From: Dialister sp.
Lineage (GTDB): Bacteria > Bacillota > Negativicutes > Veillonellales > Dialisteraceae
DNA length: 36,758 nucleotides
Direction: 5' to 3'
Assembly (NCBI GenBank): GCA_022722495.1
Contig: JAIJLI010000005.1
Span: forward strand, 1 to 36,758
Shown here: positions 1 through 36,758 of the stretch, in pieces
How the letters are laid out: every line of letters starts with the position of its first letter
Numbering within the stretch: position 1 is the stretch's first letter
The notes under the pieces: model-generated
Database searches by the model: none
The model's input: only the letters and a program-made list of their open reading frames with translations
What the model was told of the DNA's origin: nothing
Position numbers and translations under genes: made by a program

Positions 1-3000
1 TTGTTGGCATACATCATGAAGTTTTCGAAGAGCAACTTGCTGCCTATGATACGGACAGGATCGTTGGCAAAACGCATCGTGATGCCATACGGCACACTGA
101 CGAGATAAGCCGAATCCAGATATACTTCGCCCTCTACATCCAACTGGCTCAAGGCTCCCTTCAAACTCAGTTTTCCTTCGCCATATCCCTTCAGACCCAT
201 AATCTGGTCAGGAACAAAACCGTTGACAAAATGCAGAGGCAACTTCTCCATACCCACTTCGGCATCGAGATAACCGTTTCCTTCCGACTTGTAAGTACCC
301 TTTACGGTAGCTACTTCTTCACCCTCATAATTGAGGGAACCATCTACATAATGAGAACCGTCGCTCTTTGGCATGTAAACGAATTCAGTACCGACATCTC
401 CCATCGGACACTTTTCGTAAACCATATTGTCGATGTTCAGATTAGAAGAAACCGAGAGTTCATCCTTGGTCTGGATAATATGGAAGTCGCCGTCAAGAAT
501 ACCCGAGATGTCAGGCGTATAAGGAATCACGCTGAGCACTTTATCCAGATTAAACTGGCTCATGCTCACCGTAAGATCCTGCAGCGCTTCTTCGTTTTCA
601 TCATTGCTGTATATACGGATACCCATACCGTTGGCTGCCTTCAGAATCAGATTGGCAGAAACACGGTCGTCATTGCCCAACATCAGATAGTTGTCATCGT
701 TGGCAGTAAACTTTTTGTACCCCAGGACAGGATGGGTATCGATGAGCGAAATCTTCACGCCGTTTTCCAGCAACAGCGCCTCCAGACCCACATTTACACC
801 CAATCTGTTTTTGGCATCATAGATGCGGGCATCGATATTGGAACCCTTCTCCTGCAGTTCGCCCTCTACCTGTGCCCGGAACACATACTGAGGATTATGC
901 TTGTTGTTCTGAACACGTGCTGCATAGCGGATGGTATCGCCCTCAGTCTTCACCAAGGCACGGATCGTATCCAACTGCATGCCACTCGCTACCAGTGAAT
1001 CGATGTTGAGATAACCATTGACACCTGTTACAGGCGACATGGTCATCTTCATATCCACCGTCTTGAAACCATAACCGCAGTAAGCGATGAAACGGGAAAT
1101 GAAATTGTCCTTTCCTGTGGTAAGATAAACATGACCGAAAGGGAGCTGACTGCGAATCTTCACCTGATCGATATGATGGTTCCTAAGCTGATGAGCCAAT
1201 TCTTTCTGCAATCCGGCAAAACGGCTCATCAACTGCTTATAGCCTCCGTGTACATCCATGTTGAGATGGAAGTCGCCGCAATCGATGACTGCGTGCGTAG
1301 TATCTCTGCGGGTAAAGACATCAGCGTCAACACCCACCGGACGGTAATTCTTTTTTGCCGTACGAACCGTAATATCACTCATCGAAACCATGATGTCATG
1401 ACTGTCCTTCAGGTCGGACCTGATATCCATGTGACCGCAGAGCGACAGGCGCATCGGTGCCTTCGTTACCTCTAACGAATAAAGATTCACATCGCGGACA
1501 TCTGCCACCAGGGTAGCCTCCAGTTTCTTGGAATTCGTAAGTGCATCAAGGCTGACGAGCCCCGTAAGATACTGGTTCTTGCTGTCGATATCGGCATGCA
1601 CCTTTCCGTTGGCAACGTGAGCCACTGCCAATACATGCTCCAGTTTGTATTTGCCATACTGAATCTGGTTTACCTGTGCCTTAGCCTGTAATCGGGTACG
1701 CGGAGAAAGAAAATCGGTTCCCACTCCCTTCGCCTGCAATGAGCCGGTGAAAGAATGCAAATCCTGTTTTGGCAGGAAATGCTTTGCCTGGATGTTGTGC
1801 GCCTGAATCTTAGCTTGATAAGCCAGACGGTTCATATCGATACTGCCGTCTTTCCGAGTCTTCGCATCTACCTTGGCATCTACCCTCATTCTGCCACGAC
1901 CTTCGGTAATGGCGAGTCGGGTAGCATATCTGGAGCCGTCTGCCTGAATGTTACCACGGATTCCGATACCGCTAGGCACACGTATCTCCTGCATCAGAGA
2001 AGGGTCAAGCATGGCGGTAATGAAATCCAGATGATAGGTACGGGCGTTCAGATCTACATTTGCCTTCAGACGGTTCATATCCGTCAGATTACCCAATTTT
2101 CCATCAGCACTCAGTTCGAAGGCTGTAGGCAGCGACAGTTTCAAGCCCGAGAAAGATGCCTGCTGCATATTTCCCTTGAACGATCCTTCTATCTTCATCG
2201 GATAGAATGGCCATTTCTTCTTCATGGCGTCTGGGAAGGCATCACCTGCAAAGAGGAACAGGTCTGAACGGCCCAAAGCTCCCTTCAGCTGTGCCATCAA
2301 CTTGCCAGGTTTCACCTCATCAACGGCATTCATATCCATATCCACCGTTGCCTGCAATTGGGAGTATGGGGTACGGAGACATATATCAGGCAACCGCAGT
2401 TTCACGGAATCCATCACGAATCTGCCATAGAGCTGGTCTACCTGCAAACCGCTTTTCTCCTTAAACTGAGCTTCACGAATCCTGACATCTATCTTTGAAT
2501 CGCAATAATAGAAAGAGTCTGCCTTCAAAGTCATGGCCGACAGGGCGATATGGTTAAAGTCCATACCCGATACCGGACGGATATAGTTCTGGTCATAGTT
2601 CACCTTGCCCTTCTTCCAGTCAAGATGACCTATCTGATAAAGTCCTTTATAAAGGTCGAGATAGGTAGTCTGCGCCACCGCATCTCCAAAATAAGCATTC
2701 ACCTGGAGGGTATCTCCAGGCATGTGTAATACGAAATCAGTGTTCTTCAGTTTCAGTTTTTCGATATTCACCTTCCAGAAATTGGTACTAGGCGTAGTAT
2801 CCGGCGGCACCGTATCGCTCAGTTCTACCGAGAGTCGGGCATCAGCCAACAGGGCATGATTCACCCTCACCTTCTCCTTACCGAGGTCAATGCCATGAGC
2901 CTTCAGGCGCAGATTACCTACATTGCCCTTGATTCTGGCTTCGTGAATAAAATTAGTGGTATTCACCTTCATCTGGGTGAAATTGAGTTCATCCACCATG

Positions 3001-3344
3001 ACTTGACTTTCGAAAAGAGGCAACAATTGTACGTCTACCACCATCTTCTGGATGTCGGCAACGGTATCTCTCTTATTTCTTAAAGCCAAGTTTGGGGAAT
3101 TCTTGAGTGAGTCGATTGGTTGAAGTACCTTTACGCCTTCCACTCCCAGTTTCAGAGGGAAGACGAGGCGTACTTGCTTTACCGAAATATCCATACCCGT
3201 CGACTCTGAGGCATAAGCAGCCACTTGCTTTACCGCCCAATTCTGAACAGGTGGCAGATAAAGCAGAATGGATAACAACAAGATGAGCACCAATGGAGTC
3301 AACACCGTGATTCCTGCCCATTTCGCATACCTCTTCATAAGCAT
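1..3344 (-). CDS. tamB: TamB/AsmA-like envelope protein, C-terminus outside window
   Basis: An uninterrupted minus-strand frame runs from the start codon to the window edge, about 1114 codons, with the C-terminus missing. The N-terminus has basic residues (MKRYAKW) and then one hydrophobic segment at about residues 9-30, as in inner-membrane-anchored AsmA/TamB proteins. The rest is a long, low-cysteine, beta-rich chain with many recurring patterns such as 'VDLNAR', 'LKGYGEGKLSLKG' and 'GNLTDMNRLKANVDL', typical of the beta-helical lipid-transport groove of this family. Known members bridge the inner and outer membranes and move phospholipids or assist outer-membrane assembly. The DUF490/TamB C-terminal domain would lie outside the window. 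The gene starts 11 bp after the pseudouridine synthase stop, so co-transcription is likely. ATG at 3344 is chosen; ATG at 3338, in frame, is equally possible because neither has a clear Shine-Dalgarno. Overlapping frames here are shadows. Confidence 0.8.
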   Translation of the reverse strand, partial: MLMKRYAKWAGITVLTPLVLILLLSILLYLPPVQNWAVKQVAAYASESTGMDISVKQVRLVFPLKLGVEGVKVLQPIDSLKNSPNLALRNKRDTVADIQKMVVDVQLLPLFESQVMVDELNFTQMKVNTTNFIHEARIKGNVGNLRLKAHGIDLGKEKVRVNHALLADARLSVELSDTVPPDTTPSTNFWKVNIEKLKLKNTDFVLHMPGDTLQVNAYFGDAVAQTTYLDLYKGLYQIGHLDWKKGKVNYDQNYIRPVSGMDFNHIALSAMTLKADSFYYCDSKIDVRIREAQFKEKSGLQVDQLYGRFVMDSVKLRLPDICLRTPYSQLQATVDMDMNAVDEVKPGKLMAQLKGALGRSDLFLFAGDAFPDAMKKKWPFYPMKIEGSFKGNMQQASFSGLKLSLPTAFELSADGKLGNLTDMNRLKANVDLNARTYHLDFITAMLDPSLMQEIRVPSGIGIRGNIQADGSRYATRLAITEGRGRMRVDAKVDAKTRKDGSIDMNRLAYQAKIQAHNIQAKHFLPKQDLHSFTGSLQAKGVGTDFLSPRTRLQAKAQVNQIQYGKYKLEHVLAVAHVANGKVHADIDSKNQYLTGLVSLDALTNSKKLEATLVADVRDVNLYSLEVTKAPMRLSLCGHMDIRSDLKDSHDIMVSMSDITVRTAKKNYRPVGVDADVFTRRDTTHAVIDCGDFHLNMDVHGGYKQLMSRFAGLQKELAHQLRNHHIDQVKIRSQLPFGHVYLTTGKDNFISRFIAYCGYGFKTVDMKMTMSPVTGVNGYLNIDSLVASGMQLDTIRALVKTEGDTIRYAARVQNNKHNPQYVFRAQVEGELQEKGSNIDARIYDAKNRLGVNVGLEALLLENGVKISLIDTHPVLGYKKFTANDDNYLMLGNDDRVSANLILKAANGMGIRIYSNDENEEALQDLTVSMSQFNLDKVLSVIPYTPDISGILDGDFHIIQTKDELSVSSNLNIDNMVYEKCPMGDVGTEFVYMPKSDGSHYVDGSLNYEGEEVATVKGTYKSEGNGYLDAEVGMEKLPLHFVNGFVPDQIMGLKGYGEGKLSLKGALSQLDVEGEVYLDSAYLVSVPYGITMRFANDPVRIIGSKLLFENFMMYAN

Positions 3345-3355
3345 GGATTTTTGAG

Positions 3356-4024
3356 TTAGGGTGCAATAGCCCGCCAAAGATTATCATCCGGCAGCGGAGC
3401 CTCTGCTACTATTGTTTCTTTAGACACAGGATGAACAAATTCTACTCTGTGTGAAAGGAGAGAAATACTGCCATCTGCATTGCTACGTGGAGAACCGTAT
3501 TTCAGATCTCCCTTGATAGGACATCCCATCTTGGCAAGCTGGCATCTTATCTGATGATGACGACCCGTCATCAAATTCACCTCCAGAAGTGTATAATGGT
3601 CTGTATGACCTATCACCTTATACTTCAATATCGCTTTCTTCGAGTTTTTCACCTCATGGTCGTAAGCATAGCTCTTATTCTGCTTTTCATTTCTTACTAT
3701 CCAATGGGTGAGCGTAGCCTCAGGTTCCTTTGGCATGTTCTTCACGATTGCCCAATAGGTTTTGTGAACTTCGCCATCCCGGAACATATTGTTCAGACGG
3801 CTCAATGCCTTAGAAGTCTTGGCAAATACGACCAAACCCGAAACAGGACGGTCAAGGCGATGCACCACACCGAGAAATACATTTCCCGGCTTGTGATACT
3901 TCTCCTTGATGTACTGTTTCACAGTCTCCGAGAGAGGTTCGTCGCCGGTCTTGTCGCCCTGCACAATTTCGCCACTTCTCTTAGAGACTATGATTATATG
4001 GTTGTCTTCGTAAACTACCTGCAT
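3356..4024 (-). CDS. RluA-family RNA pseudouridine synthase
   Basis: This 222-aa protein isomerises specific uridines in rRNA or tRNA to pseudouridine in the cytoplasm. The diagnostic RluA motif HRLDRPVSGLVVFAKT is present at about residues 55-70, with the catalytic Asp in HRLDR. The N-terminal 'VVYEDNHIIIVSKRSG' and the 'GRHHQIRCQLAKMGCPIKGDLKYG' region (split here only for description) are also family hallmarks. It has no S4 RNA-binding domain, so it is the short catalytic-domain form; the exact target base cannot be read from sequence. It lies 29 bp downstream of fabG and 11 bp upstream of the TamB-like gene, all leftward, consistent with one operon. Intact, with no odd features. Confidence 0.9.
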   Translation of the reverse strand: MQVVYEDNHIIIVSKRSGEIVQGDKTGDEPLSETVKQYIKEKYHKPGNVFLGVVHRLDRPVSGLVVFAKTSKALSRLNNMFRDGEVHKTYWAIVKNMPKEPEATLTHWIVRNEKQNKSYAYDHEVKNSKKAILKYKVIGHTDHYTLLEVNLMTGRHHQIRCQLAKMGCPIKGDLKYGSPRSNADGSISLLSHRVEFVHPVSKETIVAEAPLPDDNLWRAIAP

Positions 4025-4053
4025 GTTTTATCAATAAAACGATTGCCGAGAGA

Positions 4054-4812
4054 TTACATGTTCATACCACCGTCGATCTGAATAACCTGACCGCTAACAT
4101 AGCTAGACAAGTCGGACGCGAGGAAGAGGCAAACATTTGCGATATCCTCAGTCTGACCACCACGACGCAATGGAATCTTCTTCATCCAGTCCTTGCGGAT
4201 TTCCTCAGGCAACTGTGCAGTCATTGCAGTCTCGATGAAACCAGGAGCTACAGCATTGGCACGTACGCCCTTAGGACCCAACTCCTGAGCGATAGACTTA
4301 GCCAAAGCAATCATACCAGCCTTAGAAGCTGCATAGTTGCACTGACCTGCATTACCATGAACACCTACAACAGAAGCCATGTTGATGATAGAACCACCAC
4401 GCTGACGAAGCATGATTGGAGAGCAAGCATGAATGAAGTTGAAGGCTGACTTCAAGTTTACATTCAAAACAGCATCCCACTGAGCCTCGCTCATACGGAG
4501 CATCAAACCGTCCTTGGTGATACCTGCATTGTTAACCAGAATATCGATAGAACCGAAGTCCTCATGAATCTGCTTAACAGCCTTCTGTGTCTCCTCGAAA
4601 TCTGCTGCATTACCAGCATAAGCACGACAGGTTACACCAAGAGCCTCAATCTCCTTACGAGTAGCTTCCAAACCGGCAGCCATATCGTCGTTGAGTACGA
4701 GGTCTGTAAATGCGATGTTAGCGCCCTCAGAGGCGAACTTCATAGCGACAGCCTTACCGATGCCGCGAGCAGCACCTGTTACAAGGGCTGTTTTACCACT
4801 TAATAATCCCAT
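4054..4812 (-). CDS. fabG: 3-oxoacyl-[acyl-carrier-protein] reductase
   Basis: This 252-aa classical short-chain dehydrogenase is expected to reduce 3-oxoacyl-ACP to 3-hydroxyacyl-ACP with NADPH in type II fatty acid synthesis in the cytoplasm. Visible motifs are the N-terminal Rossmann glycine motif TGAARGIG (about residues 12-19), NNAG (about 92-95), the catalytic Ser in 'NMASVVG', and YAASK with catalytic Tyr and Lys (about 161-165). It ends 'VSGQVIQIDGGMNM', the standard FabG terminus. Length matches the family. It follows tetR after 54 bp in the same direction, so the TetR protein may control it. A related SDR acting on another substrate cannot be excluded, but the whole-length pattern favours FabG. 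Confidence 0.9.
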   Translation of the reverse strand: MGLLSGKTALVTGAARGIGKAVAMKFASEGANIAFTDLVLNDDMAAGLEATRKEIEALGVTCRAYAGNAADFEETQKAVKQIHEDFGSIDILVNNAGITKDGLMLRMSEAQWDAVLNVNLKSAFNFIHACSPIMLRQRGGSIINMASVVGVHGNAGQCNYAASKAGMIALAKSIAQELGPKGVRANAVAPGFIETAMTAQLPEEIRKDWMKKIPLRRGGQTEDIANVCLFLASDLSSYVSGQVIQIDGGMNM

Positions 4813-4866
4813 TTCTTTCTTATTTAATTAATTATCAATTAGTTACGTGTTTACTATATTCTTTTA

Positions 4867-5463
4867 TTATAGTTTCAAGCCCGACTTTCCCAAGGCACCA
4901 TAAACCACCTTGGCAACCAGAGGTTTGCTCGACTCCACATTCATGCCATGACCCAGACGTCCATAGATAAACGGAACCTCGAGACCTTTGATGCAATAGT
5001 GAGTAATATCGGCCACCAGATCGATGTTATCAATATCAAACTCACCATCTTCTCTTCCTTCGGCATAAATTCTTCTGAGAATCTCTATTTCGTCTTCATC
5101 GAAGTTCTTTCTCGCTTTCTCAACCATCCAGATGTTTCGGAAGAACTCAGCACGGAGGTTACCGTTTCTTACAACCGTTTCCTTGATCATACTGAGGTGA
5201 GTATAGATAAGCTCGATGATTTTATCCTGTGGACGCATCTTGCAATTAGCAACCTCGTCCAACTTGTCCGAAAGACGCTCCAACTCTGATTCTATCACCG
5301 CGTAATAGACATCCTCCTTCCTACTGAAATAAGTATAAAGCGTACGTCTTCCCTTACCAGAAGCTACAGCAATATCATTCATTGTAGTATTTGCTATACC
5401 ATTCTTGGCAAAGAGTTGTCGTGCGACATCTACCAGTTTTTGTCTTGTTTTGGATACTGACAT
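4867..5463 (-). CDS. TetR/AcrR-family transcriptional regulator
   Basis: This 198-aa protein has a TetR-type DNA-binding N-terminus: 'RQKLVDVARQLFAKNGIANTT' spans helix 1, followed by 'MNDIAVASGKGRRTLYTYFSRKEDVYYAV', where 'GRRTLYTYF' is the recognition helix pattern. The C-terminal part is an all-helical ligand-binding domain with no recognisable subclass. Its promoter holds a perfect 16-bp palindrome between -33 and -7, which suggests autoregulation. It heads a leftward cluster with fabG, so control of fatty acid synthesis genes is a reasonable inference, not shown. This appears to be the last clear host gene before the phage region. Confidence 0.88.
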   Translation of the reverse strand: MSVSKTRQKLVDVARQLFAKNGIANTTMNDIAVASGKGRRTLYTYFSRKEDVYYAVIESELERLSDKLDEVANCKMRPQDKIIELIYTHLSMIKETVVRNGNLRAEFFRNIWMVEKARKNFDEDEIEILRRIYAEGREDGEFDIDNIDLVADITHYCIKGLEVPFIYGRLGHGMNVESSKPLVAKVVYGALGKSGLKL

Positions 5464-5511
5464 ATTGAAGCCCTTCCTTTTTTATTAATTGCACATAAAA
5501 ATATTATTGTG

Positions 5512-5543
5512 CAAAAGTAGCACTTTAATTCGAATTAAACAAA
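5512..5543 (-). promoter_or_regulatory. tetR promoter with embedded palindromic operator
   Basis: On the minus strand a -33 TTTG (5540-5543) and a -7 TACTTTTG (5512-5519) are separated by 20 bp, matching the Bacteroidota consensus. The spacer contains the perfect palindrome TTTAATTCGAATTAAA (5524-5539), well placed for the TetR protein to block polymerase. A second inverted pair, TTGCACA (5489-5495) and TGTGCAA (5508-5514), flanks the expected transcription start. Confidence 0.7.
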
Positions 5544-5573
5544 TATTTAATGTTAAATTAATAAATTAGGGCA

Positions 5574-5619
5574 TAAAAAAAAATCGGATAAGATGTTGTT
5601 GACTAACATCTTACCCGAT
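5574..5619 (-). terminator. Intrinsic terminator, leftward, possibly attenuator
   Basis: Arms 5583-5597 and 5605-5619 form a 15-bp stem with one mismatch and a 7-nt loop. On the minus strand this is followed by a run of U from the A tract at 5574-5583. It would end transcription coming from the phage repressor. The sequence cggataagat in its distal arm (5585-5594) recurs at 5661-5670, so the middle arm could pair with either copy. Confidence 0.75.
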
Positions 5620-5779
5620 CATTGTTGCGGCGGCAGGACTGATGACAAGCCTACTACCGCCGGATAAGATTTTAGATGCCCAATATCATAACCAACACAT
5701 TAATAATATGATATACCTTATTATATATAGGGGAGAAAAGAACTAAAAAAAATCAGTAAGCACTAATTTTCGTTTGAAT

Positions 5780-6157
5780 TTAGTCCTTTTTATCCTTACT
5801 TTCGAGAAGTTTTATATAATTCTCCAATGTATTGATGCGTTTATCCTTTTCCTGGATTAACTCTTTGAGATACTGGGTCTCCATTTTACTATTGTTAATC
5901 CTAACATTCGAGAGAACATTATTAGAACCAATGACTTCTCCCGTCTTTTTCGTGGCCCACTCGGGAGTGGTAAAGAAGTCATCCATCGAGCACTTGAGTA
6001 CATCACGCATACGCTCAAGGGTATTGCAAGTGACACTCGTTGCCGTTTCAACATGATACAAGCCAGTTGATTTTCCCTGAAAAACCTGTTCTTCGAACTG
6101 TTTCTTGGTTAAACCAGCTTCTGCTATTAACTTTCTGAGTACCTGACCGTTATACAT
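5780..6157 (-). CDS. Xre-like phage repressor candidate with coiled-coil tail
   Basis: This 125-aa protein has an N-terminal helix-turn-helix-like region (about residues 5-60, 'VLRKLIAEAGLTKKQFEEQV' then 'NTLERMRDVLKCSMDDFF'), which is the Cro/CI-type pattern ending in the usual 'LxxLxCSxDDFF' shape. Residues about 90-125 ('LKELIQEKDKRINTLENYIKLLES') look like a short coiled coil for dimerisation. It is transcribed away from the early operon and lies beside two copies of an inverted-repeat operator, as a lysogeny repressor would. It lacks the peptidase domain of LexA/CI-type repressors, so induction by RecA self-cleavage is not expected. The role as master repressor is inference from position. 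Confidence 0.7.
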   Translation of the reverse strand: MYNGQVLRKLIAEAGLTKKQFEEQVFQGKSTGLYHVETATSVTCNTLERMRDVLKCSMDDFFTTPEWATKKTGEVIGSNNVLSNVRINNSKMETQYLKELIQEKDKRINTLENYIKLLESKDKKD

Positions 6158-6185
6158 AACAACACAATTTAATTAATAATATTTA

Positions 6186-6223
6186 ACTAATATCTATTAG
6201 TATTTTTACTAAAAGATATTAGT
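6186..6223. promoter_or_regulatory. Paired operators O1 and O2
   Basis: Two inverted repeats of form ACTAA-N6-TTAGT lie 22 bp apart: ACTAATATCTATTAGT (6186-6201) and ACTAAAAGATATTAGT (6208-6223). Together they also form one larger symmetric element centred at 6204.5. The right half of O2 (TTAG, 6219-6222) sits 20 bp before the -7 box at 6243, exactly where a -33 box belongs, so a bound repressor would block the early promoter. Confidence 0.75.
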
Positions 6224-6242
6224 GTTTTCTAATTTTTATTCG

Positions 6243-6250
6243 TAACTTTG
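6243..6250 (+). promoter_or_regulatory. Early promoter -7 box, with a facing box on the other strand
   Basis: TAACTTTG at 6243-6250 matches the Bacteroidota -7 consensus and precedes the first early gene by 28 bp. Its mirror, CAAAGTTA at 6254-6261, gives the same box on the minus strand, so the two boxes form the inverted repeat TAACTTTGcaaCAAAGTTA. The minus copy could serve the repressor gene but lacks a good -33. Confidence 0.65.
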
Positions 6251-6278
6251 CAACAAAGTTAATAATAATATTTGAAAT

Positions 6279-6497
6279 ATGAAAGAAAATATGCAAAAAA
6301 GTGATGAAAAAAATTCATTGCGCGACTGGTACAACGAGATTCCTCGTAACAAGCGCAACAAGTTCATTTTGGCTCTGCAGCTGAAATTCGGCATGTCGGC
6401 ATCAGGCATCTACGACAAGATCAAGAAGAACAACTGGTTGCCATACCAGCGTGAGATGGTAGAAGAGGTTATCAACGAGGGTAAATGGGAGAAGTAA
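6279..6497 (+). CDS. Small early phage protein
   Basis: This is the first gene of the early operon, 72 aa, highly charged (many Lys, Asn and Glu). The central stretch 'NKRNKFILALQLKFGMSASGIYDKIKKNNW' looks like two or three helices with a turn, so a small DNA-binding protein such as a Cro analogue is possible. No family is recognised with certainty. It starts 28 bp after the early -7 box and its stop is directly followed by the next ATG, so translation is probably coupled. Placed opposite the repressor, it would be under the O1/O2 operators. Confidence 0.65.
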   Translation: MKENMQKSDEKNSLRDWYNEIPRNKRNKFILALQLKFGMSASGIYDKIKKNNWLPYQREMVEEVINEGKWEK

Positions 6498-6704
6498 ATG
6501 GGAAAGATGACTATCAAGTGCAACAGCGAACAGCTGAAGTACATCCAGAAGGACTTCGAGGACGCTAGCGTTCCGGTCGATGTGTCGTACGGACCTTTCC
6601 ATAAAGGCAAATCTGAGGTTAATCTTTTCTACGATGACGCTGAAGACGGAATTGTAGAAGGAATTGTTAAATATAGAATGAGAAACAATGAAAAGAAAGG
6701 TTAA
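6498..6704 (+). CDS. Small early phage protein, unknown function
   Basis: This 68-aa protein ('MGKMTIKCNSEQLKYIQKDF...') is not recognised. It is acidic in its second half and predicted to be mixed alpha-beta, with no membrane segment. It begins at the base after the preceding stop codon and ends shortly before the next gene, so it is clearly part of the early operon. Its position between the promoter and the replication gene suggests an accessory regulatory or host-takeover role, but nothing in the sequence proves this. Confidence 0.55.
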   Translation: MGKMTIKCNSEQLKYIQKDFEDASVPVDVSYGPFHKGKSEVNLFYDDAEDGIVEGIVKYRMRNNEKKG

Positions 6705-6708
6705 AACT

Positions 6709-6993
6709 ATGTCTATAGAGGATGCCATCAAGGAAAAATTCCCTGATGCTACTATATATGAAGTTAGAAACGACCGTTTTGGCAAATGTATATTAGGTGT
6801 AGTTCCCACCAAAGATGGGAAAGATCATATTGTCGAATGGGATAAAACCGGGAATGCTTCCGAATGTGAGGTAGGCGGTAGAGACTTCCGGGAAATCAGA
6901 TGGAACGAAGAGGAGCAGCGACCAGAATACATCCACACCAAGCTACTTCTCCACGACGATAGATTTAACGTACAAGTAGATGCCTCCAAGTAA
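6709..6993 (+). CDS. Small early phage protein, unknown function
   Basis: The protein is 94 aa from ATG 6709 ('MSIEDAIKEKFPDATIYEV...'); an in-frame ATG at 6688 would add seven basic residues and overlap the previous gene by 17 bp. The inner start is preferred because the purine-rich GAAAGG at 6695-6700 lies at good ribosome-binding distance. The sequence is polar, looks globular, and has no motif I can name. Its end overlaps the next, cysteine-rich small gene by 14 bp, which supports a compact early operon. Confidence 0.55.
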   Translation: MSIEDAIKEKFPDATIYEVRNDRFGKCILGVVPTKDGKDHIVEWDKTGNASECEVGGRDFREIRWNEEEQRPEYIHTKLLLHDDRFNVQVDASK

Positions 6994-7147
6994 ATGTCTA
7001 AGCTGCCCAATAGGGGTGAACTGTATCAACGGAAGATACTGCCCCCTATTTCGCAGATATATAGAGCATAGCTCTGAACCACTCGGATGTACACCTGAAA
7101 AAATAAACGAATATGAAAGCAATAATGACACTGGAATCAGGGTATAA
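6980..7147 (+). CDS. Cysteine-rich mini-protein, likely zinc-binding
   Basis: This 55-aa reading frame (ATG 6980, TAA 7145-7147) is easily missed because it is short and overlaps both neighbours (14 bp upstream, 35 bp downstream). Cysteines fall at residues 6, 9, 15, 21 and 37, starting with CLSC and followed by 'NCINGRYCP', a spacing that could bind zinc or form a small metal-stabilised fold. It is otherwise charged and ends 'NNDTGIRV'. Coding is supported by operon-style overlaps and non-random composition; the function is unknown. The competing frame from ATG 6994 stops after 25 codons and is less convincing. Confidence 0.5.
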   Translation: MPPSKCLSCPIGVNCINGRYCPLFRRYIEHSSEPLGCTPEKINEYESNNDTGIRV

Positions 7148-7292
7148 GGCTATCATAGATTTCCTTACCCCCCCACTACGTAAAAGATTCGAGACACAAG
7201 CGGAATTCGAAAGCCGCATTCTCTCAGAAATCAACCTATCTCAGCCAAATGCTGTCAACAAAGCCGTAAAGCTACATATCCTAAGGCATTAA
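7113..7292 (+). CDS. Small early phage protein, unknown function
   Basis: This 59-aa frame (ATG 7113, TAA 7290-7292) begins inside the cysteine-rich gene, overlapping it by 35 bp. The sequence starts 'MKAIMTLESGYKAIIDFLTP' and continues with basic, helical segments ('LRKRFETQAEFESRILSEI'). It looks soluble and globular. I do not recognise a family. It is the last small gene before the hairpin and promoter that precede the primase-helicase. Confidence 0.45.
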   Translation: MKAIMTLESGYKAIIDFLTPPLRKRFETQAEFESRILSEINLSQPNAVNKAVKLHILRH

Positions 7293-7311
7293 GGCTATCG
7301 GCAGCAAGTAT

Positions 7312-7354
7312 TTTGTTTTGAGCCTGCAAACATTTATCTTTGCAGGCAGTTTTT
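7312..7354 (+). promoter_or_regulatory. Hairpin overlapping a promoter before the primase gene
   Basis: A perfect 9-bp inverted repeat (GCCTGCAAA 7322-7330, TTTGCAGGC 7339-7347) with an 8-nt loop is followed by TTTTT (7350-7354), the form of an intrinsic terminator. The same bases contain a promoter: -33 TTTG (7312-7315), 19 bp, then -7 TATCTTTG (7335-7342). The site could stop early transcripts and restart transcription for the replication gene. Confidence 0.6.
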
Positions 7355-7368
7355 AAAGGAAAAGAAAT

Positions 7369-10299
7369 ATGATCAAAGCAGAACAGATTTACCAGGCAAC
7401 CGATGACGGACTGGACATAATCATCGCATTATACCCGGACGCCAAAGAATGCGTGCAGAAATACTGCACAGGAACGCCCAAGAAGCACTTTGCCATCCGA
7501 AAGGAGAATACCCCATCGTGTTCCCTGAAGAAGTACAAGGAATGCTGGAGAGTAACAGACTTTGGAGGCGAAGGAAATGCAGAATCTCCTATCGATCTCT
7601 ATATGAAGGAGAAGAATATCGACCGTTTCCCTGATGCCATCCTTCGCCTGGCAGCAGAGTATAACGTTACCGATGAGCTCAAGAAGGATGTAAACAAGCC
7701 TACTTTTGCAGAACGTGATGCCACCATCGATGAGAAAGATGGTACCCGCATCTTTGAACTCAATGATAAATTCACGGAAGATGAACTGAAGGTTCTTGGC
7801 CCAAACGTGAAGCAGGAACATGTGGATGCACTAAACTGGCATTCAGCCAAATGGATTGGATATGTCAAAGACCGCAAGGTCAAGATCAAATACAGCAATG
7901 AGCACTACCCTATCTTCATGCGTGAGTGCCTGGTTTCTCCAGCTGAAGGAGAGAAACCGGAAGTAAAATTCTACAAGATATACGAACCGCTCAACTTCAG
8001 CAAACAGTGGAGATTCTCATATACTCCTGATGGTGTCAAGCCTAAGAAGTACATCAATGGTCTGGCTGAGCTCAAGAAAGCATACCATGAGTTCAACGCC
8101 AAGGAGATGGCTGAATTCAACAAGACCAACGTCGATGAATCGAAGGTCTATAAAGAACAGAAACTTCCTGAAGCATTCATCTGCAGCGGCGAACGAGATA
8201 GCCTCTGCTGCAAGTCTCTCGGTTATCACCCTCTATGGTTCAACTCTGAGACCTATAAGCTCAGCGAGGAGGAATACAGAGAAATCATGAAGTATGTGGA
8301 AGTACTCTATAATATACCGGACATCGACGAGACCGGTATCTCCAAGGGAACGGAACTTGCCCTGCGCTACATTGACATACATACAATCTGGCTGCCACAA
8401 TGGCTCAGGACCTACCACGACAACCGAGGAAAAGGCCGCAAGGATCTCCGTGACTGGATGGAGCTGCGCAATACCCGCAAGGACTTCCGCAACCTGATGA
8501 CGCTGGCCATGCCTGCCCGTTTCTGGGTGAGCAAGCTCAACAAGAAGTCCAACACCTGGGACCACTACATCGATACTGCGTGCCTCTACAATTTCCTTCG
8601 CCTTAACGGTTTCTACACGCTCCACGACGAGAACTCCACCATCACGAAGTATGTAAGAATCACCGGTAACATCGTGAAGCTCATCACCACAAGAGATATC
8701 CGTGAGTTCTGCCGACAATGGGTCATCGACAGAGCAGAAAAGCGAGATATTCTCAACCTGGTATTGAATACCCCGAAGCTCTCCAGCGCTGCGCTCGATT
8801 CACTCCAGGAAATAACGCTTGACTTCACCAACTACACCAATCATTCACAGCTGTTCTTCTTCCCTCGTGTCAGCATAGAGGTAACCAAGGATGGTCTGAT
8901 TGAGTATCAGCGTGAAGGAAGCTCGCTCAAGAACTACGTATGGCAGGAGAACGTCATCGATCATAACTTCAAGAAGCTCGATGATATGTTCACCATCACG
9001 CGCACCATCGATGAGGATGGCAGACCGAAGTTTGATATCGAGGTCAAGAACGTGAGTTCTCACTTCTTTGGCTATCTGATCAACGCCTCACGCACCTACT
9101 GGCGCAAGGAACTGGAATACAACTTCGAGGAGAGAAGCGTTGATGAGAAAGAAGCATATCATAAGGCTCACCTATTCGATATCGCAGGTGAAGGCCTGAC
9201 CGATGTCGAGATTGCCGAACAGAAACAGAACCTCATCAACAAGATATTCACATTCGGGTATATGCTTCATCATTACAAGTCTCCTTCACGAGCATGGGCG
9301 CCTATGGCCATGGACAACAAAATCGGCGAAGACAACGAATGCAACGGCCGTTCGGGTAAGAGTTTCTTCTTCAAGACACTCTCTTTGCTGATGAAGACCG
9401 TTAAGCTGTCCGGTAGAAATCCGAAGCTGATGGACAACCCTCATGTCTTCGACCAGGTAACCCAGCACACCCAGATGCTGCTGCTCGATGACTGTGACCG
9501 GTATCTCAACACAGGACTCTTCTATGATAATATTACTTCAGATATGACTGTAAACCCAAAGAACAACCAGAGCTTCACTATACCTTTCGAGGATAGCCCG
9601 AAAATTGCCTTCACTACTAATTATGTGCCGGCAGATTTCGATCCGTCTTCAGAGGCGAGATTGCTGTATATGGTGTTCTCAGACTATTATCATCAGCGCA
9701 CGGAGGATAATGACTACCAGGAGACCAGAAGCATCAGAGATGACTTCGACAAGGATCTGTTTTCCAAGACCTATTCTGAGGCCGAATGGAACGCAGATAT
9801 CAACTTCTTCCTGCAATGCTGCCGCTTCTACATATCTCTCGTGGGAGAACCCGTAAAGATACTGCCACCTATGGAGAATATCGTTAAGCGCAAGTTTAAA
9901 GCTGATATGGGTGTAAACTTCGAGGATTGGGCCAGTTCTTATTTCTCTGAGGAGAGTGGAAGACTCGACGAGTTTGTCGTAAGAGAAAAGGCATTTACAG
10001 ACTTCAAACAGTTCTCTGGCCTTAACAAAGCAACGACACAGAGCTTTACCAAGAAGCTGAAGGCATTTGTGGAGCTATGCCCATACATTGAAGCCCTGAA
10101 CCCGGATGACCTCTGTAACAGCCAGCATCGCATTATCAGAAGAGATCCAGCGCATCCTGATGGAAGCCCGGTTGAGATGATTTATCTCAGAAGCAAGAAG
10201 AGTGATTCTCCAAAAGAAGAAACTCAAGCAAAAAAGGGTGATTATCAATCGACAATCGACTGGAGCAAGATAGATACTAATAGTAACGAACCTTTCTAA
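7369..10299 (+). CDS. Phage primase-helicase (CHC2-like, Toprim, SF3 helicase)
   Basis: This 976-aa protein probably primes and unwinds DNA at phage replication forks. Residues about 20-70 resemble a CHC2-type primase zinc domain: 'FAIRKENTPSCSL' is the family motif, with C28, C33, C51 and C59 nearby. A Toprim-like region follows with E275 in 'CSGERDS' and the acidic D318-I-D320-E. The C-terminal half is a superfamily 3 / D5-like helicase: Walker A GRSGKS (660-665), Walker B MLLLDDCD (703-710) and 'KIAFTTNY' (745-752) as motif C with its Asn. All expected catalytic residues are present, so it should be active. It is the only replication gene visible. The gene is followed by a GTTAC-rich non-coding stretch that could be the origin it acts on. 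Confidence 0.85.
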   Translation: MIKAEQIYQATDDGLDIIIALYPDAKECVQKYCTGTPKKHFAIRKENTPSCSLKKYKECWRVTDFGGEGNAESPIDLYMKEKNIDRFPDAILRLAAEYNVTDELKKDVNKPTFAERDATIDEKDGTRIFELNDKFTEDELKVLGPNVKQEHVDALNWHSAKWIGYVKDRKVKIKYSNEHYPIFMRECLVSPAEGEKPEVKFYKIYEPLNFSKQWRFSYTPDGVKPKKYINGLAELKKAYHEFNAKEMAEFNKTNVDESKVYKEQKLPEAFICSGERDSLCCKSLGYHPLWFNSETYKLSEEEYREIMKYVEVLYNIPDIDETGISKGTELALRYIDIHTIWLPQWLRTYHDNRGKGRKDLRDWMELRNTRKDFRNLMTLAMPARFWVSKLNKKSNTWDHYIDTACLYNFLRLNGFYTLHDENSTITKYVRITGNIVKLITTRDIREFCRQWVIDRAEKRDILNLVLNTPKLSSAALDSLQEITLDFTNYTNHSQLFFFPRVSIEVTKDGLIEYQREGSSLKNYVWQENVIDHNFKKLDDMFTITRTIDEDGRPKFDIEVKNVSSHFFGYLINASRTYWRKELEYNFEERSVDEKEAYHKAHLFDIAGEGLTDVEIAEQKQNLINKIFTFGYMLHHYKSPSRAWAPMAMDNKIGEDNECNGRSGKSFFFKTLSLLMKTVKLSGRNPKLMDNPHVFDQVTQHTQMLLLDDCDRYLNTGLFYDNITSDMTVNPKNNQSFTIPFEDSPKIAFTTNYVPADFDPSSEARLLYMVFSDYYHQRTEDNDYQETRSIRDDFDKDLFSKTYSEAEWNADINFFLQCCRFYISLVGEPVKILPPMENIVKRKFKADMGVNFEDWASSYFSEESGRLDEFVVREKAFTDFKQFSGLNKATTQSFTKKLKAFVELCPYIEALNPDDLCNSQHRIIRRDPAHPDGSPVEMIYLRSKKSDSPKEETQAKKGDYQSTIDWSKIDTNSNEPF

Positions 10300-10342
10300 C
10301 CCCCTACATATATAATAGGGTATATAGCCCCAAGTTATAGTG

Positions 10343-10374
10343 CAAAGGTACAAAAAATATCTGAATTATGCAAA
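10343..10374 (-). promoter_or_regulatory. Antisense promoter candidate facing the primase gene
   Basis: On the minus strand a -33 TTTG (10371-10374) and a -7 TACCTTTG (10343-10350) have a 20-bp spacer, a full match to the Bacteroidota consensus. Transcription would run into the 3' end of the primase-helicase gene as antisense RNA. No leftward gene follows. Confidence 0.45.
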
Positions 10375-10437
10375 TATTTTCGGCAAAATTTTCAAGCGAA
10401 ATTCGCTGATTTTTATATTTCTTTTCTCATGTTACGA

Positions 10438-10472
10438 GGGAGTGATGAGCATCTGTTCATCGCTCCCTTTTT
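10438..10472 (+). terminator. Intrinsic terminator after the replication gene
   Basis: Arms 10438-10448 and 10457-10467 form an 11-bp stem (one G-T pair) with an 8-nt loop, followed by TTTTT. It closes the early transcription unit about 140 bp after the primase-helicase stop. Confidence 0.85.
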
Positions 10473-10891
10473 CGTCTTCACTAGGTATGGCCAGCCCTGC
10501 CCGACAGGTTCATTTTAGCCCTTTTCCCCCGCCTACCGCTGTTTTCCCCACTCCCCTTTCTTATTTATTATACAAATCTTTTGTAACTCTGTAACAGAAT
10601 GTTAGTAAGAAGGTATAAATAACTAGAAAAGAGGGGGTTAAATCCAATTTTGGACGTTTACAAAGTTGCGTTACAACTTAGTTACAAACTTTTAGGAGTT
10701 TGTAACAAACCATTTTTGTATCAGCGGCTTACTTCTTCATATAGGTTATGTTACAACTTTGTTTTGGCCCACTTTTTTGTATCTGAAAAATGTATCAAGA
10801 AAACAGCGCTGATTATCAGAGAGTTATAAAGCCAAAGTTACACGATACAAAAATACAAACTTTTCGGACGAAATTACATCACATCAAATTT

Positions 10892-10954
10892 ACTAAGAAA
10901 TATTAGCTTTTTACTAATAATTATTAGTTATCTCAATTTTTATTTGTATCTTTG
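10892..10954 (+). promoter_or_regulatory. Operators O3 and O4 with the second phage promoter
   Basis: ACTAAGAAATATTAGC (10892-10907) and ACTAATAATTATTAGT (10913-10928, a perfect palindrome) repeat the O1/O2 pattern, 21 bp apart. The -7 box TATCTTTG (10947-10954) lies 19 bp after the TTAG of O4, the same geometry as at the early promoter. The repressor therefore probably controls this unit as well. Confidence 0.72.
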
Positions 10955-10968
10955 CCGAAAAATGGCAT

Positions 10969-11553
10969 ATGAATAGAGTAGTTTACATCAAGGTGCCTGC
11001 TCATATCAGGCAATGGGCATACCACAGTTATGGAAATCCAATTATTTTCCCTATCATCGGCAACGAGGTTGCCGTCATACGTCGGTTCACAAGTAAACCG
11101 CCTCAGGCTAGAATGTCGCCAGAAGAACAGGAGAGCCAGGAAGAGATGGAGAAGGCGGATGCCGCCTCACTGCACCAGAGCGTGACGAATACCTTCAAAG
11201 ATGAGGAGTACGAACAGAGCCGATGGCTCATTCACCCTAATGAGTATATCGCCATCTCGCTTCCGGAATCCAAGGCAAAGCCAATACGTGAGTACAACTA
11301 CCTGGGCCCACGTGCCAGAAGAGCCGTGAAGGAGATGATCACCGACCTTTTCAAGATAGACCTCTGGGCATCCCTGAAGGACATCGCTGACCGCTCATGC
11401 AAGCTTTCATCAATCATTTCAGCCTGGTGCGAGCAACATGGCATTGGCATTGATTATGAGGATACCGTGCGCCAATGCTTCTACAGAATGCGCGATCAGC
11501 ACGCAAAAAAGGGCATAAATTTAAACTCTACAACAAGATTTCATAAAGATTAA
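10969..11553 (+). CDS. Phage protein with helical C-terminus, possible regulator
   Basis: This 194-aa protein is not assigned to a family. The N-terminal 100 residues look mixed alpha-beta with an acidic, Glu-rich stretch ('MSPEEQESQEEMEKADAAS'). The C-terminal 75 residues ('RARRAVKEMITDLFKIDLWA' onward) are helical and could contain a helix-turn-helix. It is the first gene of the operator-controlled second unit, ahead of the morphogenesis genes, a position often held by a late-gene activator or a packaging-related protein; that is inference. The ATG is 15 bp after the -7 box, so the leader would be very short. Confidence 0.6.
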   Translation: MNRVVYIKVPAHIRQWAYHSYGNPIIFPIIGNEVAVIRRFTSKPPQARMSPEEQESQEEMEKADAASLHQSVTNTFKDEEYEQSRWLIHPNEYIAISLPESKAKPIREYNYLGPRARRAVKEMITDLFKIDLWASLKDIADRSCKLSSIISAWCEQHGIGIDYEDTVRQCFYRMRDQHAKKGINLNSTTRFHKD

Positions 11554-11591
11554 TACAATTTTTTCCGTTTCGGCGAACAACTCCGAACAGA

Positions 11592-12041
11592 ATGAAAATA
11601 ATCGAAATAACCAAACAACTTAGAAATATGGCATACATCAAAAACATCATCAAGATTGAGATGACAGAGGCAGAAAACCTCAAAAGTGTCGTCTTCCCTA
11701 TGGATCAGAGATGCATTGTACCGTCGGCTGCTAACTTCCGGTCAATTCAATGCAAAGTTCCGTCAAGTTGTGAGATTTCCGACAAAGTAGAGTCAAAAGT
11801 CCGCATTTTCACCTCCAAGCTCACCTTCAAGTCGTGCGAGCAGATAGATCCGAACTACCGACCTCTAGCCTTCAGAATCACCACGGCAGATGGCATTCGC
11901 TACCTTATGGGCTGCGACCGCCGACCATATCCGGTACTCACCCGTACCGAAAACCTGCCAAGTTCACATACGGAATCTTCCCTGATTACCTATACAGCGA
12001 CTTGGACAGACGTCATCAGACCGCTCCAAATCATAGAATAA
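11592..12041 (+). CDS. Small phage protein, unknown function
   Basis: This protein of 149 aa (or 137 aa from the in-frame ATG at 11628, 'MAYIKNIIKIEMTEAENLKS') appears beta-rich, with short strands such as 'VESKVRIFTSKLTFKSC' and 'RPLAFRITTADGIRYLMGCD'. I do not recognise it. It lies just upstream of the protease-scaffold gene, separated by a promoter, so it may be a virion or assembly accessory protein. The C-terminal 'SSLITYTATWTDVIRPLQIIE' region overlaps a longer alternative frame of the next gene, which is rejected here as an over-extension. Confidence 0.55.
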   Translation: MKIIEITKQLRNMAYIKNIIKIEMTEAENLKSVVFPMDQRCIVPSAANFRSIQCKVPSSCEISDKVESKVRIFTSKLTFKSCEQIDPNYRPLAFRITTADGIRYLMGCDRRPYPVLTRTENLPSSHTESSLITYTATWTDVIRPLQIIE

Positions 12042-12068
12042 GTTTTTTTATTTCTTCTCCTTATTATA

Positions 12069-12076
12069 TAACTTTG
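12069..12076 (+). promoter_or_regulatory. Promoter -7 box for the head genes
   Basis: TAACTTTG lies 24 bp before the protease start, in a T-rich leader. The -33 position is only T-rich (about 12043-12049), so this is a partial consensus match. Confidence 0.5.
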
Positions 12077-12100
12077 CGGCAATCAAATTCGCTAAGTTGT

Positions 12101-13126
12101 ATGAAATATCAAATATCTATCACCGGTTATATAGGGTCGTGGACCAAGTTTATGGTCCGCGATATCCTTAATAACAACAAAGGCAAGCACGTCGATGTAG
12201 CCATCGATTCGCCGGGCGGTGCGGTTTCCGCAGGTCTCGCCATCTGTCAGATGTTCAAGGACCATGGCGATGTGACGGTTGACTTTCAGGCGGGCTTCTC
12301 TGCATCTGCCGCCACCATCTGTGCGATGGGCGCCAAGAAGATCCGAATGAACAAGTACAGTTTGCTCCTGGTTCATAAGTGTTCCACGGAGCAGTTTGTA
12401 TGGAGCGCCCTCAATGAGGAAGAAATCGGTTCCCTCATCGAGCAGCTGCAGAAGCAGCAGGAAGACCAGCAGAAAATAGACAATATCATTGCCAATGTTT
12501 ACTGCGATCGCTCGGGAAAGAAGCACGAGGATATCATCAAGGTGATGTCTGAAGCTAAATGGCATACCGTGGATGAGTGCATCGATCTCGGTTTAGTCGA
12601 TGAGTCGATGGATGGCAAGCCGGCTGAAATCACGGAGTCAACACAGAACTTCATCAAGTACAACAATCTTCCAGCATTGCCAGAGGTCGTCAATTCCTGG
12701 TATGAGAAGAAGCCGGGCTTCCTGGGACGAATCTTCGGAAAGGAAAACTCACACAAAAATGTTTTAGATATGATTAAGAAATGGACTCACATCAACAATG
12801 TTCTCAACGTAGAGGGCATTGAGGCAGAGGAATCAGCCAAGGACTGCACCATCTCCCAGGAGCAGATGCAGAAGCTGGAGGATAAGATTGCTGCCGACTC
12901 CAGCTCGATCAAGACCAAGGACGAGGAACTCGATAAGGTCAAGAACGAGAAGAAGGAACTGGAGGATAAGGTCAAGAACCTGGAGAAGGATAAGAAAGAC
13001 CTTGAAGAGAAAGTAAAGGATCTGGAGAAAGAACCGGGTGGCGAAACCCACACTGCCGTAGATGACAACAAGGCTCAGGACTTCTGCTCAGATCAAGTAT
13101 CGGACGTTTTAATTGATTTTGCATAA
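12101..13126 (+). CDS. ClpP-like head maturation protease fused to coiled-coil tail
   Basis: This 341-aa protein (start ATG 12101, after the -7 box; a longer upstream frame is rejected) begins with a ClpP-fold serine protease. 'AIDSPGGAVSAGLAI' is the Clp substrate-groove motif, S69 in 'GFSASAATICAMGA' is the likely nucleophile, H92 in 'LLLVHK' the likely general base, and 'WHTVDECIDLGLVDE' the typical end of the fold. Residues about 243-311 form an extreme Lys/Glu coiled coil with heptad repeats. Phage proteases of this type cut scaffold and capsid during head assembly, and the coiled coil probably is the scaffold domain, as in protease-scaffold fusions. The capsid gene starts 1 bp after its stop, which supports this. 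The protease-scaffold reading is inference. Confidence 0.8.
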   Translation: MKYQISITGYIGSWTKFMVRDILNNNKGKHVDVAIDSPGGAVSAGLAICQMFKDHGDVTVDFQAGFSASAATICAMGAKKIRMNKYSLLLVHKCSTEQFVWSALNEEEIGSLIEQLQKQQEDQQKIDNIIANVYCDRSGKKHEDIIKVMSEAKWHTVDECIDLGLVDESMDGKPAEITESTQNFIKYNNLPALPEVVNSWYEKKPGFLGRIFGKENSHKNVLDMIKKWTHINNVLNVEGIEAEESAKDCTISQEQMQKLEDKIAADSSSIKTKDEELDKVKNEKKELEDKVKNLEKDKKDLEEKVKDLEKEPGGETHTAVDDNKAQDFCSDQVSDVLIDFA

Positions 13127-13127
13127 T

Positions 13128-14219
13128 ATGGCAGAGAATGATAAATTTGTTGCACCTGTTGACGTAAAGGAACAGCTGCAAAAGACGGCAAAGATCTACC
13201 GTAATAAGTTAATCACCATGCCTACCAGAGGTCTGAAGAAGTCACTCAGCTACATGACTCTTCGCCCAGGCATCCGTGTATCAGAGACCGTAGGCGAACT
13301 TACAGGCGGTGCTGAGTTCGGTCCATACGATGAGAACCGTGTAGCTGACGGCAACGTCAAGATTACACCTCGTACCCTGGAGGTGTTCTTTGGTAATGTC
13401 GATATCAAGTTCTCACCTAACTCAGTTTATTCCACCATCTGGGGCGCCAACGTCACTAATGGCGATGCCCTGAAGAATGTGCCTATCACGCTGCAGGTTC
13501 TTCAGCTCCTCGCCCTGAAGCTCGGCAAGAACCTCGACAAGGTTCTGTTCAAGGCAGTACGCAACCCTACAGGAACAGGTTCTGTTGACCTCTTCAATGG
13601 TTTTGATACCATTGCCAAGACTGAACTGGATGCCGGCAAGCTTTCCAGTGGCCTCGGAAACCTCATCAAGGTTGCAGACATCCTGGGCGACAACAAGACC
13701 ATCAACGACGACAACGCCGTAGATTTCGCACAGGGCATCTGTGAATTCGCCGATGAAGAGCTGATGGCAGAGGATAAGGTTTACCTTTACGTTCCTCAGT
13801 CATTCGTCAACCTCTACAACCGTGCCTTCCTCAAGAAGTTTGGTGCTGCTCCTTACAACAAGGATTACAACCACCTCACCGTAGAAGGATTCGGCAACGT
13901 TGAGTTCGCTGTCCTTTCCAACAAGAAGGATGCTCCTTTCTTTGAACTTACTACCAAGAGCAACATGCTGGTGGGCGTCAACGAGATCAACAACAACGAT
14001 GCTGAGCAGATTAAGGTCGAGAAGTATCACCCATGGAAACTCGACTTTATTGCTACCAAGTTCTTCGGTACCCAGTTTGAGAGCATCAACAAGGAGCGCG
14101 CCCTGTTCATCACCGATGATGGTACCAAGCCACTCATCCAGAAGGCAGCCACATCATCTGTCAGCCAGACTGGCGACAAACAGAGTGGCAAGGTCGCTAC
14201 CGCTGACGGAAACGTCTAA
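13128..14219 (+). CDS. Major capsid protein (likely HK97 fold)
   Basis: This 363-aa protein starts at ATG 13128 ('MAENDKFVAPVDVKEQLQKT'), 1 bp after the protease-scaffold stop; an upstream ATG at 13113 would overlap that gene. Position directly after the protease, size, and the balanced alpha-beta composition with no signal peptide fit a major capsid protein. A short helical, charged N-terminus is followed by 'GIRVSETVGELTGGAEFGPYD', a strand-rich early region, and the C-terminus ends in a disordered Ser/Thr/Gly tail ('SSVSQTGDKQSGK'), a possible surface-exposed part. No sequence motif alone proves the fold, but synteny makes this the best candidate. Confidence 0.75.
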   Translation: MAENDKFVAPVDVKEQLQKTAKIYRNKLITMPTRGLKKSLSYMTLRPGIRVSETVGELTGGAEFGPYDENRVADGNVKITPRTLEVFFGNVDIKFSPNSVYSTIWGANVTNGDALKNVPITLQVLQLLALKLGKNLDKVLFKAVRNPTGTGSVDLFNGFDTIAKTELDAGKLSSGLGNLIKVADILGDNKTINDDNAVDFAQGICEFADEELMAEDKVYLYVPQSFVNLYNRAFLKKFGAAPYNKDYNHLTVEGFGNVEFAVLSNKKDAPFFELTTKSNMLVGVNEINNNDAEQIKVEKYHPWKLDFIATKFFGTQFESINKERALFITDDGTKPLIQKAATSSVSQTGDKQSGKVATADGNV

Positions 14220-14252
14220 TGTTTCACCTTATATAATATAGGAGATTAAAAT

Positions 14253-14858
14253 ATGGCATGTACTAACAAAGATTTATATAAATCTGTGCGCAAATGTCCG
14301 GGTACGATTATTCGTCCCGGCATTAAGCCGAAGTTCCTGGCCATCCCGCTTTCGCAGATTCTTGCATGGCCAAAGCTTCCAGATCCTGGCGATACCACCA
14401 AGGGACTGGAGGAACTCGCCACCTATAAGGGTGACTTCACTCTTGCCGCTGATGCCAAGTGGCACGCAGTTGACCTCGTAGCACTCAAGTCTTCCATCAC
14501 CACGGAGACTCAGGGCGAAGCTCCATCAGCTACCTTCCTCAACAAGGCAGAGTATATCATCGGCGGCACTGATGCCGATATTACCGGTTTCGGCCGTATG
14601 GCGATCAATGACGAACTGGTCTATGCCCAGCAGGATCCTAATGGCCGCTTCCGCATTCTCGGTAACGAGATGTTCCCGGTGAAGACCACATTTGCCCAGA
14701 ACAGCGGCGCCGGAGCTACCGACTCAAAGACCTCAACTCTCGGCGTAGAGGCCACCGATTTCTGCCCTGCTCCATACTATGATGGCAAGCTTGAGACAGA
14801 TGAAGGTGATATCAAGGGCAGCGATGGCTCTGCTTGGGAAGCAACCGGTCACGCGTAA
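14253..14858 (+). CDS. Phage structural protein, unknown role
   Basis: This 201-aa protein follows the capsid gene by 33 bp and has one of the better Shine-Dalgarno sites in the window (AGGAG about 10 bp before the ATG). It is rich in Ala, Gly, Thr and Asp, with no membrane segment. It could be a head decoration or tail-tube protein; both are common in this position. I do not recognise a family motif. It ends with a flexible 'KGSDGSAWEATGHA' tail. A rho-independent terminator follows at 14901, so it closes a protease-capsid unit that would be made at high level. Confidence 0.6.
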   Translation: MACTNKDLYKSVRKCPGTIIRPGIKPKFLAIPLSQILAWPKLPDPGDTTKGLEELATYKGDFTLAADAKWHAVDLVALKSSITTETQGEAPSATFLNKAEYIIGGTDADITGFGRMAINDELVYAQQDPNGRFRILGNEMFPVKTTFAQNSGAGATDSKTSTLGVEATDFCPAPYYDGKLETDEGDIKGSDGSAWEATGHA

Positions 14859-14900
14859 GATTTGCCCAAATTTACATAACTACACATACTGATTTGCTTA

Positions 14901-14940
14901 GGTGGCTCTCGCTTCGTGCCTGAGCCGCCTTTGTTTGTTT
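14901..14940 (+). terminator. Intrinsic terminator after the capsid unit
   Basis: GGTGGCTC (14901-14908) pairs with GAGCCGCC (14922-14929), an 8-bp stem with one G-T pair, followed by T-rich TTTGTTTGTTTT. It separates the capsid unit from the terminase unit. Confidence 0.7.
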
Positions 14941-14961
14941 TCACCTTATTATATATTGAAT

Positions 14962-15642
14962 ATGGATCATCAATTTACCAGACAGATGCAGGAGTGGCTC
15001 AACTCTAAGCACGAATCGGATGCAGAAATCATCAAGGGAGCAGATATGCTTTTCCGTCTCAACCGGAACCGGTTCTATCATGTCCGAGCAACCCGACAGC
15101 CCCAGGCATACCGCACCAACATAGAGTATGAACTGAATAAGTTCCTCAAGATCCGTCTCGACAACATGACCATCGAGGAGGTCAGGAAGATGAACGATAT
15201 CGTGATTCCTGAAGCCCAGGCTATCATTGCCGAAGGAGAAGCAGAGAATAACGGAGAAAATCAGGGAAAATCGGAGAAAAACGGCGATTCCATCGAGGAA
15301 AATGCCTCTACCGATGATACAGAACTCCCGTCCTCGGATAGCGATGGAGTGGCTGTTGTCCGTAAGGGCAAGCGCAAGGATCACGATTTCCTGCCCAAGG
15401 AAGTAGCCGACCTCTGGGATATCAACGCCAAGCGATACAAGGAAATCAAATCTACCTTCGAGACGCTCAAGGCGATGGAAGACAAGGAACCATGCGACCG
15501 ATACGAGCATCTAAAGATTCTTTCGGATCTCGACAAGAAGTATCGTGCCGATATGCTCACCTACGACTCATACCAGGTGACACGTGCCGACCGTGACCGT
15601 GTAGCTAAAGCCAGACTCGCCGAAAATGCCAGCCAGGGTTAA
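14962..15642 (+). CDS. Phage protein with acidic low-complexity linker
   Basis: This 226-aa protein starts at ATG 14962 ('MDHQFTRQMQEWLNSKHESD'); a longer upstream frame starting inside the terminator is rejected. Two helical charged segments flank a Glu/Asn/Gly/Ser-rich linker at about residues 93-130, where the DNA shows repeated gga(g)aaaa units. The C-terminal half is helical and basic-acidic ('DINAKRYKEIKSTFETLKAM'). No family is recognised. It lies upstream of the PLD-like protein (17-bp overlap) and the terminase genes, so a DNA-packaging or head-assembly role is plausible. The linker repeats could vary in length between strains. Confidence 0.6.
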   Translation: MDHQFTRQMQEWLNSKHESDAEIIKGADMLFRLNRNRFYHVRATRQPQAYRTNIEYELNKFLKIRLDNMTIEEVRKMNDIVIPEAQAIIAEGEAENNGENQGKSEKNGDSIEENASTDDTELPSSDSDGVAVVRKGKRKDHDFLPKEVADLWDINAKRYKEIKSTFETLKAMEDKEPCDRYEHLKILSDLDKKYRADMLTYDSYQVTRADRDRVAKARLAENASQG

Positions 15643-16201
15643 AGTTGCCGATATACTCAAACCCATCGATGAGGTGAAGACACAGGCATACTTCGGACGG
15701 CACCTGCACACACTCGGACTCATCAAGTGGATCCTTTCACAGATTGGTCCTGCTGATGTGTGGGTGTCTTCCTACTCCACCTCCGAGGAGTTCCTCAGAG
15801 GTTTCCGCCTGATGCGGGATTCGGGCAGCATCTCGTCGGCAAAGATGCTGCTGGATGTGAAGGCAAGCAAGAAGACCGTACACCTGTGGCGGCTTATGTC
15901 GGCATGCTTCGATGATGTCTATCTGGGCGAGAACCATTCCAAGGTGACGCTTTTCCGGAATGATCAGCATGTTGTTTCGGTCGTCACGTCCCAAAACCAG
16001 ACATACGGCAGCCGTGACGAGAGTACCATCATCACCACGGAACCACAGGTCTTTGCCGACCTGTTCAATGGATATACCAGTCATTGTGACAATCAAAGCT
16101 TAAGAATCAATGGAAATTACTCAGGAGTTACTCAACAAAGTGCAAGAGCTGGCAGAGAACCTGACTCCGATCTCGGAGATGTCCGTCCTTTTGGATATTA
16201 A
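15626..16201 (+). CDS. Phospholipase D-like domain protein
   Basis: This 191-aa protein resembles a single PLD-superfamily domain. 'DVWVSSYSTSEEFLRGF' matches the opening strand-helix. H104-S-K106 within 'ENHSKVTLFRND' is the HxK motif, and S122-Q-N124 in 'VVTSQNQTYGSRDES' corresponds to the GSxN part. Such proteins can be nucleases or phosphodiesterases; single-domain ones normally act as dimers. Overlap of 17 bp with the upstream gene and 92 bp with the next indicates a tight operon. The last 30 residues lie in the overlap and look non-conserved ('SARAGREPDSDLGDVRPFGY'). Its role beside the terminase is unknown; a nuclease helping packaging is speculation. Confidence 0.6.
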   Translation: MPARVKVADILKPIDEVKTQAYFGRHLHTLGLIKWILSQIGPADVWVSSYSTSEEFLRGFRLMRDSGSISSAKMLLDVKASKKTVHLWRLMSACFDDVYLGENHSKVTLFRNDQHVVSVVTSQNQTYGSRDESTIITTEPQVFADLFNGYTSHCDNQSLRINGNYSGVTQQSARAGREPDSDLGDVRPFGY

Positions 16202-16391
16202 GGAGGATGTTCTGCGTGATGAGATTCTCGACCCTGCATCAGAGCTCCGGCGCGTCTATTATCTGGGCATGGCAAAAGTCAGGCAGCAGATTCGCAGGAA
16301 TGAGCTGGAGCTGGCTGCAGCCGGCTCACCTCAAGCCGTACAGCGCACACATGAATATCTGAATAAAATGATAGAGGAGATCAAGATATGA
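16110..16391 (+). CDS. Small DNA-binding-like protein, terminase small subunit candidate
   Basis: This 93-aa, mostly helical protein starts 'MEITQELLNKVQELAENLTP'. The pattern 'ISEMSVLLDIKEDVLRDEI' resembles a helix-turn-helix, followed by 'AKVRQQIRRNELELAAAGSP' and helical residues, a layout seen in small terminase subunits or their accessory DNA-binding proteins. The start overlaps the PLD-like gene by 92 bp, which is unusually long; a later start is possible but would cut the first helix. It overlaps the next gene by 4 bp (ATGA). Assignment rests on shape and position beside the large terminase. Confidence 0.55.
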   Translation: MEITQELLNKVQELAENLTPISEMSVLLDIKEDVLRDEILDPASELRRVYYLGMAKVRQQIRRNELELAAAGSPQAVQRTHEYLNKMIEEIKI

Positions 16392-17020
16392 GAGAACCAG
16401 CCAACATCGATGCCATCATCGACCTGATGGACCGCACACCCGAAGAGATGGATGCACAGAATGTTCCCGCACCCGTGCGCGACCGCATTCTGCGCATCCG
16501 GGCTCTTTATGCCTGGTGGCTCATCAATCCACGCAAGACAGACCAGGAACTTGTCTTCAAGGATATGCAGGACTACAAGGTGCAGCGCATGATGGCTTAT
16601 AATGACCTGCACCTCATCAAGCTCATACTGGGCAACCTGCAGAAGGTTTCCAAGGACTTTGCCCGGTACCGTTTCGACCAGATGATTCAGCGCACCTACG
16701 AGAAAGCAGACAATATGGGCGATGCCAGAGCCATGGCTGCCGCTGCCGCCGCATACGGCAAATATCACCTGCTCGACAAAGAAGATCCTGTCGACAACGG
16801 CTATGACCAGATACAGCCTCAGGTCTTCATACCTACTTCAGACCCTCGCCATCTCGGTCTCAAGCGCATACCTAACGTGATGGGCACCATCAAGAAGCTC
16901 ATCAAAAAATACACCGACAACTCCATGGATCTCATCAAGATCGAGAGCGAAGACTATGACGAGCAGCTGCTGGAGTATACACCTACAGAGGAAATCAAAC
17001 AAGAGGAGGGCACAACATGA
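16388..17020 (+). CDS. Terminase small subunit candidate
   Basis: This 210-aa protein lies directly upstream of the large terminase with a 4-bp overlap at each end. The N-terminal half includes 'LYAWWLINPRKTDQELVFKDM' and helical segments that could form a DNA-binding domain; a central Ala-rich helix ('DARAMAAAAAAYGKYHLLDK') and an acidic C-terminus follow, compatible with an oligomerising packaging subunit that contacts TerL. No family signature is certain. Either this or the preceding 93-aa protein is likely the DNA-recognition subunit, with the other an accessory. Confidence 0.5.
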   Translation: MREPANIDAIIDLMDRTPEEMDAQNVPAPVRDRILRIRALYAWWLINPRKTDQELVFKDMQDYKVQRMMAYNDLHLIKLILGNLQKVSKDFARYRFDQMIQRTYEKADNMGDARAMAAAAAAYGKYHLLDKEDPVDNGYDQIQPQVFIPTSDPRHLGLKRIPNVMGTIKKLIKKYTDNSMDLIKIESEDYDEQLLEYTPTEEIKQEEGTT

Positions 17021-18618
17021 TAGAGCAATACTTCAACCCTGCGCAACAAGAGGTCAACCTCATATCCGCTCGCGACAACGTGGTCGTGGGCGGTCGAGGC
17101 ATTGGCAAGAGCATTCTCCATGCCACCTTCAACCTGCGCAACATGCAGCGCATGCCTGGCAGCAATGGCGGCTTCGTCTCCGCCAATACCAAGCGATGCC
17201 TCACCAACACCATACCGTCCATGCTACAGCACTGGGAGCGATGGGGCTTCCACCGTGGCAAGCACTATGTCATCGGCATCAAACCGCCCAAAAAGTTGGG
17301 GTGGCCTGATCCTGTCATCCCTCCTTCCAACTGGGAGAACACCATATCGTTCTACAACGGCTCCATCGGCACCATCATCTCACAAGACCGCAAGGGCACG
17401 TCAAACTCCCTCTCGCTCGACTACCTCGACATCGACGAGGCTAAGTTCATCGACTTTGAGCAGCTCAAAGACGAGACTTTCCCTGCCAACCGAGGCAATG
17501 TCAACCTCTTTGGCCAACACTACTATCACCATGGCATGCTCATTACTTCAGATATGCCCGTGACTAAAAAAGGCTCCTGGTTCCTCAACTATAAAAAAGA
17601 CTGCGACCCTCACCTCATAGAGGCGATATCATCACTCGTGGTCGAGGAGTATGACATACGCAACCGCATCAAGACCTCTAGCCACATCAGCCTATATGCC
17701 AAGCGCAGACTCAAAGAGATTGGGCTGCTCCTGGCACAACTGCGTTCCAAGGCTCTCTTTTACAAGGAGTACTCATCCGTCTATAATGTCGAGGTCCTGG
17801 GCATGGAGTTCATCAAGCAGATGAAACGTGACCTCCCTGCACTCACCTTCCAGACATCCATCATGTGCAAGCGACCTTCCATCTCGCTCGATGGCTTCTA
17901 CTCCAACCTCAGGGATGTCAACCTCTACTCTGCTCCAAACCTCGACTACCTCGATGGACTGGAGTATGATGTGGAAAAGCTGCAGCACGTTGATTCAAGA
18001 ATGGATGCAGACGTTGACCCAGACCGTCCGCTCTGCATCGCCTTCGATGCCAACGCCCTCATCAACTGGATAGCCATTGGCCAAGACAACCTGCGTGGAG
18101 AGGCACGCTTGCTCAAGAGCATCTTTGTCAAGTATGAGGAGAAGCTGCCCACCCTGCTCGACAAGTTCATGGCTTACTATGAATATCATCGCTGCAAAGA
18201 GGTCAACTTCTACTATGACTCCACCTTCGTGGGCAACAACTACGCCCTGATGAATGATGACTTTCACACCTTCATCACCAACTATCTCACCGACCATGGT
18301 TGGTATGTCAACGAGGTCTATCTGGGCAACCCGATGGGGCATATAGAAAAAATGCTGCTCATTAACCGCATGTTCCTGGGCAAGGCTGACCACCGTGCCA
18401 TGATCAATGATGAGAACAACGAGGACATGCTCCTATCCATCCGACTCGCTGGTGTCTACAATGGCAAGAAGGATAAGCGAGGCGAAAAGCTGGCAGAGAC
18501 CGAAGAGGACAAGCTGGAGGCTCGCACCGATGGCTCCGATGCCTTCGACTCTCTGATGATTGGCATCGAGAAGTTCCCACAGGCTGATGGCTACGTCTCC
18601 TGTGGCTCCATGCTCTAA
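17017..18618 (+). CDS. Terminase large subunit (ATPase and nuclease)
   Basis: This 533-aa motor protein pumps DNA into the prohead and cuts it. The ATPase domain has Walker A GGRGIGKS (residues 25-32) and Walker B 'LDYLDIDEAKF' with D140-E141 as the metal and catalytic carboxylates. The C-terminal RNase H-like nuclease has the expected acidic residues: D344 in 'CIAFDANALINW', D401 in 'FYYDSTF' and D508/D511 in 'DGSDAFDSL'. Length is typical. Start ATG overlaps the upstream gene by 4 bp. Codon choice (Cys/Ser/Leu codons ending in C) differs from the capsid gene, hinting at mosaic ancestry. A strong terminator follows, closing the packaging unit before the accessory block. Confidence 0.92.
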   Translation: MIEQYFNPAQQEVNLISARDNVVVGGRGIGKSILHATFNLRNMQRMPGSNGGFVSANTKRCLTNTIPSMLQHWERWGFHRGKHYVIGIKPPKKLGWPDPVIPPSNWENTISFYNGSIGTIISQDRKGTSNSLSLDYLDIDEAKFIDFEQLKDETFPANRGNVNLFGQHYYHHGMLITSDMPVTKKGSWFLNYKKDCDPHLIEAISSLVVEEYDIRNRIKTSSHISLYAKRRLKEIGLLLAQLRSKALFYKEYSSVYNVEVLGMEFIKQMKRDLPALTFQTSIMCKRPSISLDGFYSNLRDVNLYSAPNLDYLDGLEYDVEKLQHVDSRMDADVDPDRPLCIAFDANALINWIAIGQDNLRGEARLLKSIFVKYEEKLPTLLDKFMAYYEYHRCKEVNFYYDSTFVGNNYALMNDDFHTFITNYLTDHGWYVNEVYLGNPMGHIEKMLLINRMFLGKADHRAMINDENNEDMLLSIRLAGVYNGKKDKRGEKLAETEEDKLEARTDGSDAFDSLMIGIEKFPQADGYVSCGSML

Positions 18619-18686
18619 TACTCTGACCGATTTACTTATTAGATAAATAACATGGTGGCTGGCATTCTTGCTTGACCGCCGATGAG

Positions 18687-18718
18687 GGGAGTGCGCTGTG
18701 AAGCGTGCTCCCTTTTTT
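18687..18718 (+). terminator. Intrinsic terminator after the large terminase
   Basis: Arms 18687-18697 and 18702-18712 form an 11-bp stem with two G-T pairs and a GTGA loop, followed by TTTTTT. The outer GGGAG/CTCCC and downstream TTTTTCGT match the terminator at 10438, so the two may be related. Confidence 0.85.
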
Positions 18719-19536
18719 CGTGCCCTTCCGTGACTATCTCCACATGAAAAACACGTTTTACATTCTTGCAAATTCTTTAACGGTCCTTTACATATTCCGC
18801 CCAATCCAAGGGGGTCGAGGGCGCGCTCGGGCGCAGGGCAGTGGGGGGTACTATCGCCGACAAAGGGGAATTATTTTCCCTTTGAATCCCTAAAACCACG
18901 ATAAAATCGGGGTTTTCCAATCCGTGGGTGTGGAAAACCTGTCGCAAAACGACACATTCGGCATCTTCAACCTCGGGGTCGAAGCATGCCAAATGCTGCA
19001 ATTTCATCGCTCCAAGGTATGTTTTTCCTCCTAAAGTCTGAAAAACATGGTGTTTTTGATGACGCAAATTTTCCATCTTTCATTTCATACGCTATGGTTA
19101 AAATTTGCGAATTTTCAAGCGGTAGTGACCGTGATGGCGCTCAAACGTCGCTAAGGCTTAACCACCAAGGTAAGGCAGAGCCTTTTCTTTGCCCGCTTTT
19201 CCTGTCCGAGAGCTTTTCCCTTTATCGATTATCCATCGGTCATTATCTCTTTTTCGGGTGCAAAGGTACGGCGGACGGCATGCACCAAGTACCGATAAAT
19301 CTATTTTTCAAAAACTTTTCGGCAGCCTTCCGCAATCAGAGATGACGGTTTTCCATAAACTTTTTGCAAAATTCCTTGGCTTTCATACCTCTTCTCCGCT
19401 CGTCTGCATCGCACCGTAAAAAGCGACAAAAACGACCGACGGACAGAATAAAAAAAACTCTCAGACGGGCAGGCAAAGACGAGTTCAAATAAAAAAGCTC
19501 CTTCCTCCCTCTGGCTAGAATAAAAATTTTAAGCGT
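18719..19536. other. Long structured non-coding region upstream of the PRTase gene
   Basis: No convincing gene is seen in these 818 bp. Inverted repeats include GGTTTTCCA (18911-18919) with TGGAAAACC (18931-18939), AAAGGG...CCCTTT near 18865-18885, and a hairpin around 19043-19060. A minus-strand -7 box TACCTTTG lies at 19261-19268 with only a weak -33, which could make a leftward RNA. The base composition differs from the flanking phage genes. It resembles the non-coding leaders of conjugative-element accessory genes, by impression only. Confidence 0.4.
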
Positions 19537-20061
19537 ATGAAAACTTTCAATTATTACGAGTACAGCTCCAAGCGTTTCGACCGCTCAGCACAAGCAGAGC
19601 AAGTGAGAAACTTCATCTTTGCCTTCAAGGATGGAAAGCAGTGGGCGACAGACGCAGCTGCCGATATGGTGGTCAGCTCTTTCGTCAACACCTATGGCGA
19701 CAAAGCCAGCGACTTCGTGATGGTTTGCGCTCCAGCAGCCAACTCAAAGAAGTACACCAAGCGCTTTTCTCGCTTCGCCCAAAAGGTGAGCCAAGGCGCA
19801 AAGGTACAGAACGGAAACGAGCACATTTCCATCTATGGAGAGCGCACAGCCAAGCACTTCAGCACAGACAGAGTGTGTGAGAGCTTCGACTACAGAGTGG
19901 CACTCGATAGAGAGTACTTCAGCGGAAAGAAAGTCATCATCTTCGACGACGTGGTGACGAGCGGAGCGACCGCCCGAGAGTTCGCCAACGAGCTAGCCGA
20001 ATGTGGCGCACAAGTGATGGGAGCGATGTTCCTAGCGAGAACAAAGAGAATGTATAACTAA
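19537..20061 (+). CDS. Phosphoribosyltransferase-domain protein
   Basis: This 174-aa protein carries the type I phosphoribosyltransferase PRPP-binding signature 'VIIFDDVVTSGATAREFANE', with D137-D138 and the T141-S-G-A-T145 loop. The rest fits the ComF/Apt-like fold, but without the residues that would name a substrate base. Such stand-alone PRTases occur on Bacteroidota conjugative elements next to radC. It precedes the radC gene by 15 bp, so they probably form one operon. Its job on a phage is unknown; nucleotide salvage or a DNA-competence-like role are possible. It is complete and starts after a purine-rich stretch. Confidence 0.78.
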   Translation: MKTFNYYEYSSKRFDRSAQAEQVRNFIFAFKDGKQWATDAAADMVVSSFVNTYGDKASDFVMVCAPAANSKKYTKRFSRFAQKVSQGAKVQNGNEHISIYGERTAKHFSTDRVCESFDYRVALDREYFSGKKVIIFDDVVTSGATAREFANELAECGAQVMGAMFLARTKRMYN

Positions 20062-20076
20062 CAAATAACAAAAGAT

Positions 20077-20760
20077 ATGAGACAAAATTATAACAATCTT
20101 TGTATGGAGGAGAGACCGCAGTACAGAGCCTATAACCAAGGTTTCGACACCCTTACCAACGTTGACTTGATTTCTTTGGTAATCAACAGAGGGGCAGGTA
20201 CCAAGGACAGCCAAGAGCAGGCACGACAGATTTATAACATCATGGGCAACTCGCTTCGCAACATCGGCAAGGCGAGAATAGAAGACCTGGAAGTGGTACC
20301 AGGAATTGGAGACTGCAAGGCGATAGCCCTACAGGCAGCCATCGAGCTAGGCAGACGCTACCAAATGGAAAAGGTAGCGAGAAACACCGACCTAGGCAGC
20401 AGCCTGGCACTCTACAACTATCTTCGCCCAATGATAGGCTGCAATGAGACAGAGGGCTTTTGGGTAGTGCTGATGAACCAAAACTTTAGGCTGATAAAGT
20501 GCACCAAGCTCAGCGAGGGAGGCATCACCGAGACAGCGGTGGACGTTCGACTGATAATGAAAGAAGCCGTGCTCAACAATGCAACCATCATCGCCGTGGC
20601 ACACAACCACCCATCGAACAGCACGCAGCCGAGCAAGGCGGACGATATGCTCACGCAGAAGATAGCCAAGGCGTGCGAGGTGATGAGACTTTTCTTGATG
20701 GACCATATCATCTTGGCTGAGGATGGCTTCTACAGCTACCACGACAAAGGCAAGCTATAA
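20077..20760 (+). CDS. radC: RadC family JAMM-domain protein
   Basis: This 227-aa protein has an N-terminal helix-hairpin-helix-like segment ('VVPGIGDCKAIALQAAIELG') and a C-terminal JAB1/MPN domain. The JAMM zinc ligands are all present: H176, H178, S186 and D189 in 'VAHNHPSNSTQPSKADDM'. RadC proteins were linked to DNA repair, but the biochemical role is unclear; they are common on mobile elements, where they may help handle incoming single-stranded DNA. It forms a pair with the upstream PRTase gene and is followed by a strong terminator. Position between the terminase and portal genes marks it as cargo, not a core phage gene. Confidence 0.88.
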   Translation: MRQNYNNLCMEERPQYRAYNQGFDTLTNVDLISLVINRGAGTKDSQEQARQIYNIMGNSLRNIGKARIEDLEVVPGIGDCKAIALQAAIELGRRYQMEKVARNTDLGSSLALYNYLRPMIGCNETEGFWVVLMNQNFRLIKCTKLSEGGITETAVDVRLIMKEAVLNNATIIAVAHNHPSNSTQPSKADDMLTQKIAKACEVMRLFLMDHIILAEDGFYSYHDKGKL

Positions 20761-20779
20761 TATATATATAATAAGGTAA

Positions 20780-20808
20780 GGGGAAGGCTAAAACCTTCCC
20801 CCTCATTT
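20780..20808 (+). terminator. Intrinsic terminator after radC
   Basis: GGGGAAGG (20780-20787) and CCTTCCCC (20794-20801) form a perfect 8-bp stem with a 6-nt loop, followed by CTCATTTT. The T-run is short, but the hairpin is strong. Confidence 0.75.
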
Positions 20809-20926
20809 TCCAAAAATTTTCGCCTGCGGCGAAAGCGTCTGGCAAGAGCCAAAAAGCGGTCGAGCATTCTTTATATACCATTTTCCAATCTTTATTGCAA
20901 TTTTTGTTGTTAAATTTATCATTAAA

Positions 20927-20958
20927 TTTGCGATTTACAAAAAATAGCCGTATCTTTG
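20927..20958 (+). promoter_or_regulatory. Promoter of the three-gene cassette
   Basis: A -33 TTTG (20927-20930), a 20-bp spacer and -7 TATCTTTG (20951-20958) fully match the Bacteroidota consensus. The next ATG is at 20989, so the cassette has its own promoter. Confidence 0.8.
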
Positions 20959-20988
20959 CACCATGTTAATATAAACAGGATGTGAATT

Positions 20989-21417
20989 ATGAGCAATACA
21001 ACGACTATATATACAACATACCAAACTGATGGCAGCCCTGTTGTGGCTATACAAGACAAAGGTACTGGCAAGGTTGCATTCGCTGGTGTTACCAATAAGG
21101 CTAACTTTTTCAACATCAGTACTGCCGACAGACTCAAGGAGTTGATGACTCGTGCCGTTAACAACCGCACACGTGAGCGCAACTACTTCAAACTATATTG
21201 CGAAATGCTTGACGGCAATATTACCGAAGAAGAGTTTGATAAAGAGATTGAAGAGCATGAGGATAAGTACATCATCAAACAAGATAAAGATGCTTCCATT
21301 GAAGACATTGAGGTGGCTCTTGAGGTCAGCCCATCGCTCATGAGCATCACCTCGCCTGATGATATGGCTGAGGTATTCTCTTTCAGTGAAAAATCAATGC
21401 AAAAAAGTCTCCAATAA
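20989..21417 (+). CDS. Cassette gene 1, unknown protein
   Basis: This 142-aa protein begins 'MSNTTTIYTTYQTDGSPVVA', looks beta-rich for the first 45 residues and helical and acidic for the rest ('NITEEEFDKEIEEHEDKYII'). No domain is recognised. Its last base is the first base of the next ATG (1-bp overlap), so the two are translationally coupled. It is driven by a consensus promoter and sits between two terminators, as expected for a self-contained moron. A role in lysogen fitness or defence is possible but not supported by a motif. Confidence 0.6.
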   Translation: MSNTTTIYTTYQTDGSPVVAIQDKGTGKVAFAGVTNKANFFNISTADRLKELMTRAVNNRTRERNYFKLYCEMLDGNITEEEFDKEIEEHEDKYIIKQDKDASIEDIEVALEVSPSLMSITSPDDMAEVFSFSEKSMQKSLQ

Positions 21418-21857
21418 TGGCTATATATATCAAAGAAGGTGAAATCATAGAGGGCAAAAAAGCTGATGTCATTGCCAGAAGGGCTGAGTGGAAGGGACTC
21501 AAAGAGGAACCTATCACGGGCAAAAAGATGACATTATACGAACTAGACCGAAATAGTTCCGTAGAAATCACCGAAGCTCTTGAGCTCAACGAAGAGGACA
21601 AGAAAATACGAGAAGATCTCAACGTCCATGGCAATGTGGGTGACAAGATACAAGGCGATGCCATCAGGCTTTGGGTTGACTCCAAAAGAAATTCTCTGAA
21701 GTTCAATACCAAGGAAGGCATCTCTGGCAGACATGGAGCCAACCTAGTGAGCACAAACAAGCGCACGGTGAGCAAACTCAAATATTCATTCGACAATTAT
21801 AAAAAACTTTTCAAACACTCGGCTATCGAGTCTAACATTAAAGGACATATAAAATGA
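21417..21857 (+). CDS. Cassette gene 2, unknown protein
   Basis: This 146-aa, charged protein starts 'MAIYIKEGEIIEGKKADVIA'. The later 'TKEGISGRHGANLVSTNKRTVSKLKYS' region is basic and could contact nucleic acid, but no family is recognised. It overlaps its neighbours by 1 and 4 bp, so three proteins are made from one coupled message and may work together. AT-rich codon use contrasts with the terminase upstream. It might be a partner or immunity component of a small system; this is only inferred from gene coupling. Confidence 0.6.
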   Translation: MAIYIKEGEIIEGKKADVIARRAEWKGLKEEPITGKKMTLYELDRNSSVEITEALELNEEDKKIREDLNVHGNVGDKIQGDAIRLWVDSKRNSLKFNTKEGISGRHGANLVSTNKRTVSKLKYSFDNYKKLFKHSAIESNIKGHIK

Positions 21858-22246
21858 ACATAGATATTCTTGCATTGTGTGACTTTGCACAAGATAATGA
21901 CGGCAAACTTACCATCGTGGGCACTTTTGACCACTATGTGGTAAGAAAAGCACCGCTGCCTAAGAGCAACCTCTTCATGGTAGCGAGAGTTAAGATGAAC
22001 AGCGAGGAAAGCAAACTTCAGCAAGAGTTCTCGGCAGAGGTTACAGAGATGAGCACTGGCAAGATGATTCTTGGCCAGCCCATCAATTCCAAGATTGAGC
22101 CACACCCTTCAGATGAGTTTCTCTTCAGCAACTTCATCTTTGAGTTTACTGACCTGCAGTTCCCGGCTGAAGGTAATTATAAGTTTTCGTTCAAAATCGG
22201 CGACGTAGAGAACTCACTACCACTTAAGGTATATTTCCAGAAATAA
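21854..22246 (+). CDS. Cassette gene 3, DUF6941-like protein
   Basis: This 130-aa protein reads 'MNIDILALCDFAQDNDGKLT' then 'IVGTFDHYVVRKAPLP', a layout I associate with the DUF6941 family, whose function is unknown; the family name is from memory and should be treated as tentative. It is beta-rich throughout with the C-terminus 'FKIGDVENSLPLKVYFQK', which suggests a compact beta-sandwich. It overlaps gene 2 by 4 bp and ends the cassette before a strong terminator. Confidence 0.55.
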   Translation: MNIDILALCDFAQDNDGKLTIVGTFDHYVVRKAPLPKSNLFMVARVKMNSEESKLQQEFSAEVTEMSTGKMILGQPINSKIEPHPSDEFLFSNFIFEFTDLQFPAEGNYKFSFKIGDVENSLPLKVYFQK

Positions 22247-22255
22247 GCATAACAA

Positions 22256-22290
22256 ACCCTCGATACTCAATGTACCGGGGGTATTTTTTT
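22256..22290 (+). terminator. Intrinsic terminator closing the three-gene cassette
   Basis: Arms 22256-22265 and 22273-22282 form a 10-bp stem (one G-T pair, one A-C mismatch) with a 7-nt loop, followed by ATTTTTTT. Confidence 0.8.
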
Positions 22291-22500
22291 GCGGAATATG
22301 CACGGAAAATCGAGGAAAATGCGGGGAAAATCAGGGAATTTCCGAGGAATCCATTCCTCGAAGTGGCAGAACCGAAGGGAGATCCTGCGGTCGTTTCCGG
22401 TCATTTTCGGTCGTTTTCGCAGTCATTTCCGGTCATTCCTGGATATGATTCCGATTCATTCCGGTTTCTTTTCGGTTTCTTTCCGTTTTTATTCCTTTTC
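22291..22500. repeat. Purine-rich then pyrimidine-rich degenerate repeats
   Basis: From 22300 to about 22350 the + strand has repeated ggaaaat units (three spaced copies); from about 22385 to 22500 it has the complementary type (cattttcggtcgttttcg, tttccggtcattcc and others). The two halves are partly complementary and could form a long imperfect stem or be replication-slippage products. No gene is supported here, and the frame crossing it has no good start or composition. Confidence 0.45.
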
Positions 22501-22525
22501 ATTCCTCATTTACAAATTATATTAT

Positions 22526-22533
22526 TACTTTTG
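22526..22533 (+). promoter_or_regulatory. Promoter -7 box before the secreted small protein
   Basis: TACTTTTG fits the -7 consensus and lies 29 bp before the start codon. The -33 box is not obvious. Confidence 0.5.
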
Positions 22534-22562
22534 CACCGGAATTTATTCAATTAATTGCAGTT

Positions 22563-22961
22563 ATGAAGAAAATTATTCTAATTTTAGCCATCATTTTTAT
22601 GGCTATTGGCGCTAAAGCGCAGAGCACCATCCAGTCTGAGGATGGTAAGTATCCGGTTTATTGCGACCTCAAGGCATATAACTTCTGGGGCGTCGGCAAA
22701 GTGAAGGTCATGCTTGATATGGGTGCCGTCTCCAATGGTGGAGGATCCTTCGAGAGCTTATATGGTGAGGATGGCAAACAGATCAAGTTCAATACAGTCA
22801 TGGCTGCCGTGAATTATATGGCTAAGAAAGGATGGATACTTGACAAGACATATTATGTAACAGAGGGTGCCGGCAGGGCTGTTCTCCACTATGTTCTGGT
22901 GAAGAGAGTGAAGAATGATGATGAGATTCGAGCAGGGTTGATTACCAAAGATGAGCAATAA
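22563..22961 (+). CDS. Exported small protein (signal peptide)
   Basis: This 132-aa protein has a classic signal peptide: two Lys, a hydrophobic core (residues 4-15) and a probable signal-peptidase I site at AKA-QS (after residue 19). The mature part is about 113 residues, Gly-rich, alpha-beta, ending in a basic-acidic tail; it resembles no family I can name. In Bacteroidota such proteins are periplasmic or surface-exposed. It is the only exported protein in the accessory block and could alter the host surface, for example superinfection exclusion, but that is only a guess. It has its own promoter and terminator, so it is an independent moron. Confidence 0.7.
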   Translation: MKKIILILAIIFMAIGAKAQSTIQSEDGKYPVYCDLKAYNFWGVGKVKVMLDMGAVSNGGGSFESLYGEDGKQIKFNTVMAAVNYMAKKGWILDKTYYVTEGAGRAVLHYVLVKRVKNDDEIRAGLITKDEQ

Positions 22962-22994
22962 TATGTTATTAAACATGTTTTGAAAAGAAAAATG

Positions 22995-23026
22995 AGCGAG
23001 GAATGAAAATTTCTCGCTTTTTTTTT
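22995..23026 (+). terminator. Intrinsic terminator after the exported protein
   Basis: AGCGAGGAAT (22995-23004) pairs with ATTTCTCGCT (23009-23018), a 10-bp stem with one G-T pair and a 4-nt loop, followed by a run of nine T ending at 23026. Confidence 0.85.
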
Positions 23027-23055
23027 GGCGGTTCCAAATATTCTTCGTACTTTTG
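23024..23055 (+). promoter_or_regulatory. Promoter of the structured leader unit
   Basis: A -33 TTTG (23024-23027, overlapping the terminator T-run) and -7 TACTTTTG (23048-23055) have a 20-bp spacer, a full consensus match. Transcription would begin close to 23062, at the first copy of the repeated element. Confidence 0.72.
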
Positions 23056-23060
23056 CCAAC

Positions 23061-23332
23061 GCTAACAAGATGATAGTAATCTATCCGGCAGGGCGACCGT
23101 TTCGCCTATGGCTTTTAGCCGCAGGCTTTTTTTATGCCTAGGAAATTCTTTTTTCTAACTGGGAAAATAATTTTTCCCAACTGGGAAAATAGATATGCCC
23201 AATACATGGCGGCTGCATGAACCGTAAGATTTGATTTGTCCTCTCGGATAAGCCATCATCTTGTTAGCAACGGGGAATGCAGCCGCCACCCTTTTGTACA
23301 ATCGGCTGTTAATGCTAACAAGATGATGCAAT
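23061..23332 (+). ncRNA. Structured leader with three repeat copies (possible RNA switch)
   Basis: GCTAACAAGATGAT occurs at 23061-23074 and, with one more base (GATG end), at 23314-23328; its reverse complement is at 23254-23268. The middle copy can thus pair with either outer copy, but not both. A second element, GGCGGCTGCAT (23208-23218) with ATGCAGCCGCC (23277-23287), forms a perfect 11-bp stem enclosing the middle copy. TGGGAAAA (23160-23167) with TTTTCCCA (23172-23179) gives another hairpin. The third copy ends 4 bp before the downstream ATG, so pairing would cover the ribosome-binding region. A translational switch is inferred; an invertible element is an alternative. Confidence 0.5.
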
Positions 23333-23575
23333 ATGCAGAATTCTATTTTATTAAGTGATGCGCAGGTGAGACCTGCAGGCATCAGCGTTGAGGAGGGCAT
23401 CAAGGCCCTCAAGTGTGAAATCAAGAAGCTCGCCAAGACCAAGAGCGAGACCTTCAGCTATCTCTGCGAGGAGACCGTGACCTACGGAGATGTAGTGCTC
23501 ACCATGGTTGGTTTCGCAGCCGTGATGGCGATGGTCATGATTGGTGGTTTCATTTTCGGAGGGGAGATAGCATGA
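23333..23575 (+). CDS. Small membrane protein behind the structured leader
   Basis: This 80-aa protein begins 'MQNSILLSDAQVRPAGISVE', has a charged middle and one hydrophobic segment at about residues 55-77 ('VVLTMVGFAAVMAMVMIGGF'), so it is probably an inner-membrane protein with a short C-terminal tail. Its role is unknown; a small holin-like or accessory membrane protein is possible. The start codon lies 4 bp after the third repeat copy of the leader. It overlaps the next gene by 4 bp. Confidence 0.6.
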   Translation: MQNSILLSDAQVRPAGISVEEGIKALKCEIKKLAKTKSETFSYLCEETVTYGDVVLTMVGFAAVMAMVMIGGFIFGGEIA

Positions 23576-23868
23576 TGAAGAAAAGTAGAAACCGCAGAAG
23601 ACGCACAGCAAAGCTGAATATCAAGGATATCTTCAACATCAATTTCTTCATTACTGAAGGCAAGCAGATGAACGCCCATAAGGTGGAACTCAAATTTCAG
23701 AGAGACAACAAAGTTGTCGCATCAGTTGTTTACATCGATGATGCGCCACACAAGCAGACTATTATCCGATGGTATGATCATCGCTACTATGCTCTTCCAT
23801 ATGGAGCTAAGGAGGCTAAGCAACTCAATATGACTTTGGCCAAGTTGAAAACCATAAACAAAGATTAG
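23572..23868 (+). CDS. Small basic phage protein
   Basis: This 98-aa protein opens with a strongly basic stretch (MMKKSRNRRRRTAK) and continues with beta-rich residues ('MNAHKVELKFQRDNKVVASV'), which fits a nucleic-acid-associated protein. No family is recognised. A second in-frame ATG at 23659 ('MNAHKV') would give a 69-aa version without the basic tail. It sits in the operon of four genes downstream of the structured leader, with a 4-bp overlap before and a 2-bp gap after. Confidence 0.5.
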   Translation: MMKKSRNRRRRTAKLNIKDIFNINFFITEGKQMNAHKVELKFQRDNKVVASVVYIDDAPHKQTIIRWYDHRYYALPYGAKEAKQLNMTLAKLKTINKD

Positions 23869-23870
23869 GC

Positions 23871-24140
23871 ATGAACGAAAATAATTCAACCAACCTGCAC
23901 ATGACAGCAGACGTCTGGAATGCGCTAGTAGATATGATGAACGTTGGCCAGCTGGACAACTTCATCGAGACTCTTGAGTTTGCTCAAGACAAGTTTATCT
24001 CAAACGAGGTAATAACCAATGCCGTGGATGATTTCGGCGGTGCCGGACAGGTTCTCCTGATGCTCAATGCATTCAAGCGCATGGAGAACCTCTTCAAGAC
24101 CATCAACCAGGCTCTGAAGGCGAAAGGAGGTGTGGCATGA
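23871..24140 (+). CDS. Small helical phage protein
   Basis: This 89-aa acidic protein is predicted to be mostly helical ('HMTADVWNALVDMMNVGQLDN' to 'RMENLFKTINQALKAKGGVA'). No motif is recognised. It begins 2 bp after the preceding stop and overlaps the next gene by 4 bp, showing tight coupling. Function unknown. The helices could serve in protein-protein binding. Confidence 0.5.
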   Translation: MNENNSTNLHMTADVWNALVDMMNVGQLDNFIETLEFAQDKFISNEVITNAVDDFGGAGQVLLMLNAFKRMENLFKTINQALKAKGGVA

Positions 24141-24457
24141 AAGAGCGCAAGCACATCATAGGCTTCGGCACATACCAAGCCCCACCACCTCCACCAGAGC
24201 CAGACAAGGAGACTGAGGATAATCTAGTGGAGCAAGCCCTAGGTCAATATCTCATCGACTACAAGCCATACGACCCAGACGATGAGGTTGATCCACAAGA
24301 GTTCAAGACCTCACGAGAGATACAAGAGGCACTCTCCGATATGGTGACAATCTCTATCTCTACCATCACAAAGTACATGAACTCGCATGGCTATGACATG
24401 GTAAATGTCGAGGGCGGCGGTCTCACCTGGCACCTGCAGCGAGATGCCCCCTTCTAA
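24137..24457 (+). CDS. Small phage protein with proline-rich N-terminus
   Basis: This 106-aa protein has a Pro-rich run (APPPPPEPDKE) at about residues 15-25, an acidic middle, and a C-terminal region ('EIQEALSDMVTISISTITKYMNSHG') that could be a helix-turn-helix of the winged type. The likely product is a small DNA-binding or adaptor protein, but this is only inferred from shape. It is the last gene before a strong terminator and so closes the leader-controlled operon. Confidence 0.5.
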   Translation: MKERKHIIGFGTYQAPPPPPEPDKETEDNLVEQALGQYLIDYKPYDPDDEVDPQEFKTSREIQEALSDMVTISISTITKYMNSHGYDMVNVEGGGLTWHLQRDAPF

Positions 24458-24545
24458 AAAACAAGATCATTTTTTTTCATTTTTAGTAAACAATAAAACG
24501 ACGGATGGGGCCTTAGGCACATGGCATGGCAGCTCTATCCCCCAG

Positions 24546-24578
24546 TACCCGGTAGTCGCAAGACTATCGGGTATTTTT
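24546..24578 (+). terminator. Intrinsic terminator closing the accessory block
   Basis: Arms 24546-24557 and 24562-24573 form a 12-bp stem (one G-T pair) capped by a GCAA tetraloop, followed by TTTTT. It isolates the accessory block from the structural genes that follow. Confidence 0.88.
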
Positions 24579-24597
24579 ATTTTCCTCCTTTTCTTCC

Positions 24598-24605
24598 TAA
24601 CTTTG
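24598..24605 (+). promoter_or_regulatory. Promoter -7 box restarting the structural genes
   Basis: TAACTTTG lies 23 bp before the 353-aa structural gene. A T-rich stretch occupies the -33 position, but no TTTG is present. Confidence 0.5.
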
Positions 24606-24628
24606 CAGTGTTTTAATGAGACAACAAT

Positions 24629-25690
24629 ATGATCACTGCAACAAAACCAACTTCGCCATTGTTTACATCGTCGCTCGATACCTTTACATTTAAGATATCG
24701 GGCGACACCGCTACCGTCACCATCAAGTGCAACGGCATGGAGCTGCTCAGCGAGACCTACTACCCAGTCTCTGGCTCCATCACCATCTACGACCTCGGCA
24801 CACTCATCGCCGATGCCGTGCGACCTACAGTGACAGCTTCCTTCACCATCGACATCACAGAGCACCAGGGCGAGAGCGATATCGCCACATGGTCGAGCGG
24901 TGCCATCACCGCCTACTACGCCACCGTTGACATCGACATGTCGTGCTCATCATTCATAGACCGATACTTCCTCACCCTCCTCGATGGCACCAAGCTCACT
25001 CGACTGGGGCATCGTGAATATCTCCATGCCGCTGGCATCAACAGCTCCACCCCTACCGTGGTGGCACAGTTCTTCAAAGACAACCAGGTCACCACCGTTC
25101 AGGTTCCATCCTCAGCCACACCTACCCACACCGCCAACGGCATCACCTCATTCGATGTCTCACCAGACCGATACTGCGACGCATCAGAGGGCTACCTCTT
25201 CGCCTACACCGTCACCGTGGGCGACCGCACCCAGCAATATCAGATTGACCACACAGGCTCCATTGCCGACCCAGTGCTCCTCTTCACCAACAGCTTCGGC
25301 TGCCAAGAGATTTTCTATTGCCTGGGCAAGAAGAAAATCGCACCGATTTTCGAGCGCAAGAGTGCCGTCATCGGGGGCAAAAAGATAAATTACCAAGTCA
25401 AAGAGACACGCACTTTCGAGGGCGACACGGGCATCATCCCACCATCCATGGCACACTTCGCCGAAGACCTGCTGCGCTCCGATGAGGTTTACCTGTTCCG
25501 TGACTATGCCCAGGATAAGCAAATCACCCTCACAGACTCCAAGAGCGAGCGCACCAACGAGGCTGACGACCTCGCTGAGTTCACCTTCTCATACCAGTAC
25601 TCTCAGCGCATCCAGAATGTCGTGTTCAAAAACATCGACACCTCTTCAGGCAAGATCTTCGACCGTTCCTTCGACGATACGTTCAATTAA
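24629..25690 (+). CDS. Phage structural protein, possible tail or connector
   Basis: This 353-aa protein is Ser/Thr-rich and strand-rich through its length, without a signal peptide or membrane segment. The first 100 residues look like an immunoglobulin-like or beta-sandwich domain ('FKISGDTATVTIKCNGMELL'). The C-terminal 60 residues are polar ('DSKSERTNEADDLAEFTFSY'). I do not recognise a family. It restarts the structural genes after the accessory block and is followed by a 90-aa protein and the portal, so a virion role is likely, inferred from position. Confidence 0.6.
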   Translation: MITATKPTSPLFTSSLDTFTFKISGDTATVTIKCNGMELLSETYYPVSGSITIYDLGTLIADAVRPTVTASFTIDITEHQGESDIATWSSGAITAYYATVDIDMSCSSFIDRYFLTLLDGTKLTRLGHREYLHAAGINSSTPTVVAQFFKDNQVTTVQVPSSATPTHTANGITSFDVSPDRYCDASEGYLFAYTVTVGDRTQQYQIDHTGSIADPVLLFTNSFGCQEIFYCLGKKKIAPIFERKSAVIGGKKINYQVKETRTFEGDTGIIPPSMAHFAEDLLRSDEVYLFRDYAQDKQITLTDSKSERTNEADDLAEFTFSYQYSQRIQNVVFKNIDTSSGKIFDRSFDDTFN

Positions 25691-25702
25691 ACTCCTTCAG
25701 AT

Positions 25703-25975
25703 ATGGCAAACAACACAGACAACAAGACCGCCAAGGCCATCCACATCAACGAGCTGCGCCGTGCCCTCGACATCTCGCGCATCGACCGCACGCCCGTTGA
25801 CCTAGACTGTTGGAAGGCTGGCGATGGTTCCATCATCCACTATAGGGGCTGGCTCGTCAAGAGTTCCTCATGGCAACAGGGCACCCACAACCTCTACAAT
25901 CCCGTCAACCACCAGATACGCAAGGTGAGAGACATCTTCATCTTCAGATACAACGATCATCCAATATACTTATAA
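25703..25975 (+). CDS. Small phage protein, unknown function
   Basis: This 90-aa basic protein ('MANNTDNKTAKAIHINELRRAL...') has no recognised motif. Trp and Tyr residues in its middle ('DGSIIHYRGWLVKSSSWQQG') suggest a compact beta fold. It starts 12 bp after the preceding gene and ends 5 bp before the portal-like gene, so it is part of the same operon. A connector or adaptor role is possible, inferred from position only. Confidence 0.5.
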   Translation: MANNTDNKTAKAIHINELRRALDISRIDRTPVDLDCWKAGDGSIIHYRGWLVKSSSWQQGTHNLYNPVNHQIRKVRDIFIFRYNDHPIYL

Positions 25976-25980
25976 TAATT

Positions 25981-27384
25981 ATGGCAAGCAACAACAAAAG
26001 CAACAACATAGACATCACCTATGCCACCATGGGCGAGGTGATGGATTATCAGACATCATCGCCCACGAGCGGTTTCACGGAGTCGTCCACAGTCTTCGAT
26101 GATGATGGTACCACGCCTATCGTCAGCGTGAAAGCCGGGGGAAAGGAATATACCTATGTACCCTTCGGCTACGAGAACCAGCTGCCCTACAAACTGATCA
26201 GCAACATTGGCAGGAGCAGCGTGATGGCTCAGAACAAACTCTTCAACGTGCTCACCTGCTATGGAATGGGCTTCCAGTACAACGACGTGGAGACCAAGCT
26301 TCCGAGCAAGGACCGGGAAGTGAACCTATTCAGGATGCACAACTCGATGAGCCGCTTCTTCCTGGAACAGATTACCGACATGAAGTATTTCTTCTTCTGC
26401 GTATCTGCCATCGTGCTCAACAAGAAGGGCGACAAGATTGTGGCGGTAAGACACAAGGAGGCGTGCTACTGCCGGTTTACCAAGAGCGTGAACGGACGCT
26501 CGGAATATGTGCTCTATGCCAACTGGAGAAATGCCACTGTGCCAGCCAACATAGAGGTGCTGCCGCTGCTCGACGAGCTGGATCCGCTGGGCGACCTGCA
26601 GAAGCGCATGGGGCTGGACGGCCAGAACGGCCAGGTGAAGGCAAGACAGTCGGGGCAACCGGGATGCAAGGACAGGGTCTTCGCCATCGTTACCCGCTTC
26701 CCTACCCCGGGCTGCCAGTACTATCCCGTGCCCTACTACTCCGCCATCTTCAGGGACAAATGGTATGACATCTCCCGTCTCATCGCCATCGGCAAGATGG
26801 CGAAGCTGAAGAACCACGCCACCATCCCCTACCTGGTAGAGATACACAACGACTACTGGCGCGGCATCTTCAAGGAGGAGCACATCACGAGTACGGAGGA
26901 ACAGAAGAAGCGCAAGCTTGCCGAAAAGGAGAAGATACGCGACTTCATCTCGGGCATAGAGAACAGCGGCAAGCTCTGGATAGCGGGCTACTATACCACG
27001 CCCGACGGCAAGGAGGTGAAGATGGTGCGCATCACCCGCATCGATACCTCGAAGGACGGAGGCGACTACAGTGATGATATCGCCGAGAGCAACAACATGC
27101 AGTGCTATGCCGACAACATCCACCCTAACCTGGTGGGCGCCACTCCCGGCAAGAGCCAGAGCAACAATTCGGGTTCCGACAAGCGCGAGCTCTTCACGCT
27201 GAAGCAGAGCATAGAGAAGGCATTCCACGACCTGATGGAGACGGTTCACTGGGTGATCATCTACTTCAACCACTGGGAGGAGAAGGTTTATCCGGATGTG
27301 CCGCTCATCATGCTCACTACCCTTGATGAGAACAAGGATGCCAAGAAAGTGTCTAACAATCCAAATTCAAAGACAGATGATTAA
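25981..27384 (+). CDS. Portal-like protein
   Basis: This 467-aa protein starts at ATG 25981; a longer frame starting inside the previous gene is rejected. Size, alpha-helical charged middle and position before the connector genes match a portal protein, the dodecameric ring through which DNA enters and leaves the head. Features consistent with this are 'NQLPYKLISNIGRSSVMAQN', an aromatic-rich core, a long basic helix ('TEEQKKRKLAEKEKIRDFIS') that could be the crown or stem helix, and an Asn/Ser-rich, disordered C-terminus. No unique motif exists for portals, so this is a call from size and order. It overlaps the next gene by 8 bp. Confidence 0.65.
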   Translation: MASNNKSNNIDITYATMGEVMDYQTSSPTSGFTESSTVFDDDGTTPIVSVKAGGKEYTYVPFGYENQLPYKLISNIGRSSVMAQNKLFNVLTCYGMGFQYNDVETKLPSKDREVNLFRMHNSMSRFFLEQITDMKYFFFCVSAIVLNKKGDKIVAVRHKEACYCRFTKSVNGRSEYVLYANWRNATVPANIEVLPLLDELDPLGDLQKRMGLDGQNGQVKARQSGQPGCKDRVFAIVTRFPTPGCQYYPVPYYSAIFRDKWYDISRLIAIGKMAKLKNHATIPYLVEIHNDYWRGIFKEEHITSTEEQKKRKLAEKEKIRDFISGIENSGKLWIAGYYTTPDGKEVKMVRITRIDTSKDGGDYSDDIAESNNMQCYADNIHPNLVGATPGKSQSNNSGSDKRELFTLKQSIEKAFHDLMETVHWVIIYFNHWEEKVYPDVPLIMLTTLDENKDAKKVSNNPNSKTDD

Positions 27385-28219
27385 TATTACCGCAGAACAG
27401 TTTGAGCAGCTCCTTCCATTCGTGGGAGCTGCTTCTGAAGATGTCTTCACGAAGATGCAGCCTGCACTGGAGAACGTATATTTCGACCTGGTGGCTACGG
27501 TTATCGGTTCAGACTTCGAAGATGCAGCCTGTATGGAGGACAGTCCGATATTGGGGAATGTGCGTTCCTATGTCATTCTGAAGACCTTTATCCTGCGTCT
27601 CCGTTCCAACGACCTCGTAATGACCGACAACGGTTTCGGCGTTGTATCAAACGAAAATATCTCTCCCGCATCACAGGCGAGGGTTGACGCCCTGTTCAGA
27701 GAACTGACCTATAAGCAGGACCAGCAGCTGCACGGCATTCTGAACCGCCTGCGCACGGTGGAAGGATGGAGCGAGACTGTTCAGGCAAGCAACAACATCG
27801 CCTCCTTCTTCTGGTCGCCTCTGGTATTGAGGGCTTACTCGCCGGTACGCGGTTTCGTAACTTTTGATGACCTGACAGCCCACCGGAGCGAGATAGGTAC
27901 TGCGGAACTTGCTCTGCGCAGACAATTCTCCGACTCACTCATCGAACAGTTGCTTGAGGAGGAGCGCAAGGCACAATATGAGCCATTTCATCGGCATGCC
28001 ATCGTAAAAATGTGCCATTTCATCGGCGCTCACATTTCTACCGGCGAAACGCCCGCTGATCCACATTACAAGGATCTCGCCTATACTGCAGTAGCCAACT
28101 TTATCGAAGAAAACATCGATAAATTCCCAAAATATAAGGATTCATCGGCCTACAAGGCCAATCACATGCAAGCGTATGAAAACAAAGCTGACGACCCGAC
28201 CTTCTTCTTTGGATGCTAA
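27377..28219 (+). CDS. Phage head-tail connector-like protein
   Basis: This 280-aa protein begins 'MINITAEQFEQLLPFVGAAS' (a longer upstream frame is rejected). It is helical, has no signal peptide, and recalls the DUF6712 family of Bacteroidota phages, though that name is from memory. It follows the portal gene and precedes completion proteins, the usual place for an adaptor or head-tail connector. The long overlap with the next gene (44 bp) indicates dense packing. Role inferred from position and shape. Confidence 0.5.
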   Translation: MINITAEQFEQLLPFVGAASEDVFTKMQPALENVYFDLVATVIGSDFEDAACMEDSPILGNVRSYVILKTFILRLRSNDLVMTDNGFGVVSNENISPASQARVDALFRELTYKQDQQLHGILNRLRTVEGWSETVQASNNIASFFWSPLVLRAYSPVRGFVTFDDLTAHRSEIGTAELALRRQFSDSLIEQLLEEERKAQYEPFHRHAIVKMCHFIGAHISTGETPADPHYKDLAYTAVANFIEENIDKFPKYKDSSAYKANHMQAYENKADDPTFFFGC

Positions 28220-28973
28220 CGGAACGCTGAACCTTCACGTTCCTCATTCCTGGAGTGAATTGACACAGGAACAGTTGCGCTATGCGCTCTTCCTGCTCAC
28301 CCAGGGGTGGGAAGAGTGGCAGGTAAGAACTTATTTCTTTGCCCGGTTTGCCGGCATAGACGTACTCAACGAGAAGAAAGACGGATGGCTCTGCGAGGTG
28401 GAGACGGATAAGGGCAAGAAGACAAGATTCTTTCTTGAGCTGTGGCAGATCCGAAGTTTCTGCGAGGCTTTCGACTATGTTTTCGATGGCAACGGGGCAG
28501 ACAACAGACTCGAATCCATTGGTCTCTATAAGGCTGCAGATGTAGAGCTCTACGATTATCCGTTCGAGTATTATCTGATAGCCGACAACTATTTCCAGCA
28601 GTACATGATGTCGGATAAGTCGAACGAAGAACCTCTCAAGGAACTGGCACGGTATCTCTATCTGGATGGCGAGGGCAAGAGCCCGGACCGCATCGAATGT
28701 ACGGTACCAGAACTCATGGGCGTGTTTCTCTGGTATGTGCGGATAAAGCATAACTTTTCGGAAAAGTTTCCTCATCTCTTCAAGCCTGCAGCCGAAGGAG
28801 GTGAAGACTACGATATGGTAGGAGCGATGAATGCACAGATTCGGGCACTCACGGGAGGCGACATCACCAAGGAAGAGATTATCAGAAAAGCCGATGTGTG
28901 GCGGGCACTCACAGAACTGGATGCCAAGGCACGCGAGGCTGAAGAACTGAACAAAAGACTGAAAAAATCATGA
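28176..28973 (+). CDS. Phage morphogenesis protein, unknown role
   Basis: This 265-aa protein starts in the last 44 bp of the connector-like gene and overlaps the next by 4 bp. It is rich in aromatic residues ('WSELTQEQLRYALFLLTQGW') and has a helical C-terminus with a Lys/Glu-rich end ('LDAKAREAEELNKRLKKS'), typical of an assembly chaperone or connector. No family is recognised. The central region contains 'LYDYPFEYYLIADNYFQQYM', which suggests a compact helical domain. Function is inferred only from neighbouring structural genes. Confidence 0.5.
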   Translation: MKTKLTTRPSSLDANGTLNLHVPHSWSELTQEQLRYALFLLTQGWEEWQVRTYFFARFAGIDVLNEKKDGWLCEVETDKGKKTRFFLELWQIRSFCEAFDYVFDGNGADNRLESIGLYKAADVELYDYPFEYYLIADNYFQQYMMSDKSNEEPLKELARYLYLDGEGKSPDRIECTVPELMGVFLWYVRIKHNFSEKFPHLFKPAAEGGEDYDMVGAMNAQIRALTGGDITKEEIIRKADVWRALTELDAKAREAEELNKRLKKS

Positions 28974-29497
28974 TTAAGACAGAAATCAATACCCCATCGG
29001 TACAGGTAGGCTTCGATGCCTTCTCTTACTTCAGAGATCTGGCAAAGCGCAATAAACTCTGCAGTAATCTCGGTTTCATGCCTACCACCTGCTCCAGTCC
29101 GACGGCATTTGAGGGTATGCTGAGCAATATGTCGAAGAGCAGAAATTTCATCGTTATAGATGATACCAACGACGGTAATGTAGCCATCAATGGTGACGGC
29201 AGCTTCCGTAAGGTAGTTACCTATACGGTATGGATCCTGATGCGATATAAACTGAACGACATGAACGACCGGCAGGAAAAGCTCAATACCTGCAGAAAGA
29301 TATTCCGGCAGTTTCTGAGCAGGATCATCATCGATAAGATGAAATGGGAAAACGACTTCACTTATCTGCTGAGCGACCAGGTGGACAATCGGGAGATAGG
29401 TGCTTATTTCATTAACGGGCTTACTGGCGTGGAATTCCATATCGACGTTAGCGAGCCGCTAGACCTGGTATACAACAATGAAGAATGGAATGAATAA
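28970..29497 (+). CDS. Phage completion-type protein, unknown role
   Basis: This 175-aa protein has an alpha-beta layout ('MIKTEINTPSVQVGFDAFSY'), strands in the middle ('FRKVVTYTVWILMRYKLNDM') and a strand-rich C-terminus. It is placed between the 265-aa gene (4-bp overlap) and a gp10-like gene (20-bp overlap). Head-completion or tail-terminator proteins often occur here and have this size, so one of these is plausible, but no diagnostic motif is visible. Confidence 0.45.
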   Translation: MIKTEINTPSVQVGFDAFSYFRDLAKRNKLCSNLGFMPTTCSSPTAFEGMLSNMSKSRNFIVIDDTNDGNVAINGDGSFRKVVTYTVWILMRYKLNDMNDRQEKLNTCRKIFRQFLSRIIIDKMKWENDFTYLLSDQVDNREIGAYFINGLTGVEFHIDVSEPLDLVYNNEEWNE

Positions 29498-29936
29498 CGT
29501 CAAGACTCCCGTCTCTCAGGAAGATATCTATGCTTATGAGCGTGGATGGGCAGAAGAGATGGTGAAAATCTGGAAGGAGAAAATCATGCACTACCGCATC
29601 CGCCATACGGGTGCTCTCTTCAACAGCGTGCAGGCTACTTCCTTCGGAGGTTCCAGCCGCACGATTGCCCATAAGTTCCTGCTCTATGGTCTCTACCAAG
29701 AGACGGGCACTGGCAATGGCTATTACCATGGCAACCCAGGTGACCTAGAGTTCCTCGACCCGGAATATCGTGCCAAGCACCATCTGGGTGAGCCACGCCA
29801 ACGCCGCCCATGGTTCAACCGCAAATACTATGCGTCCATCATGAAGCTCAACGATATGGAGGGCTATTTCTATGGCGAGGAGTACAAGGGATTGATGGCT
29901 GACCTCTTCAAGCAGATGTTCGGCACACCCTTATAA
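29478..29936 (+). CDS. HK97 gp10-like head-tail joining protein candidate
   Basis: This 152-aa protein resembles the gp10 or head-tail joining family by pattern: an early helix ending in 'RHTGALFNSVQATSF', then 'LYGLYQETGTG' and later 'RRPWFNRKYYASIMKLNDM', the arrangement I associate with that group. Length is slightly above typical. It overlaps the upstream gene by 20 bp and is the last gene before a new promoter and the fibre-type genes. Because no tape-measure gene follows, it may act directly at the neck. Moderate confidence. Confidence 0.4.
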   Translation: MKNGMNNVKTPVSQEDIYAYERGWAEEMVKIWKEKIMHYRIRHTGALFNSVQATSFGGSSRTIAHKFLLYGLYQETGTGNGYYHGNPGDLEFLDPEYRAKHHLGEPRQRRPWFNRKYYASIMKLNDMEGYFYGEEYKGLMADLFKQMFGTPL

Positions 29937-29964
29937 CGTATTTTTAATTTGCACCATTCCTTCG

Positions 29965-29972
29965 TAACTTTG
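29965..29972 (+). promoter_or_regulatory. Promoter -7 box for the fibre genes
   Basis: TAACTTTG lies 20 bp before the fibre-type gene at 29993. A TTTG-like site is present upstream (about 29948), but with short spacing, so the match is partial. Confidence 0.55.
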
Positions 29973-29992
29973 CGAAAAAATAAACAAATACG

Positions 29993-31492
29993 ATGGCAGA
30001 TAAAATAAATACAGAGATACTGCAGAGGGCGTTCGAGTCCATCAGAGACGAGCGTGCCAAGGGTGCCAATACAGCGAGGCGCATTGGCGATGCCTTCCTC
30101 TCCCTCCTAGCCTATGCCTCACAAGACAATGGTGCATACCTCTCTCGTGAGCATGACGATGCCGCCATGGGACTTATCACCTTCCTAAAGGGGCTTGTCT
30201 CCGAGGGGGTGGCTCACCTCAACCAAGGTGCACAGTTTGGTGGTTTTGTCTCTGGCATGGCCACAGGCAAGGGCGCAGCCATCGACGGCGATGGCAATGC
30301 TGAGGTCGAGAGCATCAAGGTGCGCTCATACATGCAGGTGCTTGAGCTGATAGTCAACAGACTCTCAGCCTTCGAGGGTGACCAGTTCTTCACCGAGAGC
30401 GACACCATCGAGCAGGTCGATGACCTAGGCTCAGGTTGCTACGGTCTCCACCTCCGCTCCAAATACCAGGGCTATTTCACCGCACAGCACGTTAACAACG
30501 TCATCAAGGGCGTGGTCAACAACATCGCTTCGGCAGCCAATTCTGGCACTTCGGCTGATTACTACACCTCATGGATGAGAGTCAACAGCGTCAACGCGGT
30601 TAAGAATTACATCGAGGTAACCCTCTATTCTGATGCCGAAGTTCCGGCAGGAAAGAACTTTCCGCCATGTGAGCTCATGAATATCGCCCGTTATGGCAAC
30701 CAGACCGATGAGTCGCTGCAGAGCTGTTTCTACATCTCCAGTTCCGAGGGGCGCATCGTCAAGCTGACGGGCGTCACAAAGCCGATACTCGAAAATTACA
30801 ACTACGGCATGGTCTTCGGCGACATGCCTGAATTCGTCAAGTCGCTCGACCTTCCTATCGTCAAGGGCAGGGATTATCTCTATGCAGCCGGCATCATCAC
30901 CCAGGATATCATACAGATTGACTATCAAGGCAAACCGGTTGTCGATTATGTAGACCGAGGACCATGGTCAGAGGCGGCAGAATATTTCTGCTCAGCTCTC
31001 AATCCAGAAACTGGCAAATACGAGACTTCCGATGTCTGGTATACCGGGTGCAAGTGGCGATGCCAGAAGACTGGTACCCATACCGCGCCAAGGTGGAATA
31101 ATACCGATTGGGCGATGATAGAGGGCAATCCAGCATTCACCATCGATTTCCTCGAAGACGAGACGCTCTATGATTTCGACAACTTCCGAGCTCCGCTGAC
31201 AGTCGTCGCATCGCTCTACGGACAGGATATCACATCAGATATCCTCGACAGCGACGTAGCCTGGACCAGATACACAGAGAACAGGGCTGGTGAGCAGAGA
31301 GTCACAAGTGACAACATCTGGTCACTCGAAGTCGGTTCCAAGGCAGGCAAGGCTATCGTACTGACCCAGTCTGACCTCTCCATCGACAGCGAGGGAGTTC
31401 CGGCTAAGATTAGATTCACGGCAACAGTTACACTTCGTGATGGTCTGGGCGATGAGGTTGCCCAAGATTCCATCACACTGGAATGTGTTTAA
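29993..31492 (+). CDS. Tail fibre or baseplate-type protein
   Basis: This 499-aa protein starts with a helical N-terminus ('MADKINTEILQRAFESIRDE') that is a typical virion-anchoring segment, followed by Gly/Ala-rich and strand-rich regions. The last 90 residues ('TLYDFDNFRAPLTVVASLYG' and later) look like an Ig-like or fibronectin-like fold. In the first about 175 codons the codon choice differs from the rest, which suggests that the gene is a mosaic of two ancestors. No known fibre motif is certain. It starts a promoter-driven run of tail-associated genes ending in the DGR target. Confidence 0.6.
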   Translation: MADKINTEILQRAFESIRDERAKGANTARRIGDAFLSLLAYASQDNGAYLSREHDDAAMGLITFLKGLVSEGVAHLNQGAQFGGFVSGMATGKGAAIDGDGNAEVESIKVRSYMQVLELIVNRLSAFEGDQFFTESDTIEQVDDLGSGCYGLHLRSKYQGYFTAQHVNNVIKGVVNNIASAANSGTSADYYTSWMRVNSVNAVKNYIEVTLYSDAEVPAGKNFPPCELMNIARYGNQTDESLQSCFYISSSEGRIVKLTGVTKPILENYNYGMVFGDMPEFVKSLDLPIVKGRDYLYAAGIITQDIIQIDYQGKPVVDYVDRGPWSEAAEYFCSALNPETGKYETSDVWYTGCKWRCQKTGTHTAPRWNNTDWAMIEGNPAFTIDFLEDETLYDFDNFRAPLTVVASLYGQDITSDILDSDVAWTRYTENRAGEQRVTSDNIWSLEVGSKAGKAIVLTQSDLSIDSEGVPAKIRFTATVTLRDGLGDEVAQDSITLECV

Positions 31493-31503
31493 TTACATAT
31501 AAG

Positions 31504-32655
31504 ATGAAATACAAAAGATTAGACTTCAAATACACGCCTCTGCAGGTGAACACATCCAAGACAATATCAGGCAGCGTTCCGCTCGAACAGACTTATGACG
31601 CCAACCAGAATGAGTATGCTCCAAATTACGAGTTGACACCATGCGCCTTGCAACCGGTCGTTGGTATAATCGACAGAGATAACATACTCGAGAGTGGTCG
31701 TGTCAATAGTGAACTGACAGATGTCGCCTGGTACAGAGTCGAGAATGGTGTGGAGGGGAATGCGCTGGCTTCGACACCCAGGAAGCATGTCATCACCTCG
31801 ACCGGCAATGATGCCGGCAAACTGCTCTGGTATGTCAACGCAGCGCCGCAGAAACCGATTCTGCTCAGATTCAAGGCGAAGTACCTGGACAGCCGGACAA
31901 ATAAGGTTCACAGAATTATGATGGACTATTCCATCAGCTGCAAGAATGCGACCCTCTACAAGCCGACGCTGCTGCTTTCGAGTGGTGACCGATACTATAA
32001 TCCGCTTCGTGATACAGACAAGCAGGTCATCAATGCATCTCTGCGCCTCGGATCAGAGGAGTGCGCTAAGGAGAAGAGGCTGTTCATCTGGGAGATTCTC
32101 CGTGATCGAGGTCAGTTCTCTGCCATTACAGCAGATGACCTCGAAATCAAAGTTTCTGCCGATGGTACATCGGTTACTCTAGACCGCTCGCTCATGGGCA
32201 AGCGCATCTGCATCAGATGCAGGGCTAAATTCTCGGCTGATGGCAATCCGGCAAGCGTAGATCTGAGTGATGCTACACCGAACAGAATTGTCAATATCGT
32301 CCGCAGGATACCATTCTACGATTACGATATCCTCGACACGGTCGACGAGGTTCTGCCCGACACGAAGGTAGTAAACCCAGCGGCAACCATCTCTGACAAT
32401 GTCGGAGAAATTGCGAACCCGACAAGAGAACTGCAGGTCCTCTGGTGGATGGCACCGAATAACTCGATACACTTTGAGAACGCAGTCCTTGTCGGACATG
32501 GCATGTCTCCGAGCGTACCTACAGATCTGCTGGATCCGAACAGGGGAGCTATCCTTGCGTTGGAAGTTAAAGACCTCGATCCTTTAGCTCTGGCTATGGA
32601 TGCCGACGGCAAGGTCTTCGTGGACGCAGATGGCAATCCGTTCATTTTTCACTAA
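31504..32655 (+). CDS. Tail-associated beta-rich protein
   Basis: This 383-aa protein (start ATG 31504) is beta-rich with recurring tandem fold units, for example 'DVAWYRVENGVEGNALASTP' and 'LLRFKAKYLDSRTNKV', reminiscent of Ig-like modules. The C-terminus contains short acidic repeats, 'DADGKVFVDADGNPFIF'. It starts 11 bp after the previous stop. A tail fibre or baseplate role is inferred from neighbours. No membrane segment or enzyme motif is visible. Confidence 0.55.
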   Translation: MKYKRLDFKYTPLQVNTSKTISGSVPLEQTYDANQNEYAPNYELTPCALQPVVGIIDRDNILESGRVNSELTDVAWYRVENGVEGNALASTPRKHVITSTGNDAGKLLWYVNAAPQKPILLRFKAKYLDSRTNKVHRIMMDYSISCKNATLYKPTLLLSSGDRYYNPLRDTDKQVINASLRLGSEECAKEKRLFIWEILRDRGQFSAITADDLEIKVSADGTSVTLDRSLMGKRICIRCRAKFSADGNPASVDLSDATPNRIVNIVRRIPFYDYDILDTVDEVLPDTKVVNPAATISDNVGEIANPTRELQVLWWMAPNNSIHFENAVLVGHGMSPSVPTDLLDPNRGAILALEVKDLDPLALAMDADGKVFVDADGNPFIFH

Positions 32656-32676
32656 TCATCATTTATAATATAATAT

Positions 32677-32961
32677 ATGGAAAGATACATCAAGGCAAAT
32701 CGCAAGGTCGTGGAGTTGCTTCAGCTGACCGAGGACAGAACTGAGCTGCAGGATGGCAATTTCATTCTCTGGTGTCAGGATATCCTACAGCTTGGGGAAC
32801 CTATCGAGTTCGAGGAGACGCTGTCCAGAATAGGCGCTATCGCTATGGATGGCAAGACCGCCTGCATGGAGCAGGAAGGCAAAGTGTGCAACAAGCTGCC
32901 TGTAGCTACAGACAGCAGATTCATCATGACAGAGCAGAGAGAGGAGGCAGAAAATGAGTAG
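32677..32961 (+). CDS. Small phage tail-region protein
   Basis: This 94-aa protein is acidic at its end ('TEQREEAENE') and contains 'LWCQDILQLGEPIEFEETLS'. It could be a small tail-assembly chaperone or accessory. No family is recognised. It is followed by the next gene with an 8-bp overlap. A shadow frame on the other strand is rejected because of the tight spacing on the plus strand. Confidence 0.5.
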   Translation: MERYIKANRKVVELLQLTEDRTELQDGNFILWCQDILQLGEPIEFEETLSRIGAIAMDGKTACMEQEGKVCNKLPVATDSRFIMTEQREEAENE

Positions 32962-34048
32962 CGCAAGTAAGTCGGCAACTATCAAGTTCATACCAAAGAT
33001 GGGTACATTTACTCCGTCTATCCAGTCGCCTGACGGAGATATCTACCAGGAGTACCAGAGAAATGGGGATGTTGTGACTGTCTATCCGGATTTCTCGCAG
33101 ACGCAGCCGAAGCTGTACTTCGTTGTCATCTCATCGAGAACAGCAGAAGGCATCAGTACACCAACCTCCATGAAGTACTTCTTCAATGATACGGAGATTC
33201 CTTTCAATTCTGCAAGCAAGTCTACAGGACTGTTTGACGGTCTCTTTGAGATTATCAGACCAAGTGCTTCGCAATTATATTGGGGACTGAAAATCTGCAA
33301 CAACCTGGTTAAGGTTTCCAATTATAGCGGCATTACAATCAAGATGGTCGGTACCATCACAGAGCGTTCTGGGCAGCAGGAGGCTACAGATGAGATTCAG
33401 GCTAGCTACGATATCCCCGTTGGTCCTTACACAGGAGTCGCCTATCGTGTGACCATTAAAGCTCCGGCTAGTGATACGCACAACTTCGTTCTGGGTAGCA
33501 AGGATGACAGCTGCCAGCTCGAAGCCAAAGTCACGCAAGGCAACGAAACTCTGACAGCAGGACTATACTACAAGTGGTATAAAGCAGTCAATAGCATCAC
33601 AGGTTGGGAGCAGATTGCAGGAGCGAGTGCCAAGATCCTCACCGTCAAGGCATCAGATGTTGATTGCACGAGGGAGTTCATGGTGGAAGTGTACAACGAC
33701 AAGGCCATGGGCAAGGATAATATGCTGGGTTTCGACTTCCAGACTGTCATCGATGCGTCAGATCCGTACGATATTGAGCCCAACCCGACACCGGCTGATG
33801 AGTCTATCAGCGAGGACGAGGCTGGCAATGGTACTGTGACCTATACTCCGAGACTGATTGTCAGGGGTAAGTCTGAGGCTATCGATAGCAAGTTCTATTT
33901 CACGCTGAAGTCAGGTTCTGGTGTTGTCCTCAATACTGAGGCGGCACGCAAACCTACTGTCCAGCTGAGTTCATTTGCTGTGACCAGGGCAGACTGCGAG
34001 CATGCCGGTTACAGCAGCGTCGCATTAACGATTCAATCAGTCAAGTAG
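32954..34048 (+). CDS. Tail-associated protein with Ig-like repeats
   Basis: This 364-aa protein looks like a series of beta-sandwich modules, with Tyr-Lys-Trp and Ser-Gly pairs such as 'LYYKWYKAVNSITGWEQIAG' and 'YDIPVGPYTGVAYRVTIKAP'. It lacks a signal peptide and membrane segment. It overlaps the small gene by 8 bp and is followed after 3 bp by the next gene. A structural role in the fibre or baseplate is inferred from position and fold; no sequence motif proves it. Confidence 0.5.
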   Translation: MSSASKSATIKFIPKMGTFTPSIQSPDGDIYQEYQRNGDVVTVYPDFSQTQPKLYFVVISSRTAEGISTPTSMKYFFNDTEIPFNSASKSTGLFDGLFEIIRPSASQLYWGLKICNNLVKVSNYSGITIKMVGTITERSGQQEATDEIQASYDIPVGPYTGVAYRVTIKAPASDTHNFVLGSKDDSCQLEAKVTQGNETLTAGLYYKWYKAVNSITGWEQIAGASAKILTVKASDVDCTREFMVEVYNDKAMGKDNMLGFDFQTVIDASDPYDIEPNPTPADESISEDEAGNGTVTYTPRLIVRGKSEAIDSKFYFTLKSGSGVVLNTEAARKPTVQLSSFAVTRADCEHAGYSSVALTIQSVK

Positions 34049-34051
34049 TCT

Positions 34052-34828
34052 ATGACAGTAATAACAAGAACTATTAATTATATCCGCAAGGCTGTCAAGG
34101 GTGAGAAAGGCAGCGTCCTTCGAGGTCCGCAGCTGTGGAATACCTGCAGCAATGGATACACATTCGAAGCGGGTGGAGAAGGTGAAGAGTGGAAGGATGT
34201 TGTCTTATATAATGGCAATAGCTATTCCTGCATCAAGACGCACGTCAAGACTGCAGATAATTATCCGGGATCTGCAGCAGATCTGAACAACCATTATTGG
34301 CGACTGGGTCAGTCTATCGAACTCATCATAGCCCACATCATCCTCGCCCAGTACCAGATGGTAGAGAACCTGGGTGTCCGAACCATCGAGATGAAAGATA
34401 AGGACGGCAATGTAGTCTTCAGAGCTAAGGACGGCGATCTCGTTTGCAAGGGAGGAATATTCCAGAATGTCAGCGTCTCTGGAGATGTCTCTGTCGGAAG
34501 ACTGAGATACAACGTGAATACTGTAACTGATGGTGCTAGTGTCATAAATGGCTCTTTCATCCGGGGTGGCGGAACCTATGTCCTACCACACCTGAAAGAT
34601 GAAGAATTCATGCACATCGTTGTCTTCAATCCTATCATAACTCGCAGTTCACCGCCAGCGAAACTTAAAGGCGAGGAGAAAATGGACGTATTCATGGAGG
34701 CAGGCAGCAGTTTCTTAACGAGAAGAGAGACTACCATAGGAGTTGAAGGGTGGTGTGAGCTAATCGGCACGAACCATCTTGGTCATACAATATGGGTATA
34801 TAATAATGTAGAAAATAATCAAAATTAG
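34052..34828 (+). CDS. Tail-associated protein with KGEKG motif
   Basis: This 258-aa protein carries the pattern 'IRKAVKGEKGSVLRGPQLWN' near its start, which is common at the beginning of collagen-like or fibre-attachment proteins in Bacteroidota phages. The rest is strand-rich with 'GNVVFRAKDGDLVCKGGIFQ' and 'GASVINGSFIRGGGTYVLPH', which fit a beta-helix or shaft-like fold. It precedes the DGR target by 11 bp and may be the shaft or adaptor that holds it. This is inference from fold and order. Confidence 0.5.
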   Translation: MTVITRTINYIRKAVKGEKGSVLRGPQLWNTCSNGYTFEAGGEGEEWKDVVLYNGNSYSCIKTHVKTADNYPGSAADLNNHYWRLGQSIELIIAHIILAQYQMVENLGVRTIEMKDKDGNVVFRAKDGDLVCKGGIFQNVSVSGDVSVGRLRYNVNTVTDGASVINGSFIRGGGTYVLPHLKDEEFMHIVVFNPIITRSSPPAKLKGEEKMDVFMEAGSSFLTRRETTIGVEGWCELIGTNHLGHTIWVYNNVENNQN

Positions 34829-34839
34829 AATAGCTGGAA

Positions 34840-36273
34840 ATGGAAGGTAAAAAATTCAATTCCGTGACGAAAGTCACAACCGTCAACAGCAACCAGAGAG
34901 TGCTGTTGACAGACCAGAATGGCAATGTCACTAGCATCGGTATGGATGCGCTCAAGGCTGACCTTGCTATTGGTCAGCATGCCTGGTGCGGAAGAGTGTG
35001 GGCCACCGCCAACGCAACGCCTAAGGCGGCATCATATGTTGGCTCACTCGAGATTCTGAAGGAGTTGCCATACATCCTCGGATTAGGTGGGTATCTGGTC
35101 AAGAATGACCACAGCCGCAGAAAGCTCGACAGCAAGGATCACTACAAGTATGCTACTGGTGAACCAGCAAAGCTGGATGGTTCTGAAGGTCACTACCAGT
35201 GGGGATGGGGCAGAGAGTTCTACTTCGTCACCAAGGATGTCGGTGGCCTCCATTACGAGATGATCGGTCTCAAGCCTATCCCTGGCGAGTACAACTACAA
35301 AATCCCTATCGGCTCCATCTCCGCCTCAGGCTTCGCCACCATCGAGCGCAGCACAGGCAGACTCGTCAGCTTCATCAACACAGGCTCTGACTACCGAGGA
35401 GGCAACAACGATGCCTCCCTTGACGGCACCAACCGCACCCTCTGCGGCAAGCCGGCAAGCTCGCAGACCACAGAATACTTCCGTGCCGCCGCACGCAAGA
35501 ATGGCAAGGGGTGGCTCTGCACCACCATGCGACACACCACCATCATCGCCGCACTCATCGGGGTCATCATGGGCACACACTACGACCAAGATGCCGTCAA
35601 CACCGCCAAAGACTCCAACGGTCTCTACCAGGGCGGTCTCGGTGCAGGCACCTCAAACTTCAACTGGGATACCTGGGGCACTTACAACTCCTACCGCCCA
35701 TTCCTCCCCATGTCCGCAGGCATCGAGCTGGGCGACAGCGTGGGCGAGACTACCTACGCAGTCAAAAATGACGCTGGCACCACGGTCTACACAGCCAAGG
35801 TCTCCAGCTTCTTCGGTCTCAAGCACGCACAGGGCGGCTACCTCTGGCGCATGATGGATGACGAGCAGGTGCGCATCAACTCCGATACCACAGCCACACA
35901 CCTCGTCGCACCATCCATCTACGGCTCATGGACCATCGGCTCAGCCACGGGCATGAAGGCTTACAGCACATCGCCTGCCACAGGCGAGGGCTACATCACC
36001 CGACTCTCCATGGAGCATTTGGAGAATTTCGCCACGGCCGTCGGAGGCAGCGAGACCACATACTGGACTAGCTATTTCTGGAATACTTCCAAAGCTACGA
36101 GCGGTTTCCGTCTCTGCCTGCGTGGGTGTAGCGCTTACTTTGGCGGTCGATGCGGTTCTTCGGCTCTCTTCGTTAACAATGATGTCTCGCATGCCAACGG
36201 TTACATCGGCGCCGCTCTCTGCGAAGCAGCATCCGAGTGGTCTGTGGAGCCAGAGTATTACGCAGCTGCCTAA
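34840..36273 (+). CDS. DGR-diversified receptor-binding or tip protein
   Basis: This 477-aa protein is the target of the DGR. The N-terminal part (to about residue 140) contains 'LTDQNGNVTSIGMDALKADL' and is probably the virion-binding portion. The C-terminal part is Gly/Ser/Thr/aromatic-rich, as expected for a C-type-lectin-like ligand-binding fold, and contains the variable repeat at residues 422-461. Nine residues differ from the template translation: S431, Y433, F434, R437, A442, F444, H451, Y455 and C461 (template N, N, N, Q, T, N, N, N, N). Sixteen residues follow the repeat. It is likely a tail tip or fibre adhesin that changes host binding. GC-rich codon style changes near 35280, which suggests a mosaic. 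Confidence 0.85.
   Translation: MEGKKFNSVTKVTTVNSNQRVLLTDQNGNVTSIGMDALKADLAIGQHAWCGRVWATANATPKAASYVGSLEILKELPYILGLGGYLVKNDHSRRKLDSKDHYKYATGEPAKLDGSEGHYQWGWGREFYFVTKDVGGLHYEMIGLKPIPGEYNYKIPIGSISASGFATIERSTGRLVSFINTGSDYRGGNNDASLDGTNRTLCGKPASSQTTEYFRAAARKNGKGWLCTTMRHTTIIAALIGVIMGTHYDQDAVNTAKDSNGLYQGGLGAGTSNFNWDTWGTYNSYRPFLPMSAGIELGDSVGETTYAVKNDAGTTVYTAKVSSFFGLKHAQGGYLWRMMDDEQVRINSDTTATHLVAPSIYGSWTIGSATGMKAYSTSPATGEGYITRLSMEHLENFATAVGGSETTYWTSYFWNTSKATSGFRLCLRGCSAYFGGRCGSSALFVNNDVSHANGYIGAALCEAASEWSVEPEYYAAA
36103..36222 (+). repeat. DGR variable repeat (VR)
   Basis: This 120-bp stretch is aligned without gaps to 36515-36634 (offset 412). They differ at 13 positions: 12 are A in the template copy (four A-to-G, seven A-to-T, one A-to-C) and one is a silent C-to-T at 36216. 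The first 28 bases are identical, and the homology ends abruptly on both sides. This adenine-specific pattern is the signature of mutagenic retrohoming. The 3' GC-rich part (about 36204-36215) is the probable start site for homing (IMH). Confidence 0.95.
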
Positions 36274-36280
36274 AGTCTGC

Positions 36281-36399
36281 AAAAGCTTGCTGGGTGTCCA
36301 AAAGTTTGCTAGGTGTGCATCAGCATACAGGGCAACCGCGGCGTAGCCGCAAGCACCCAGCGAGCGCAGCTCGCACCCTCAGATACCGCCTTTGGCGGT
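36281..36399 (+). other. Hairpin cluster between VR and TR
   Basis: This non-coding stretch has three perfect hairpins: GCGGC/GCCGC (36338-36350), GCGAGC/GCTCGC (36360-36374) and ACCGCC/GGCGGT (36385-36399), each with a 3-nt loop. GCTGGGTG (36289-36296) can pair with CACCCAGC (36354-36361) to enclose the first. A 17-bp direct repeat with two mismatches occurs at 36281-36297 and 36300-36316. DGR targets in other phages have a hairpin downstream of the VR that aids homing, so this cluster may play that part. Confidence 0.55.
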
Positions 36400-36470
36400 C
36401 GGCGACCAAAATTTTTAGCCCATATTGGCAAAAAAACGCTCTTTGACTTCTTTCCATCCGATTTTTTTAT

Positions 36471-36478
36471 TAACTTTG
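36471..36478 (+). promoter_or_regulatory. Candidate promoter of the template RNA
   Basis: TAACTTTG matches the -7 consensus and lies 36 bp before the template repeat core. A TTTG at 36442-36445 is 25 bp upstream, longer than ideal. It would allow the template RNA (and a downstream reverse transcriptase) to be made separately from the fibre operon. Confidence 0.6.
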
Positions 36479-36514
36479 CAGTGGTTTTCTAACCAGGGTG
36501 TGACCCTTGGTGCT

Positions 36515-36634
36515 GGTTTCCGTCTCTGCCTGCGTGGGTGTAACGCTAACAATGGCGGTCAATGCGGTTCTTCGACTCTCAACGTTAACAATGATGTCTC
36601 GAATGCCAACGGTAACATCGGCGCCGCCCTCAAC
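36515..36634 (+). repeat. DGR template repeat (TR)
   Basis: This is the unmutated copy of the VR, lying 292 bp downstream of it in the same orientation. It contains 25 adenines in 120 bp, most in AAC, AAT or CAA codons in the reading frame of the target, the codon choice that gives the broadest amino-acid variation. Twelve of these positions differ in the VR. It is transcribed into the RNA that the DGR reverse transcriptase copies. A frame running through it is not treated as a gene. Confidence 0.93.
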
Positions 36635-36657
36635 TTAAACACTAGAGACTCTCTTAT

Positions 36658-36682
36658 ACAGGGCTATCGTTTGCTACCCTGT
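36658..36682 (+). other. Hairpin downstream of the template repeat
   Basis: ACAGGG (36658-36663) pairs with CCCTGT (36677-36682), with a 13-nt loop, 24 bp after the template. It may be part of the template RNA structure needed for reverse transcription priming. No T-run follows, so it is not a terminator. Confidence 0.35.
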
Positions 36683-36746
36683 TCGAGATAATAGGGTCAG
36701 TCCTCGCCCCATGGCGATACATACACACACCAAGATTAGCTGGTAG

Positions 36747-36758
36747 ATGATGACAATA
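36747..36758 (+). other. Possible start of the next gene, cut by the window
   Basis: ATGATG at 36747-36752 opens a frame to the window edge (four codons only). The DGR reverse transcriptase is normally encoded just downstream of the template, so this could be its first codons, but there is too little sequence to claim it. Confidence 0.15.

What the first reader, a model, noticed from the sequence alone, without database searches (positions are those of the whole stretch)
36103..36634. Complete VR/TR pair of a diversity-generating retroelement in a prophage fibre gene
A 120-bp repeat in the 3' part of the target gene and a copy 412 bp downstream differ at 13 sites; 12 are adenines in the downstream copy, none of the changes at A sites is an indel, and only one non-A site differs (silent). 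Of 25 template adenines, 12 changed, affecting nine codons, seven of them Asn in the template. This is the adenine-specific mutagenesis known for DGRs, here in an uncharacterised Bacteroidota phage.
Basis: partly seen in the sequence, partly recalled or inferred. Interest (0 to 1): 0.92.

Follow-up and report, generated by a model that had tools for sequence, protein, structure and literature searches.

The report
Phage tail hypermutation cassette, likely switchable
A gut phage carries a real cassette that rewrites the tip of its tail protein by copying with deliberate errors, and in related phages the copying enzyme's gene often holds a run of G's whose length appears to switch the enzyme between whole and cut-short forms.

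Summary
VR 36103-36222 lies at the 3' end of a tail gene; TR 36515-36634 differs from it at 13 of 120 sites, 12 of them TR adenines (12 of 25 A, 1 of 95 non-A). The window ends about 90 nt before the reverse transcriptase (RT) start seen in a relative, so only the VR/TR half is inside it. Relatives have the RT in place, and 79 VR/TR pairs of this family (the window's included) differ at 981 of 1,860 TR adenines and 35 of 7,686 other sites. It is a DGR.

Two features of the relatives' RT are unusual. Catalytic YxDD is RFxDN (rarely DG). And 42 of 89 RT loci carry a homopolymer tract (G6-G16, one C9) at one of two sites: just before the catalytic motif (the window's nearest relatives) or before a conserved C-terminal domain. 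Complete tract-bearing genes fall 14/13/14 over the three frames: 27 of 41 are frame-broken, each at the tract, against 1 of 42 without a tract; the part after the tract stays under purifying selection. Best reading: a phase-variable DGR RT. The window's own RT was not seen.

The parts
34840..36273 (+). DGR target gene, tail protein of 477 aa with the VR at its 3' end
   Evidence: ORF; phrog_5302 tail protein E 7e-45; no Pfam match at 0.1; 7 relatives in viral contigs
36103..36222 (+). Variable repeat (VR)
   Evidence: 120 nt, 13 differences from the TR, 12 of them at TR adenines
36515..36634 (+). Template repeat (TR)
   Evidence: window 36475-36758 is 81% identical to L009 1-278, whose RT begins at 368
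36360..36374 (.). Perfect 6-bp-stem hairpin between VR and TR (role not tested)
36385..36399 (.). Second perfect 6-bp-stem hairpin between VR and TR (role not tested)
36635..36758 (+). Leader between TR and RT; the window ends here, about 90 nt before the RT start by comparison with L009
32954..34048 (+). Tail gene upstream of the target
   Evidence: phrog_3267 tail protein E 1.5e-10
31483..32655 (+). Tail gene upstream of the target
   Evidence: phrog_3267 tail protein E 2.6e-8
17017..18618 (+). Possible large terminase (phage packaging), weak match
   Evidence: phrog_2 E 7.4e-5
11834..13126 (+). Head maturation protease
   Evidence: phrog_94 E 6.5e-30
4054..4812 (-). Short-chain dehydrogenase, a cell-type gene, so the left end is probably host chromosome
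   Evidence: PF13561 E 6.6e-71

Best explanation
The window carries the target (VR) and template (TR) half of a DGR in a probable Bacteroidota prophage: TR RNA is copied by an error-prone RT that misreads adenines, and the cDNA replaces the VR, changing about nine codons at the tail-protein tip (shown: the A-specific VR/TR pattern; inferred from known DGRs: RNA template, cDNA and homing). The RT lies just past the window end. In relatives it belongs to a clade with motif C RFxDN and a conserved C-terminal part of about 110 aa. In many members its gene holds a poly-G tract at one of two sites. The tract gains or loses G's (shown by comparison), so the gene moves between a continuous frame and two broken ones. 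Inferred: this is slipped-strand phase variation; the broken state removes the catalytic motif (site 1) or the C-terminal part (site 2) and stops or weakens mutagenesis, holding the current tail tip until the tract slips again. That the window's own RT has the tract is an inference from its nearest relatives (about 0.6).
For: VR/TR: window; 79 pairs. RT identity. Tract: 42 of 89 RT loci; runs of 7 or more G or C number 42 in 139,744 nt of RT genes and 3 in 730,952 nt of flanks; G7 is in 40 of 89 RT genes and in 337 of 8,900 codon-shuffled ones. Frame: 27 of 41 complete tract-bearing genes are frame-broken, each at the tract, against 1 of 42 complete genes without a tract; offsets 0/+1/+2 are 14/13/14. 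Near-identical genes: in 45 pairs of tract-bearing genes (90% identity or more) all 24 indels within the compared spans lie at the tract, e.g. L009/L010 (43 substitutions, one indel), L022/L086 (37, one), L040/L072 (23, one). Selection: the last 100 codons at most, read in their own frame, hold no stop in 27 of 27 broken genes; median dN/dS 0.054 in 28 broken-broken pairs, 0.067 in 3 whole-whole, 0.08 in 5 mixed. Phase needs at least 11 changes on the N-terminal tree. Proteins: of the best 120 of 344 hits, 64 keep the C-terminal part and 56 do not; all 56 hold Gly-Gly at the junction and end 0-73 residues after it, 36 of them within 10. P0151 (549 aa) is 100% identical over 416 aa to L007, whose gene is broken at G9.
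Against: The window's own RT is not visible. At site 1 the tract is in 5 of 5 DNA loci of the clade nearest the window, but of five large full-length protein clusters near it only P0034 has Gly-Gly there (P0032 EG, P0033 VG, P0053 and P0054 SV; P0053 and P0054 are 58-59% identical to L006 and were not placed on the tree). L031 and L089 differ at the G tract but also by one T in a T run just past the compared span, so homopolymer sequencing error is not excluded for that pair. Six further pairs, all with L048 (a partial gene without tract), have 6 indels at the tract and 8 elsewhere. Some broken-broken dN/dS values reach 0.27-0.31, and the pairs are not independent. G runs are also slippery for ribosomes (recalled), so broken genes may be partly expressed. 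L054 and L055 have identical broken RT genes and different VRs: either the switch is fast or the short RT still works.
Confidence: 0.8

Rival explanations
1. Programmed ribosomal frameshifting (or transcriptional slippage) at the G tract makes full-length RT from every allele; tract length matters little.
For: The part after the tract stays under purifying selection in broken genes; VRs differ between L054 and L055 with identical broken RT genes. Benler et al. 2021 read the split RT of Quimbyvirus this way (section 17 read).
Against: The three frames occur about equally (14/13/14), 14 of them whole genes; a recoding site should keep one offset. Tract length varies from 6 to 16.
Confidence: 0.13
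2. Homopolymer sequencing or assembly errors make whole genes look broken.
For: Long G runs are error-prone (recalled); L031 and L089 differ at two homopolymers in the 7.25-kb piece that holds the RT.
Against: The tract itself is concentrated in RT genes (42 runs in 139,744 nt against 3 in 730,952 nt); the same broken length (8 G) recurs in L054, L067, L089 and L090, which differ by 27-55 substitutions; short forms recur in many protein clusters; the number of Gly codons varies in whole genes too.
Confidence: 0.05
3. The broken RT genes are decaying pseudogenes, as DiGReF read truncated DGR RTs.
For: Some DGR RTs are truncated by mutation (passages of PMC3521204). In this family L074 is broken away from any tract, L015 has an in-frame stop, and L064 has a stop besides its tract break.
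Against: 27 of 27 pieces after the break lack stops and most pairs show dN/dS under 0.1; VR/TR pairs of 23 broken loci (L074 among them) differ at 307 of 554 A and 10 of 2,200 non-A.
Confidence: 0.02
4. In the window the VR/TR pair is a relic: the RT has been lost, as it seems to be in L008.
For: No RT inside the window; L008 (MT835559) keeps a VR-like end, but its match to the window stops before the TR and it has no RT match.
Against: From TR to window end the sequence stays 76-81% identical to L002, L006 and L009, which go on into the RT; VR/TR shows one non-A difference in 95 sites.
Confidence: 0.08

Closest known systems
Bordetella phage BPP-1 DGR (RT structures 8ub7 and kin; the BPP-1 name is recalled, the call says 'Reverse transcriptase')
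   Same: Target, TR, RT order; adenine-specific VR (recalled for BPP-1); RT core aligns in two stretches to 8ub7
   Different: Relatives' RT has RFxDN where 8ub7 has YMDD, about 50 residues more before it, and a C-terminal part of about 110 aa beyond the match; Avd family found in 2 of 20 records
Quimbyvirus DGR (Benler et al. 2021, PMC8008677; passages, and section 17 whole)
   Same: Bacteroides phage DGR whose RT is split over overlapping frames, with adenine-specific VRs
   Different: Authors inferred two programmed frameshifts; section 17 mentions no G tract or length variation. Its RT was not compared here
DGR-type RTs of hankyphage p00 and of crAss-like phages
   Same: Bacteroidota phage RTs matched by tblastn at about 23-30% identity
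   Different: One continuous piece in each of the 59 other listed records (of 83); p00 has a DD motif C
Homopolymer-tract phase-variable genes of bacteria (Campylobacter, Neisseria and others; listings only)
   Same: Intragenic tract, all frames, length variation between near-identical genes
   Different: Here the switched gene is a phage's targeted mutator; switching has not been watched

Membership tests
Diversity-generating retroelement (DGR) | Adenine-specific VR/TR differences | tested here: met
   12 of 25 A against 1 of 95 non-A; 79 pairs
Diversity-generating retroelement (DGR) | VR at the 3' end of a target ORF | tested here: met
   ORF 34840-36273, VR to 36222
Diversity-generating retroelement (DGR) | RT gene next to the TR | tested here: inconclusive
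   Outside the window; RT or its pieces present in relatives L001-L007 and L009, no match in L008
Diversity-generating retroelement (DGR) | RT motif 4 [ILV]GxxxSQ | tested here: inconclusive
   Relatives, 45 aligned: LG 45, then at the S place S 23, A 18, T 4, then Q 45. DiGReF also lists variants there (passage)
Diversity-generating retroelement (DGR) | Catalytic YxDD, both Asp (100% conserved in DiGReF's set, passage) | tested here: not met
   In relatives, not the window: RFxDN in 43 and RFxDG in 2 of 45; of 226 proteins of at least 370 aa a pattern read DN in 211, DF 2, DE 1, DG 1 and missed 11. I keep the DGR label on the VR/TR evidence and say 'variant'
Diversity-generating retroelement (DGR) | Avd accessory gene | tested here: inconclusive
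   2 of 20 records match PF22296 (bAvd), 1 over the cut-off; many records may be fragments; window not tested
Diversity-generating retroelement (DGR) | C-type lectin fold of the target | not testable with these tools
   Structure prediction switched off; no Pfam match at 0.1
Diversity-generating retroelement (DGR) | IMH element and hairpin after the VR | tested here: inconclusive
   Two short hairpins between VR and TR; conservation not tested
Homopolymer phase-variable (contingency) locus | Intragenic tract with length variation between near-identical genes | tested here: met
   In relatives, not in the window: 24 of 24 indels at the tract in 45 pairs
Homopolymer phase-variable (contingency) locus | All reading frames occur and the part after the tract stays selected | tested here: met
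   In relatives: 14/13/14; median dN/dS about 0.05 between broken genes
Homopolymer phase-variable (contingency) locus | Switching seen within one culture | not testable with these tools
   No reads or cultures

The most novel reading that the evidence does not exclude
A targeted hypermutator is itself under a random, heritable switch: poly-G tracts, arisen at two separate sites of the RT gene in Bacteroidota phages, turn DGR mutagenesis on and off so that a phage can search for a new tail tip and then hold it. The RT does this with a natural xDN catalytic centre in place of the DD reported as invariant for DGR RTs.
Probability: 0.72. Interest if true: 0.87.

Novelty: new variant of a known kind. 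Interest (0 to 1): 0.77.

Why it matters
DGRs raise an open question: how does a phage keep a good receptor-binding variant when the cassette keeps rewriting it? A phase-variable RT would be a simple answer, and it can be tested by counting tract lengths in cultures and metagenome reads. Broken DGR RT genes have been read as dead (DiGReF) or as programmed frameshifts (Quimbyvirus); if the tract is the cause, surveys that keep only whole RT genes may have missed working cassettes. The RFxDN motif asks whether a changed metal-binding site still supports, or even shapes, adenine misreading.

Tried and rejected
Dead pseudogenes: disfavoured. Single-direction recoding as the only explanation: disfavoured by three about equal frames. 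Window's own genome: none held; an exact search for the window's last 35 bases found nothing in viral contigs, so the RT next to this TR could not be read. The target-protein search of genome contigs found no relative. Pfam: RVT_1 below its cut-off in one RT piece, nothing in the other RT proteins scanned, though the protein search lists RVT_1 for a few members. PADLOC hits are mostly general RT and defence-RT profiles over part of the protein; I do not read it as a defence RT because of the VR/TR pairs. The fold of the C-terminal part was not done; PHROGs gives weak matches to families of unknown function.

Selection effects: loci were fetched with patterns around motif A and motif C, so the share of DN there is biased; the protein searches did not select on motif C, but list only the best (31 of 31, 120 of 193, 120 of 344). 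Some loci are near-copies (L031/L033; L054/L055/L093), so counts are of loci, not of independent events. L001-L007 lie on contigs that other loci repeat, and L008 has no RT; they were left out of the 89 (L009-L097). Of the 89, 11 gave no VR/TR pair of 90 nt or more (L009, L018, L028, L047, L078, L081, L087, L088, L089, L095, L096). Six loci were incomplete and left out of the frame count (5 without tract, 1 with). My script first missed the tract in L064, L088 and L096; I set these by hand. 'Whole' means one frame in tblastn: L015 counts as whole though it has an in-frame stop. The dN/dS test kept pairs with dS between 0.05 and 1 and, for site 1, covers only the last 100 codons, not the motif C region.

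Full report
What is in the window. VR 36103-36222 and TR 36515-36634 match without gaps at offset 412 and differ at 13 of 120 sites, 12 of them adenines in the TR (P = 5.7e-9 for A against non-A). The VR is near the 3' end of a 477-aa ORF (34840-36273) that matches a phage tail-protein family (phrog_5302, E 7e-45). Two genes upstream match a tail family (phrog_3267); further up lie a head-maturation protease and a weak terminase match. A short-chain dehydrogenase at 4054-4812 suggests that the left end is host chromosome, so this is probably a prophage cut at its right end. No genome is held for the window.

The missing RT. Seven relatives of the target in viral contigs and two phage records were read. 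Window 36475-36758 is 81% identical to L009 1-278, and L009's RT starts at 368, so the RT start should lie about 90 nt past the window end. Eight of these nine (L001-L007, L009) show the RT or its pieces; L008 does not, and its match stops before the TR.

The RT family. Searching with four RTs gave 67 viral and 21 genome loci; with L009 that makes 89. The family profile's best PDB match is 8ub7 (E 1.4e-26); its YMDD lines up with RFMDN of L006. In 45 aligned RTs motif C is RFxDN in 43 and RFxDG in 2. In 226 proteins of at least 370 aa from the protein searches, which did not select on that motif, a pattern read DN in 211, another pair in 4 and missed 11. Four of five RTs fetched from other phages show DD; in the fifth the pattern found nothing. 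DiGReF reports both Asp as 100% conserved in its DGR RTs (passage). Yet VR/TR pairs of this family are clean: 981 of 1,860 A against 35 of 7,686 non-A over 79 pairs, the window's among them. So the xDN enzyme seems to work; this is inference from natural sequence, not an assay.

The G tract. In the window's nearest relatives the RT is split in L001, L003 and L009 at one place, a run of 6-8 G just before motif C, whereas L002 and L006 (7 G) read through. In a second group a run of 7-16 G sits between the RT core and a conserved C-terminal part; most of its members with a named genome are Prevotella records. In all, 42 of 89 loci carry a tract (one of them C9). Runs of seven or more G or C are 42 in 139,744 nt of RT genes against 3 in 730,952 nt of flanks. 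Of 41 complete tract-bearing genes 27 are frame-broken, each at the tract; of 42 complete genes without a tract one is (L074), and one more, L015, has an in-frame stop. Offsets are 14 in frame and 13 and 14 in the other two frames.

Near-identical genes. In 45 pairs of tract-bearing genes of at least 90% identity all 24 indels within the compared spans lie at the tract, 20 of them frameshifting; 17 pairs without tract have two indels, both near the start and both involving L020; six mixed pairs, all with the partial gene of L048, have 6 indels at the tract and 8 elsewhere. L031 and L089 are one phage over about 11.5 kb: they differ at the tract (9 against 8 G), by one T in a T run at the RT's end and by one substitution, and L089's VR is partly masked. 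The second homopolymer difference means that this pair alone would not exclude sequencing error; L009/L010 (43 substitutions), L022/L086 (37) and L040/L072 (23), each with a single indel, at the tract, do not have that weakness.

Not decay. The end piece of the gene (100 codons at most), read in its own frame, has no stop in 27 of 27 broken genes. Median dN/dS is 0.054 in 28 broken-broken pairs, 0.067 in 3 whole-whole and 0.08 in 5 mixed; a few broken-broken values reach 0.27-0.31. VR/TR pairs of broken loci are as clean as those of whole ones (23 loci, 307 of 554 A and 10 of 2,200 non-A, against 51 loci, 617 of 1,193 and 24 of 5,008).

Protein databases. Of 31 N-terminal hits, 12 end at the site-1 tract (P0001-P0009, P0012, P0013, P0023), some in large clusters (P0001 279 member sequences, P0004 267). 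For site 2, of the best 120 of 344 hits, 64 keep the C-terminal part and 56 do not; all 56 hold Gly-Gly at the junction and end 0-73 residues after it, 36 within 10; of the 64, 57 hold Gly-Gly there. P0151 (549 aa, whole) is 100% identical to the 416-aa core of L007, whose gene is broken. Against the idea for the nearest relatives: full-length clusters P0032, P0033, P0053 and P0054 lack Gly-Gly at site 1 and only P0034 of these five has it. So the tract comes and goes there, and I put the chance that the window's own RT has it at about 0.6.

Tree. On the N-terminal part, site 1 needs one change (SH-aLRT 97), site 2 needs 8, and phase needs at least 11 changes among tract-bearing rows (quick method, near-copies included). 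The two sites lie about 170 codons apart in L006 numbering.

Mechanism. Shown: A-specific VR in the window and relatives; RT next to TR in relatives; tract length variation; frame change; selection on the end of the gene. Inferred: the length change is slipped-strand mispairing; a site-1 break gives an RT without its catalytic motif, a site-2 break one without the C-terminal part; mutagenesis stops or falls; the tail tip is held until the tract slips back. Leaky expression by ribosome slippage is possible and would soften the switch. L054 and L055, with identical broken RT genes and different VRs, show either fast switching or some activity of the short form.

Literature. In the listed titles and abstract starts of searches (capped lists) I saw no paper on a phase-variable DGR RT; most subscription papers are not held. 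Read: PMC8008677 (passages and section 17) and passages found by word in PMC3521204, PMC8144416 (no hit for frameshift, phase variation or homopolymer), PMC12135933, PMC8143477, PMC12386605 ([quoted passage not shown] Benler et al. is the nearest precedent: a split DGR RT in Quimbyvirus, read as programmed frameshifts. Whether it holds a G tract was not checked.

Verdict. The given finding is a genuine but ordinary DGR VR/TR pair. What lifts it is the RT family of its relatives: an xDN catalytic motif and a G-tract switch. New variant of a known kind.

Noticed in passing
L008 (MT835559) 9091-9392: A relative keeps the target with a VR-like end, but the match to the window stops before the TR and no RT match was found in the locus: the mutating half seems lost.
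   Followed up: partly
L010 (same contig as L006) 4302-4417; L011 (same contig as L002) 4223-4355: The VR of these two has a one-base gap against the TR; in L010 the listed target ORF ends inside the VR.
   Followed up: no
L069 8602 and L074 8488: G10 and G9 runs near the end of a downstream gene with a DPPY motif (looks like an adenine methyltransferase, by eye); these two deep-branching members have no tract in the RT.
   Followed up: no
L088 1558: A C9 run sits at the place where others have poly-G, with the frame broken there.
   Followed up: partly
window 7168: A run of seven C, the only G or C run of seven or more in the window, about 200 nt upstream of a 976-aa ORF.
   Followed up: no
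L004 11253-11912, and similar starts in L014, L022, L046, L084, L086, L097: A gene (219 aa in L004) follows the RT in several members (DUF4376, weak tail-fibre match for L004's); it may belong to the cassette.
   Followed up: partly
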